A stretch of 64,000 nt of DNA, from assembly GCF_963583255.1 (NCBI RefSeq), contig NC_084817.1, forward strand, positions 17,217,989-17,281,988. The letters are read 5' to 3'. Shown here in pieces: positions 1-64,000 of this stretch (position 1 is its first letter; every line of letters starts with the position of its first letter). The translations under genes and the position numbers were made by a program. The notes under the pieces are model-generated. The model made no database searches. It was not told the DNA's origin and was given only the letters and a program-made list of their open reading frames with translations. Source of the DNA: Pyrus communis (taxonomy: Eukaryota > Streptophyta > Magnoliopsida > Rosales > Rosaceae).

Positions 1-82
1 ATCATGTTGACCCGAAACCCGTTATTTTCGTGTCGTTTACGTGTCGTGTTAACTAGTCGTGTAAGAAATTGCCAGGTCTAGG
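1..82. mobile_element. hAT-like element terminus, cut by the window edge
   Basis: The stretch contains the GACCCG / CGTGTCG / GTGTTAAC vocabulary of a common plant non-autonomous hAT family and ends in ATTGCCAGGTCTA, which I take as the terminal inverted repeat. The other end lies outside the window, so no target duplication can be checked. The family assignment is from memory. Confidence 0.4.
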
Positions 83-875
83 TTCAATTCACTGAGCATG
101 TAAACGAAAATAGTTCGTCAATCGGATTCCTAGTACGAAAAATGCTACGAACTCGCGGTCTCGCCTACTTTCAACTTGTCACCTCAAAATAATCCTTGCT
201 CTCATGTAAAATTATCACCCATTTAAAATGAATCATAAATTGTAAAAATCGAAGACACTTCAAATTCATAACAACACTTTATAAGTACTTTAAAATTTTA
301 TGGTCTCACACAAAGAACATTTGCTTAAGATTCACTGGGAGCGGATGTGCAATCCAGTCTAAGAAAATCACTCCCGGACTACATTGCGCATATTGAAGAT
401 TTTAACAGGGCAAATCATGTAACAAGTCTTTTTTTTTTCTTGTCATATTTTTTGCAAGTTGTCTCAAGAGCCAGGCCACCGTTTCAAATCCGATAAATGC
501 AGGGGTAAGCTTGGAGCAAAGGATTCCTCATGGGTTTAAATGTTTGCATTCCTGGTACCGGAGTAAGGTGGTACTCTGGCTACCGTGATGAGAATCTTTT
601 AGGGATGATAAGTTTGGGAAGTAATATTTCTCTGAATCAATATTACCAAGGGGGTTTTTCACTAAAAACTTTGTCCCTTGCCTACAAACTTACTTGCATT
701 CCGCTGCATTACTTATTCCATTCTTTAAAGTTCGTTTACTTCATAAACATTTACCAAATTAAGAATTTTTCATTAAGAAAATGTACAAGATAGGCAAATC
801 TTTACACAAGCATATGTCTATTATCCAAATTCTCAAAAGCGATCAACACAGTATAGCAGTTTGATGAAAACAGGC
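83..875. other. Intergenic, no gene recognised
   Basis: A short reading frame at 530-793 has no recognisable domain and no supporting splice or promoter signals. I see nothing else in this stretch. Confidence 0.5.
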
Positions 876-1209
876 TGACACGCCCGACCCTGATTTTCTC
901 GGTACGCCAGGGTAGGCACGTGTTGGCCGACACCTGAAGGTGACGAAGCCATACTAACATGCATGAGGACAATGAAAATAAATTAAATACTTAAAAATTG
1001 AAATATAATGAATATGCAATTGAGGAACGTGTTTAGAGCACACAACTATTTAGAGTCATTATAAAGGAAATAAAAAATTGAATAAACAAAGAGATGGATC
1101 CTACACCGAGAGGACTCGAAGATGCAGATGCAGGAGTGCCTTGACGCCAGGATTGCACGCCTCGAGTCTAAAACCTGAGGGGTGCAAAACAAACATGAGT
1201 AGACCAAGT

Positions 1210-1243
<34 letters not shown>

Positions 1244-1500
1244 CTGAAACAATTATCAACATAATAACCCCCAAAGTTTGATGAAAACATAAATAGCAAT
1301 ATATTATAGGTTTTCCGAAAACCCTAGCATACCATAAAACATTTCATAAAACATAACTCGTATATAATGTGCTAACTAGTGGTATCTTAGTCACCCGTGG
1401 TGTTCAATAATCATATCTCTCGTCCTGTAACCAACTCCTATGTCTCTCCGCCCGTAGCCAGAGATTATTTATCCTGGTCCAATGCCAGCAACCATGTTGG
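876..1500 (-). mobile_element. LTR fragment related to the solo LTR at 39609-51129
   Basis: It begins TGACACGCCCGACC, parallel to TGACACACCCCAACC at 39609. It keeps the same order of landmarks downstream: a GGTGACGAAGCCAT block, a CCTTGACGCC / CACGC block, and an AACCTGAGGGGTGCAAAAC block near 1170. The far end is not recognisable, and a (TA)n microsatellite interrupts it at 1213-1242. Minus orientation is inferred from the solo LTR. Confidence 0.5.
1213..1242. repeat. (TA)n microsatellite
   Basis: About 15 uninterrupted TA units. It generates a spurious YIYIYI reading frame on the minus strand. Confidence 0.9.
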
Positions 1501-1900
1501 GTTGGGTCATAAGGTTTGATCCGGTCAATTGGGCTGAGTTTGGGTTGGAACCAGGTTTAGATCCAAAGGGTTTTAGGGTTTTTGGGCTTAGGCGTTTTGG
1601 ACCTCACGGGCCTAGGTTCAACGGGCCTAAAGCCTGAGTTCTAAATGGCCCAAGGCCTCAACTCAAAAGGGCTTTGGGTTAAAGGCTAAACGGGTTGGGC
1701 TTAAGGTTTAATGGGCCAAAGGCCCGAGTTGGCAGAGCCCCACGGGCCTGGGTTATAAGAGGCTTTGGGTTGGGCTTCAATGGGCCTAAAGGCCCAGGTT
1801 CACTCTGCCCTAATGGCATGTTTCTCTTTGGGTCCAAAGGTTTAAGGCTAAGCAACTGGGTCGATACAGAGGCCCGACGGCCCGATTCTTGTTAGATTTT
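1500..1900. repeat. Degenerate GGGCCTAAAGGCCC-rich repeat
   Basis: Variants of GGGCCTAAAGGCCC, GGGTTGGGCTT and AAGGCCCGAGTT recur many times without a fixed period. The block is more GC-rich than its surroundings. The frame at 1695-1895 is a by-product of this composition. Confidence 0.55.
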
Positions 1901-2069
1901 TAGACCCATTTAAGGGTTGCGGGTCGAGTCTAACCAATTGTATCGAAGAGGAATACCGAAGTTTCCCTAATGCACGATTTAGCTATGAAATTGAAGGTGG
2001 AGATGAGAGGGAGAAAGAGATACCTGAAAACGATCACACCAAATTAAAAAATATTAATCAAGACTATCC

Positions 2070-2315
2070 TACTAAATTCAAAAACTTGAATTAATAGTCT
2101 TTTCCACTCTTTTCTTTCATATCATAAGCACGAGACTCGGTTGTAAATGACGCGCACCACAAATAAGCTGCTAGAAATACACAAAAAAGAATTTTGAAAA
2201 AAAAAAAAAAGGTGGAAGGATGCAACATGAGGACTTCTCAGGAGGTCACCCATCCTAGCATTACTCTCACCTAAACTCGCTTAATTTCGGAGTTCTGATG
2301 GGATCCGATGCCAGC
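2070..2315 (-). mobile_element. Cassandra-type LTR fragment with 5S-like region
   Basis: From 2218 to about 2312 the plus strand reads as the complement of plant 5S rRNA (GGATGCAAC..., AGGAGGTCACCCATCCTAG, TTCGGAGTTCTGATGGGATCC). Upstream, 2080-2215 matches the tails of the Cassandra LTRs at 10806-11966 (the ACGCGCACCACAAATAAGCTGCTA type). The copy stops abruptly at the decayed ORF to its right. It is a transposon LTR, not an rRNA gene. Confidence 0.75.
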
Positions 2316-2327
2316 AATATCAACTTC

Positions 2328-3240
2328 CTACTCTTCATCAACAGCTGCCATATCCTGGGCAGCACTGTCATCAGCTTCCCTGACCTGGGTAGCACCACAT
2401 TCGGCTGCACATCCCTTGGCAGCCTGATCTTCAGTTGCTCCACCAATAACGTTCTCGAAGGAAAACTTAAGGAGGTCATCGGAAGAAATAGTAAAATGCT
2501 CGAGGTCCTTATCAGAAAAGACGTAGTCATACGGCATGCCAAGGAAATGATCTATATAACCAAGCTTGTAGAAGTCGGCTTGACCTTGGGCAAGGACAAC
2601 CTTAAGATTGAACTTCTCGCTCCTCAACTGCTTATTTTCCTCAACCAGGTTAGTATGAGCATTCTTCAACTCATCTAGTTCCTTTTTCAGGAGGGGTCGA
2701 CATGCACCTCCTCGGCAGTGGAATCACCATCATTGCTCTTCACCGCTGCATGTACCTCTGGAATCGGATCGAACTTGGGCACATAAGGCTATCTCGGAAC
2801 AAAACCAGACACTGCAGAACTCTTTTGCTGCACAATCCTGTCAGCAACCGTTCTTGTAACCTTCGGAACAGTAGGCTTTGCAGGGTCAGGTCTAGCAGCC
2901 TCTTTTTTCCCCTTGGAAAAAGTCAAGTCAATCACAAGCCTCCCAGCAGTGAACGAACCTTCGTGAGTAGTAGAGGAAGTCTTCGGCTTTTTCTCTATTG
3001 AAGGCTCTCAAGCAGGCGATGAAGATCTTTTTCTCCCGCCTTCACTTGCAATAGGTTTCACAATGGCAATCGGACAGGCAAACCTTCACCCTTGATCCTC
3101 CGAATCTCCTCCTACGAGGGTAGCCCATCTTTCTCCCTATGAAGAGGATTGAGCAGCCAATGTCATTCACGGTGTTCAGCAGGGATCCCCAAAGCGATGT
3201 GAATCTTCTTCATGTTCGAAGAAGACTTGGGAGTTAAACC
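2328..3240 (-). pseudogene. Decayed coiled-coil ORF, probably transposon-derived
   Basis: On the minus strand a frame at 2328-2669 reads HTNLVEENKQLRSEKFNLKV, a leucine/glutamate-rich coiled coil, followed by QGQADFYKLGYIDH and an acidic, alanine-rich tail. The same type of protein can be followed upstream to about 3000 (VIDLTFSKGKK, ADRIVQQKSS) with several stops. I do not recognise a catalytic domain. Proteins of this style are repeated in Rosaceae genomes, which suggests an accessory retroelement ORF, but this is from memory. It abuts the Cassandra fragment directly. Confidence 0.4.
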
Positions 3241-3539
3241 GAATTCCGAATCTACATAAACATAAGAGGAAAAATCAGAAGGCAGCTCAATAAAAGTATA
3301 AAGCAACTTAGAGACTAAGTAGCCTATTTACCATCAATGAAGGCAGTCGGAACACGCAGCCCATGTAAGGAGTCAGATTCCCTTGTTTAAATTGTACAAA
3401 CAGTTTCAAAACCATTAGGTCAATAAATGGATAAAACATGGGCTACACAGTGACATTGGTTGTTATGAATCGTCCTAAAATTAGAGTATTTTAATCTCCA
3501 AAGGTCGGGAATGACCAAAATGTCTATAAAGGGGGGAGT

Positions 3540-3933
3540 GGTGGCTTTCGGTGACTATCGTGTTGTGACACGTATGAATGATCTATTAGTATGTGAACAT
3601 TTTAAATGTTTTTGGCTAATTTTCATCTATGGAGTCAAAGAAAATCACTTGGGTTTGGGGATATTTGAATGGGAATTTGTTTTGGCATCTGGGGAGGCGT
3701 TATTGGACAGAAGATGAGAAGTGGTTACAGGACCTGTTTCCGTGGGGAGTGATGGCTGGGGAAGCTTCTGGCTGTGGCTGGTTGGTTCTCGGTTTTCTTG
3801 GGCCTTTTCTTTGGTTTTCTTTGTTTTGGACCTTTTTTTTTAATGTACTTAATGTTTGTGTTGGGCCTATATTGTAAGTTGTGTTTTGTTTTGTTCTAAT
3901 AAAACTTTCATTTGACCCAAAAAAAAAAAAAAC
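3540..3933 (+). mobile_element. 5'-truncated LINE-1 3' end with poly(A)
   Basis: The stretch ends in TTGTTCTAATAAAACTTTCATTTGACCC followed by about 14 A residues. This is the usual 3' end of plant L1 elements, with an AATAAA signal at about 3899-3904. No reverse transcriptase coding is left. The 5' truncation point and target duplication could not be fixed, so the start is approximate. Confidence 0.6.
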
Positions 3934-4046
3934 AACTAATAGAGGGGGAAGTAAAAGGGAAAATCACTGTATCATCTTTATTAATATTGTTTATTGTAAG
4001 AAGTAGAGGTAATTTGGGAAAATAAAGAGACATGATTGGGTACTTC

Positions 4047-4268
4047 GAGAAGGAAAAGGATCCCATCCGGATCCATTATGTATGGATCCTAGGATCCTCA
4101 CATTTCAACCGTTCATCGTGTATCATGCGGCCAGTTTTTGTCAGATACTATTTGTGTTTAATTTAAAATAATAAAAGTCAAATGATTTCTGACCGCACGA
4201 TATACGGTGAATGGCTAAGATATGAGGATCCCCACATAATAGATCCGGAGGATATCCTTTTTCCTTTG
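4047..4268. mobile_element. Fold-back MITE, about 220 bp
   Basis: The left end AGAAGGAAAAGGATCCCATC and the right end GATCCGGAGGATATCCTTTT are inverted complements over about 27 bp with few mismatches. Inner segments (GGATCCTCACAT / ATGAGGATCCCCACAT) also pair, so the whole unit folds back. No convincing target duplication was seen. Confidence 0.65.
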
Positions 4269-4800
4269 AAATAAGGGTTGCCCCTATTCTATTATTTAAT
4301 AACAAGAATCCATTCATGTTACCAATTTTCTAACCGATCATAATTTGTAAACTCAGATGGCACTAAAACCAAAATTCAAGTAAAACCCAATTGCCAATAA
4401 AGTAAGAGATGTGGTCTAATTACTAACTACGTATAGGTCACACAAAGTTGCAATCCTCAAAGTCAAATTCAAACACGTGCACAAAATCAAAAAATGAAAA
4501 ATCCCAGAGAGAAAGAGGGACGCACTTGGAGCTCGATCCAAGAGCTTGGCCTTGTTGAGTTCGGAGGAGTGGGCGCATAGACAACTTCGATTGTGTCGTG
4601 AATTGGGATCGGGAGTTTTTTGTGTGTTTACCATTTGTGCCATAAAAAACCAAGGTCGTGGCTCAGCCAAAAAATTCCCTTAAATTTTAAATTATTTTTC
4701 AAAATTTTGTAGGATTTGAAAAAAAACCTTAATTGCTTCTAATTTCTTTTGATTATTTGACTCACAAATTCCACATAGTGATTTATAATTGCGTAATAAC

Positions 4801-4834
<34 letters not shown>

Positions 4835-4854
4835 TGACAAATATATGAACATGT

Positions 4855-4899
<45 letters not shown>

Positions 4900-5336
4900 G
4901 AAGGAAAATATAAATGTAGGGGTTCATGCATCATGGGGAATGTTTTCATGCTTCATGATCGTTTCAAATATCTTAATTTATTTTAAAAGAACCTGATTGG
5001 TATAAAACAACTAAGGTTTTAAATTTGTAGATGATCCTTCTTGGAAAGCCAGAATTGCATCTCCAATGCGTTGTATCACGTTCAACAAGGAAAACTTAAA
5101 TTGAATCAATAGCATGGAAATCAATTCAATAAATTAATAAATTAATCATAAAAGAATGATTAAAACGTAATACTTCTCTTATTGGAGATTAAACTCTCTT
5201 TAGCGAAGCATCAAGAGCGTGCTGATGCGGCAACAGTAGAGAGAAAGAGAGAGATGTGTAATTGTGAGGTGTGTACTATCTCACCCCATTGTGCCTTTAT
5301 TTATAGTAGTAGGGAAGGTAAATTTCTTACCCCAAT
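4269..5336. other. Intergenic with microsatellites and a possible LTR flank
   Basis: It holds (GT)n/(AT)n at 4801-4834 and (TA)n at 4857-4897, but no gene. From about 5030 the sequence resembles a promoter-bearing LTR or leader (GAGAGAAAGAGAGAG, then TTTATTTATAG near 5297). It is continuous with 7177 onward if the LTR element at 5337-7171 is removed. Confidence 0.5.
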
Positions 5337-5465
5337 TGTGGAGCCAAAAATAATCACAAGGCGACACGTGGATTTTTGGGTTAAAGGGACAAAATTACCC
5401 TCGAGGCATACCGAGATTCCTACGCGCGAGCAGTGGGCAATCAATCCTCAATCAATCCTAAACTA

Positions 5466-5830
5466 ATCGCTCTCTAGTACGAGAGGGTAAACTAAGTCCG
5501 ATACACCCATATGGGTATGCTCTGCAATGCGAGAGGATAAACTAATTGGTCTCTAGTGCGAAAGGGTAAACCAATTCCCCGACACCTATATGGGTACGCT
5601 ATCCAGTGCAAGAGGATAAACTAATTGCTCTCTAGTGCGAGAGGGTAAATTAATTGTTCTCCAGTGCAAGAAGGTAAACTAATTCCCCGACACCCATATG
5701 GGTTTGCTCTTCAGTGTGAGAGGATAAACTAATTGCTTTCCAGTGCAAGAGGGTAAACTAATTGCTCTCCAGTACGAGAGGGTAAACTAACTTCCCGACA
5801 CCCATATGGGTAAGCTCTTCAATGCGAGAA
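5466..5830. repeat. Nested tandem repeat inside the LTR element
   Basis: Units of roughly 30-36 bp (CTCTCCAGTGCGAGAGGGTA then AACTAATT) repeat about ten times. An insert CCCGACACCCATATGGGT recurs at about 5504, 5582, 5691 and 5800, giving a higher-order period near 109 bp for the last copies. The repeats carry palindromic CCCATATGGG. No coding potential was seen. Confidence 0.85.
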
Positions 5831-6582
5831 TGCCACATAGCTCAAAAGATTGAATGCTTGAAGATCGACTAGGCAGCAAATGGTCAGGGGACAACAACCA
5901 CTTTTTCACTTAACAGTTCGCTCATCCGACATTTCATCTTCAGTAGCTTCGATCTTGGCAGCTTCATTCTTGACTGCTCTATCCATGGCAGCTGAGAAAT
6001 CAAACTCAAGTAGTTTCCTCATTTTTGGCAAGCAACCAGAACATGGCAGCCTAAACCGTTGCCCATGCCACGCCACTTCCTCGGCCCATGTCGAGCCAAT
6101 CCTTGGCTTCAATTTAGCCGAGCAGCACAAACAATGACCCCTACCACACCATCTCCTTGGCTCATGTCAAGTCGACTCCTGGTTCTGCCAGCCGACGTGC
6201 CACACCACCCCGACGGCTGCCCCGTGGCAGCACCTCTCAAGAAGAAGACAAAGAGAATTAAGTTTTTCTTACATCGGTGTGGTGTGAAGAAGACAAAGAA
6301 ATCAACGGAAGACGGTTCTTTGCCCGAGAAAGAAAATAAAAGTGCTAGGGGAGGGGGAGCAAATATCCTCTAGCTTTCTCTCTTTCTTGTAGAGATAAAT
6401 AATTGCCCTCCAAAGTTGATTTAATCCCTACTTAAGGTAGGCTTAAATAGGCTTTAGAGACGATTTATTTTCCTTTCCTAGAAGACTCTAATTCCAAGTC
6501 CAAGAGAGAATCTGCATCAAAGTTGGAGGTCTCTACACTTGCTGCCCTTTTCTGCGAGCAGCCCAGCAAGTGTGGCGGCATT

Positions 6583-7171
6583 TGTGGAGCCAAAAATAAT
6601 CACAAGGCGACACGTGGATTTTTGGGTTAAGGGGACAAAATTACCCTCAAGGCATATCGGGATTCCTACGCGCGAGCAGTGGGCAATCAATCCTCAACCA
6701 AGTCAAAAGTGCCCAAAATAGGTAATAATTCAAAACCTATCTCATCTATCCTCATCAAATCCTCTCCACAAGGTAACCCCCAAAATATTCATTTTAAATT
6801 ATGTTAATTAGCTAATTAATAGATTTATTACCTAATTAATCTATTAATGGCTAATTAAACTACCAATTAACTACAAAATACACTAAAAAACACCACAAAG
6901 GGCCGGCCACCTTCTCTCCAAAGGGGACCGGCCATGCCCTATATATATTACCCCATTTTCTCTAAAAACCTAAGTTCAACACTCTTGCAAAATTCTCCAA
7001 ATTCTCCAAACACGTTTCTCTTAAAATTCTAACTTTGGCATTGGAGGTTCTTCGGCCAAAGCCTCCCCATTCATCATGGGCGCCTGAGGCTCTTGGCCTT
7101 AACCTAAGGTGTTAGTTGTTTTGTAGGTGCAATTTTGTCCAAGAACAAGGAGGAAGAAATTTGCATCCACA
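6583..7171 (+). repeat. 3' LTR of the element at 5337
   Basis: It starts TGTGGAGCCAAAAATAATCA and ends TTGCATCCACA. The first 115 bp or so match 5337-5452 closely. A TATATATATT box is at about 6940-6949, followed by a pyrimidine-rich leader. CCAAT follows at 7172-7176. Confidence 0.85.
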
Positions 7172-8032
7172 CCAATAGCATTACAACTCTAATAGAATAA
7201 TATCTAATCTAAAAGATATGGTTGAATCCCATAAGAATATCTCATATATAATAGGATTTACACAATCACATTTTTAATCTAGTAGACTGCAACATTATTA
7301 TTATTTTAAAGTTGTGGAGTTTGTTCGTTTGATGGGCGTTTTAGTCCAATTATTTATTGTGGAGTATTCGGACACCAAAGCGGGTGCTTGCATTTAAATA
7401 TTAGAGATTAAAGATAATTGTAAATTTAGTGGCGCCATAATTTTGTAAGTGACGTGTAACCAGCGAGAGGTTCAGACGGTCAAATCGTTTCGTTCTCTCG
7501 CCATTGCAGTATGGTAAACTTAGCTTCGCTGATAATTTGGAGAGGGATGCCTGTTGTTCTATGATCGGGGATTCCTCCTTTTTGAGGAAGCATTTCTGTT
7601 TCTCATCTCTTTGGTTAGTTGATTTTACTCGGTTTTTTCTTCTTATCCCTCAGCATTTCCTCAATTTCGAAGGTCCCTTCGCATCTCTCTCTCAACGTTT
7701 TGCCAGAATTTTCCCTTTTTTTTTTCTTTTTTTTTTTTTACACAAGAGACATCATCATCTCCTCGGAACCTACGAGCTTGGTTTGGGTTCCGACGTCAAT
7801 CCACCAATTCCGGCGATGTCCAGTTGGTCTCAAACCATTCTCCCTAACCTAAGGTACCTTCTAGACCTACTGCATGTCAAAATTTGCTTTAATTTTGTGA
7901 TCTAATATAATTGGGTTGTACTAAATTTATCATGAATTTGTAGAGTTTTACATTTAAGGTTCTGGTTTTGGAGAATTATTCATTAAATTTTTGGCTTCTT
8001 TAGTTTTGCTGATCAAAGAAAAATGATATAGG
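7172..8032. other. Intergenic; possible orphan first exon
   Basis: From 7470 to 7850 the sequence looks like a leader (pyrimidine-rich, long T runs), then an ATG at 7816 with MSSWSQTILPNLR and a donor-like AAG|GTACC at about 7850. No further exon can be joined, and the CACTA/Copia block at 8033 follows. It could be the remnant of a gene truncated by transposons, or chance. Confidence 0.25.
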
Positions 8033-8084
8033 CACTAGTAAAAAAAACACTTTGCGCGATGTAGGTACTTTCGTCGCGCAAAGT
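8033..8084 (+). mobile_element. CACTA transposon terminus with subterminal hairpin
   Basis: It begins CACTAGTAAAAAAAACACTT. An inverted repeat ACTTTGCGCGA (8049-8059) / TCGCGCAAAGT (8074-8084) follows. A CACTA end with GC-rich subterminal palindromes is the hallmark of En/Spm-type elements. The opposite terminus was not found, and Copia sequence starts at once, so this is a broken or chimeric end. Confidence 0.6.
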
Positions 8085-10410
8085 CAAAAATCGTTACCAC
8101 TTGCACTATATCCTGGTGGAAAGACCATATACACTTCCTCTTCTAAGTTCCCATGAAGGAACGCATTCTTCATATCAAACTGTTTAAGAAGCCAAACCAT
8201 ATTTGCAGCTAAGGAAATCAAGACACACACCGTATTCATCTTTGCTACTGGAGAAAAGGTTTCTTGGTAATCTACACCATACGTTTGAGTATACCTCTTA
8301 CACACTAACCTTGCTTTGTACCTATCCACTGATCCATCAGCTTTATACTTGATCGTAAACACCCAACAACAACCAAGAGGTTTCTTCCCTTTTGGTAACT
8401 GCTCTATCTCCCAGGTTTTATTCTTCTGCCTTGCTGACATTTCTACATTCATCGCTTGTGTCTACTTAGGGTCTCGAAGGGCTTCTTCTACCTAAGTTGG
8501 AATTTGATTGATTCCATATGATTTCCCAATGCCATACGTTCTAGTGAACAATGCTCACATGATACATAATTAGCAATCGGATACTTGGCCTTCCCTTCCG
8601 GAGAGAACCCGTTCTGTCTTGCTGGCAATTTATAAGTACTTACACCAATATTAGGATTAGTTTTACTATCATTTAAAATACTTACCTCTTGGATATTCAG
8701 AGGAGATGGAACATGCATTGTAGGATCAGAGAGAGGGGGGGTAATACGGACATAATGGGCACTTCTATAGACTCTTGTTGAACTGGGTGGTACTGTTCGG
8801 TAGGAGCCTGCAGAACTGGATTGTTTTCTTCAATTGCAGTCATTCGAACTGGGCTATTGGGTTCGGTGGGAGCTTGCAGAACTGGACTGTTTTCTTTAAT
8901 TGCAGTCTTCTAAACTGGGCTACTAGGTTCAGAAAACTCCTGTAGAATAATTGGGCGAATTTCCACAACTTCTCTTTCTCCCCCTGAAGTATATTCTAAC
9001 CAACTTAGATCACCAATATCACTAATCTCCCCCTGGTGATTTGAATTGGATACAGATGAAGTATAAAAATATTCAGACTCCAAGAAAGTCACATCCATGG
9101 TTACAAACGTACGTTGACTAGCAGGATGATAACACTTAAATCCCTTTTAATGCGGAAAAAAATCCAAGAAAAACACAACGGTATGCACATGGATCAAGCT
9201 TACTGCGATGAGCTTTCTGAATATGAACATAGACCACACAACCAAAGATCCTAGGTGACAAAGTATTTGTAGAAACCACTGGAACAAGTTGAGTAAGCTC
9301 TTGAAGTGGTGTTCGATAATTCAAGACCCGAGACGGCATACGATTCATAACATAAACTGCATGAACAACTGCTTCAGGCCAGAAACGTTTGGGAACAGAT
9401 GCACCAATAAGTAAAGCACGAGCTGTCTCCAGGATATGACGATTTTTCCTTTTTAAGGGGGCCGGCTTACGGGCCAGGCGTCTCTTTGACCTAATAACTA
9501 GTATCGCCTCCCGGCCCAGCTCTATCAGCAGGCCCTTTCTTTTGCAATACTTAATAAGGTCTTTCGCCACCCCATGTTGTTGTGGGGTATTTGGACAGGT
9601 AGTTTCATGAACAATTCCACGATCTTGTAGAAACTGGGATAATTCAGAATTTATGTACTCTCCACCATTGTCAAAACACAAAACTTTCATATCAGATGAA
9701 TATTGAGTTTTAACCATCTAAAGAAAATGACGAAACACATTACATACCTCACTTTTATTTTTCAGCACATACAACCACATTATACGGGTGCAGTCACCCA
9801 CGAAAGTAACGAACCACTTAATTCCCAAAGTAGTACTAATAGGGGAAGGCCCCAGCACATCAAAGTGTACCAGCGCAAACGGATAAAACTTTCTATTCAT
9901 ACTTGAAGGGAATGAAGTACGATGATTTTTGGCTAAAATACATACTTCACACTTCAATCTGAGTCTTCGATTCCACTGAACAAATTAGGTAACATATGCC
10001 TTAAATAACCAAATGATGCATGCCCCAAACAACGATGCAACAACAATACCTTCTGTATATTACTATTACGCGACGCACGAACCAAATTAGCTCTTCCAGG
10101 AACCACGTCATCCACATAATATAGCCCCTATCTCTTAGTGCCACGCCCAATGATCTCCTTTGTCTGAATATCCTGAAGCAAGCAAAATAAAGGATACATT
10201 AATACAACACAATCCAATTGTTCAGTGACTTGTGGTACATACAATAAGTGATGGGACAATGACGGAACCAATAAACAATTATATAAGGGAAGAGAGGGTG
10301 TAAGAGACATTGTTCCCCTATCATACGTCATATGATTCGTTGCCCCAGAGTCCAAAATCCAACCTGTATTCGCCATTGCAATACCACCTGAGACTACAGT
10401 ACACAATAAT
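8085..10410 (-). pseudogene. Decayed Copia pol (protease, integrase, RT fragments)
   Basis: Reading on the minus strand, protease WILDSGATNHMTYD lies at about 10360. Integrase zinc-finger and core pieces (CEVCILAKNHRTSF, HFDVLGPSP) lie at 9718-9957. The core continues at 9136-9717 with NGGEYINSELSQ and TPQQHGVA. The inter-domain PPRQN / KAKYPIANYVS stretch lies near 8600, and RT lies at 8084-8452 ([20 protein letters not shown], then [18 protein letters not shown]). Stops and frameshifts separate the pieces. Gag, the YVDD half of RT, RNase H and both LTRs are missing. The fragment abuts the CACTA end at its left. Its integrase carries a foreign insert, listed separately. Confidence 0.85.
9453..9563 (-). 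other. matR: matR-like mitochondrial DNA insert in the Copia integrase
   Basis: The Copia integrase normally runs from TPQQNGVAERKN into the ETARALL helix. Here about 36 residues intervene between HGVA and RKNRHILETARAL. They read DLIKYCKRKGLLIELG, EAILVIRSKRR, LARKPAPLK, which I recognise as a segment of the plant mitochondrial maturase MatR, with a few changes consistent with G-to-A decay and an unedited proline codon. The insert is in frame on the same strand and more GC-rich than its surroundings. A few A residues shared at the 3' junction suggest microhomology-mediated capture. The recognition is from memory and needs a search. Confidence 0.75.
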
Positions 10411-10805
10411 TACTGATATGTAACAATTATACCAATACGCGATAAATGAAGCAGGAAAGCACGATGACAAGTATACAATACTTTTGCGACAATTCTCTAT
10501 GTCAAAAACAGTCAGCAGCGATTACTTGCTCTCATGCAACACTCACGGAAAAGATGAGACCACATGGTTTCACACGCTGCCCAAGGCAGCAAGCAGCCAC
10601 ATCAATTCTTCTTTTTTTTCTTTTTGGGAAAAATTTGAAATAGGTCTAATTTTTTAGCCTAACTTTTGAAATAGGTTCAATTTTTAATGATTTTTGACCC
10701 ATATCAAAATAGCTTTTTTTTTTTTTTTACCAACACAACTTTACACGCTGCAATAAGGCAGCAAGCAGCATCAGAAAACCCTTTATAATTGTTTTGGTCA
10801 ACAAT
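10411..10805. other. Intergenic, short internal repeats, no gene
   Basis: TTACACGCTGC...AAGGCAGCAAGCAGC-type sequence occurs twice (about 10567-10590 and 10740-10766), as does GAAATAGGT(C/T)(T/C)AATTTTT. I see no coding sequence. Confidence 0.45.
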
Positions 10806-11131
10806 TATGATCGCATGCGTTAATTTATGATTCCTAATTGTATATAACTATTTTCTTTGGCCATGCCCCATGACTCCATATCTTTATGCACGTGCAAATG
10901 ACCCAGTCTTAACCTTTAGATATTATTATTCAATTAATCGACCGTCGTCGGTTTGCAATAGCACCCGCAACGATCTAAAATGATTAAATGAAATCCAAAA
11001 ACAAAATAAACAGTCCTTTTCATTTTTTTTCTTTCAACTCCCAAACGCATGGTTCGGTTGAATACAACGCGCGTCACAAGTAAACTGCTAAAAATACGCA
11101 AAAAGAATTATGAAAAAGAAAAATGAGGTGG

Positions 11132-11244
11132 GGGATGCAACATGAGGACTTCACAAGAGTCACTCATCTTAGTACGGCTCTCACCCAAACTCAATTAACT
11201 TAGAGTTCTGATGGATTCCCGTGCAAGTGAATTGGTATGATCGC
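11132..11244 (-). repeat. 5S rRNA-like segment 1 in Cassandra LTR
   Basis: It is the complement of 5S rRNA from GGATGCAAC to GGTATGATCGCA, with substitutions such as GAGTCACTCATC for GGTCACCCATC. It is a transposon component and not expected to make functional rRNA. Confidence 0.75.
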
Positions 11245-11471
11245 ATAAGTTAACTAATGACTCGTATGTGTATATAACAATTTCTTTGGCCATTCCCCAT
11301 GACCCGCACCAAGCTAAAGTGATTAAATGAAATCCAAAACCAAAATAAATAGTCCTTTCCATTTTTCTCTTCCAACTTCCAAGCACAAGACTCAGTTGAA
11401 CATGACGCGCGTCACAAGTAAGCCGCTAAAATTATGCAAAAATAATTATGAAATATATAAAGGAGGTGGGG

Positions 11472-11588
11472 GGATGCAACACAAGGGACTTCCAAGGCGG
11501 TCACCAATCCTAGTACAACACACGGCAAAACTAACTTAACTTCCAAGTTTTGATGGGATCCATTGCATGTGAGTTGGTTAGATCGCAT
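11472..11588 (-). repeat. 5S rRNA-like segment 2 in Cassandra LTR
   Basis: Complement of 5S rRNA with small insertions (ACAAGGGACTTCC) and many substitutions. It is more diverged than segment 1. Confidence 0.7.
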
Positions 11589-11915
11589 CCATTAGTTTAT
11601 GACTCGGAATTGAACATAACGATTTCTTTGGCCAGGACTCATGACCCCATAACCTTATGCATGTGAAAATCGCCCTGGTCTTTCTTCCCACGAGAAACTT
11701 TAGATATTATTATTCAATTAATCATCCGTCATTGAATTGCAATAGCACCCGCACCGAGCCAAAACGATTAAATGAAATCCAAAAACAAAATAAGTTGGTC
11801 TTTCCATTTTTCTCTTTCAACTCCTAGGCACGAGGCTTGGTTGAAAACAATGCGCATCACAATTAAGCCGTTAAAAATACGCACAAAGAGTTATGAAAAA
11901 TAAAAAGGAGGTAAA

Positions 11916-11966
11916 GGGATGCAACACGAGCATTTCTCAGGAGGCCACTCATCCTAGTACTACATC
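11916..11966 (-). repeat. Truncated 5S rRNA-like segment 3
   Basis: It matches the first half of the complement (GGATGCAACACGAGCATTTC to TAGTACTAC), then breaks off into unrelated sequence at about 11967. Confidence 0.65.
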
Positions 11967-12766
11967 TTGTTAGCTTTGTAAAGTAATAAAACAAGGACAA
12001 TTCTAGAGGAATGGGATAATATGTGTTTTGTCATTACAGGTTTATGAACCTTGAGTCATCAAAGCCTTTTTTACTTAGCCTGGCCTGGTCGCCCTATGCG
12101 ACTAGCACTTCAAAAGGCAAAGCTCTCGTCGTAGTTTGGTGACCTAAGGGGCCTTTAGTCTTTTGATTAGAGTGGGGGTCGCGAGAGAGCAGAGCGTACT
12201 GCCCTACCATAGTCACGAGTCTTTTTATAGTCGCGACTGTTGTCATAGTCAACAAGGTTGAACTTCCAGGAAAAAACTTGGAATTGGGAGGGTAATCCTA
12301 CCGGCGAACTGACCGTACCCCAAACCGACTATTGTCATAGGATTTTGTTATGCTTATCATCCCTTCTCAAATCCTACAAAAAAAAAAAGCTATGAATTTT
12401 TTGATACCTATATATTTGCATGGACTCTATAAAAATCTTGAAATCCAAGTTGACTACACCAGGATTCTAAAGTATTTTGCAATCCTTTAATTAACTATCC
12501 TTATATTTAAATGGATTCTTTTAAAATCCTAATTGACTATACCATGATTAGTTTAAACAGAAAAGAGTGATCAAAGTGTCTGATTTTGCCTTCACTGAAT
12601 GATGCTCTAGAGGTGTATTTATCTGGTCATAATTTATGTTTACTCATTTTTCCATGGGAGCTGTTTGAAGAATAATTACCGAAGCAAATGATCACTGTGA
12701 CTCATTTGCTATGTTTTTTTTATTTTATTTTATTTTTTTTGAGAAAGGCGATCCTTTCAAATCTCC

Positions 12767-12812
<46 letters not shown>

Positions 12813-14231
12813 TGTTTGGAAAACAGCTCCCCTTTTTTCTATATTTGAATCTTCCAAATTCTCTGATTTTTTGATGTTTTCTTCACGTTTCTACTTTAAG
12901 TTCGCATGAATTTTACTTTAATATCTGTCTCATGTACTTTAAACTTGCGTTATTAGAATATGGGATTGTTTTATAATTCTGGGTTCACTTTTTGAATAAC
13001 TTGTGCATAATATAGTTCATAGCCAATAGAAATTAAGTCTTTTGCTTTTTGTGGTATTTTCTGTTTTGGGTTTTTAGGGGAGGACACATATCTTTTTGTC
13101 TTTAAAGAAATGAGAACCAACTTTTGTTGGGTCCCAACTTGTTCAAATTGTTACCCAGTAGTCATAAAGCAAAAAGATTTAGCCTTTTGGACCTTAGCTA
13201 TAGCCAGGACATCACCATGTCAGTATTCTAAACCCATCAAGCGATGTTATGTGGGATAGTTGAAACCCTCGACAGTGTTTGATTGGGTTGAAATATTGTG
13301 AGATTGCTGTCCTCGTTGTAGGTATGTGGTGTGAGGATTTGTCTTCTGTATATGAACTGCAATTCACGATGTTTGATGCTATAAGTTTGAACAAATATTA
13401 TGTTAAAATGATAAAAATGAATGGAATTTGGTTTCAACACTAATTATTGGATCGAAACAATTATTGGGTGTGCTGGATTTAGGTCGATTTGAATGGGCAT
13501 TTTTGTGATTTGCTTGGTACTGAGATTTACTCTGATTTCTTAAGTTGGTACTTGGTAGGCCCTTGCATTGGTTTTATGTTGGTGTTGTTAAACTGTGTGG
13601 TGCTACCGATAAAGTTAAGCAAATTTTCGTCCTGCACTGTAACTATACTCTTCTGTTGAAGAAAAACTTAGCCCTTTTTGTATCATCTTACTTGATGACA
13701 AGTAGAAAAACAAAGTGTAAATTCTCCCAATTGTTTAGAAGAATCAATGACATCATTCATTGATTCTATAATCTTAATATGTAAAATAATAAATATGTTC
13801 TGAAGATTTATTAGGGGTGTAGGTTGTTGTATTATTGTTGAATTTTTTGGAAATCTTGAAGTATTTGTTTTCTCATTCTTTTTGCTCATGTCATGGCTGT
13901 TGGAGTTTATATGTAACGTGCTGTCATCAAATTTTATATGTATTTTTTTTTTTTTTTAAGATTTGAATTTTTCTTATTAGAGCTCAAAGAGTTGTCATAA
14001 TTTGTTCGTATACAAATGTTTTGATTTTGACACACGGATTGGTTAGGATTCACTTTCAGAGTACAAATAGATGTACGAGACTGTCCAAAAACTCACACTT
14101 TAGGTATTGCTTTGGGACGAAAAAAATTTCATGTACTAAATGTTGAAAGCCACAAAACTTGAGGGTACTAAACTGGGACTTACCCTATTATTATTATTGG
14201 GAGACTTCCCTGACAGTGTTATTTTGAATTT
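11967..14231. other. Intergenic, AT-rich, no gene
   Basis: It holds an unbroken run of about 40 T near 12770-12811, which produces a false poly-F frame. Around 12345-12540 it has AGGATT/AATCCT-rich sequence similar to 25310-25465. No exon set or domain was seen. Confidence 0.5.
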
Positions 14232-14349
14232 TTAGACTTGTGATCGTGCAAAGCTTTCATAGTCTATGCTTTGTTCAAATGAGTGAGGTATTCCCTCCAT
14301 CACCGTAAAAGAAATTAAAAAAAGACAAACAACATTGAACAATAAACAA

Positions 14350-14700
14350 TTAAAATTCACGAAGGGCTGACAACTCCAACTTGTGCGCATCTGTGAGTTG
14401 TTGGAGATCCGCAACGCAAGCGTTTTCCTTCTGATTAGCCTCATGGCGAAGGGTTTCTATTTCCAATAGAAGGGCAATCCGTTCTACTGCCCAAGCACTT
14501 CGCTCCGAAGACAACATACCTTCCAACATAGCTTTCAGATCCAACTAAGGCTTGATTTGCTTCAATTTTAGCTCGACATTCCAGCCTCAGCTTCTCCCTC
14601 GCCTTCACAAGGTCCTCTAGCTAATTCTTCGCCTTCATCTCTTGAATGTGCCTCTTAGGTTTGGCTGACGAAAGGAAAGGGATGGAAGAAGACATAGAAC
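14350..14700 (-). pseudogene. Broken small coiled-coil ORF
   Basis: The minus strand starts MSSSIPFLSSAKPKRHIQEM near 14690, meets a TAG after KAKN, and continues in frame as LEDLVKAREKLRLECRAKIE. It then shifts frame into a glutamate/leucine-rich stretch (14350-14544, MDLKAMLEGMLSSERSAWAV to LELSALREF). A stop plus a frameshift in an otherwise continuous coiled coil suggests a decayed gene. The product is unrecognised and could be transposon-associated. Confidence 0.4.
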
Positions 14701-14842
14701 GAAAAGTTAAATTTTTGCTCAGGTGTGACAGCAAGGTTGGTTGATATGTCAAAGACCAAGGACGAAGGGTTGGTTTGGTATTAATATGCTTTGAAAAAAA
14801 AAAGAAAAAACTGCTTCTGCTGTGATGTGAGAATAAGTTCAT

Positions 14843-16268
14843 TTTTGCTGCTTCACGTTTTCAGCTTTTTTTCCATCCAAAATCGTGAAAATAAGCTGTT
14901 TTAAATGTTTACCAAACATTTTTTTTGAGCCAATCTTTTATTATTATACCTAATCGAGGATAGTAGGGTAGGCGTTTCAAGGCTCGTAGGCTCTGGAGGA
15001 CCAGTAAGCCATCTCCTTTTCAGTGGGATTTCTTCCTCCTCTTGAGGGCCTCCAGAGTCCAGACGTTGTGTCCGCAATCAACAATTGCGGTTGAGAAGGA
15101 GCAACCAATGTGCGGGAAAGAATGACGGCGATGAAACTATCAATAAAATGCACACTGGCGGGTTTAGCAGATTAATTGAATCAAACTATTAATAAAATGC
15201 ACGTTCTTCCATTTGAACAATAAAATAAAATAAAATACCCAACAGCAAACGATATGAAAATACTAATTGATTTGGCAACCATTTTATCAACTCCTCTGGC
15301 ATCAATGACTTCTCAGAAAAATTGATTTCGCGTTGTGGTTGTGGCACTAGATACAGTGCCAAGAGTGGACATACTGGAAACAGAGAGAGACAATTAAGGT
15401 GACGATTACTTCCGAATCTCGGATTGAGTTTAGAAAACTACACGAGGAACCAGACACATAAATGTTTGAATATACTGGAAACAACAGTAGCTAGCTCGGC
15501 AGGTCTCCAATTTCTGATGTCCAAGCAATGTGACACATACAAATCAAAGGGTCACTTCACAATGCGGCTGCACACCATATTTTCAACGTGCTTGATCTAG
15601 AATGATGTTCCCCCGAAGAGCCTCACCTGTTTCCAAAGGCAAAGAGCAAACATTGACCCAACGAAACGAAAAGCAAAATGATGCAAGATTAAACATGAGA
15701 AACCCTCACAACTCCACAAACATTTCGTTACTATCTTGTGTCGCTAACAAACAAGAATGGGAAAACTGAATCTCAAATTGTGTTTGGAAAACAAGAAGCT
15801 ACTACCTATTACTAAATCAATCAATACGCAGGGGGCCTTGCATCTCTAAGTAGTTCCAGTTTGACCCAATACAAGTTTCAATGCAGGGTCTGGATTGACT
15901 TAAATCGCAAACAATGCAATCAGTTGATTTTTGATCCGTCCAAAACGAACTTCTTCCTCAGGTGAAAGTGTGTGCACAGGAAATACATTGAATAATGCTC
16001 TAGCTCTTATCCCTAGTATTGCAGCAAATTAACTATGAAAGAGAATAAAGACTACCAACAAAGATTACTATTATATAAAATAAATGAAGGCCGACTCGTT
16101 GCAACCTGAAGTAGATGATTACAGGTATATTTCATGAGAAGGTCAGTGGGATTCTCTACAACATCTCCCCGTAGTACAACATTTTGAAGAAAAAAAACCA
16201 CTGCAACAAGCATAAAACTGAGGCAACAGACCATGTTTTTCTCTCAGACTTAACCTCTAATAGTAAGG
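14843..16268. other. Intergenic or transcribed flank, no gene recognised
   Basis: Unique-looking sequence with no frame above 60 residues that resembles a protein. It lies downstream of the kelch-like gene and could include unannotated 3' UTR, but no signal proves it. Confidence 0.4.
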
Positions 16269-17230
16269 ACAACTAATCATCCAAAGCATCACGGAACCCA
16301 GCCCTTAATATTACATACTGTAAAGGGGCGAGGCCTAGACCCACCTTTTTGTTGTACCTTGGCCCGTTCGTTAGTGCGGAACCGAGATTCAGATTACAAC
16401 CTCACCAAAATCACACACAGTTGAACAAAATAAAATACAAGAAATAAAGACACAGAGAAATTTGCGAGGTTCGGCAAAAAACTGCCTACGTCCCCGGAGA
16501 GATATTGCTCTTCACTATGAGAATAACAGTACAAGTATACATGAGTTAAATCGACATAACCCAATCCCATATCCCTTGTACACCCACTCACAGAATTTTC
16601 CCAAGAGCCTCACTCTACCCCAAGAGTTCTTTCACTAGAATACTTTTCACTCTAGTTCTCTTGATTTTCTCTCAACCCATGTTCAACCTTTTCCATGGGA
16701 GAGCCGAATGCTCTCCCCCTTGGATGCTCTCTTTCACACTTCACAAAGGCATAACCAAATGCCTTAATATAAAGAAAAAGGCCCCGCCTTCTCTCTCTCC
16801 TCTTCTCTCTTTCGGCTCATCACACAAGGCCAATTCTTTGCCTTTGTAAAAGCCACAAATCAAGGGCTAGACTTCATAATGATGTTCCCCTTTTTCTTTG
16901 TCCCTTTCTTTAGCAGAAAGTAGCTAGCACTCCACATGGTTGAGATGAAATTGTTGCCAACTCATAATATGAGCCAATCACAACACTTTTCCCTTAACTA
17001 GCTGCCAAACTCTAGTTACAATTCTCGAATGCCTAATGACAAAGCTTTGATTTTCTTAATATACAGCACAACGGCGTAAGCACAACTAATCATCCAAAGC
17101 ATTACGGAACCCATCCCTTAATATTACATACCCGCCCTTCCCTTAACTAGCTTCCGAACTCTAATTACAATTCTCATATGCCTAATGACAAAGCTTTGTC
17201 TTCTTGATATACAGCACAACGGCGTTAGCC
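16269..17230. repeat. Interrupted tandem duplication, about 149-bp unit
   Basis: CCCTTAACTAGC...TAATGACAAAGCTTTG...ACAGCACAACGGCG starts at 16991 and again at 17140, a period of 149 bp. The second half of the unit (AACTAATCATCCAAAGCATC...CCCTTAATATTACATAC) is at about 17082-17130 and also at 16270-16317. The array is therefore two to three units, with the first separated from the next by about 670 bp of other sequence. Confidence 0.75.
16320..16989. mobile_element. Probable insertion (LTR-like) within the tandem duplication
   Basis: This block sits exactly between two halves of a duplicated unit (…TTACATAC at 16317 and …CCCTTAACTAG from 16991), so it was probably inserted. It contains GCGAGGTTCGGCAAA/CTGCCTACGTCC, wording I associate with LTRs or their leaders, and it has no coding frame. 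No clear target duplication or terminal repeat was found, so the class is uncertain. Confidence 0.45.
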
Positions 17231-17564
17231 CTTGTCCTCAACATATCCATACACTGACCCTTGTAATCACAGACATCAAACACAGATGAAAGTTTCAAAA
17301 TGACTACTTCGTAAGTGTAAAAATGCATACAATGCCATAGGGAGCGGACAGGCTGCCCTTTCATTTGTTGTTCAAAGATGATGATGCTTCAATTGTATTG
17401 CAGATGACGTGTATACTTGAATAGTTGAATGACAACAGAAGTTTGACAATGCTTGCTTGTTGGGTTTCTATGCATGTAGTACAGTTAGAAGTTAAGGCCG
17501 CACGCAGGAGAAAGCAAATACAGTTAATGGGATAGAATTGGAAAGTTTACCTTACCGACAAAAC

Positions 17565-18953
17565 TTACAGGGCAAAGCAACCAAGCACGGCTGCGTGAGC
17601 AGTCCCAAAAGATTCTCCGCACCAATCGTATTCAAAGATGCGAGTGGACAGGGTGTCGGCCTTGAAGGAGGAGAAATCGAATGATCTTTTTGAATCGCAG
17701 CCACCATCATTATAATTATAATCATCAGCAGCAGGACTGGTGATGGTGGTACTTGGTTTGGAGAAGGAAAACTCAAAAGTTTGAACAAGAAGACGCATCT
17801 TCCAAAGACCTATTATTTTTGGGTGCTTGATGGGATTGGAAAGAACAAAGCAGACTTTTGAACCTCCTAGATGAGCAAAGCTATAATGGCGTCGCCCCCA
17901 AAATTCACTCGGCAACCTTGGCTCCAGAATTTGGATGGGCTTAATCCAAGTTCCGGAGTCATTGGAATCGGTACTGGACAGTTGACAGGCTACTATGCCC
18001 CAATTAGAACCAGAAGCCTTATAAAGGCCGTGGTGGTGGGCGTAATAATCTTCATAATAATGATAGTTATGTTCCAGGCAGCTAGTGAAGGCTTGTACAC
18101 TAGGTGCGAAAGCGTAGGTGAACATTAGCTGACCACCAAGGAGGACCAAAGCCGTGCCATGGGAAGGAAGACGAGGAGGAGGGAGCCGTCTCCATTCTAG
18201 AGCGGGTTCAGCAACGTCGAAGAAGAAGAGCGGAGTTTCTGGGGAGGAGACCATGATCTTGGTGCCAACAACTGCATAAGAAAAGACAGGAACAAGCCAT
18301 CTGCTTCCGACGAGGGGATGATCCGGAAGAGGATTCCAACACTTGTTTCGAGAGTCGAATACCTCGCAAGCCGGAGAAGCAATGAGGGGTGCAGGAGAGC
18401 CGGCAACAGCATAGAGGTCGCCGTTGATGTCAACCAGAAAGGGGCGTGTTTTCCCTTGCTTGAATTCCCCGAGGGGGCTTATTTCGCGCTTAATGCTAGG
18501 ATTAGAGTCCTTAGTGTCAAACACATACACTTGTTTACTCGGATCTCCTGCGAATGGTCCGAATGCACTCCGTGGATTGTCTGGGGTTGGGGCCGGCAAG
18601 CCGCCGGCGAAGAGAATTTTGGAGCCAAAGACTCCGCAGCCCATCATGAAGGTCCCGTTGTGCATGGAGGCCACTTTGCGTAAGTCGGACGACTCACCAT
18701 TGGAACCGTCGGCCGCCGCACCATTGGAACCGTCGGCCGCCGCCTTTCTTCGGGTCCTTTTGGCTGCCTTGGCTTTGGCTTTGCAAGTGGGGCATCTGGG
18801 AGATTGACAGCTTGCATCAGGTTTAATCTTGCAGGAGCAATTTAAGAGATCGCTCAGTTCGATGGCGTAGATTATGTAACGGCACCTGTCACAATCCGTA
18901 TACTTGCGCTCCTCGATGCATATATACAGACGACGAGGACGAGTCTGCTCCAT
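17565..18953 (-). CDS. Kelch-like beta-propeller protein, intronless, 462 aa
   Basis: A continuous minus-strand frame runs from ATG at 18953 to TAA at 17565. The frame opens further upstream to 19052, but the ATG at MEQTRPRRLYICIEE gives the more protein-like start. Residues 1-36 (RRLYICIEERKY, YIIYAIELSDLL) form a compact strand-rich opening. Seven cysteines fall between 21 and 57, and residues 58-70 are lysine/arginine-rich. AAADGSNG is repeated at 71-86. From about residue 95, glycine-rich strands recur (FGSKILFAGGLP, VYVFDTKD, DLYAVAGSP, EVFDSRNKCWNPLPDHP, TKIMVSSPE, WRRLPPPRLP). This is the pattern of kelch or galactose-oxidase-like propellers. No F-box, signal peptide or membrane segment is seen. 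A specific role cannot be given; such proteins usually act as binding scaffolds. A strong donor-like GTAAGT overlaps the stop codon, so a further 3' exon is possible. The only other host gene supported here lies 7 kb to the right on the same strand. Confidence 0.8.
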   Translation of the reverse strand: MEQTRPRRLYICIEERKYTDCDRCRYIIYAIELSDLLNCSCKIKPDASCQSPRCPTCKAKAKAAKRTRRKAAADGSNGAAADGSNGESSDLRKVASMHNGTFMMGCGVFGSKILFAGGLPAPTPDNPRSAFGPFAGDPSKQVYVFDTKDSNPSIKREISPLGEFKQGKTRPFLVDINGDLYAVAGSPAPLIASPACEVFDSRNKCWNPLPDHPLVGSRWLVPVFSYAVVGTKIMVSSPETPLFFFDVAEPALEWRRLPPPRLPSHGTALVLLGGQLMFTYAFAPSVQAFTSCLEHNYHYYEDYYAHHHGLYKASGSNWGIVACQLSSTDSNDSGTWIKPIQILEPRLPSEFWGRRHYSFAHLGGSKVCFVLSNPIKHPKIIGLWKMRLLVQTFEFSFSKPSTTITSPAADDYNYNDGGCDSKRSFDFSSFKADTLSTRIFEYDWCGESFGTAHAAVLGCFAL

Positions 18954-20236
18954 CTGTCCTCCTGATCTCAACTGCAGCTCTTGGGTTTTTCCTCTTTCTG
19001 GGTTTGTGAGAAAATTCAAATAAGGATGTCCCCTTGAACAAATAACACACACACTGATTCATAAATCTCTAACTCTCTTTTCCAAATAACACGCACTGAT
19101 TCAAAACAGGGAATATAAAATGCACATCCTTATACGTTTGTAACTCTCTTTTTCAACATCCAAAATAGGGTATTCTAAATCTGTTTTTCATTCATTTCTC
19201 ACAAACCAATCATACATTTAAAATAGGCTTTGAATAAAAATAGGGCATATAATTATACACCTCAATATGCCTAAGAACCAACTTTTCTCCTCCAACGATT
19301 CAAATTCCTAAATATCCCAAAAATAGTAAATCCATTAGTACTATATAAATGAAAACGCAATTGAAATCCATCGAACAAAACAATTCCACAATTTAAACGA
19401 TTCAATCCTACTACAAATGAAATTCACGGAGAGAATGAAAAACCAGAACAACAAAATCTGTAGCACCTAAAAAGTTGTCATACAATATGTCAAGAAATCT
19501 AGTTCGTTAATTTCCCACTGCTATGGGGGTTGCACTTTTATTCCAATTGATAAGGAAAGGAAATTGAAAATCAACCCCTTCGTCTTAGTTGTGGCTGCAA
19601 AGTGCAGGCCACCACCAAGTCTCAGTGTTTTAGCAAAACACTTAAATAATTAATTTCTGAAATGTAAAATATTTTCCTATAACTTTAAGATGCCCATATA
19701 GTATTATCAAAGTCGAATGCCTGATTAATTTTGGAGTTGATATTTAAAGTTCCCATTTAATTTGTATTGGAAGTATTGTTAGACTATGAGTACGAAGATA
19801 ACATTGCGGCCAGATATATTGTGTGAATTTTGCTATGGAAAAGTCTTGTCAATAAGCTTAGAGGAATTCTATTTCTTGTAGGATTATGAGTACTGAAAGT
19901 AATCCAATATATGGAGGATTGAACTCGGTACTGTGACTCTTAAGTCACTCCAACTTTAATGTGTATTGCTTGTTTGAGTTCCAAAAGGATTCTAATAGGA
20001 GAATGTTTGGAATAGTTCTACATAAAACCTTAGCCACTAGTCTGCAAAGGTCTGCTCGATTTAGTTCCAATTATATACCTATTGTTGGGAGAGTGCTTAG
20101 ATTGATATAAAAACATAAAACTAGACAAATTTTTATTCCCATTTAGTCCCATTCTGATGAATGTGGTTGAAACCATGGCTAAAAACCAAGCTCCAATACA
20201 TTCTCTTCAAAGATAACTTCTCAATCAATACAAAGA
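18954..20236. other. Upstream flank of the kelch-like gene, no gene
   Basis: AT-rich, with no frame of interest. A near-duplicate of ATAACACACACACTGATTCA occurs at about 19040 and 19088. A precise TATA box could not be assigned. Confidence 0.45.
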
Positions 20237-20880
20237 TGTAACGACCAGTCCCCAAAAACTACGGTTTTTATAATTTTAAAATGTGAAATTTCGAAAATGC
20301 TCTTCAAGGCAAATGCATTGACTTTTGTTGATCGCCTTGTCGAGTCACTTAAGATCTATTTTCTTAGCATATCCTCATAGTACTCATCGCTACGAATGCG
20401 TAGGCGCAAACGAAACGTGGTTTGGAGTTATAACGAAGAAGTTATGGACGAGTAAAAATGGGGACAAAATAGTCATTTAAATATTTTCTGGAATTCTCCA
20501 GATTTTTGGAGCAAAATCTAGGAAAGCCACGTGTGTGGCCCAGATTAAAGGGAAGAAAAGATGGGCGGTGGCGATGAAATATAAAGGAGAGAAATGAGGG
20601 GCAGGATGCCCAATCAGGAATAAGGGAGAGAGGGAAAGGACCAATGAGAAAAGAGAGTAAGGACGGAAAGGAAAGAAGAGAGAGATGGAAGGGATCGGCT
20701 GAATCACCCTTGACCTGTTTCGACCCGTGACCCAAACTGTTCCTTGGCGATGGTCTGAAGATTTTTCTACCTTTTTTTCTGGCGATCTAAGGCTCGCCAT
20801 CACCTGCACATAACTCCACGACCCTTCTTCTTCAAGTTCCACCCTAAAATCGACGGTGTTTGGAATGCCCCATCACCCAT
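20237..20880 (+). mobile_element. LTR fragment starting TGTAACGACC
   Basis: It starts TGTAACGACCAGTCCCC, the same opening style as the solo LTR read on its minus strand (TGTGACGACCCGTCC). A TATA-like AAATATAAAGG lies near 20578, followed by a purine-rich leader. The two frames on the opposite strand in this region are compositional. The 3' end of the LTR is not recognisable. Confidence 0.5.
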
Positions 20881-22316
20881 TATCTTCTCGCCAATACGAT
20901 TCTAAACACTCAAGCCACATGAGTGCTATATGGGTGAGTGTTTAAACGAAGGACCATCGCCGTCACCGTCAACAAGCATTAAATGGGGAAGAAAACGGGG
21001 ATGGATGAGCCCTTGATTTCCATTCTTTATACAGATCCAACCCTTCCATAAGACCCCTATGGAAGCTTTCCGAATAATGGAAAATTACAGAATGAGTTGC
21101 AAGAAGAAGGAAAACAATTTTGGAGATTTACGGCAGGCAATGCTATTTTCTAGGATTGAATCATTTCTCAACAAAAGACTCAAAAAATAGTTAGAGTTAA
21201 GCAAGGAAGACATATGCGTCACGGCGGAAAATGAGAAGGTTTTGAAGAAAACTATGACTTGGTAAGGCTATTTAAAGGAAGATCACTAGAAGATCTGACC
21301 ATTGAAAATGAAGGGTTGTGCATCTCGAGATTGACATACACGAAGATTGAAGTTAATTAATAAAACGCATGGAAAAGGCAATCACGTGAAATGAAGGTGT
21401 TCGTCATCATGGGAGTTGATATTTTTTCATGATTCTAAAGATTAGGCTATGAAAATTGAAACGACTTGACTACCCAGCTTTAATAATGAGCCAGACCAGG
21501 TTGCCTTTCAGATGAATAGTTAAAGGCAACTGTGGGACCATGATTTTCCGGGGCCGTATTAAGATTGATCCGAATACTATTGCCTAAGAAGTCTAGTTAT
21601 GGACTTACCAGCTCTGGGGAGCTATATCAGATGGAGCAGGGTGCCACCATCACTCTACTTCGAGGTAATAGGCAGAGTCCTAGCTACTCTGCTAGATGGC
21701 CATGCTTGTTCACACTCCCTGGGCCTATGGTTTACTTACAGTTGTTTCACTGTTTTGCAAGTTGCTCAAGATTACACATATTTGTGCTCAACCACCGCTC
21801 GTGGAGGTGCATAGAATTGGTTCCAACAACCTCTATCAATCTAATTCTACTTTGAATCATGAATAAAGAAAAGTTATTTGTCTTAAATATCTATTCTTTC
21901 TTTTACTTGTGATGCAGGAAAGTACCCTACTCATTCCAAACAGGGCATTAACTTTGAAAAACTTTGCACAAATGCAATCTAAAAAAGTCCAAAGTAACAT
22001 TGTCAAAGGAGTTTTCCTTAGCCTAGTCCATCTTGAACGGTTAATAGCTTGGGAGATTCGAACCGTAACAAGCGCAGTAACGATTAGCGGGCTACAAGCA
22101 TAAGCACATGGTGCGTTGACCCATAAGTCCAATGCATCATTCAGCGTCTAGAAAGTTTATTCAACCAACAAGGTTGTGGGTTATAACATTCAAACTCGGG
22201 CTCTATGCCATTGGAGGGGATAGTCGAAAGGGCGGTCAGGAAAACATCCAAATGTGGCTCTGAACTTCGACCCCAAGTACGACTACTTCCATGCCGAACC
22301 AGTAATTAAGTCGAGT
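20881..22316. other. Repeat-derived intergenic DNA, no gene
   Basis: It probably continues the LTR or its internal region. The frames at 21565-21855 and 21857-22132 show no recognisable domain. Confidence 0.35.
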
Positions 22317-22533
22317 ATGTTCTGTAACACCGTGTGCTATCAGGTTTGAATGGGGCATCTAGACTAGCAATCCCCAAAAGGGATTTTATTCCAACAGAGC
22401 TCCGATACACGGAAGTGCTTTGGGTAAGTTAATCCAAGTAGTCTGATCGGAAGCGCTTAGGTTTGACACATAAGGTCCGACAAAAGGATTAAAAAAAGTG
22501 TTTTTCGACCCACATACGAACAATGATGAGACC
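22317..22533 (+). repeat. Direct repeat, copy 1
   Basis: AACACC...CAGGTTTGAAT(G/A)GGGCATC, then AATCCCCAA, TTTATTCCAA, AGCTC(C/T)GATAC and AGGATTAAAAAAA, align over about 215 bp with 23338-23560. Many substitutions separate the copies, so the duplication is old. Confidence 0.75.
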
Positions 22534-23337
22534 CACAATTGCCACGCCATCACTTAACGGTCAAATTGACAGTTTGGCTAATGATACATGAAATTATCTA
22601 TTCTAAAGTTGATGAGGGATTTGACTATAGCTTAGTTACAGTTAAATTTTTGTCCCTTGATTTTGCCTTATTTACTTTTGTGGCTGGGTTGGGGTTTGGG
22701 CTCCCCTCTTTTTTCATAGACTTTGTTGGTTTTCGGTAAAAGCCCGACCCTCAGTCAGGCCCTTAGTCATTTAATTACAGTTCTACCCATCAAAGCTTAA
22801 AATCCGACGGTGGAGATAGTGTACTTGGAAGGGTAATTTTTTCCTCTACGTTTTGAGTGAATTGTGGGGTAGGTTTGCCTTCGTTGTCATTCGATGAGGG
22901 TTTCATGGATAAACGCTTTGAGATAGGAAGGGAGAGAGACATTTTTAGGATAGAATCCTCGTTCTAAGCCAAGAGAATCCTAGAGGATATCTAGTGGGTA
23001 GATACTGTATCATCTTCTGAGTTATGATTACTTGTTGCGCATGCTTATCTAGATTGTAGGGACTCCAAGACTTATAGGATTTGATTGTGTCCATACCTAG
23101 ATCAAATTGTGTGTCTTGTGGAACAAGTATGGTCATCCAGTAGAGTCAATAGGACTTTGCCTGTTGTCCCAGAGTAGAATGATGGTGGCACTTTTCTTCG
23201 TCTGATACAGCTCTGCGCGAAGCTGGTAAGTGCATGACCAGACTTCTGAGGTAACAGTATTTGGATCAGCCTTATTCTGGCCTTGTAAAATCATGGTCCC
23301 ACAAGAGAAAATTATTCCAACGGATCTCCGTTAAGTA

Positions 23338-23560
23338 AGCTCTACAACACCAAGTGATTACCAGGTTTGAATAGGGCATCCAGACTAGGTAATCCCCAAG
23401 TGGAATTTATTCCAATAAAGCTCTGATACTCAGAAATACTTTGGTTAAGTCAACTTAGGTAGTTCGATTAGAAATGCTCAAATCAGATGCATAGAGCTCA
23501 ACAGAAGGATTAAAAAAATGTTTCTTATCCACATGCTAACGATCACGCTCCCAAAGTGTA
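23338..23560 (+). repeat. Direct repeat, copy 2
   Basis: It aligns with 22317-22533. The copies lie about 1.0 kb apart, which would fit paired ends of a decayed element, but no internal coding or terminal signals support that. Confidence 0.7.
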
Positions 23561-25482
23561 CACCTAAAAAATAAGCATGTAACAGTGCCACACCCTATTG
23601 ATAACGCAATGTTATAGTATTAAAGACCAACACTATAACACTATATTACCAATAAAATGTAAGGCTACTTGAGAGGAATACAGTAAAATATTTATTTTTA
23701 TGCAGTACGGAAGCGAAAATTATTTTGGTAAATCAAAGAATAAAAGGGCAACGGGATTTGAATAACATTTTTACATCAAGGACAAAGTTCACAACTTACA
23801 ACAAAACCGAAACTTGAAGGTAATCAACATACTAAACCAACTCTTTAGTACGATTAGGAAAATACAAAGCATTGAGTTTGGCTACAAAAGATCCCTTCAA
23901 GACAGTAACGAAATAAGAAATATGTACTGACAAAAACATGTGAAAAGAGTCAATAAACGACTGAGAAGTTTGAGAGATTTTAATGGATTTATAAATTCAT
24001 GGATTTTTATGAAGTTTAACTGATTTGTAGAGATTCCATGTAAAATTTTGATTCAATTCCCTCGAAATCTCATGGGAAGAGGTGAGATTTGTGGATGCTT
24101 AAAATACACTACAAAATCTCTCCAATTCCCTCTAATTCCTCAACTTTTCCAAATTCTTTAATTAAAGAGAAAATTAGAATTAGATGCCTCATTTTAGACT
24201 TTTGTAGACTAAACATTTATGCTTTTTGAGTTTTTTATTAAGCTTTTGAAACATTTGATTAAGATACTCAGACTTGAACTACATCAGATTAATTGAAATT
24301 AATTTACATTTAAATATATGCTATATATTTTAAATAATTTCAACTATATTTAAGTCTAAAAATTTAAACTTTTCAAATCTAAATGTACACCCACGCCAAA
24401 TGGAAACTTACCAACATTAAATGAAAACCTACCAACGTCAAACGAAAATGTACCAACACCAAATTAAAACATACCCAATTATAAACTATATTAAAATGAA
24501 TATTCATCTTTTTGGAATGTTTAAAAATATGTTTGATTCATACACAATGCTTTAGATAGTCTTGTTTTTTGGTAAATAAGTCTCTGGAACAACTTTTAGT
24601 TGATCAGAGATAAATCCTTATTATTGTAGATAATACTAAATAATAACGATAAATCATATAATTTTGAATTAACAAAAAGGCTACTGTTAGTTGATTAATA
24701 ACTCTTTCTATAAAAAAAATAATAATTAATTAGTAATTTAAACTTTTACAGTGTTAAAGACTCTTTCCATAAAAAAATATATATATATTTAATTAAAGTA
24801 ATTCCTCATTATTAGGACAAAAAGTAATAAAACTTATGTTTTAAAAACAAATGTACCAAAAATTCAAATGTACCAAAAACTAAATGTATCAAAAATTCAA
24901 ATGTACCAAGAAGTCAAATGGACCAAAAATTCAAATGTACTAAGTAACTAAATGTACCGTTACAATCAAACGTACCAATATAACCAAACGTACCTAACAA
25001 CGAGAATCGTACATTCTATTTAATTTACTCAAATAAATATTTAATAAAAAAAAATCTTAAATCATCATAATAAGAGATACATAAAAATATGAGCAAAAAA
25101 GAGAATGCTAACGTGAATAGACTTCTAATGAAATAAAATTAAAGTACCAAAATTGTAGGGAAAATGTTTAATCAAATTTGCAAAAGGAATAAATGCTTAG
25201 TCTATGACTTTTAAAAATGAGACGTTTATATCAAAACGTCCCTTCTTTACATTCTAATTCTAATTGAATGCACCTAGAATGTTATAAACTTGTTTAAAAT
25301 TCTAATTGAATACACCCGGATTTCTAAGGATTTTAATAAACTATCTTAAAATCTTGATTGAATACACATTGAATTTCAGATAATCACTTAAAATCCAGAT
25401 TGAATATCCATGGATTCATTAAAAGAATTAAAATCTCTCAAAATCTCAATTGAATACATCCCCTAAATGTCATTTGTAATAT
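23561..25482. repeat. AT-rich decayed element with minisatellite patches
   Basis: A patch at about 24390-24475 repeats the CCAACnnnAAAnGAAAAnnTA type (about 19 bp). Another at about 24845-24995 repeats AAAAATTCAAATGTACC-like units of 16-19 bp. The outer parts (23960-24110 and 25250-25465) are loosely inverted relative to each other (GAGAGATTTTAAT...CATGGAT / ATCCATGG...ATTAAAATCTCTC). This suggests a non-autonomous DNA transposon about 1.5 kb long with a damaged left end. No gene was seen. Confidence 0.45.
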
Positions 25483-25930
25483 CTAATCTAATTTACCCCC
25501 ACTTCCAACATCAAATCCTATGTTCCATCTGTAATCGACTGCCACATTACACGGCGTCAATGCAAGAACAATCTGGTAAATACTAGAAGAAGAGCTTTGT
25601 ACCAAAAAATTTGTAACTGATTGCACAGCCGTACCCTCATTTGATCCAAGTGAAATGAGATCAACGCATCGCATGCAACACCTTCATTTTGTTTTCCCAC
25701 ACATGGCGAGAGCCATCACCTAATCCTACTAGAATCAAGTAAATAATAAGAACGGAAACAAAACTATAAGGGAAACTAAATTAAAATAGCCCTTGTTCAT
25801 TCTGCACCAACATGCCTTCTAGTTTCGAACTTGAATATTCGTGAATAGAACTTCTAACAAAACAAGTGATTACTTGTAAATAAATAAAAAATCTAATAAA
25901 TATATAAAATCCACTATTTCCTTTACGAAC
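25483..25930 (-). other. Candidate 3' region of the RPC31 gene, last exon unresolved
   Basis: The RPC31 family ends in a short acidic tail after the SDD/DYY stretch encoded by exon 6. In this interval the only related reading is NIGFDVGSGGKLD ending at a TAG at 25483, preceded by TTACAG. The phase does not fit the exon 6 donor, and the acidic residues are mostly gone. The last exon may be elsewhere, mutated or lost. Confidence 0.3.
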
Positions 25931-26568
25931 CTTATAATAATCATAATCATCACTAAGGTCGTCGTCCTCTGGTTCCTCCTCCTCTTCATTTTCATCTTCA
26001 TCCTCACCTTCACCTTCTTTCTTTTCTTTTGCATCATTTTGGCCCTACAAAGGAGAAACGTTATCAACAAAAAAAGTTAATGCATACAAAAATTAAACTA
26101 CCAATGACAAGACAAAATCTTTAAACCACAAATAATAGATTCTTTTCATGGACAAATTTACAGTGATCTTTGACTCAAAGTATTGTAGTTACAGACACTC
26201 TAAAGACTTTCTCATACCTGACGCTGCTCGAGCTTTTCAAATAAATCCAACTTCTCCAGCCCTGTCAGAGTGATATTCTTAATCAGTTAGATTCAAAATA
26301 CCTACAGAACAAAGAAAACCGCAGAAACATATGATATAAGACGGCACAAAAAAGAAAGCATCTAATCTCATAGGACCTGAGTTAGGATTCCATCGAACTC
26401 TTCTTCGACCTGGCTGCTGCAACCTTGAACCTGAAATACCATTGCATCAGCATGCATGCAAAAACCAAAAGGGCAGCCATAAAATACGATTATTCAGATT
26501 AGAAACCTTCCGTCAGTTCTTGAGGAAATCCCTTGAGCTCCAATATACTAAAAAGAGAACCACGCCTT

Positions 26569-27020
26569 TGTTGGTATTTTACAGTTTACTAACTCAATAC
26601 CAAAATATGTGGGTGATAAGTTTACAAACTCTATCACACCTCTTTCACTTTGCACTCTCAAATAAAATTGGACAAAGAAAGAAATAGAGAAAGGAGGGAA
26701 GCAACAAGCTTTGGCAAAACACTTGGACTTTGATATATGAAAAAGGTTTACAAACTGTTGGAATAAGAAAGCTTACAAGCTTCTTCACAATTGGAAGTGG
26801 GATTCGGATGGGATGATTTACAATGCTTGAGAACTTGGGTATTTATAGCAAACCAAATGATTAAACTAAGATTATTTATTACCACACAAAACACATTAAT
26901 TGCACCTAATAATTTTTATTCAACCATACCTAACATTGCCTAACTTTCCATGCCTAACTTTGACATTGATTTTCAACAATAGCTAGCAGCAACATCCTGT
27001 TTTGATTTGAATTTCCAACA
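26569..27020 (-). repeat. 3' LTR of the Copia element
   Basis: 452 bp, TGTTGG...CCAACA. It carries a CTATAAATA box (complement of 26840-26848). It is identical to the other LTR except for one transition. Confidence 0.97.
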
Positions 27021-27032
27021 CACCTCCTCAAA
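27021..27032 (-). promoter_or_regulatory. Polypurine tract of the Copia element
   Basis: On the minus strand the bases just before the 3' LTR read TTTGAGGAGGTG, directly after the pol stop codon. This is the position and composition expected for the plus-strand primer. Confidence 0.8.
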
Positions 27033-30000
27033 TCAAAACGCCTTCATTCCTAGCATTTCACGCAGTAGCCGGAATGTTTCAATTGGCAATGGCTTTGTGA
27101 AGATGTCTGCCACTTGTTCCTTGGTGTGACAGTAGACAAGTTCAATTGTCTTTTGCTTCACATGGTCCCTTAGAAAATGGAACCTGGTATCAATGTGCTT
27201 GCTCCTTCCATGTTGAACAGGATTCTTTGCAAGTTTGATTGCAGACACGTTATCTACATGAATCACAGTCGATTCCACTTGTGGATGACACACTGACTTC
27301 AACAGATTTCTTAACCAAATTGCCTCACACACGGTTGAGGCTACAACAACATACTCGGCTTCACATGATGACAAAGCAACAATTGATTGCTTCTTTGAAG
27401 TCCATGAGAAAGCTGTTGATCCTAGAAAAAACACATAGCCAGTTGTGCTTTTCCTTTCATCTTGGTCACCTCCCCAATCACTATCTGAATAACCAAATAA
27501 TTTTGCATCTTCACCAAAATTATAAAATAGACCATAGTTTAGAGTACCTCTTATGTACCTCAAAATTCTCTTGGCGGCCAGCCAATGAGACTCCCTTGGT
27601 GTTTCCATGTATCGACTCACGAGTCCAACACCATAAACTATATCAGGTCTTGTGATTGTAAGGTACCTTAGGCTTCCAACGAGGCTTTTGTACACTGTTG
27701 AGTTTACAAACTCACCCTCTCCTCCTTTGGACAGCTTCAATCCAGTTGCGACTGGGGTATTGACAGTGTTGCACTTGTCCATATTGAACTTCTTCAATAT
27801 GTCTCTCATGTACCTTTGTTGAGAGATGTAGATACCATCACTTTCTTGCTTCACTTCTATGCCAAGAAAGTATGACATTAATCCATTGTCAGTCATCTCG
27901 AATTCACTGAACATGGATTGCTTGAACTCATGGAACATTGCCTCATTGTGTCCTGTAAACAATAAATCATCTACATAGAGACAAATAATTAAGAACTCCC
28001 CTTTTTCACCATTCTTCATGTAAACTGAATGCTCGTATGGACATTTCTGAAATCCATTTTGGTGAAGGTAGTTGTCGATCCTTGAGTTCCAAGCTCGTGG
28101 TGCTTGCTTGAGGCCGTACAAAGCCTTCTTCAAACAATACACCTTATCTTCTTCTCCTTGTACTTGGAAGCCTTCCGGTTGTTCCACGTACACTTCTTCC
28201 TCAAGTACTCCATTAAGGAAGGCTGACTTGACATCTAGTTGATAAATTTTCCATTTATGATGTGCGGCAAGAGAGATTAGCAATCTTACCGTGTCAAGTC
28301 TCGCAACTGGAGCATAGACTTCATCATAGTCCACTTCATACTTCTGTTTGTAGCCCTTTGCTACAAGCCTTGATTTGTATCGATCCACACTCCCATCTGC
28401 AGTGCGTTTGATCTTGTAAACCCACTTGACACCAATAGCCTTCTGATTTGGTGGGAGCTTTGTCAGCTCCCAAGTGTCATTCTTCTCGATGGCATGGATC
28501 TCTTCTTCCATGGCTTTCTTCCAACAATCTTCTTCCACAGCTTCATTGAATGAGAAAGGCTCGTGGTCTGCATACAAGCAGAAAAGGTTGGTTTCTTCTT
28601 TTTCTTCTTGTCCATAAATCTCTGTGAGACTCCTTAACCTCACTGGAGTTGAGGAGCTGCTTTCCTCACTGGATGTAGGACCACTCCTTGCAATTCTGTG
28701 CACTGGAGTTGTTGTGATTGTTTGAGCAGGCTGTTGCTCAATCGGTGGTACAACTTCTGGTTCTTCAAAATCAGTGGAGACGATCTTCTCTTTACTGACT
28801 TCTTTGTTGTTCCACGTCCATGTCTCTTCCTCACTGAAGATGACATCTCTACTAACCACTAGTTTGCCAGTTAGTGGGTTGTAGAGCTTGTATGTCTTGG
28901 ACTCTTCACTATAGCCCACAAACACACACTTCTCACCTCTATCATCAAGTTTCCTCCTCTTGGCTTCTGGAACTTGAGCATATGCAACACACCTAAAAAT
29001 TCTTAGGTGTGTAACATTCGGCTTGTATCCACTCCACGCCTCTTGTGGTGTCATCCTCTTGACACTCTTTGTTGGACATCGATTCAACAAATAAATCGAA
29101 CAAGCTACAGCTTCTGCCCATAACTCTTTTGGAAAATTCTTCTCCTTAAGCATGGACCTTGTCATGTCAAGGATGGTTCGATTCTTTCTTTCGGCTATCC
29201 CATTTTGCTGTGGGGTATAGGCAGCAGTAAGTTGATGCCTAATTCCTTGCTCCTTGCAGTATGCTTGGAAAGCATTGGAGGTGTACTCTCCACCTCTATC
29301 TGATCTCACAGCCACAAGCTTGTGGTTACTTTCTGCCTCTGTGAGTGCCTTGAACTCCTTGAAAATTTTTAGAGCAGCTGACTTCTCCTTGAGAAAATAG
29401 ACCCAAGTCTTTCTACTGAAATCATCAATGAAGGTAATAAAATACCTATTACCTCCATAAGACATGGGATCCAATGGACCACATATATCTGTGTGCACCA
29501 ACTGCAGTGGTGCCTTTGCTCTCCATGTATCACCAACAGGGAACGATAGTCGTGCTTGCTTGCCAAGCACACAACCTTCACATACTTGGCGTGTGGCTTC
29601 AATCTGGGGTAGACCACGAACCATTCCTCCACTTGACAGCAACTTTAGGCCATTGAAATTAAGATGGCCAAATCGAAGATGCCATTTCCATGACTCATCT
29701 TCCATTACACCGATGTTGCAGCTTCCAATCTTTGTGTTCAAATTCAACGGAAACATCCGGTTCTTTGACATTCGAACACGTGCAATAAGCTTTCTCCTTG
29801 CATTCCTGAGAGTGAGAAGCATGTTCTCCATATGTATAATGTACCCTTTCTGGAGCAGTTGACCAATGCTCAGAATGTTGCTCTTCATACCTGGTATGTA
29901 GTAGGTATCGGAGATGTATTCTTCTCTTCCATCCTTCTGGATGATCTTGATCTTCCCTTTGCCTTCAACTGGCAACTTTGAGGAGTCACCAAGACTTACA

Positions 30001-30578
30001 GATCCATAGGCCCCTTTTTTGAGTTCGGCAAAAGACTCCTTCTTTCCACACATGTGATTGCTTGCACCAGAGTCCAAATACCAAACATCTTGTTGGCTAC
30101 TGGAATCATGGTGTGCTAGTAAGACTGTAAGTTCTTCATCAGTATTTCCACTTGATTCTGCCATGTTGACATGCTCACCATTTTTATGTGAACATTCATT
30201 GGCATAATGTCCATATTGCTTACAGTTGTGACACTGGATTTGCGCTTTTCCTCGAGTAGATCTCCACTCCTGAGACTGACCTTGATTTTGTGCATAGCCT
30301 CGACCTCTTCCTCGGGCTCGTCCTCGGCTACGGTTGGATGAGCTCCCACGACGTGAGTTCCACTGCCCACGACCTTTATTTGGTTTGTCAATATTCAACT
30401 TTGACTCCAAAGCTTGCTCTAGCGTTGTGGGGCTTGCATTCTTCTGAATGCGTTGCTCGTGAACTAGGAGGGATCCTAGTAGCTCTTCTGTGCTCATCAC
30501 CTCCAAATCCTTGGATTCCTCAATGGCAGTCACCACATGCTCAAACTTAGATGTGAGTGACCGGAGTATCTTCTCCAC
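27033..30578 (-). CDS. Copia gag C-terminus and pol polyprotein
   Basis: A long minus-strand frame (1181 codons counted from a GTG at 30578; the true upstream start is in gag). In order it shows an arginine/glycine-rich linker, a CCHC knuckle [14 protein letters not shown] (about 116-129), the aspartic protease motif [10 protein letters not shown] (D169), and the integrase HHCC finger (H300, H305, C333, C336). The integrase catalytic triad follows (D364 in HTDICGP, D427 in RSDRGGEY, E463 in NGIAERKN). The reverse transcriptase has D782 and YVDD at 868-871, and RNase H has D1032 in GYSDSDWGG and the SSCEAEY motif. The frame ends at TGA 27033, just before the purine tract. All catalytic residues I can check are present, so the enzyme part looks undamaged. 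It is separated from the gag start by one TGA. Confidence 0.95.
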
Positions 30579-30581
30579 AAC

Positions 30582-31055
30582 TCATACTTCATCGAGTCTC
30601 TCGCCATTTCTCCTCATCTGATTTACTATCACAATGAGCCTTGAGTGATAGTCGGAGATGCTCTCCCCTTCATTCATATGAGCAGTTTCAAAATCTGCTC
30701 GAAGTGATTGTAACCTCACTTTCTTGACTCGATCTACTCCTTTGTAGATTGTACTGAGTGTATCCCATACTTGCTTGCTCGTTGTTGCTTCTGCAACCTT
30801 CTCGAACGTTGAATCTTCCAAACCCTGGTATAGAAGATACAGCGCCTTTTGGTCCTTCTTTCGTAAGTCCTTGAGAGTGTTCCTTTGATCCGCAGTATAT
30901 ACGGCTTCTTGCTCGGCAGTGGGTACAACATACCCACTACTGACAACTTCCCATAGCTCCTGTGATCCAAACAATGCTTTGAATTGGATGCACCATCTTT
31001 CATAATTTTCTTTCTTCAATGTGGGAACTTGGAGTTGCACTAAGTTGGACGCCAT
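30582..31055 (-). CDS. Copia gag N-terminal part, ended by an in-frame TGA
   Basis: It starts MASNLVQLQVPTLKKENYER, with the W-x-I/F-x-F-KALFGSQELWEVV pattern of the Copia gag (UBN2/DUF4219 type). It ends ...RNGERLDEV at a TGA (30582-30584). The next frame is in the same phase and carries on with the usual [14 protein letters not shown] of the same domain. The TGA therefore lies inside gag and is not a natural gag-pol boundary. The change is consistent with one C-to-T transition at a CG site. Readthrough is possible but not shown. Confidence 0.9.
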   Translation of the reverse strand: MASNLVQLQVPTLKKENYERWCIQFKALFGSQELWEVVSSGYVVPTAEQEAVYTADQRNTLKDLRKKDQKALYLLYQGLEDSTFEKVAEATTSKQVWDTLSTIYKGVDRVKKVRLQSLRADFETAHMNEGESISDYHSRLIVIVNQMRRNGERLDEV

Positions 31056-31085
31056 AACTGCTGCACCTGCCAGAATGGTATTCTG

Positions 31086-31097
31086 GCTCTGATACCA
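31086..31097 (-). promoter_or_regulatory. Copia primer binding site (tRNA-iMet)
   Basis: The minus strand reads TGGTATCAGAGC two bases inside the 5' LTR. This is the standard complement of the 3' end of plant initiator methionine tRNA. Confidence 0.93.
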
Positions 31098-31099
31098 AT

Positions 31100-31551
31100 T
31101 GTTGGTATTTTACAGTTTACTAACTCAATACCAAAATATGTGGGTGATAAGTTTACAAACTCTATCACACCTCTTTCACTTTGCACTCTCAAATAAAATT
31201 GGACAAAGAAAGAAATAGAGAAAGGAGGGAAGCAACAAGCTTTGGCAAAACACTTGGACTTTGATATATGAAAAAGGTTTACAAACTGTTGGAATAAGAA
31301 AGCTTACAAGCTTCTTCACAATTGGAAGTGGGATTCGGATGGGATGATTTACAATGCTTGAGAACTTGGGTATTTATAGCAAACCAAATGATTAAACTAA
31401 GATTATTTATTACCACACAAAACACATTAATTGCACCTAATAATTTTTATTCAACCATACCTAACATTGCCTAACTTTCCATACCTAACTTTGACATTGA
31501 TTTTCAACAATAGCTAGCAGCAACATCCTGTTTTGATTTGAATTTCCAACA
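31100..31551 (-). repeat. 5' LTR of the Copia element
   Basis: 452 bp. The promoter TATA-like CTATAAATA is at the complement of 31371-31379. Transcription would run leftward through gag-pol in the same direction as the RPC31 gene. Confidence 0.95.
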
Positions 31552-32513
31552 GCCTTATCGTGGTTTTTGGCTTTGATCTGTCAGAATATCTTTCTACCTC
31601 TGCGTTTTGCCTCTCTGCAACCACATGTTCAAGAAGTGTATTATTATCAAACATAATCTTGTATAATTTCAAAGAAGCCAAAAAATAATTAAGAATCGAA
31701 TCAGAAGCAATATGGTATTCGAATAAAATGCCAGTATGGACCAATATTTTTAATGAACTGACAAGTTTAAGCAAAAACAAAAGTGTAACATGCACATGTT
31801 GAATATAATACAACTATATAAAAAATCAGCTTAAAAAAATACTTATATTTTGAACAAGAATTAGTAGCATGCAACAAATATCCTTTTGAGAAAAAAGAAA
31901 GTTTGAAATTATTGTGATTTATGAATCTGCTTCGATTAAACATTTGACGTGTCACTTTGCATAATGGCCACAAACAGAAGAAAATGTGTTGTCTTTGGAA
32001 GGGGCGTGTGAACTTCTACTTGCATCTAACTATAAAACCTGAGTGAGATCGATTTCAGATACACTATACTTGTGTATTTTCATCTTCAACCATATCCATA
32101 TCATTTGATTGTTTTTTAAGATTAAGGCTTATCAACATATCTGTGTGAATTTCATCGGAACTGCGAAACAAGCATCTATGCAGCATTGCTAGTCTATTAT
32201 CGAGTTCAAACATACCAGAACAACAAAAATGCTCTCCAAAACATCAAATCAATAAGGAGAGTCTTTCCCCACCGAGAAAAAGAAAGGGAAAAACACATGC
32301 TCCATAGATTGCTTATTCCACTACCATGTGTACTGCTAAATAAAAAATGACAATGAATTATGAAGAATATCATGCTAACCATTCGAAGTGCTCTGCTCAA
32401 GATAATAAGGAGAGTCTTTCCAAATTTTTTGAAACTTGCGAGTTTGGTTGATTGAGTTTTCTTCCTCAGTAACAGCGTCTGTTTTTTGATGTGGCAAATC
32501 AATGTCCTGCAAA

Positions 32514-32567
32514 GTAAAGTTTCGACGTTAAATATGAAAAGTAAAGTTTCGACGTTAAATATGAAAA
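32514..32567. repeat. 27-bp tandem duplication in RPC31 intron 1
   Basis: The unit AGTAAAGTTTCGACGTTAAA plus TATGAAA is present twice in a row without mismatch. It lies 8 bp inside the acceptor side of intron 1 and does not touch the splice sites. Confidence 0.85.
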
Positions 32568-32802
32568 GTAGGAACAGAGTCAGCCCATAAATTGTCTATT
32601 TCTAGTTCATGGAAACCTAGCAAACAGCCAAACTTACGCAAAACTGCAGCAACAAAAACTCACAGGAAAAAGCACAAAGGGTTCTTGCTTAGCATACCCA
32701 AAACCGCCACCACCCGAAAATCCACCGCGTCCACGCCCTCTATATGCCATTGAACTACACATTTAAACGCAAAGAGGAATTACTCAATAAACACTCATAT
32801 GC

Positions 32803-32913
32803 GGCCCTTTACCACAGTAGTCGAGAGGTGTTGAACCATTACATGCGGCGTGAGATCGAACTCTGTCGATGACTCATTTAACAAATATATCGTTTGACAA
32901 AAAATTAAAAAAA
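32803..32913 (+). mobile_element. SINE with 14-bp target duplication
   Basis: The body starts GGCCCTTTACCACAGTAGTC, has a box B-like GAGATCGAACTC, and ends ATATCGTTTGACAAAAAATT with a poly(A) tail. AAACACTCATATGC flanks it on both sides (32789-32802 and 32914-32927). It sits about 50 bp upstream of the RPC31 start codon, in the likely promoter or 5' UTR. A second family member is at 58287-58415. Confidence 0.85.
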
Positions 32914-33122
32914 AAACACTCATATGCAAAATAAAAAGTACATTGCCCCACAAATTTAGCAAAATTCAACAAAATATTACTACCAATTTTAGCAGTAAAA
33001 TAGTGACGACTGAGAAGTTCGACTCTACCGCGGGAGGGGAGAGAGAGAGAGAGAGAGGGGCAAGACTTCTGTTGGACTCGGGAGAGGCAGCAATGAGAGA
33101 TTGAAAGTGTGATTTCGGTTGG

Positions 33123-33392
33123 AGAAATGTTATCCATATCATGTTTTTGTACCATATTTTCATACCACCTTAGGTGGCATTTGATGTGGACAGCCATATC
33201 ATTTGAATTAATCAGATTTTTAAATTGAGTTTATTATTTAATAAACTAATAATTTAGAAAAACTAGTTAATTAAATGATGATTGTGGTATATGAGAAGTT
33301 TTTCTCCTTCATTTCCTTGGATTTTGCAAATTATGCCATATAAGGTGGTATAGAAATATGGTATAAAAGTATAGTATGAATAGCATTACTCT
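33123..33392. mobile_element. MITE with about 50-bp terminal inverted repeats
   Basis: The left arm AGAAATGTTATCCATATCAT...GTACCATATTTTCATACCACC pairs with the right arm GGTGGTATAGAAATATGGTA...AATAGCATTACTCT. TTGG lies just outside both ends. No coding. It lies upstream of the broken RPC31 gene. Confidence 0.75.
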
Positions 33393-36051
33393 TTGGGTTG
33401 ATTCACTCAATCTCTTTGATTTTTTTTTGGGGTGGGGGGTCTTCAAACCACAAACCGAGCTGGTATGAACCGATTCGGTTTGGTTTCAACTTTTTAGTCA
33501 ACACAGTACGGTTCTTCGGTTTTTATGTCAATACCTAGAGACGGAATCCACATGCGTTGGTGAACTCTATTCCTATTAAGACGTGTTTGCCACTTGGGAT
33601 TGGAATGGAGAGAAACGGAATTGCATTCCTCCCGAACCATTATGCCATTTACTACCAATAGGAGAATCAGATTTTATGTTGGGTCCACCCAATTTCAGCA
33701 GTTCAATTTCGGATTTACCCTGCATTGGATTACCTCTATAGAGATGGTAATTGAGTTCCGGGTGTAAGGCTGCATCAGGACACAAAATATTATACCCATA
33801 ATACCCATTTCTATTCCTAAAACACGTCCTACCTTCATCAATCACTCCCCTCCGTATTTGTTTCTCTCGTAGCACTGACCACCCCACCTTTGTGATCTGA
33901 AACGATGCCGCAGCGATAAACGACTAACGCCTGCAATCTGGAACAAGGTTTGCCAGGGGGCTGAAACGATGCCTCAGCAACAAAAGTGATCTGGAACAAC
34001 AAACGCCCAAATCAGCAAGGAAATTGTGATTTGCAGACCCAAACAATATAGAAGGAAATAACCTTTATCACTTTCACTCTGTGAAAATTGGATTATTTTT
34101 CGTGATTCCTCTTGAGATTGGATGGTGGGGTGTGGATATTGTGGTCTGGGGTGGGGTGTGGATACTGTGTACTGGGCAGCCTCCGTTGGACAAGAGTTTG
34201 ACGGTGAATTTGAGCGTTTTGGTCAAGCGACTATAGAGAAAGATGGGAAAACAAGGAGAGAGAGCAAGAGAGCCAGAAAATGAAGTAAAATTTTGTTTTA
34301 GTTGACTTTATGTGATTTCTAATAGGGTTTAGGGTGATTAAGAGTTAGAAGCAAATAAAAAAAAGCTTATTCTATTAATACCTCACATATTATTAATTAA
34401 ATCTCACATAATTAATACATCCCATATTTATTTTTTTAATAAAAAATTATCTTAATACACCCCATATTTTCTATACACTCCACATTCTTCAAACCTTATA
34501 ATACGCATTTTCAATTTTTATAAATTAAATTGACTTAGAATTAAAACCCTAATATTCTCTAAAAATAGAAGTCTACAATCCGGTTTGTTGAGCTTGAGTT
34601 TCATTGGGTCATCACAGCCAATCTCCTTTTCTCTATCTCTTAAGCCTTTGCTAACAAAAAAGGATTACTGCTAAAAAATGGCAACTGGGAGGAACCTAAT
34701 AGAGCAAAAGTAAACCCCCTACAATGAATAACAACGGAAAAGGCGTTGCTGGGTTTGCCTCCTGTGAAATTGGGTAGTATGGAAAGCAAAAGCAAGCTTA
34801 AATAATTACCGATGTCGTTGAATAATTAAAACAATGGCAAATATGAAATTTTACCTCATGTGTAGCTTCCGAAATATTGATATCATGTTCCATTCGTTAA
34901 ATATTTTTCTCAGTCAACGTGTTTATAGTTTCAATAGTTAGAATTTTATTCAACAATTAATGTAGTGGAGGGTGAGATGGGTTTTGATAGTTGAAGAAGA
35001 TAAATAATACGTTAAAAGTATTTTTGAGTGTATTTAGAAATTTCTTATTTTCTTTAAACCTTATAAGGTCGAAATTGTTATTGCATAGTAAGTTACATAA
35101 GCCACTTAATATTAAATTTTAATGTGGGATGCATTTAACATTATTTACGGTGCTAATAAAAAAAGCCATAAAAATGATTATCATTTCGATTCATGTGAAT
35201 TGGTAAACCGTTTATATAAATCAATGTCATTTCTATTCCAAACAATTTTAGTAAACAATTCCAACAAGAATCTGATTCTGATTGCACCTCATTATATTTC
35301 CTCTTCAGTTCAATTCCTTCCAATCTAATTACGATTCAGTAAATCCATCCGACCATTCAGAGTATTGACCTGCAACCTCGAGGAAGCAACAGAACAACCT
35401 TATCCATACTAAAAAAAAAAAAAAAAACCAGAGACCTAAATTACTAATTGAATCACCCAAATTGCATAACCCCAATTTTATAAAGGCAGAAAATTTGAAT
35501 CAGCCAAACGGAGAATTTCAACCTAAAATTCAAAATCCCAATTTAAAAAATGCATAAAAGTTGATGAGATTGACTTACCATTACGATTGGAGTGGATGGA
35601 GTCTGGCGATGGAGCAGCGTTGCAGCTGACGGAGATCGAATCGGGGGTTGATTGGATGGTGGTCTGAGGAGACTAGAGAGAACGATGGTGGACTGTGTGG
35701 AGGATGGGAGTCTGGAGAGAACGTTGGTGGTGTGGTGGAGGAACAATGGAGGACGACGTTGTGGGAGACAGAGAGAGAAGAGATCGAGTAGAGGGGTGAG
35801 AGAAAAGGGAATCATCGGGTTGTAGAGTCCGAGTTCAAATCATGTAAACCCAAAACCCTGCATGGCCTCTATGTGACCTATCTCAGGTAAAATCAATGGC
35901 CAAGTATCCCTCGTAGCGGATTCAGATTTTAAACTCGGGAATTCTAATAATAAAAGTCAAAAAATTATAGACAAAAATAGCATTAAAAAGTTAAATATAA
36001 TACATTTCATTCAAAAATCATACGCAAAACAACATTACAAGCTATAAAATC
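33393..36051. other. Intergenic, repeat-rich, no gene
   Basis: A hAT-like patch (GGTTCGGTTTGG type) lies at 33450-33540. The frames at 33576-33887 and 35543-35815 (minus) have no recognisable domain; the second is serine/proline/leucine-rich and probably compositional. A 19-A run is at about 35410-35427. Confidence 0.4.
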
Positions 36052-36128
36052 CTAATTCAAGCGTCCACGACAAGTTTTCATGGTCTGAAAATGTTTCATG
36101 ATAACTTCATTACCAATACATGAAAAAA

Positions 36129-37309
36129 GGGTAATACACTTTCATACCTTAGGTTTGGGGTCTATTTCAATTCCTTACAACATCTTCAAAATATTTCACT
36201 TTCATACCTTAATACTATTTTATTTCAAAATAATACATTCGTTACATTTTCCAACCATTGATCCGTTAAGTGCTGAACTGACTGCCACATATATGTCACG
36301 TGGCAAAAAAAATGATTTTTTAGTTTCTTTTTAAAAAACCTGAATTTTCTCAAAAATAAAATAAAAAAAATTTGAAACCCATCCCTAAACCTACACCCCC
36401 TACGTCCCTAAACCCGCAAGAAGAAGAAGAAGAAGGAGCAGGAGGAGAAAAAAAAATAGTGCTTGAACCTCCCCCCCCCCCCCCCCCAACAACCTCCCAC
36501 CCCCGCACAACGCACCTACCTTCCATCTCCCCCCCCTAACGCGAACCCACCCAGACCATGACCTCCATATTTTTGAGATTTTTAGTGTGGGTAAGTTTCG
36601 AAAATACTTTGAGATGGGGAGTTTGAGTTTGAGATGATTGTTGGATTGGTTTTGTGGTAGATCCACCTAATCTCGGATGAGATTTTTGGGGGTTGGTGAT
36701 GGGGGATTTTTGGGAGGGGTGATGGGTTTTTTTTTTTTTTTTTTTTCTTTTCCTCCTCTTCTTCTTCTTCTTCTTTTTCTTCTTCTTCTAGGTTGTAGGT
36801 TTTTGGGGGTGGGGGACGAACTGGGTTTGGCCTTTTTTTTCTTCTCTCTTTCTTCTTCTTCTTCGTCTTGTTATTGTTGTTGCAGGTTTAGGGATGTGGG
36901 GGTGGTTGCGGGGAGATGGGATGGGATGGGTTTCAATTTTTTTTTTCTTTTTCCTCCCTCTTCTTCTTCTTCTTCTTCTTCTTCTTCTTCTTCTTCTTGC
37001 ATGTTTAGGGATGTAGGGGTTGCAGGTTTAGGGATGGGTCTCAAATTTTTTTTTTTTTTTTTTAAGAAAATTCAAGTTTTTTAAAAAGAAAATAAATAAA
37101 AAAAATTTGCCATGTGGCAGACATTTGGCAGCCACGTGGCATATATATGGCAGCCACATCAGCACTTAATGGATCAATGGATGAAAAATGTAACGGAGGT
37201 ATTATTTTGAAATAAAATAGTACTAAAGGTATGAAAGTGAAATGTTTTGAAGATGTTGTATGTAATTGAAATAGACCCCAAACCTGAGGTATGAAAGTGT
37301 AATTTACCC
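36129..37309. mobile_element. Mutator-like element with long TIRs and 9-bp TSD
   Basis: The ends are GGGTAATACACTTTCATACC and its inverted counterpart, ending ...TTTACCC. The arms pair over roughly 300 bp (36129-36437 against about 36960-37309). They include the paired CACGTGGC / GCCACGTGGC block and the paired ATGGATCAATGG region. ATGAAAAAA stands outside both ends (36120-36128 and 37310-37318). Long TIRs plus a 9-bp duplication indicate the Mutator superfamily. The interior has no transposase, only C/G runs and TTC repeats. Confidence 0.9.
36438..36998. repeat. Low-complexity MULE interior, repeated TTC/GGTTTAGGGATG blocks
   Basis: Three to four degenerate blocks of about 110 bp each combine a T run, (TTC)n, and a G-rich stretch like GGTTTAGGGATGTGGGGG. 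The inner end of the TIR has the same composition, so the interior looks like tandem amplification of TIR-inner sequence. A C run of about 17 lies near 36471-36487. The overlapping 88- and 135-residue frames are artefacts. Confidence 0.6.
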
Positions 37310-37505
37310 ATGAAAAAACATCTTTCTCAATGCAAACAACTAAGTTGTCACTCAACCATTGACCTCCCATTTTTTTGCGAAGTTGACCCTTAATGATATT
37401 CATAGCGGAAAATGTCATCTTCACTGAAACGGTTGCAACCGGTAAAACCAAAGCCAATTGAACAAGAAAATATACATATGCAAATGTTTGATGCAACCCC
37501 TTCTC

Positions 37506-38402
37506 CACAAAACATATACCAATTAACCAATAAACAAAAATTCCATCTAAATTCCAATGATAAAATGAGTATTCAAACATAAAACATATCAACAATTATA
37601 TCAATAATAGACTAAAAATCTCCATCAATATCGAATATAATTTAATTGATATTAGATTAGAATTCCAAAAAATTTACTTGAATTTGGAACCAAATAGTGG
37701 TGGAGTGGAGAATTGAAACAAGTAGAGGTATGATATTGGACTTATATAATTATAATATGGGATTGGGTCACAAGTGAGATTAGAAATTTAGGGTTTTGAA
37801 ATGGGGGAAAGAGGGAACCAAATAATGGGGAATTGGGGGAAAAGCAGCGGGGAAAAGAGAACACTAGGGAAAGATGTGGGGCTCAGGGGCTGGGCTTTAA
37901 AATTAAAACAATTTGGAGTCATCAGTAATGGACAAACGACAGCGTTTTGTCTCCTTTTTTTTTTTTTTTTTAACTTAAAACAATTGGCCAAAACTGTGCC
38001 GTTTTGGACCAATTGTTAAAAAGTCCTATTTTCTTTCTTCTCCCCTTTGTCTTCTTCTCCGTAGCTCTACCGCAACCTACACAACAGCACATACCTCGTG
38101 TTAGGGTCGCCGAGGGGTCCTGGGACCTCCCAGGTCCCTTTGTAGATCCGCCACTGCCTCAAAGTAGGTTAGTCGCAGCAAGATCACATAGTATTTCGAA
38201 TGCAGAAGATTTGGACTCAACCACGTGGTTAAAAAAAATTGGTTCAATTCGGCTCGACATATAGTGAACCCTTACCGTTTTCAGTTTTGTATTCAAACTG
38301 AAAAAAATTAAATAAAATCGAATTGAACAGTTTTTTTCCGGTTCAAGCCAGGTTCAATTTCAATTCTCAGTTTATTTTGGCCAGGCCTAAATGCTACCCA
38401 AA
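37506..38402. other. Intergenic, no gene
   Basis: No gene. A hAT-like GGTTCAATTCGG / CCGGTTCAAG patch lies at about 38240-38390. Confidence 0.4.
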
Positions 38403-38895
38403 CTACTAAGGTTGTGCAAAAATACCAATCAAATAAAAATCATGCCAATTAACGAGCCAAACTTATGTTCAAGTGTGAACGTACATCTTCGTTATCTTTT
38501 GTTAAAATTTTGTCAAAACACATGATGTACAATGTATTTGACGTATCCCATGCTTCCTCGAAGACAAGTTGTGGTAAACATAAATACTACTCCAAGTCAT
38601 ATATCATAATGCGTGAAACACACCCTTGAAAAAAGTGTTTACATGCCCAACATATATCAGTGAGAATCTGAGACTCTTTACTTTCGTATCTTCACAATAT
38701 TAACATAAATTTTTAGTGATAAATTGGCAAAAGTTTTGTTTGAATTGTACGTGTATACCTCTAATAATTATTATAACTATTATATTATTGTCAAACTGCA
38801 TCTTCAATTCTCCTGCATGAGTTAAATGAGAATCGAGATTATGAGAAGAGAAGAGAGGTGGAAACCTAGAAGAATTCAACGTGGTACTATGCCTA
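38403..38895 (+). repeat. Diverged segmental repeat, copy 1
   Basis: It runs from AAGGTTGTGCAAAAATACCA through CTACTCCAAGTCATATAT to GAGAGGTGGAAACCTAG. It aligns in the same order with 55026-55748. Copy 2 has an extra SINE-like insert. No coding frame is shared. Confidence 0.75.
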
Positions 38896-39608
38896 AACCG
38901 TATGCTAGCCTCTAAATTCAACTTGACACCTATTAGAGTAAACATGTAATATGATCCGAATTGTACTTGACCCGTTAAATTTAACGGATAATGATCTGAC
39001 CCGTTACTCGTTAAAAAAAACATATTTTACTTCAATAACTAATCAAATAAAAAACGTCATATTAAATTAGTAAATATCTACATATCACATTGTCACTCAA
39101 TTAATATCTATATATTGTCATTAAATTAGTATCTACATACCCTAATCCCTATTATCCAAAGAACGATGTAATCATTATCAAAGCGAACAAGATGAGATCA
39201 TGAGTGTTGGCATAATTTTTTCATATTTTTTGCACTTGTAAATTAATTATTATGAATTTTCAATTCCACCTAAAAACACTGTTGACGAGAGTTTTGAGTC
39301 TTAAAAATCTAAACGACGATGTTGCCATCGTCAAAATGTAGATGACACCATCACAAGCATTTGCATATATGTTTCACATTTTTCACACTTAAAAATTAAT
39401 TATTATGATTTTTTTTTAATTTGATGTTTCCTACAAAATATAAAAATACATTAAAATAAATTTAAACAAACAATATTATTTCCGTTAAGATGAAGGGGGA
39501 ATGTGCTAAGACTGATCATAGACTGGCAATAATGTTGAGATTGCATGTTATTCCTAACAGTATTGTCACGCTAATATCAACATTTCGTTACATAAATTAG
39601 AAGTTAGA
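38896..39608. other. Intergenic, AT-rich, no gene
   Basis: A hAT-like patch with GACCCGTTAAATTTAACGG lies at about 38970-39010. The rest is AT-rich with no frame of interest. Confidence 0.4.
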
Positions 39609-40083
39609 TGACACACCCCAACCTAAATTGAGGCATGATGGCCGTCACGTGATGGTGACGTAGCCATGTGCGCAGTGTGGAAGTGACAGTGATATGAAGA
39701 TGTGAGAAATCAAAACCAATTAACTAATGTACATGAGACAAGTAAATAAGTGTGAGAAGTGTTAGAGTGTAGATACACATAGTCAGAGCGTAGGTGCCAA
39801 GGTGCAGTCCAACAAGCTAAATACTAATTATACGGGGTATGAAAGAAAACCCTACATTGATGGATGTCTGTCAGAATCGCCGTAGAGTCCTTGTGAGCCA
39901 CCAACACGCACTTCTATCTAGAACCCGAAGGGGCGCAAAACAGAAAACGTGATTGGGCAAAAACAAAGTTTTTCAAAACCATTTCTCTTTCCAAAAGTAA
40001 TAACCTCACCGTCAAACCCGTATAATTTTCCAAAAAATAAAAGCACATACGTATATAAAAAGCACGCTCGAGAGTAATGAAAA

Positions 40084-40224
40084 TCAAATATATGCTATGT
40101 CAAGTATCCCAGTATGGAAATAAGTAGCCAGGTGAAATAAATCAATGTAAAATGATGTGTCAGCTGGAGTCACCTAACGTGACCTACACGGCTGAACCTA
40201 TAACTCATCAAATATGCTGACACA
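40084..40224. repeat. 141-bp flanking duplication, left copy
   Basis: It begins TCAAATATATGCTATG and ends AATATGCTGACACA. It is the same as 49392-49532 except for one T/C difference (CAGCTGGAG against CAGCCGGAG). It belongs to the solo LTR, not to the inserted element. Confidence 0.95.
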
Positions 40225-42550
40225 TGATGCGAGAATTATACGCACACAAATTAAACCCTCTTTTTGTCAAATTGTAGTAAGTATGTAAGTAGGGATCGTT
40301 CTTAACCGGGGATTAGGAGGGATTGCAAATCACTTGGAAACTGACTCAAAAACGTAAAATAAAGTTTAAAACACTAAACTAGACTCAAAGAATGCGAAAC
40401 TAAACGCTTAAAACACTAAAACAAACCAAAAGACTCAAACGTCACCCAAAACACTCAAAACTGCCTTAAAAACACTTTTTGGGCAGTTTTGAGCACTTTG
40501 GTGAATTTGGACGAATTTGTGTAATAAATTGAATCAAAACACTTATAAACACAAACTAAGACACTTTCTAACTAAATTGGACACTAAAGCAAAGGGGGAT
40601 TAAGGTTTTGACGAAATTAAATTAAATGGACAGATTGTAATTTAAAGGCAGAATGTAAATATGAATATGATGAAAATATGGATGAATGCTAGCTAAGGGG
40701 TTCATCTCCACACATGTTATACTTGCATATAAAACGATTTCCAATTGCTTTTCAATAAACCATGAATTCTCAACACCCCAGATTAACCGTGAAATGCACT
40801 AATTAACCCTCAGATTTTCCTAACGTTATTGAATTGGATGATTGCATACGACAACCCAAAGCATTCCCCACAAGTTCCCTATATGAACTGCATAATAGAG
40901 ATACAAGCAAGAATCATTAAGTTCTTTGAAAACCATAAGCATTGACGAAGCACTCGTTACTATGAACTACATGAAACTTATGCCAAGAATTTACTTAACG
41001 CAATTGAGATCATCAACTTTTACTACTTGTGAATATAAGTTTGTAACGATTAGGTGAAACTCACTTATATTCTAGCGTCATATTCATGCATGAAAATTAA
41101 GCGTGCACTCTCAATAAACATACATAAATAAGTGTAATTCACATAGATAAGTAAATTGAATTCACAACTTATGAAACGCAATTAGAAGTAATCAAATCAT
41201 ATTGCAAGCATAAACATGTATTTCGAATCCCCCCCCTAGCCAAGGGGGGGTTTTAGTTCCTCATACGTACAAAACAAAGAGAATTGAAATTAAACATTGA
41301 AATCAAAGGAAAAGAAACACCTAAACATTCCAACAACTCAAACTTGAATTGTATGAACGTTTAGGCCCTCTTCTCTTCCTTTTTGTTGCTGCACAAGGTC
41401 TAAGGTGAGTTTTGGGGATTATGGATGATGTAGAATGATAGGTTTTGTGTATGAATGGATGGGGAGTGGTGGAATGGCTGAATGGATTGATGGGGAAGGC
41501 ACGGCACAAAGTGGATTGTGTGAATGGTGTGTGTATGAATGGATGAATTTCTGAATGAATCAATCCCCCTTTGTGGCTGCAATGGATGTTTATTTATAGG
41601 TGAAAAAGAAGGAATATGACAGCTAGGAGGTTGGTGGAAAGCTGGAAATGCAAAGGGGAATGCATGTGGCTGCAAGGTGTGAATGATTATGGGTGCATAT
41701 GGCTGATTTATGAAGGGAATGCATGTGCAAAACAGCTAGGAAAAGTTGTGGAAAGCTGGAAATGGGATGGGAGTGCACGGCATGGGTAGGAATGGGTGAA
41801 TGTGCATGTGGCTGATTTATTTGAAGATGCATGTGCAATGACAACTAGGTTGAATGATTAAAGGGTGCATGTGGGTTGGAAATGCATGTGGATTAGCTGG
41901 AATGAAGGGAGTAATGCACGACAAAGGGTGAATGGGTGATGGGATGCATGGTTTTGGGAGAGAATGGGAGTGCATGTGGCTGCAATGGATTAAAGGATGG
42001 GAGTGCATGTGGATTAGGTTGGAAAGGTGTGTGGAATGGCTGGAATGTGTGGTGATGTGCACGGTTTTGGTGTGGAGGAAGAATGATGGCAGATTGTGTG
42101 GGTGATATGTGAATGTGACTTTGTGACATAGAATAGGAAATAGGTATTTCCCTTGCACGGCAAGGAAGCGATGTGTGATGTGTGCCACGGCAATGGTTGG
42201 AATGTGGTGCAATGATGAATGATTTAAAGAATGGGAAAGCATGTGGCTGCAAGCTAGGGTGAATGATGATGAATGTGAACTCTTTGTTTTTCATTTTCAT
42301 TTCTTCATCTCTTTATTTATTCCTAGCCTCCTTTGGTCTTCAATTTCGTCCATCTACTTGGCTTTAAGCATATGCAATCCATTTAATGCCCCAAACTACT
42401 CCAAAATGCACCAAAATGCACTTTCTTGCTCCTTTAGCCCTTTGGACCTACAAACACACGAAAATAGCTTAAAGGACTAAAATAACTAAAGAAACATAAT
42501 GTAAATGCACGAGAACAAGCCGTTTAAGTCGCATGAATATGCTCCTATCA
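40225..42550 (-). repeat. 3' LTR of the Gypsy element, 2326 bp
   Basis: On the minus strand it starts TGATAGGAGCATATTC (42550) and ends ATTCTCGCATCA (40225), with matching TGAT/ATCA ends. It contains the CCGGTTAAGAACGATCCCTA block typical of this group, a C7/G7 hairpin at 41229-41250, and a degenerate TGCATGTG array. The several histidine-rich frames on the minus strand come from that array and are not proteins. Confidence 0.88.
41650..42245. repeat. Degenerate GCATGTGG array in the Gypsy LTR
   Basis: GCATGTGG or GCATGTGC recurs at least ten times with irregular spacing of 15-80 bp, mixed with GGAATG and GGTGAATG. The minus-strand frames (MHLQINQPHAHS type) are by-products. Confidence 0.75.
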
Positions 42551-42566
42551 AATTCCCCCACACTTA
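42551..42566 (-). promoter_or_regulatory. Polypurine tract next to the Gypsy LTR
   Basis: The minus strand reads AAGTGTGGGGGAATT and then the LTR start TGATAGG. This is the usual tract and junction for Athila-like elements. Confidence 0.85.
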
Positions 42567-44207
42567 GCTTTTGCTAGTCCTCGAGCAAAACAGAAAAACA
42601 AAACAAAACGAAACGAAACAAAACAAACCAAAGACAATCTTAAACCTTCCAACGTTTGCCTCAGGGATTTCCAATGCACATGACATGTTAAAAATCATCA
42701 TTCCCATAGATTTTAGTCATCTTCACACTTAAGTACATTCTTAATCATAGTCACCACATACTAGTTCACAATTAAGCATTTAAAACCATGTTTTGAATGT
42801 AGTAACATGCCTTAGAGAATTTGCTCAATTCCTTACAAGATATGCACTCAATTTTCACTCAGATTTTCTAACTACACACCCTAATCTAGTTACATGTGAG
42901 AAGATTGATGTAAACATGAAAACGAACACTCACATATATGTATCTCAAAGGAAGCAATTTCTGGAGTTAATAAGCATGTTTAGGTATGATCTCATGAATG
43001 GAATCCTCCTACTTAGATGCGAGAACCAGTGACACCATATGCTCATACCAAGTTCAAACTCCACAAATTGAAACACATAACACTCAAGATTGAAGTCACG
43101 GGTTGTAATGGGGCTTGGGGTGTGTGGATAACAAAGAAGGGATATGGAAAACAAAGGTTCTTAAAGAAATAGTGAGCAAAGCACTTGAATCAACTTAGAA
43201 TTCACTTTTGAATGAAAACTCAACTTTTGAACAAAAAGGGAGAACAAGCTCTTTTCCTTTCTTTCTTTCTTTTCTTTTCTGTTTTTCTTTTTCATATGTT
43301 TTTCACAATTTTTTTTTCTTTTCTTTTGAGTCTCAAAACATACATATAAACTTAAGAACAAACTTTCCCTCCCCCACACTCATTTTCTTGCATAATGTAA
43401 CTCAAAAGGAATTCATTTAAGTCATGCTCACTATCTTTTAAGAACAAGGGTGTGGACTGTCCTAAACTAGGCTAGGTGAGGATAATGTGGATTAACAAAG
43501 AATAAAGGCTAAACAAAGCTCAACGGGGTTAAAACTTACAACATATACGAAATATGGGAAGTAAGGCTATTTGGCTATGGTGGCAACTACACAACTTCAT
43601 CTTGATATATGTTATTCAATTCAATGTCATGCTTTGAATGAAACGGATATAAGTTCTAGCATTTAGTTCTATCATGATACAATTGCATTCTAAGTAGCAA
43701 CCAAGCAAGGAATAATGAGATCATGCAACAACTTTAGAAAACAAAGAATCACAGATTATAACTCTCCAAAGAAGGTAATGGCTCAAGTCTCACAGGGTTG
43801 TAGCGTTTGTTTGAGTTCCTTCCTTCAAGCATGTACAAAAACGAATTTTTCTTTTATGATTGCATGTGAAGTCATACATTATAACCATAACCAAGCATAT
43901 ACCAAGAGTAAATCAAACTTTTCTCTATGTTTATAACTCTTTTTAACAGTCATGCAATTACAAACCAAATCCTTATCATTGTGTTGGAAGGTACCCTAAG
44001 ACACAAACACACAAAAACGACTCAAAACACTCTTTTTAGGCTTTTCAAAACATGTTTTTCAAATTTTTATGTGATTTTCGGAGTTATAAAAACAAAACAT
44101 ACTAAAACACTCTAAAACAACTTAAAAACACCTTAAAACAGCAAGGAACAACATTTGAAGTTATGGGTAATAAAATCCCACGAATTTGCATCAAATATAC
44201 TTAGTTA

Positions 44208-44250
44208 CCCCCCCCCCCCACACTTAAATCAAACATTGTCCTCAATGTTT
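44208..44250 (-). promoter_or_regulatory. Second internal purine tract
   Basis: The minus strand reads ATTGAGGACAATGTTTGATT, then TAAGTGTGG and a G run. The wording is typical of the region between pol and LTR in this group, lying 1.7 kb before the tract at the LTR. Confidence 0.6.
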
Positions 44251-45246
44251 TAAGCATAGATTTACACAAAACATAAGTAAACACACAAACAGCATTTAGA
44301 CATACTAAACATGGCAGAATGTAACTAACAAAGAGAAGAGTTTAGGGACGCAAATCTGGAATTGGAGTGCTTTCTCGGTCTTCCTTTGTTGAATGCATGG
44401 GTTGATCTTGGTGATTCCACAGACTTAATCTTGAACTGGTTTCCTCCCATCGTTGATTTTCCACAGGCTTAATCTTGAACTGGGCTGGAGGATTCTTTTG
44501 TTCTCCCCCGAAGGTCTGAGCTTACTCCTTTTATCTGTTTCTTTGTTCAATCTCTCCAATTCGTATTGAATAGGGTTAGAGGATAACTCAGCATATGCAG
44601 TTGTTGCTTGTCTCCACATGCTTCAATGTATCATTTTCACTTGCCTTACTTGCTCCCTTTTGCAGAAGTGGTCCCTTCTCTGGAAGTGTATCAACCGTTG
44701 AAGATGACTACTCGAAAGCAACGCTAGGTAAGCAACCAGGAAATATATTCCAGGCAGTCGGTTCCAGATCGGAAGACTGACTCCAAGTGCCGGCTGATTG
44801 CTTCTTTCACTTTGCCATGCGAGTAAGAACAAGGACAAAGAAAAAGACAGGGAAAGAGCATGATATGAGATACTTTTGCTTTTGACCTTGATGATATGAG
44901 ATACCTTTGCTTTTGAAGAAGCGGTGAATGAATCAGCACATGTATTTGTTGTGCTTGTCTCCACATGCTTCGATCTACCGTTTCCTCATGGGTCATCTGT
45001 ACTCCAGGCATCTGGTATCTTCTTTGGGGAAGAAGAAAAAATTGAGTATTTCGAGAGGCTTTGCTGGGAGTGCGCCCTCAGAGGTGAGGAAGAGTTGAGC
45101 ATTTTCTTCAGGTCTGCCTTGCCATAAAAGATGAAGGTCGACATATATAGGGATTTCCCAATAGCAAGTGGTGGTACTGTTTTTTTACCATTGTCGACAA
45201 AAATTTTGATCCAGCAAATCCGGCTTTTTGAAAAAAAGTGCTGACT

Positions 45247-45358
45247 CTTCGATTTCTAAACGAACGCCTCTTTGATTTCTGAGCTAGCGCCTCTTTGATT
45301 TCTGAACAAACGCCTCTTCGATTTCTGAACAAACGCCTCTTCGATTTCTGAACGGCAA
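45247..45358. repeat. 23-bp tandem repeat upstream of the antisense ORF
   Basis: CTTCGATTTCTGAACAAACGCCT repeats nearly five times. Further downstream, GTCAGAGATCTTTTGACAAA with about 75 bp following is duplicated at about 45380 and 45502, a period of 122 bp. Confidence 0.85.
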
Positions 45359-45614
45359 GGAGTAGTGCGGATGTGGCTCTGTCAGAGATCTTTTGACAAA
45401 GTTGCACGCGTTTTCTGAAAAGCAGAGAAAGCGTCGCCGAACTTCACGCTTGTCGCCAAAAGTGTGTAGTTGCGATGATGACCTCCACGTGTTTTCAACT
45501 TTGTCAGAGATCTTTTGACAAAGTTGAACACGTTTTCTGAAAAGCTGAGAGAGCATCGCCGAACTTTACGCAGGAAATTTCGGTTTTTTGAATCGGTGGT
45601 CGTGTCGCCTTGGC

Positions 45615-45624
45615 TTTTTATAGA
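45615..45624 (+). promoter_or_regulatory. TATA-like box of the antisense ORF
   Basis: TTTTTATAGA lies about 115 bp before the ATG at 45738, downstream of two tandem repeat arrays. It suggests an independent promoter on the plus strand. Confidence 0.45.
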
Positions 45625-45737
45625 GGTATCGATCACCTCCAACATGCACACTTTGAAGATTGCCCATTTTTGAAAATCGTCTCCGGCCCTTTGAGATTTT
45701 ACTCCATCCAACCCTTCTCTTTGAACACCTTTGAAAA

Positions 45738-46355
45738 ATGGCTAACCCATCTAACCTTTGATTAGATTTGAGTCTCAGCAGCGATCCGGTTGCGCCGCGT
45801 CAGGCTAAGGTATGGTCCCCGTCTTTCTTATCTTCTAATGGCCCTCTTACAGGTGAAGACTCCATGATGACGGATGCAACAACAGCTACAATAGTAGCTA
45901 GGAACCTCCTTACTCCTAAGGATAGTAGGTTACTTTCAGGACGGTCCGATGAGTTAGCCGTTCAAGAGTCCCTCGCTCTCAGTGTTCAGTGTGCAGGCTC
46001 TGTGTCCAACATGGGCCAACGCCTACTTGCTCGATCCCGTCAAGTTGAATCATTGATGGCAGAGGTGGAAAGTCTTAAGCAAGAGATCAAGCAGCTTAAG
46101 TACGAGAATAGAAGTTTGCACGTGCTTGCCAATAATTATTCGACGGGCATGAAGAGGAAGCTTGATGAGCTGCAAGAATCTGAAGGTCGGATTCAAAGTG
46201 ATCGTCAAAGGCTTGCGGCTTATCTCCAGAGGCATCTTTTTCCTGGGTCATCCAACGTTCCACCAAGTATTGAGGCCTCGAATGTTCTATCTTCGATGCC
46301 TCCCGCTTCTAGAGTTTTGCCAAGTAGTGGAGGTTCACGTAAACAACCTTTGTGA
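45738..46355 (+). pseudogene. Antisense coiled-coil ORF inside the Gypsy element
   Basis: ATG at 45738 opens MANPSNL, then an in-frame TGA at 45759. The frame continues open to 46355 (LSLSSDPVAPRQAKVWSPSF, then SVQCAGSVSNMGQRLLARSR). Residues of the form VESLMAEVESLKQEIKQLKY make a coiled coil of about 60 residues, followed by a serine/proline-rich tail ending RKQPL. It is on the opposite strand to gag-protease, between protease and LTR, where some plant Gypsy elements carry extra ORFs. I recall similar proteins repeated in apple-type genomes but know no function. The early stop could be bypassed by a downstream ATG (MMTDATTATIV, near 45864). The downstream T run is at 46376. Confidence 0.6.
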
Positions 46356-46505
46356 AAGTTACATTCTTTTATTCTTTTTTTTTTTTTTTTTCCGCACTTG
46401 TAACTTCTCGGAGATCAATGCTTTATTTTATTCAGTGTATTGGGTTGCCTCCCAAGTAGCGCTTTCTTTATCATCTTGCAGCCGGACGAAACCTTCATTT
46501 CTTAC

Positions 46506-47624
46506 TTAGAGCCCATGGCATGGAGGGGTATGTCCTCCACGGTATGCTCCTTGAACACTTTCATAATATGGCTCACTGAATGGGCGGGGATAACGATCCT
46601 CCCTGATGGTGGTGTTTTGGTTCCGAACGTCCATGTACATGCTCCCACCACCTTGAAATTGATTGGGTACCTGCACCAAAGAAGGTAACAACCTATTAGT
46701 TGAAATGGGGATCGGAATTGGGATTGGAGACTTACTAGGATGTTGTGGCAATGCCCCTAGAGCAGCCACCCTCTTGCCAATTTTAGCACAAGGCACGGCC
46801 ATATTGGATGTTTTTAGGGTAGTGACATGCTCGTTGTGCTCCAATCCAATTCCTTCCTCGATGGTGATTCTAGATGAATCCTTCTTGATTTGTGCGGATC
46901 CTTTCGGCCCTATGTCCTTATGCACATCTATGACAAAACAAGAATGAACATCATTAGTATTCTTAATAGATTCAGAAACTTTAAAATTAATCATATCACC
47001 ACCAAACTCCATAGTTAAGGCTCCTTTGGCCACGTCAATCTTGGTGTGGGCTGTTTTCATGAAAGGTCGTCCAAGTAAGAGTGGCGATGGTGGAGAGTGG
47101 GTTGAATCCTCCATGTCAAGCACATAGAAATCTGCAGGAAAAATCAAGTGGTCCACCTGCACCAGAACATCTTCCAAAACTCCTCTCGGGTATGCATTAG
47201 ATCGATCAGCTAATTGAATAATGACACCATCATTTTTAAGCTCTCCTAGATTCATAGATGCATAAACAGAGTATGGCATGGCATTAATTGATGCACCTAA
47301 ATCTAGCATAGCATGTTCGAACCTTTTATTACCAATTACGCAAGGGATGGTGAAACTACCTGGATCTTTGCATTTAGGTGGTATCTTTCTTTGCAATATG
47401 GCAAAGACATTCTCACTTACATGCACCACCTCTTTCTCCCGAATCCGTTTCCTTGTTGTACAAATCTTCTTCAGAAACTTAGCGTACTTTGGAATTTGCT
47501 TTATTGCATCAAGGAGTGGGATATTGACATGCACCTTCCTAAACGTCTCCAGGATGTCTTTTTCATCCTCCTCTACCTTGCCTTGCATAAACCTGCTAGG
47601 AAAGGGCACGTTTGGTGGAATCAC
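46506..47624 (-). pseudogene. Gypsy aspartic protease region
   Basis: A 372-codon frame on the minus strand. Residues 70-190 form a retropepsin: VHVSENVFAILQRKIPPKC, then HAMLDLGASINAMPYSVY with the catalytic DLGAS at 108-112, and later SPPSPLLLGRPFMKTAHTKI. The tail (residues 200-372) is low in known domains and ends at TGA or equivalent without leading into reverse transcriptase. It overlaps the end of the upstream gag frame by 4 bp in a different phase, so a frameshift separates them. The protease itself shows no internal stop. Confidence 0.8.
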
Positions 47625-48181
47625 ATTAAAACAATTGAGTTTGGACCTACCTTACATTTGTTGGACGGCCTAGGAGCTTGAAGTGGTTGCGGCAAAGGTT
47701 GCTCCACCCTTGCCGTGGCTTTGCCCTTGCTTTCTTCCTCTTTCAGCAACCTTTCATCCTCTTCTTGGCTTGATTTTGGTGGTTGTGAGGTGGTTCCAAC
47801 TTCCTTGCCACTTCTCAAGGTAATTGCGTTAGCGGTTTCAAAGCCTCCCTTCGGGTTTGGAATGGTTGAGCTAGGGAGCTTGCCTTGGTCTCGGAATTGC
47901 CCTACAAACTCCGCGATCTGCCCAATTTGCTTCTCCAATTGATCCACCCTCTTATCTTGGTTCTGCATTGCTTTGGCTTGATTATCTTGCCCCTGAGACA
48001 ATTTAGTTAGTAACTTAAGAAGTGTATCATTGTCTAAGGACGTACCTGAAGCATTTGGGGCAGATTGCTGTGGAGCATGTGTGGGTGCGTATGGCTTGGT
48101 GAAGAACCCCGGGGGTTGTTGGAATCCACTTTGTTGGGCATATTGTGGTGCATCTCTCCATCTGAAATTGGGGTAGTCACG
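47621..48181 (-). pseudogene. Gypsy gag C-terminal/linker part after a stop
   Basis: Same phase as the gag frame above but beyond a TGA at 48182-48184. It reads FRWRDAPQYAQQSGFQQPPG, then a coiled coil QNQDKRVDQLEKQIGQIAEF and NAITLRSGKEV. These are typical of the Athila gag-protease linker. It ends at 47621, after which the protease is read in another phase. Confidence 0.75.
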
Positions 48182-49282
48182 TCATCCTTGATTGTAAGTA
48201 TTGGAGAAAGGATCACCCCTTGGTTGGTTTTGATTCCCATAACCCACGGCATTGGCAGATTCCCACCCTCCATTCTCAATCGATTGAGGGCATTGATCAG
48301 ATTGGTGTCCTTGAATGGAGCATACGCCACAAATTGTAGCTCCTTGCGCTTTGGGGCCTTCAACAAACTGCGACAACATAGACATAAGGTTAGCCATTTG
48401 GGATTGTAACTCGGAAATAAAACTTACCTCATTTACATGCTGTGGTCGTGGGGTGTCTCTCTGCCCAACACCTTCATATTGTTGTGCATTGAGTGCTCGA
48501 TTAGCAATGAGAGTTTTGGCATCCCTAGGTGTCTTGTCCACTAGAGCTCCTCCCGCGGATGCATCCAACATTTGCCGTTCAAGTGGTAAAAGACCTTCGT
48601 AGAAATATTGAAGGAGAAGCTCCTCCTTCATTTGATGTTGAGGACATGATGCAACAAGGGCTTTAAAACGCTCGTAGTATGCCGGAAAAGATTCTCCTTG
48701 GCTTTGTTGGATTCCGCTAATTTTCTTCCTCAAAAGAATGACTCTTGAAGTAGGGAAGAACTTCTCCAAGAACGCTCTATTCATGCTCTCCCAAGAAGTA
48801 ACGGTCCCGGGTGCCAATTCATAAAGCCAATCTTTAGCCTTTTCCATAAGAGAAAATGGAAAAGCTTTCATCTTCAAAATATTCCCATCAACATTAATGG
48901 GTGTCATGCTTGAGCATACAACTTTAAACTCCTTCAAATGCTTGTTTGGATCTTCCATGGACAACCCATGGTACTTGGGAATATGATGCAGCAAGCTTGA
49001 CTTCAATTCGAACTTATCGGTCTTACCTTGGGCCGCCCTAGGATATTGAATGCATAATGGCATGGCATTATCTAATCCCGAAGCAGAAAGCTCCTTGATT
49101 GTTCGATTCTCCACCGCCATGACTTGTTCTTCTTCCTCCACTTCTTCAAATTCAGAAACGGACTCGGAACTTGCACTTGATTCACTAGGTTCCGGGTTCT
49201 TCCTCTTACGTCTCAACTCACGCTCAAAATCGTCGTCAAAGTCTAAAATATGTTCATGAACCGGATTAGAACTCCGAGTCAT
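48182..49282 (-). pseudogene. Gypsy gag, N-terminal and CCHC part
   Basis: ATG at 49282 opens MTRSSNPVHEHILDFDDDFE. It continues through the retrotransposon gag domain (AKDWLYELAPGTVTSWESMN, RAFLEKFFPTSR, QGESFPAYYERFKALVASCP, LLQYFYEGL) and a CCHC knuckle CGVCSIQGHQSDQC. TGA at 48182-48184 falls where relatives have a tryptophan codon, so a single G-to-A change is likely. Otherwise the domain is complete. Confidence 0.85.
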
Positions 49283-49376
49283 AAACAAGTACCTAAAACA
49301 AGAAACAAAATAACATAAGAATCTGATCTAATAAGAAAACGAAAATAACAATCCAAAGGATTAGCAAAGTTGATAA

Positions 49377-49394
49377 TCCCCGGCAACGGCGTCA
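49377..49394 (-). promoter_or_regulatory. Gypsy primer binding site (tRNA-Asp type) at the insertion edge
   Basis: The plus strand reads TCCCCGGCAACGGCGTCA, matching the 3' end of tRNA-Asp (…CGGCGCCA) except for one base in the terminal triplet. The last bases overlap the start of the 141-bp flank copy (TCA), so the element ends exactly at its primer site. Confidence 0.85.
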
Positions 49395-49532
49395 AATATA
49401 TGCTATGTCAAGTATCCCAGTATGGAAATAAGTAGCCAGGTGAAATAAATCAATGTAAAATGATGTGTCAGCCGGAGTCACCTAACGTGACCTACACGGC
49501 TGAACCTATAACTCATCAAATATGCTGACACA
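49392..49532. repeat. 141-bp flanking duplication, right copy
   Basis: Same as 40084-40224 with one mismatch. It is followed by CAAGTACGATT, the continuation of the solo LTR. Confidence 0.95.
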
Positions 49533-51129
49533 CAAGTACGATTAAGTGCTACGATCACGTGAAGGCTGTGCGAATAATCGCGGGTCACCTACGAGTCGGA
49601 AGAACCTAATGTGGTTTGTACAACAGGACTGTGCACCAAACTTGGATCCAATGTGAGCGTGCGGTACGGGAGGTGAAGATCACATGAAGGACTGTGCCTT
49701 GGCCACGGGCGGGAGCACTAGCACCGGAGTGCAGGATAATGAGCTCTAAATGCATCTACGTATAACCACAAACAATGCATCCACTATCATTAATATATAC
49801 TCACCTGAAGCTTACATGGGCGTCTGCAGCATCAAGCAACAATATGCATATCTATACTAATGCATACACTAAAGCATAATGCAATTGACATGGCATTTAA
49901 AATCGTAACTCCATTTAAAACAAATTTCTGGGAAAACACAAAGCATATATATGTATATATAGAAAACCAAAGGCCCACTCACTGGTATATAGCTAGATTG
50001 TAACCCCCGAGTCTCGCTTGACTGCGCTTGTCCTCCAAAAACATCTCACCTGTATGTGAAATCACTATTTTAACATTAATTTTAAGTACATAACTAAAAT
50101 CGTGTAATAACTTCTCATACGTTGCTCAATTGAGGTGTTTGAATATACTATCGTGGCCTACTTAACACCATGAACATCCGTTAAATATACCTGACGCCGT
50201 TAGTATATTCAATCAAAGTTGATGGAATATTCCTTGTCTTCTCCGGTGGCTATGCTGTAATTCAGCACCGGTCGCCGCTGCGTCACAGGTTTCTGGAAAA
50301 ATTTAAAACTTGAATTTCTACTTCGTTTCAACACCAAACTTCACAAGTCTTATATGGATTTAAAGCTCTCAACAAGGGGAACAAATCATTACCTCTTAGA
50401 GGTCCTAAAACTGACGAGAAACAACCGGAAACTAGCTCGACACAACCGGCCAAACTTGAAACTCGACAAACCTTTTGACGTTCTAACCACTCCAAAATTA
50501 GCCTAGGATCCTTACAGAATCGTTTAGGACCCCTTTTGAACCTTAAAATCCAGTGAAATGCCCACAATCATGTCGGAGTAATAGGGTACCTCTCCGGAGC
50601 TTATGGTTCTTCACAATTCTGATGTCCTTTCTATGAACAAATGGTATGGTTAGACTCGCAAGCTTGCAAGGAACACGAAGGTCGTCCTTAGAAGTTCGAT
50701 CTGTGAGGTTTTGGTTTAGTTTGAGTGTGGTGTCTTCAGTTGTACGGACAAAGAAGAAAATTCGAGAAAAATGGTGAAGGTGGGTTACGTACGTGTGTGT
50801 GCGTGTGCGCGTGTATGGTCACGGTTTAGCCACTTTAAAATGGCCTCAAGCCCTAATTGGGCTATAGGATTTAGGGCCTAGCTAATTGGTCCAAATAGAA
50901 TTAAAACCAACCCAATCTCACTTATTCATTCGTAACATTTTCATTACGAATACAATTCTGCTCTAACTCACGTCAACACACTCATGACGTCGAGTTCAAT
51001 TGATCACCTTAGCAGAAAAATAATTTAAAACTATATACATACATCCACGTCACTACAACTCGAGGATATAATCGTCATTTTCACACATTCGAGGATAAAA
51101 TATATATTAATTCAGGACGGGTCGTCACA

Positions 51130-52345
51130 TTAGACCCATAGATTATCGCTTGATTGAGAAATTGGGCTCGGCCTGGAGCCTAATGCCCCTCGTTTGGCAC
51201 ACCGTCTAAAACATCGAATATAACTAATAATACAGAGCTTGTTGTTTGGTGCCTTTACCGGATAAATAGTCAACTGCCTAATAATGCGGTCAACCTTTTT
51301 TATTACAGTTGACACCTGCTAGTGAATACACTCCAAAAACTCGGTACGAATTAGTCGGGGTTAGAAACGCACGAGGTTCTTTCTTCTTCGCGCATCTACT
51401 CTGCTGGCGAATCAATTCATCTTCCTCTTTCTCCGTCCCAAAGATCTTTTTTCTTCTCTCTCTTGCTCCCTCCCTCCTTCTCTCCACGTTTCCTTCCCTA
51501 GTCGTCAATAAATATTCAGCGATATCTCTCGTCGACACTTTTACAGTTTCAATCCCCGTGTACCGATGACTTGTAGGAAAAAATAAAATAGAAAAACTCA
51601 GATTTATTCTTCTACGATGTTGCTGCAACAAATTTAGGTCCAATTTCACAACTCAAATTCATCAAAAGCTTCATTAATACAAACAATTTCACGGGTTTTG
51701 CATCTTTGTATAGTGGGGAGCCTAAACCCCAGCTCGCACCCAAACTCTAAATCACCACCGACAAAAAATAACATTATACTAAACAAATTTCATATGAAAG
51801 TTGAGGATTCTGAACAATTTCAACGAAAATGAGCAGTAAATTAGGAAAACAAAGGTAAATCTCAGAGAAATCCATGACGATAATCTTATGGCACTGATGC
51901 AGCCACTGGCCCTCCTCTTTTATTTTTTATTTTTTATGTTTTTTTTTTAAATTTTTTTAAATAATCAGTTTTTTAATCCAATACATCGCTAAACATGTGG
52001 CTAATTTAATCAGTATTATCCGATGATTATTTATTATATCCGAATGCATTAGCCAGTACAGTCCGAACCGCTAAACAAGGTCAGAAGGGTTTAATGTGGA
52101 ATGGAAGGGTATTGGGTGGCCTATCCCGAAAAAAAATTATCTCCGAATCTCTTCCACCAAATCCCACAGATCAAGTAATCCGGGTTCTTGAAATTTGATT
52201 CAACGATTAAAATTATTATAAATTTTAAAAGGGACCCTTGTTTTTAACCATTGGATGAAATTTTAAGGATTCGAATCACTTGATTCGTGGGCTTTGGTGG
52301 AAAATATCCGAAGAAATCTCTTTCCTATCTCGTAGGGGATTTATA
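51130..52345. other. Intergenic; pyrimidine-rich leader-like stretch, no gene
   Basis: 51370-51570 is CT-rich (CTTCTCTCTCTTGCTCCCTC type) and looks like a 5' UTR, but no plausible exon follows. The rest shows nothing. Confidence 0.35.
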
Positions 52346-52880
52346 AAGAAAAAAACTAATGAAAAAAACTTGAAAACTTTGAGTTTTAACTATAAAGACA
52401 AAATAAAGAGTCAAATGAATAATACCAGGATTGATTTTTTTAGTATAAAAATATAATTTTTTATTAAAATAAATAGTATTAGAAATTTTTCGTTAAAATT
52501 CTCTTTATAAGGTCGGAGCTGCTCAATCTCTTTCAAGTTTTCAATCAAATCTAATTAAATATTAAAAAATAAAAAGAAATCAAGTCAATCATCTCTTATC
52601 AATATCTCTGGATATGTCTGGGTTCAAGACTGCAGGTTTTTATTACAGGAAAACTCGAAGTGATTTCTATCACTTTCCAATCATACCCCATCTGGATATG
52701 TCTGGGTTCAAGACTGCAGGTTTTTTAAGGAAAACTAATGAAAATAGTTTGAAAACTTTGAGTTTTAATGATAAGGACAAAATAAAAGGTAAAGTGAATA
52801 GTATCATAATTGAATTTTTAGTGTAAAAATGTGATTTTTCGTTAAAGTGAACAGTACCGTGGGTTTTTCGTTAAAACTCC
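52346..52880. repeat. Paired MITE-like copies with an 81-bp tandem between them
   Basis: A block with GAAAACTTTGAGTTTTAA and AAAGACAAAATAAA, ending TTTTTCGTTAAAA, occurs at about 52348-52504 and again at 52728-52880 in the same orientation. Between them TCTGGATATGTCTGGGTTCA plus AGACTGCAGGTTTTT occurs at 52610 and 52691, a period of 81 bp. Confidence 0.7.
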
Positions 52881-52972
52881 TTTTTTTTTTTTTTTTATAT
52901 ATATATAGTTGGCCTTTTTCCGTACGAAAGTTTATAACATAAATTACGTGCAAATGTTACGCAAACTCCTAA

Positions 52973-53877
52973 AACCATCTTCAACTGAAGGAGGACTAGA
53001 TGGTTCATTTTAACCTTATAACTCTTCAAGAATTTAATATTTTAATAAACAGTATCAAGCCATATTTCTTAGCGTCTCCAACCGAGGGGCCAGAGGGCCA
53101 CAAGCCAAACATAACCCTGTAACAAAAAATCATCTTCAACCGAGGGGACCAAAGGATCATAGGTCAAACATAATTTATTATTTTAATTTAAATACTACAA
53201 CAACTTAAATTTAAAGTCTATAATCATATAATCATCTTCATCATCATCATCCGTCATTGTAGGATTATAATCAAAGGTAAGGCCATCTTCAACCGAAAGG
53301 TTCAGAGGGCCGAAAATAGCCTGAAAACCGTCTCTAACTGAGGGTTAGGCCTGAGGGCTCGTGGAATTTTAGAGGGCCATCTGAAAGGGCTAGAGGGCTG
53401 GCAAGAAAAATCATTATTCATGTCGATTATAACTGACATGAATCCTAATCTAAAATTCAAATGCAACGGCTAGCTGACGTCAGCTAGCCGTTGCATTTGA
53501 ATTATTATTATTTTTTTTTTTTAGGTTTTTTGGGCCTTTTTTTTTAATTCTCAAAAATTCTAATTTTTTTTTCCTATAAATACCTAAATCATTGATTCAC
53601 CATTCCTTTAAATTTAATTTGTAGTTTTTAAATTTAATTCGTCGTTTTTAAATATAAACTGTAGTTTTTAAATTTAAATAATAAATTATGTTTGGCCCTT
53701 TGGCCCTCGGTTGGAGATGGTTTTTTGTGACAGGGCTAAAACAAGCTCTATGACCCTTTGACCCTCGGTTGGAGACAAAGGCAAATATGGCCATGTACTG
53801 TTCATTAAAATATTAATATCTTGGAGGGCCAGAGGGCTAAAATAAGCCCTCTGGCCAGCCCTCGGTTGGAGATGGCC
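52973..53877. mobile_element. Harbinger-like element X, long TIRs, TAA at both ends
   Basis: The left arm 52973-53215 (ACCATCTTCAACTGAAG ... GTCTCCAACCGAGG ... CAAACATAATTTATTATTT) pairs with the right arm 53655-53877 (AATAAATTATGTTTGGCC ... CTCGGTTGGAGATGGCC). TAA lies next to each end (52970-52972, 53878-53880), as in PIF/Harbinger elements. The interval overlaps element Y rather than nesting in it. Confidence 0.65.
53454..53503. repeat. 50-bp perfect palindrome
   Basis: The arm AATTCAAATGCAACGGCTAG plus CTGAC is mirrored without mismatch around GAC|GTC, with no spacer. The corresponding region of the opposite TIR (about 54845-54890) keeps an imperfect version (GGCTAACTGACGTCAGCTAGCC). Confidence 0.95.
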
Positions 53878-53884
53878 TAAATAA

Positions 53885-54214
53885 CTATCGTCGGGCCATA
53901 ATTTTCCTCTTTTTCCTATCAAAATAGGCCTTACTCATTGGAGTGTAATCCAAAGTGTTCCTTTGCATATTCCTATCATCTATTTCTTCTTGTATTTGTT
54001 TGGCCCGTTCTTCATGCCTACGGTTCCTTTCTTCCACGGCAATGGCATTTCGCTCTGCCATTAATTGCAAAGAGGCCGTCATTTCTTGTTGAAAGGCGAT
54101 ATCATCCTTTGCCTTGCCATTTTCCTTCAATTTTCGGACCTTATTTTGTCCCATAGCCCTAGGCATGGAACCTTCACCCGTAGACAGATTTTCTACAAAT
54201 TTCCCAACAACCAT
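53885..54214 (-). pseudogene. Harbinger ORF1 (Myb/SANT-like) C-terminal part
   Basis: The frame ends NTLDYTPMSKAYFDRKKRKI and MARR, and carries a basic PRAMGQNKVRKLKE segment and a charged coiled coil EERNRRHEERAKQIQEEIDD. This ending is typical of plant proteins often labelled glutathione S-transferase T3-like or NAM-associated, which derive from Harbinger ORF1. The N-terminal DNA-binding part is missing. It lies in element Y on the minus strand. Confidence 0.65.
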
Positions 54215-55025
54215 GATGCTGAAAGGGTTTCGAGTGGTCCTTCATATACAATTCCTCCGCTTGGCGTACATAGAAAATATAATTACAAAAATTAAAAGAA
54301 ATTAATTTATGAAATTAAATGTAATATAATTAAATATTTAAAATAAATTACAAAAACACTTACTTCGTCGTACTAATTGGCGCCACTTTCTTGTCTACTT
54401 GCGGCAGTTAACAGTGCTCGATGCCATTTATTCAAACTTGGATGAAAATGTTTCTTCCATCTTGAAGAATAACTCTCGTGGTTTCAAGTATTTGGTGGAG
54501 TGGTGCCTTCGTAGAACACATAGTATTTTTTGGACGTACAAGTCCAAACACCTTCACTTGTTTGACAACTCCCTCTCACACTATCTTTCAAGACTCATCT
54601 ATAAGACCTGCAAAGACCTTCATCTTCTTTTCGAGACCAAGCCCTACATTTCATTGCAGATGTGGCCATTTGAAAATTATTGAAAAAATTGAAGGAAAAA
54701 TTATTGGAAGAGGTAAGAAAATAGAATGTGAAGAATTGAAATAGTATGGAATGGTGAAAATTATGTGAGAAATGATGTAGGAATGACTTAGTATTTATAG
54801 GGAAAAAATGAGAATTTTTAAAATTTGGCGGAAAAAAATATCAAATCCAATGGCTAACTGACGTCAGCTAGCCGTTGGTTTCAAAAATTTGGGCCAGTCG
54901 GTTGGCCTGATTCCTCTTTTTGGCTCGGTGGGGCCCATGTGCCCTTTGGTCTAGCTCTCGGTTAGAGACGGTTTTCGTGTCATTTCGAACTATTTTCGGC
55001 CCTCTTATCGGTTGGAGATGGCCTA

Positions 55026-55748
55026 AGGTTATGCAAAAATACCAATTAAATAAAAAATCTTGTCAATTTACGACTCGAACTTATGTTCTAATGTGAATGT
55101 ACCATCTTCATTATTTTTTGTTAAAATTTTGTCAAAACATATGATCTACAATGCGTGGGACGTATCTTATGCTTCCTCAAAGACAAATTGATTTTTTTTT
55201 TTTTGAACAAATAATATTATCTATACTAAAGGATGAAGGAGTGTACTTAGTCTCATAATGGGCTAGCAATAATATGGTTCAAATTCACGTTTGGCGATAA
55301 TCAAACCTAAGACCTCTCGCTTACAAGTGAAGATGAATGTCACTATACCGTAGTACTAAATGACATGAAAAATTGTATTAAACATATATAATTTCTACTC
55401 CAAGTCATATATAGGAGCTGTGAAAACACTAAGGCGGCATATTTGTGTGAATGTGAAACTTTTTGCCTTCACATCTTTACAATATCAAAATATGGAATCT
55501 TGGTGATAAATTAGCAAAATTTTTGTTTGATTGTATATGTAAACCTCTAATAAATTATGTGGTGTTTGGAAAATTTCCCCATTCCTTTATAAATTCCATT
55601 AAGTCCATTGTAGAAATGATTATAACTGTTATATTATCAAACTGCATCTTCGATTCTCCTTTGCATGAGTTATGTGAGAAGAGAATTGAGAATAAGAGAA
55701 GAGAAGAGAGGTGGAAACCTAGTAGAGTTCAACGTGACACTTATGCCT
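55026..55748 (+). repeat. Diverged segmental repeat, copy 2
   Basis: It aligns with 38403-38895 in the same order (GTTATGCAAAAATACCA, TACTCCAAGTCATATATA, CAAACTGCATCTTCGATTCT, GAGAGGTGGAAACCTAG). The inserted SINE-like block 55189-55372 explains most of the extra length. Confidence 0.75.
55189..55372 (-). mobile_element. tRNA-derived SINE-like element
   Basis: Read on the minus strand it runs TAGTACTACGGTATAGTGAC, AGGTCTTAGGTTTGATTATC (box B-like), ..., GATAATATTATTTGTTC and then about 13 A. Related copies are at 61597-61722 (minus) and 57868-58046 (plus). It is absent from the other copy of the segmental repeat (38403-38895), which shows it was inserted. The exact target duplication is unclear. 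Confidence 0.65.
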
Positions 55749-56858
55749 AAACCCTTTGGATTTTCGGAATTTCAGACTAACATTTCATCCCAAAGTCTGC
55801 AATGTTTAAATATCACTGGAAATGAGGATTATGTCTAGTCAATGCTTTGCATGATTATGGAAAGTTAGGCAGGCTGCTTAGCATGGATCCAGTCTTAAAC
55901 CCTGTTGTACAGAGGATAATTAGAAGCTTGAATACAGGTGCTGTGTTCAGTCTACACTAACTCGAAATTTTCTCTTCTTTTTGCAAAAAGCCAACTCAAA
56001 TTTACTTCAAGGAGAACCTCCCAATTTTTTTGACTTTGTTCCAATCCTTGACACGACTAGTCATTTATTGTTTAAGAAATTGAATGGTTCCATGATGATA
56101 ATTCTACAATAAAAATGCAAGTGTTATCCCTTACTTAATTGCTCTCCTAGATCCATAATTCTAGTCAGATTACATTCGAAATTTTCACAAATAAAATGAA
56201 ACTTTTACTAGAGTATTATTTAAGATTTTTAAACTAACGGCATACATAAGGTCATACATACTAACATTGTCTTTCATGTAACCACCAAGGCGAAGTCACC
56301 AGTTAATCCCCTTTTTAAAAGACAAAAAAAACATTTTCTTTCATGTGTTGTTAAATATTGAATATAATATGAGAATGATAATACAATTAAAATCTTACCA
56401 TTGAGATGTAAAATATTATAGATTTGTACTTTAAAAAGTTATCATGAACTTCTTTAAAAAAAAAATTAAACAAAAAACACTGTAATTTCTCTCATGTGTT
56501 AACTTTTTTGTAACGCTAATAACAACTTATAAAAGTAATATTTTGACAGAGACAACTGATCACGTTACCAATGTATTCTCCAATAAATATTGGTCCAACA
56601 TTCGATGACAGAGCCCACATCTATTAAATTGTGTTTTTTTAGATGAAGTACGATATCCATTGATGAAAGATTGAAAACATATAAAGGTAAAAATATGATG
56701 CTAAAAATGGACCTCGATAAAAATCTTGCCGTAAATTTCAACTTGGACTAAGGGAAAAGAGCGTCCCACACTAAGCAACTTATGTATCGTTGTTATCCTA
56801 AAAAAAAATATCAGAAACTACATCCAGAGGTTTTTCGAAATAAGTTACTTGTTATTAA
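55749..56858. other. Intergenic, AT-rich, no gene
   Basis: No frame or repeat of note. Confidence 0.45.
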
Positions 56859-57330
56859 GTGTCAAACTTAACCTTGCTAGCCGATGAGCAGCCTTGTTCA
56901 TTTCACGACGAGCATACGATACTTTCCAATGGGAAAAGTAATCTCAGAATCATGCGAACATCCTCAAAAATATGTCCATACGGGCCATCGTTAGTACCTT
57001 CTACCTTTTGTAGCTCTGCAATAATCATTAGAGCATCCCTTCCAATTCAAAATTTTCTCCCGCTACGACCTGCATAATTCGGCCAGAAGCGGAGAATCAA
57101 CCCTATTAAATCTCTTCCCCAAGGCAGCCACGAACTCGCCTTTCTATCTTTTCGCCAAGGCAGCCACGAACTCGCCTTTCTCGTCTCTCACCACCACCTG
57201 ATGCCTCCCACCACTCCGTTATCGTCCCAAAGCCGTCAAAATTGCATTTCAACCACCCATTCTCAGGTTTCCTCCATTTTTTCGGGGACGGCAGTTGTTT
57301 CACTTTCTTTTATCTCATGCCATTTCTTGC
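56859..57330 (-). pseudogene. LINE-type RNase H-like fragment
   Basis: The minus strand reads WRKPENGWLKCNFDGFGTIT (57300-57230), the RVT_3/RNase H opening found in plant LINE pol. It continues through broken frames with YGHIFEDVRMILRLLFP and REMNKAAHRLARLSLTL-type sequence to 56860. Stops and shifts are many. Within it CCAAGGCAGCCACGAACTCG plus CCTTTCT is duplicated (57118 and 57153). Confidence 0.65.
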
Positions 57331-58286
57331 ATTCTGTCAACCATGCTTGAGCTTGATGCTGAATGTCCACCGGATTCTATTTGTCATACTCTTCCACAAT
57401 AACGGGTTGCGGTTTTGCCATAAACAATGATAAATTGCAAATATTACAAGTAGAATACTGAAGTTTCCAATCTTTTGGTATAGCTTTTAGCAACTGCCGT
57501 ATGTGTTGATAAATTGGCTTCACAATAAACATACAAATTCATTACGACACTGATATAGGGAATAATTAATTTCCACAGTCGTAGGAATGTACTCACTTTT
57601 GATTAGTTGACTATATATAACAGGAAAAAAAACATTAAGATCTAAAAGAGGAAAATGGAACAATTAATTAAACAAGACTTTGAAAAGAGGTGGGCGAAAT
57701 AAATCCAGAGTCGCAATTTTCCTACCAATTTTTCCCAAATATGTTCATTTACAATTAACCCGACGAAGGCCATAGGAATTACTTTACCAACTTTGTTTCC
57801 CAATCATTGAGAAAGTAGTTGATGCAGTTTTAAATAACGATCGATCGTATGCCCTAAAGTAATAGACTTGGTCATAACAAACAATACAGTCACCTAGTAT
57901 TATATATTATTTCTCTTTGCTTGCAAGTAAGAGATTTTAGATTTGATTCTTCCCAAAAGCGAATTTGAATTATATAATTACTAGCTAATTATGAGACTAA
58001 TCCCCTATGCCCCTTAGTATAAATAATATCGTTTGTTAAAAAACACAATATATACGTACACCCTTTAATTTGCCTGATCAGTTTTTCCGTCAACCCCTCC
58101 CTTACCCCAGTAGGATACTACAAGTAGTATACACGATGGAGCGACGTGAGATGAATTCATGCATATTAAAGAAAACCATTGAGAACTGTTCAAGAAACTA
58201 TAGGGACTCATACATGACAAGTTTTTTGGTCGGTTAACCATATTCTGAAGATTTGGGATAACAGGTATATATAATTATTTATGCAA
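57331..58286. other. Intergenic with a SINE-like copy
   Basis: 57868-58046 (plus) carries GCTTGCAAGTAAGAGATTTT, AGATTTGATTCTTCCC and a tail TAAATAATATCGTTTGTTAA followed by A residues. It is the same family as 55189-55372. No gene. Confidence 0.45.
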
Positions 58287-58415
58287 GTGGCCCTCTATCA
58301 CAGTGATGAAGATGAGTGTTTTCTTTGCATCACGACGTGGGTTCAAATCTCTATCGGCTCACTAATCTAACATCTAATCTAACAAATATATCGTTTAACA
58401 AAAAAAAAAAAAAAA
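58287..58415 (+). mobile_element. SINE, second copy of the family at 32803
   Basis: It starts GTGGCCCTCTATCACAGTGA, has a box B GTGGGTTCAAATCTC, and ends AAATATATCGTTTAAC plus 17 A. GGTATATA(TA)ATTATTT at 58264 and GGTATATAATCATTT at 58416 form an imperfect target duplication. Confidence 0.75.
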
Positions 58416-58529
58416 GGTATATAATCATTTGTAATAATCTTTTACTACGTAAATAAATTGAGATTTTATTTAAAAGAATATATTACAATTTTTTATCTTG
58501 GCTGAATAGCTCTTCATGCATTTATACCA

Positions 58530-59850
58530 TCAATTTCTAGTCTCTTTGTGATATTTTTAAGTTAAACTAGTTGTATTTTACCTTATTTTGTGTTAGTGTG
58601 TAACTACATGTACTTTAGGATCAATTTGGAGGCAAAAGAAGTGAAAAAGGCCATTTTTGGGGTTGACCCTTATTCAAACGTGGAAAGAAGTTTAGCGGCC
58701 TGTTTTGAAGTCCAAATAAAGAATCCAAGATGAATCTGGCTTGTTAGAAGACTAGGAGTAGAATGGGAAAAGAATTGGAATATTTAACCTAAATTGGAGG
58801 AGCCAAATAAGGAAAAATGTTCAAAACTTTGGCTTAATGGTTGGGATCACCTTGCAATCAGCTACTACCCCATTTAGCATATAAATAATAGGGTTTCAGA
58901 TCACTTTTACACAAGCCCCCTTGGGGGTCTCCCAGAGCTCTCTCTTCTCCTTCTTTAGCCTTTCTTCCAGAAACAAAATTCTATTTCCCTTCACCATACA
59001 CTGCCGCCTAAGAAACCAAGTAGCCGCGCTGTTCTTGGAGAAGTTCAACATCAGAATTGCTTCAAAGGGGTTTCTTCTATGAACTTTAATTTCACTCATG
59101 TTGTTCTTGAAAATTATATATTTTGTAATCATATTGTGTAATTAAGTTCATAGCTGGGGAATTTGATGTAGCCTTGCAAACCTTTTCTATATTATTAAGT
59201 TTAAGTATTCAAATTACCAATCTGTGTTCTTGTTTCATTCACTGATTTTATAGTATAATTTGTTTGTTAATCTTAATGTTTGATCACCATTAGGGCTGCT
59301 TATGAATTATTTGATCAAGGTTATAGTACACATCATGTTGAATCTTGGTAGACATGTGAATAAATGAAGAAACTACTATGAATACATCCTGCCATGTGAT
59401 TTCTTTGGTTCTATGAAGTTTTCTTGTTCTTAATGGATTCTTATTTGGTAATCTAAGTTGAACATCACAACTAGGTTACAGATTAGGAGTACTTGATCAC
59501 AACCACACATCAAATGGATGATCATAAATAAGTAAAACGAACCCTAGTTGCAGATTTGAGAGTTGAATGCGTTTTGACTTAATTTTCATAGAATTGACTT
59601 GTAATGGTGAAATCGGTATCCTTAGTTTCGTTCCCATCATTTCTGAATCAATCTATCATTCATCTTTATCTTGTCTTGCATTTTAAGTTACTTTATCTTT
59701 CAAAATAAAAATCTAAATTTAGTTTTCATTTTCATTGCTTAGTTAGGGCTCTCATAAAGCCATTAATTTGTAGAGCTCTAATCAATCCATGTGGTTCGAC
59801 ACCCTTACTTGTGCTATTATACTATCCTTATATTTGCACTTAAAAGGAAC
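58530..59850 (+). mobile_element. Probable Gypsy LTR fragment, no coding
   Basis: It contains TTAGTGTGTAACTACATG, a TATA-like AGCATATAAATAATAGGG at about 58876, and an ending CATGTGGTTCGACACCCTTA then CTTGTGCTATTATAC, wording typical of plant Gypsy LTR 3' ends. No matching LTR or target duplication was found. The frame at 58896-59132 is not supported. Confidence 0.4.
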
Positions 59851-60880
59851 ATGATAATTCTGCTAGTCAAATAGAGAAAAAAAAAATGAGTTGCAAATTT
59901 CATCTCTTTATTGGAAGAAATATTTCAATATGCCAGGAATACGATCTGGCACACTAAGTATCCTAATACAAATTGTTGAATACCTAATAAAAAAATTTCC
60001 AACCATTTGTATTATAGCACTTGGTGTATCAAAGTGTGTTTTCAGCACACTAAAAAATTTCTCTTTTATTGGAGTGAAACTCATATTACATTTCCAAAAA
60101 TGTAAATATAATTTTACATCTCTCTGTTGGAAATGCCCTAATCATCCCGACTACTACACTATATATAAGAAATTATTGTTACCCCATCAAATAATTTATA
60201 ATTACATGCGTTTTTTACTTATAATGGCTCACTTTTATAATGAACACATGGGTGTGCTTTTCCATCTAACCGAAATTGACCTTAACTATCATCTAAGCTC
60301 TATTTTTATAGTATAGTAATTTCAACGTACTATTTTTTATTTCGTGCACATTATTTATTAATTGTGACTGCTAATTTTACTTGAATTGTTTATAACGGTT
60401 ACAACTAGAAAGGTGTCTCTGAGGTTGGAAAGGGTTTGTAAAAAGCATTAGCCCCTTTTATATTTATTATAGAATTATTATGTACACTTCAAAATAGTTA
60501 TTACGCACTTTTTTTTAGTGAAAGACAAAGATATACCGTTTAGACTTAATTTTGACCACTTTGCACACCACTTAATTAATACATTTAAGTCTCACTTGTA
60601 TAAATAAAACGCACGTCTCTAAACCTCTATTAGAGAGGTGACCAACAAATGTAATTCCGATTTTATTTATCAAAGAAAATAATCAAGGGATATGTACTTC
60701 TATTCTAATAACAATTATGCTTTCTTTTCCATATATTTGACATGATGAGACCTATAAACTACAAGAAACATGTAGGAGCTGAGTTTTTAATGGACTGACT
60801 TTGTAGGAACTGGGTTCTAAGGAACCGAGATCTAATTTATAAGTAATGCTGAGTTTTAGTGAACCCATTCTTGTTACTTA
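59851..60880. other. Intergenic, AT-rich
   Basis: The 141-codon frame at 59891-60316 is very AT-rich, with isoleucine, leucine and phenylalanine bias and no recognisable motif. I do not call it a gene. Confidence 0.4.
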
Positions 60881-61526
60881 AGAGCATCTTCAATGACTCA
60901 AAATTCATATTTGAGTTCAAATATAAGGTAAAGCATCGCAAATGCACATGAGATTTGGTTTCGAGGCAAAGTGATATCCAAATTTGAGTTTCAATATGAG
61001 ATGGGTCGTTAGTGGAGCCATGCTAACAAGAGAAAAATTTATCAAAAAAAATTAGGATTTGAGTGTTGATTTTAACCATCTCCAATGCATACTCAAATTT
61101 TGAGTATTGAGTCCACTATTTTCTCTTCCAATGCAAAACCTCAAATCTTAAAACTCAAAATGAGTCTAAGGCCTTCCACAACGGTGCAAGTGAATGTGAT
61201 TATTACATATAGGAATAAGATATCCTGAGTTGATTTCTATAACACTATTGTTACACTAGTGTGAGTTCAATATATTAGTATCACACTCATGAGTTTGATA
61301 TATTGGTATATCACTCAAATTTTCCGAACTACTATAGAAGTGTTATTCCTATATGAGTTTAATATATTGGTATCACACTCATTTTTTTTCGGTCTACTAT
61401 AGAAGACTTTATAATTTAAGTCTTTACATTGGAGAAGAAAACCAAAATACATAAATCCACTACCTTTTTTAGATTGAATATAAGAGTTTAGGTTTAAAAT
61501 CTGAGTCCTTACATTGAAGATGCTCT
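60881..61526. mobile_element. MITE with AGAGCATCTTCAATG ends
   Basis: The left end AGAGCATCTTCAATG (60881) is exactly inverted at 61512-61526 (CATTGAAGATGCTCT). The middle (about 61166-61430) contains repeated GAGTTTAATATATTGGTATC units and may be a further insertion. The target duplication is not clear. Confidence 0.6.
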
Positions 61527-61596
61527 AAATTTTACACACAAAATTGAACTCAGTTTCAATGGTTCTATATATTTAGTTTCCATACATAATTTAGTT

Positions 61597-61722
61597 TTTT
61601 TTTTCCCCTTAAGAAATAATATTATCTATACTAAAAGGGTGAGGGAGTGTGTTAAGCTTCACAATAGGCTAACAATAATATGAATCAAATTCTCCTTTGA
61701 CACTAAACCGTAGTACTAAGAG
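61597..61722 (-). mobile_element. SINE-like fragment
   Basis: Minus-strand 3' part of the family at 55189 (ATAATATTATCTATACTAAA in the plus strand after a T run). The middle box B portion is deleted. It ends at CGTAGTACTAAG, against the next MITE. Confidence 0.5.
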
Positions 61723-62270
61723 TATCTCTAGTGGAGTCCCTAAATAGGGACAACCACCATATAAAATGGGTATAAAACAAATATAGGGACAAAATGAATC
61801 TCCAATGGATCGGAAAGTAAGTCCCTAGGGTATAAGGACTTAGCGAATACATAATGTATGTTATCACATATAGGAACTGTATAGAAACAACCTTAAGTGG
61901 AAAACAAGCCCACAATGTTGATTGTAACTTTTAATTAATTAAAAAATGGTTAACATAAACAAGAAAATGTGCACTTTTAGTGAAAAATGGGACTCACAAT
62001 CCTGATTGAAGATTTTTCTTTTAATGTCTTTAATTTTAATGCATTTAATTAATTAAAAAAAGGTTAACATAAGTGAAAAAAATATACACTTAATCAAATT
62101 ATCACGTAAAACTATAAAAACTTCAAATTTAGGGATTTTACTATAAGGATTCTACCATTGGAGTTAATATTCCTTTAAGGACACAAAGATTCCTTTTAAG
62201 TCCTTAACTAAGCACTCGAAAGTGATGGTGTGAGTCCCTAAATAGGAACCTCCATTGCAGCTGTTGTGGC
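61719..62270. mobile_element. MITE-like inverted repeat with CCCTAAATAGGGAC ends
   Basis: AGAGTATCTCTAGTGGAGTC then CCTAAATAGGGAC at the left is loosely inverted at the right (GTGAGTCCCTAAATAGGAAC, CTCCATTGCAGCTGTTGTGG). The copies are degenerate. Confidence 0.45.
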
Positions 62271-62869
62271 TATATAACCTAGTTTTATATGAGAGACTTT
62301 TTTGGGTGTAATTATTTTTATATGAATCAGCCGAGGTGCCGTTTAAAGTTGGACAAAAAAATAAACGAAAACCCAAATCATAAAACAGTTGGGTTGGATT
62401 TGGTTCATATCCCAGCCCCCCTATGTATAAGACACTCAAAGAATGGTAAAATTCGCTTTGAATTATGAAAGTGAAAGGAAAAAAAAATAAAGGTTGTGAA
62501 GTACGAATTTCATAATATATAAAAATAAGACAAAAAAATAGGGATGATAATCAAATTATTAATTTCGATAATTGTGAATAATCATCTAAATGGAACGGAT
62601 TTGGGGATGAAAATATTATTCGGTTATGGCGAAAAACTGAAAACATTATTCAGTTATGGTTTCGAATATGGTTATAGGAGTTCCCGATTCACATTCCTCC
62701 CCGAATCCGATCCGAATAATACTATGTATATTCACCGAACTCATTATTTTGAGAATTACAAATGTTTCATTTTGTGGGAAAATTGAAAAGTTTTGAATTA
62801 AAACCAATGAGAATTTAATGCTGCTTATGGGAGAGATCAAAGATCATCCATCATCATTAATGTATTCAT
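62271..62869. other. Intergenic, no gene
   Basis: Short frames on both strands overlap a decayed AT-rich repeat (GGTTATGG / CGAATATGG). No gene. Confidence 0.4.
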
Positions 62870-63511
62870 TAGGGGTGCAACTCGGACGGGTTGGAAGGTC
62901 AACCCAATCCTAACCCAACCTTTACAATTCAGGCTCGGGTTCGAGTTGGGTTTCATTCAAGTTCATTTGGGCTCGGGTTTAATTGGGTTAAGGTTTACTT
63001 GGGTTGGGTTTGGGTTGCCCAACTTTTTCAAGTTTAATCTTGTAACAACTTAGTTTCCAAAAATTCCTAAGAAAATTAAGTCTAGTAGCATCAAAGCTAG
63101 CTTACTCTAATTTCATAAATCAATCTACTATAAAGCTTTAGGATTTAGAGACTACGAGTATGGACTGACTAATCAAAGCCTCTTATTCCCTAAAAGCTTA
63201 AGTAATGATAAAAGGTAATTTATTAAAAAAAATATTAGAAAGGGTGTTGGTTTTTAGACTTGGCACACTTGGGTGTAGTATGAGCATTAATTGATATGAG
63301 TTACAATCTGGTTAGATTGGGTTTGGTTAGTCGGATTTGGTTGGGTTGGGATGGACGGGCAAATGTTAAACCCAACTCAACCTAATCAATGAACAGGTTG
63401 AAATTGGGTTGGGTTCGGGCATGTTATAAATAAATAAAACCCGCTTGTTCGGGTTTAAGTCATGTTGGATATGGACGGGTTCGGATTGACCTAACCCAAG
63501 TTGAACCCTTG
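62870..63511. mobile_element. Non-autonomous hAT element, 642 bp, 8-bp TSD
   Basis: The left end TAGGGGTGCAACTCGG and the right end CCAAGTTGAACCCTTG match as inverted repeats at 12 of 16 positions. GTATTCAT stands directly outside both ends (62862-62869, 63512-63519). The interior is rich in GGGTTGGGTT / AACCCAACC and has no transposase. Confidence 0.88.
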
Positions 63512-64000
63512 GTATTCATTATATTATAATGACGAAATAGTATCTATTATATTGTAATATATCAATGAAACGAATATATTTTTAATATTAACGAAGATGA
63601 ATATAACCGTTAATCAATGACGAATTCGTTATCCAGTGGATATGGTTATGAATAACATCCAATAGTTAATTTGCAGTTATAAATATGATTAATTTTTATG
63701 ATTATGAAGATAAATATAATATTTTCGTCCCTAAATTGAACCGTCGCCATTCTAAAACGCAAATTTCACTATAATTTTTAAAAGGGATACTTTGGATACG
63801 GTCCCTAATCCTTAGCAATCTTTAATTAAAACCTTAATAGTATTCAAAGTTTGATCAAGGTCCCTTGACTTTGTACATCTCATTATATTACTATTAATAT
63901 TTATATTTTTATAGTTTTGACATTAATTGTTTGATATTTTATGAGATTTATAATCCTATAAATTTAAAATCCCTCATTATAATACTATTAGAAACGGTTA
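63512..64000. other. Intergenic, no gene
   Basis: AT-rich sequence with GATTATGAATATAACC-like decayed repeats. I see nothing else. Confidence 0.45.

What the first reader, a model, noticed from the sequence alone, without database searches (positions are those of the whole stretch)
25931..32750. Young Copia retrotransposon sits inside a coding exon of an RNA polymerase III subunit gene
The six RPC31 exons can be rebuilt with matching phases only if 26569-31551 plus one GCCTT is removed. The two halves of exon 3 then add up to exactly 120 bp and keep the phase (1 to 1). The insertion is in the protein-coding part, and reading into the LTR stops after about a dozen codons. LTRs differing at one of 452 sites imply a very recent event, of the order of 0.1 million years with a commonly used plant rate. 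Either a second functional copy exists (likely after a whole-genome duplication) or this is a segregating null allele of a subunit that is normally needed for growth.
Basis: partly seen in the sequence, partly recalled or inferred. Interest (0 to 1): 0.88.

Follow-up and report, generated by a model that had tools for sequence, protein, structure and literature searches.

The report
Young retrotransposon in duplicated RPC31 gene
In an apple- or pear-related plant, a recently inserted jumping gene interrupts one of what are probably several copies of a gene for an RNA polymerase III subunit; that copy also seems to have lost its last coding exon, so this looks like an ordinary spare copy breaking down rather than loss of an essential gene.

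Summary
A Ty1/copia element (26569-31551, minus strand) has 452-bp LTRs with one mismatch and a perfect 5-bp duplication (GCCTT). It lies in exon 3 of an RPC31/RPC7 gene on the same strand. Without the insert and one GCCTT, exon 3 is 120 bp, phase 1 to 1, and six exons encode 182 aa, 93% identical to a pear protein named rpc31-like. Reading into the LTR stops after 12 codons.

The interpretation needs three corrections. (1) Apple and pear proteins form three RPC31 clades; the window falls in the one with P0001 (pear) and P0101 (apple). (2) The last coding exon, with acidic tail and stop, was not recognised in the window, and intron-6 similarity ends at 25685, so the element is probably not the only lesion. 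(3) Exon 3 is symmetric: skipping it keeps the frame but removes a conserved block.

Most likely a spare duplicate is becoming a pseudogene. A nearly identical unbroken relative of the element exists (P0122). The window's own genome could not be searched, so working copies there are inferred. Ordinary; interest low.

The parts
32664..32750 (-). RPC31 exon 1, 87 bp, ATG start
   Evidence: identical to P0001 residues 1-29
32380..32506 (-). RPC31 exon 2, 127 bp, ends in phase 1
   Evidence: 97.6% to P0001 residues 30-71
31557..31614 (-). RPC31 exon 3, first part (58 bp)
31552..31556 (-). Target-site duplication copy GCCTT (plus-strand letters)
31100..31551 (-). 5' LTR in sense orientation, TG...CA, 452 bp
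   Evidence: TATAAA at LTR position 174 and AATAAA at 101 and 141 in sense orientation
31086..31097 (-). Primer-binding site TGGTATCAGAGC just inside the 5' LTR (initiator-Met tRNA type, name recalled)
30582..31055 (-). gag N-terminal ORF, 157 aa, ended by an in-frame TGA at 30582-30584
   Evidence: PF14223 E=5.9e-26
27033..30578 (-). gag C-terminal part plus pol ORF, 1181 aa, same frame, uninterrupted: zinc knuckle (just below cut-off), GAG-pre-integrase, integrase, RVT_2
   Evidence: its five pieces are 98.5-99.6% to P0122
26569..27020 (-). 3' LTR in sense orientation, 452 bp, one difference from the other LTR
26564..26568 (-). Target-site duplication copy GCCTT (plus-strand letters), counted as exon 3 sequence
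26507..26568 (-). RPC31 exon 3, second part (62 bp); exon total 120 bp, phase 1 to 1
26377..26430 (-). RPC31 exon 4, 54 bp
   Evidence: degenerate scan score 52.6, next best printed 11.6
26218..26261 (-). RPC31 exon 5, 44 bp
   Evidence: tblastn E=1.3e-5
25931..26044 (-). RPC31 exon 6, 114 bp, first acidic stretch; followed by GTTCG, a possible donor whose acceptor was not identified
   Evidence: tblastn E=2e-21
25685..25705 (-). End of recognisable intron 6 (HVWENKM, shared with the Malus models P0003 and P0082, which read through it); similarity stops at 25685
   Evidence: E 0.11 and 0.16; P0003 tail score 29.4, highest of 40 shuffles 23.0 and of 40 window stretches 20.4
25555..25684 (-). 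Probable RPC31 3' flank joined straight to intron 6, suggesting deletion of the last coding exon (inferred)
   Evidence: set against the negative tests

Best explanation
This is one member of a small RPC31 (RPC7-type) gene family in a plant of the apple tribe (Maleae, genus undetermined). A Ty1/copia element inserted into exon 3 in the sense direction, probably within the last few hundred thousand years. Transcripts that enter the 5' LTR meet a stop after 12 codons and may end at LTR poly(A) signals, so no normal subunit can be made unless the element or the exon is spliced out. The same copy appears to have lost its last coding exon with the acidic tail and stop codon, most simply by a small deletion. 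The plant most likely lives on one or both of the other RPC31 copies, so this is a spare duplicate turning into a pseudogene. Shown: element, exon, frame, family, related clades in apple and pear, and no recognised last exon in the window. Inferred: the order of the two lesions, the small deletion, the presence of the other copies in this genome, and loss of function.
For: LTRs, duplication and empty-site frame. Family by Pfam, with weak support from solved RPC7 chains. Tree of 20 rows: window, P0001 (pear) and P0101 (apple) form one clade (97/98); P0002, P0003, P0011, P0082 and P0091 a second (99/97); P0004 and P0012 a third (100/99). P0002 and P0004 carry the full acidic tail. Last exon: four versions by tblastn (six best hits each printed) and three by degenerate scan (four best each printed) gave no convincing place downstream, while the exon 5 and 6 and exon 4 and 5 controls were found. 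Intron-6 similarity stops at 25685. The next 80 nt fit the Prunus tail NLPHFSSTKWS better than all 600 control stretches, and the next 130 nt fit a pear clade-C tail better than all 150. The six pieces of the element's ORFs are 98.5-99.6% identical to an unbroken 1340-aa relative.
Against: The window's own genome could not be searched, so no other copy was seen there. Exons 1-6 look clean: the window's tree branch is 0, which fits a copy kept until recently and not a long-dead one. The small-deletion reading is mixed: over a 532-nt region the Prunus tails P0007 and P0070 scored no better than shuffles (22.0 against a highest of 26.9; 21.0 against 23.3), the clade-B apple tail did not match (72 of 150 controls as good), and the short peptides were picked after seeing the match by eye, so their counts flatter it. 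One weak 11-residue match to the last exon lies downstream at 17694-17726 (E=0.11, inside the DUF1668 ORF). The last exon could also lie beyond the window edge or be missing through an assembly error.
Confidence: 0.77

Rival explanations
1. The insertion is a segregating null allele of a copy that is still needed; the other haplotype has the empty site with a complete last exon.
For: LTRs almost identical; exons 1-6 well conserved, window branch 0. The acidic tail of yeast Rpc31 is important for viability and human Rpc7-beta is essential for cell growth (PMC10201443, passages).
Against: Full-length related copies in apple and pear; two genes in Arabidopsis (PMC8583208, passages); a probable second lesion in the same copy. 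The apple clade-A protein P0101 is only a 112-aa model with a branch of 0.17, which hints that the clade is dispensable there.
Confidence: 0.12
2. The copy still makes protein: exon 3 is skipped with the element inside it, giving an in-frame shortened subunit.
For: Exon 3 is 120 bp, phase 1 to 1; skipping leaves a 142-aa open frame to the end of exon 6. The Malus baccata model P0011 lacks exactly the 40 residues of exon 3. Seven in-frame donor/acceptor pairings around the element exist on paper.
Against: Exon 3 carries the stretch aligned with the yeast conserved block (FPNEL in yeast, FPQEL here, weak alignment), where mutations impair yeast growth (PMC10201443, passages). P0011 is a gene model, not a transcript. 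The donor that keeps all of the first part of exon 3 (GCT|GTTGGA) looks weak by eye; no splice scoring was run. The last exon was not found either.
Confidence: 0.06
3. The insertion is real, but the missing last exon is an assembly error, or the exon lies more than 25 kb away behind other transposons.
For: The window holds other transposon remains and repeats; the genome and reads were not available.
Against: Short-range tests suggest that the gene's own 3' flank follows directly after intron 6.
Confidence: 0.05

Closest known systems
RPC31/RPC7 subunit of RNA polymerase III (Pfam PF11705; yeast Rpc31, human Rpc7-alpha/beta, Arabidopsis AT4G01590 and AT4G35685)
   Same: Pfam match above cut-off, Gly/Arg-rich start, ERYSD...FPQEL stretch, acidic stretch in exon 6
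   Different: Coding sequence cut by a 4,983-bp element; last acidic exon not found
Ty1/copia LTR retrotransposons of Rosaceae (TGTT and AACA families, Copia/Ale; PMC5659011, abstract and passages)
   Same: About 5 kb, short target duplication, gag then integrase then reverse transcriptase, very young copies
   Different: Normal TG...CA ends and 452-bp LTRs, against TG...TT ends and 152-184 bp in the seven TGTT table rows seen; AACA rows were not seen; lineage of this element not determined
RAC copia element in the soybean Rhg1 alpha-SNAP gene (PMC6712407, abstract and outline)
   Same: A copia element inside a plant gene
   Different: RAC is in intron 1 and antisense, and no overt effect on mRNA or protein was detected; here the element is in a coding exon and in sense

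Membership tests
RPC31/RPC7 | Pfam PF11705 above gathering score | tested here: met
   42 bits, cut-off 30.2
RPC31/RPC7 | Sequence relation to solved RPC7 chains | tested here: inconclusive
   Single-sequence search found no RPC7 chain. A profile of 14 sequences put yeast RPC7 first (6eu0_Q E=0.0036, 7z0h_Q E=0.0049), but unrelated EZH2 chains at E=0.032 came before human RPC7 7a6h_Q at E=0.25
RPC31/RPC7 | Complete reading frame to the acidic tail and stop | tested here: not met
   Interrupted in exon 3; last exon not recognised in the window
RPC31/RPC7 | Assembly into Pol III with Rpc82 and Rpc34 | not testable with these tools
   none
Ty1/copia LTR retrotransposon | LTR pair with TG...CA ends and target duplication | tested here: met
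Ty1/copia LTR retrotransposon | Integrase before reverse transcriptase | tested here: met
   rve at 355-456, RVT_2 at 700-943 of the 1181-aa ORF
Ty1/copia LTR retrotransposon | Unbroken gag-pol | tested here: not met
   One in-frame TGA in gag at 30582-30584; an unbroken relative exists
Ty1/copia LTR retrotransposon | RNase H domain | tested here: inconclusive
   No Pfam hit listed; the C-terminal piece (231 aa) aligns over its full length to P0122
TGTT/AACA Rosaceae subfamilies | Non-palindromic LTR ends TG..TT or AA..CA | tested here: not met
   LTR ends are TG...CA

The most novel reading that the evidence does not exclude
The disrupted copy is still expressed and gives an exon-3-skipped Pol III subunit without the conserved block and with a changed tail, acting as a variant or interfering subunit.
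Probability: 0.04. Interest if true: 0.55.

Novelty: new member of a known kind. Interest (0 to 1): 0.2.

Why it matters
It is a clean, datable example of a probable duplicate of a housekeeping gene being disabled by a young retrotransposon that has a nearly identical unbroken relative. The insertion could serve as a presence/absence marker. If the copy were still needed or expressed it would matter for how plants handle Pol III subunit dosage, but nothing here points strongly that way.

Tried and rejected
TGTT/AACA Rosaceae copia subfamily: rejected, because the ends are TG...CA, and the LTRs are longer than in the TGTT rows seen.

NRPC7 mutant paper PMC4809280 (passages): a naming trap. Its NRPC7 (At1g06790) is the Rpc25 orthologue, not RPC31, so its lethality data do not apply.

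A 66-aa open stretch downstream of 25685 was tested as a protein: no Pfam family.

Species identification through the DUF1668 ORF: best of 6 hits is Malus baccata, 86% over 41% of the query, so the genus stays open.

Insertion of another transposon at 25685: a search with 25480-25695 against the window gave, besides itself, only matches of 12-18 nt.

Literature: searches (RPC31 with retrotransposon insertion, 10 of 62 listed; Rpc31 in Arabidopsis, 1 paper; copia exon insertions with apple, 12 of 245 listed; RPC31/RPC7 with Malus/Pyrus/Rosaceae, 8 of 6,701 listed, none of the eight containing rpc31 or rpc7; 1 paper) showed no report of this insertion in the listings. These searches are narrow and the listings were capped.
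Full report
The element. Two 452-bp repeats at 26569-27020 and 31100-31551 differ at one site, begin TG and end CA, and are flanked by GCCTT on both sides. The primer-binding motif TGGTATCAGAGC lies just inside the right-hand LTR on the minus strand. Two minus-strand ORFs in one frame, 157 and 1181 aa, are separated by a single TGA at 30582-30584. Pfam shows copia-type gag, GAG-pre-integrase, integrase, then RVT_2, the Ty1/copia order. The RT part matched 7,804 proteins (7,967 candidates scored, 120 listed), and P0122 is 99% identical there. Six pieces of the two ORFs are 98.5-99.6% identical to P0122, an unbroken 1340-aa protein. So this copy has a broken gag, but an unbroken close relative exists.

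The age. One difference in 452 sites gives about 85,000 years at 1.3e-8 per site per year, the rate used in PMC5659011 (passages), with a 95% Poisson range of 2,000 to 474,000 years. With two slower rates chosen by me it is 158,000 years (7e-9) and 277,000 years (4e-9; range 7,000 to 1.5 million). A copying error at insertion could also explain the single difference.

The gene. Joining the flanks with one GCCTT restores a 120-bp exon, phase 1 to 1, and six exons give 182 aa. The protein matches PF11705. A search found 127 proteins at E<=0.001 among 380 candidates (120 listed), the best being P0001 of Pyrus ussuriensis x P. communis, named rpc31-like, 93% identical over the whole query. In an alignment with 13 of these, the insertion point falls inside TTIR|RGSLF with no gap in P0001. 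A single-sequence search of solved structures gave no RPC7 chain. A profile of 14 sequences did, weakly: yeast RPC7 chains first at E=0.0036 and 0.0049, then unrelated EZH2 chains at 0.032, and human RPC7 at 0.25. It aligned ERYSD...FPNEL of yeast with ERYSD...FPQEL of exon 3. In PMC10201443 (passages) the yeast conserved block is residues 122-136; the passage links it to contact with a winged-helix domain of the Rpc82-type subunit (Rpc3) in human structures and reports growth defects for mutations from residue 123 on.

Probably not a single-copy gene. A tree of 20 rows (19 of the 127 relatives plus the window) puts the window with P0001 and the apple fragment P0101 (97/98), apart from an apple clade B (99/97) and an apple/pear clade C (100/99); the fork joining A and B is weaker (85/79). 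P0002 (B) and P0004 (C) are full length with the acidic end. Arabidopsis has two genes for C31 (PMC8583208, passages). That the window's own genome has the other copies is inferred, because its assembly could not be searched in 11 attempts (listed in Tried and rejected).

A second lesion. P0001 continues after exon 6 with HSDFDDDEDEYNMEDDGDDEPLL. tblastn with four versions of this end found no convincing match downstream among the six best hits printed for each. The best were E=0.017 at 53216-53248, upstream of the gene, and a weak 11-residue match at 17694-17726, E=0.11. The exon 5 and exon 6 controls gave E=1.3e-5 and 2e-21. An ungapped degenerate-DNA scan with the first 18 residues of three versions had best scores of 17.3-19.1, either upstream of the gene or inside exon 6, against 45.3 and 52.6 for the exon 5 and exon 4 controls. 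Two Malus models (P0003, P0082) read through intron 6 and show HVWENKM before the last exon. The window matches this at 25705-25685 and then departs (P0003 tail score 29.4 against at most 23.0 in 40 shuffles).

The sequence that follows resembles translated 3' tails of relatives, with mixed results. Three near-identical Prunus tails each had 1 of 150 control stretches as good. NLPHFSSTKWS had 0 of 600, SETVLHMR 15 of 1,000, SETVLHTR 26 of 1,000, a pear clade-C tail 0 of 150, and an apple clade-B tail 72 of 150. The short peptides were picked after the match had been seen by eye, so those counts are flattering. Over a wider 532-nt region two Prunus tails were no better than shuffles. The favoured reading is a small deletion of the last coding exon. 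That the exon was not recognised in the window is the firmer statement.

Mechanism. Transcription from the RPC31 promoter enters the sense-oriented 5' LTR. Translation adds 12 residues and stops; the LTR also has AATAAA motifs. Skipping exon 3 would leave an open 142-aa frame to the end of exon 6, and a Malus baccata model, P0011, lacks exactly exon 3, but the product would miss the conserved block. Seven in-frame donor/acceptor pairings around the element exist on paper; none was scored or tested.

Verdict. The dramatic half of the interpretation, loss of an essential subunit, is unlikely; the spare-copy half is favoured, with the added point that this copy seems to be broken twice. Copia insertions within plant genes are known (for example PMC6712407, abstract; and the rose KSN allele with a 9-kb copia insertion, PMC7848002, abstract start in the listing), so interest is low.

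Noticed in passing
window 2217-2328, 11132-11248, 11471-11590 (minus): Three 5S rRNA-like matches (Rfam RF00001, 51.5-61.8 bits), two of them within a short tandem repeat. They could be Cassandra-type elements or 5S relics; the box pattern printed in PMC7215508 (passages) was not found.
   Followed up: partly
window 40084-40224 and 49392-49532: A 141-bp direct repeat, 99% identical, 9.3 kb apart, flanking a Retrotrans_gag ORF (48182-49288); the repeat starts TC and ends CA, so it is not a standard TG...CA LTR pair as bounded here.
   Followed up: partly
window 36129-37309: Inverted-repeat element of about 1.2 kb with arms 83% alike.
   Followed up: no
window 17565-19052 (minus): 495-aa open frame with DUF1668 (one relative is named F-box/kelch-repeat, another F-box), best hit Malus baccata 86% over 41% of the query.
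   Followed up: partly
P0001 (pear), around residue 130: The pear clade-A model has an extra EYHSDR at the exon 4/5 junction, as if an upstream acceptor were used; together with the short apple model P0101 this hints at decay of clade A in other species.
   Followed up: no
literature, PMC4809280 and PMC8583208: The name NRPC7 is used for the Rpc25 orthologue in one paper and for the C31 orthologues in the other, and the second writes of a partial loss of function of NRPC7 with defects like those of the first paper's mutant (passages).
   Followed up: partly
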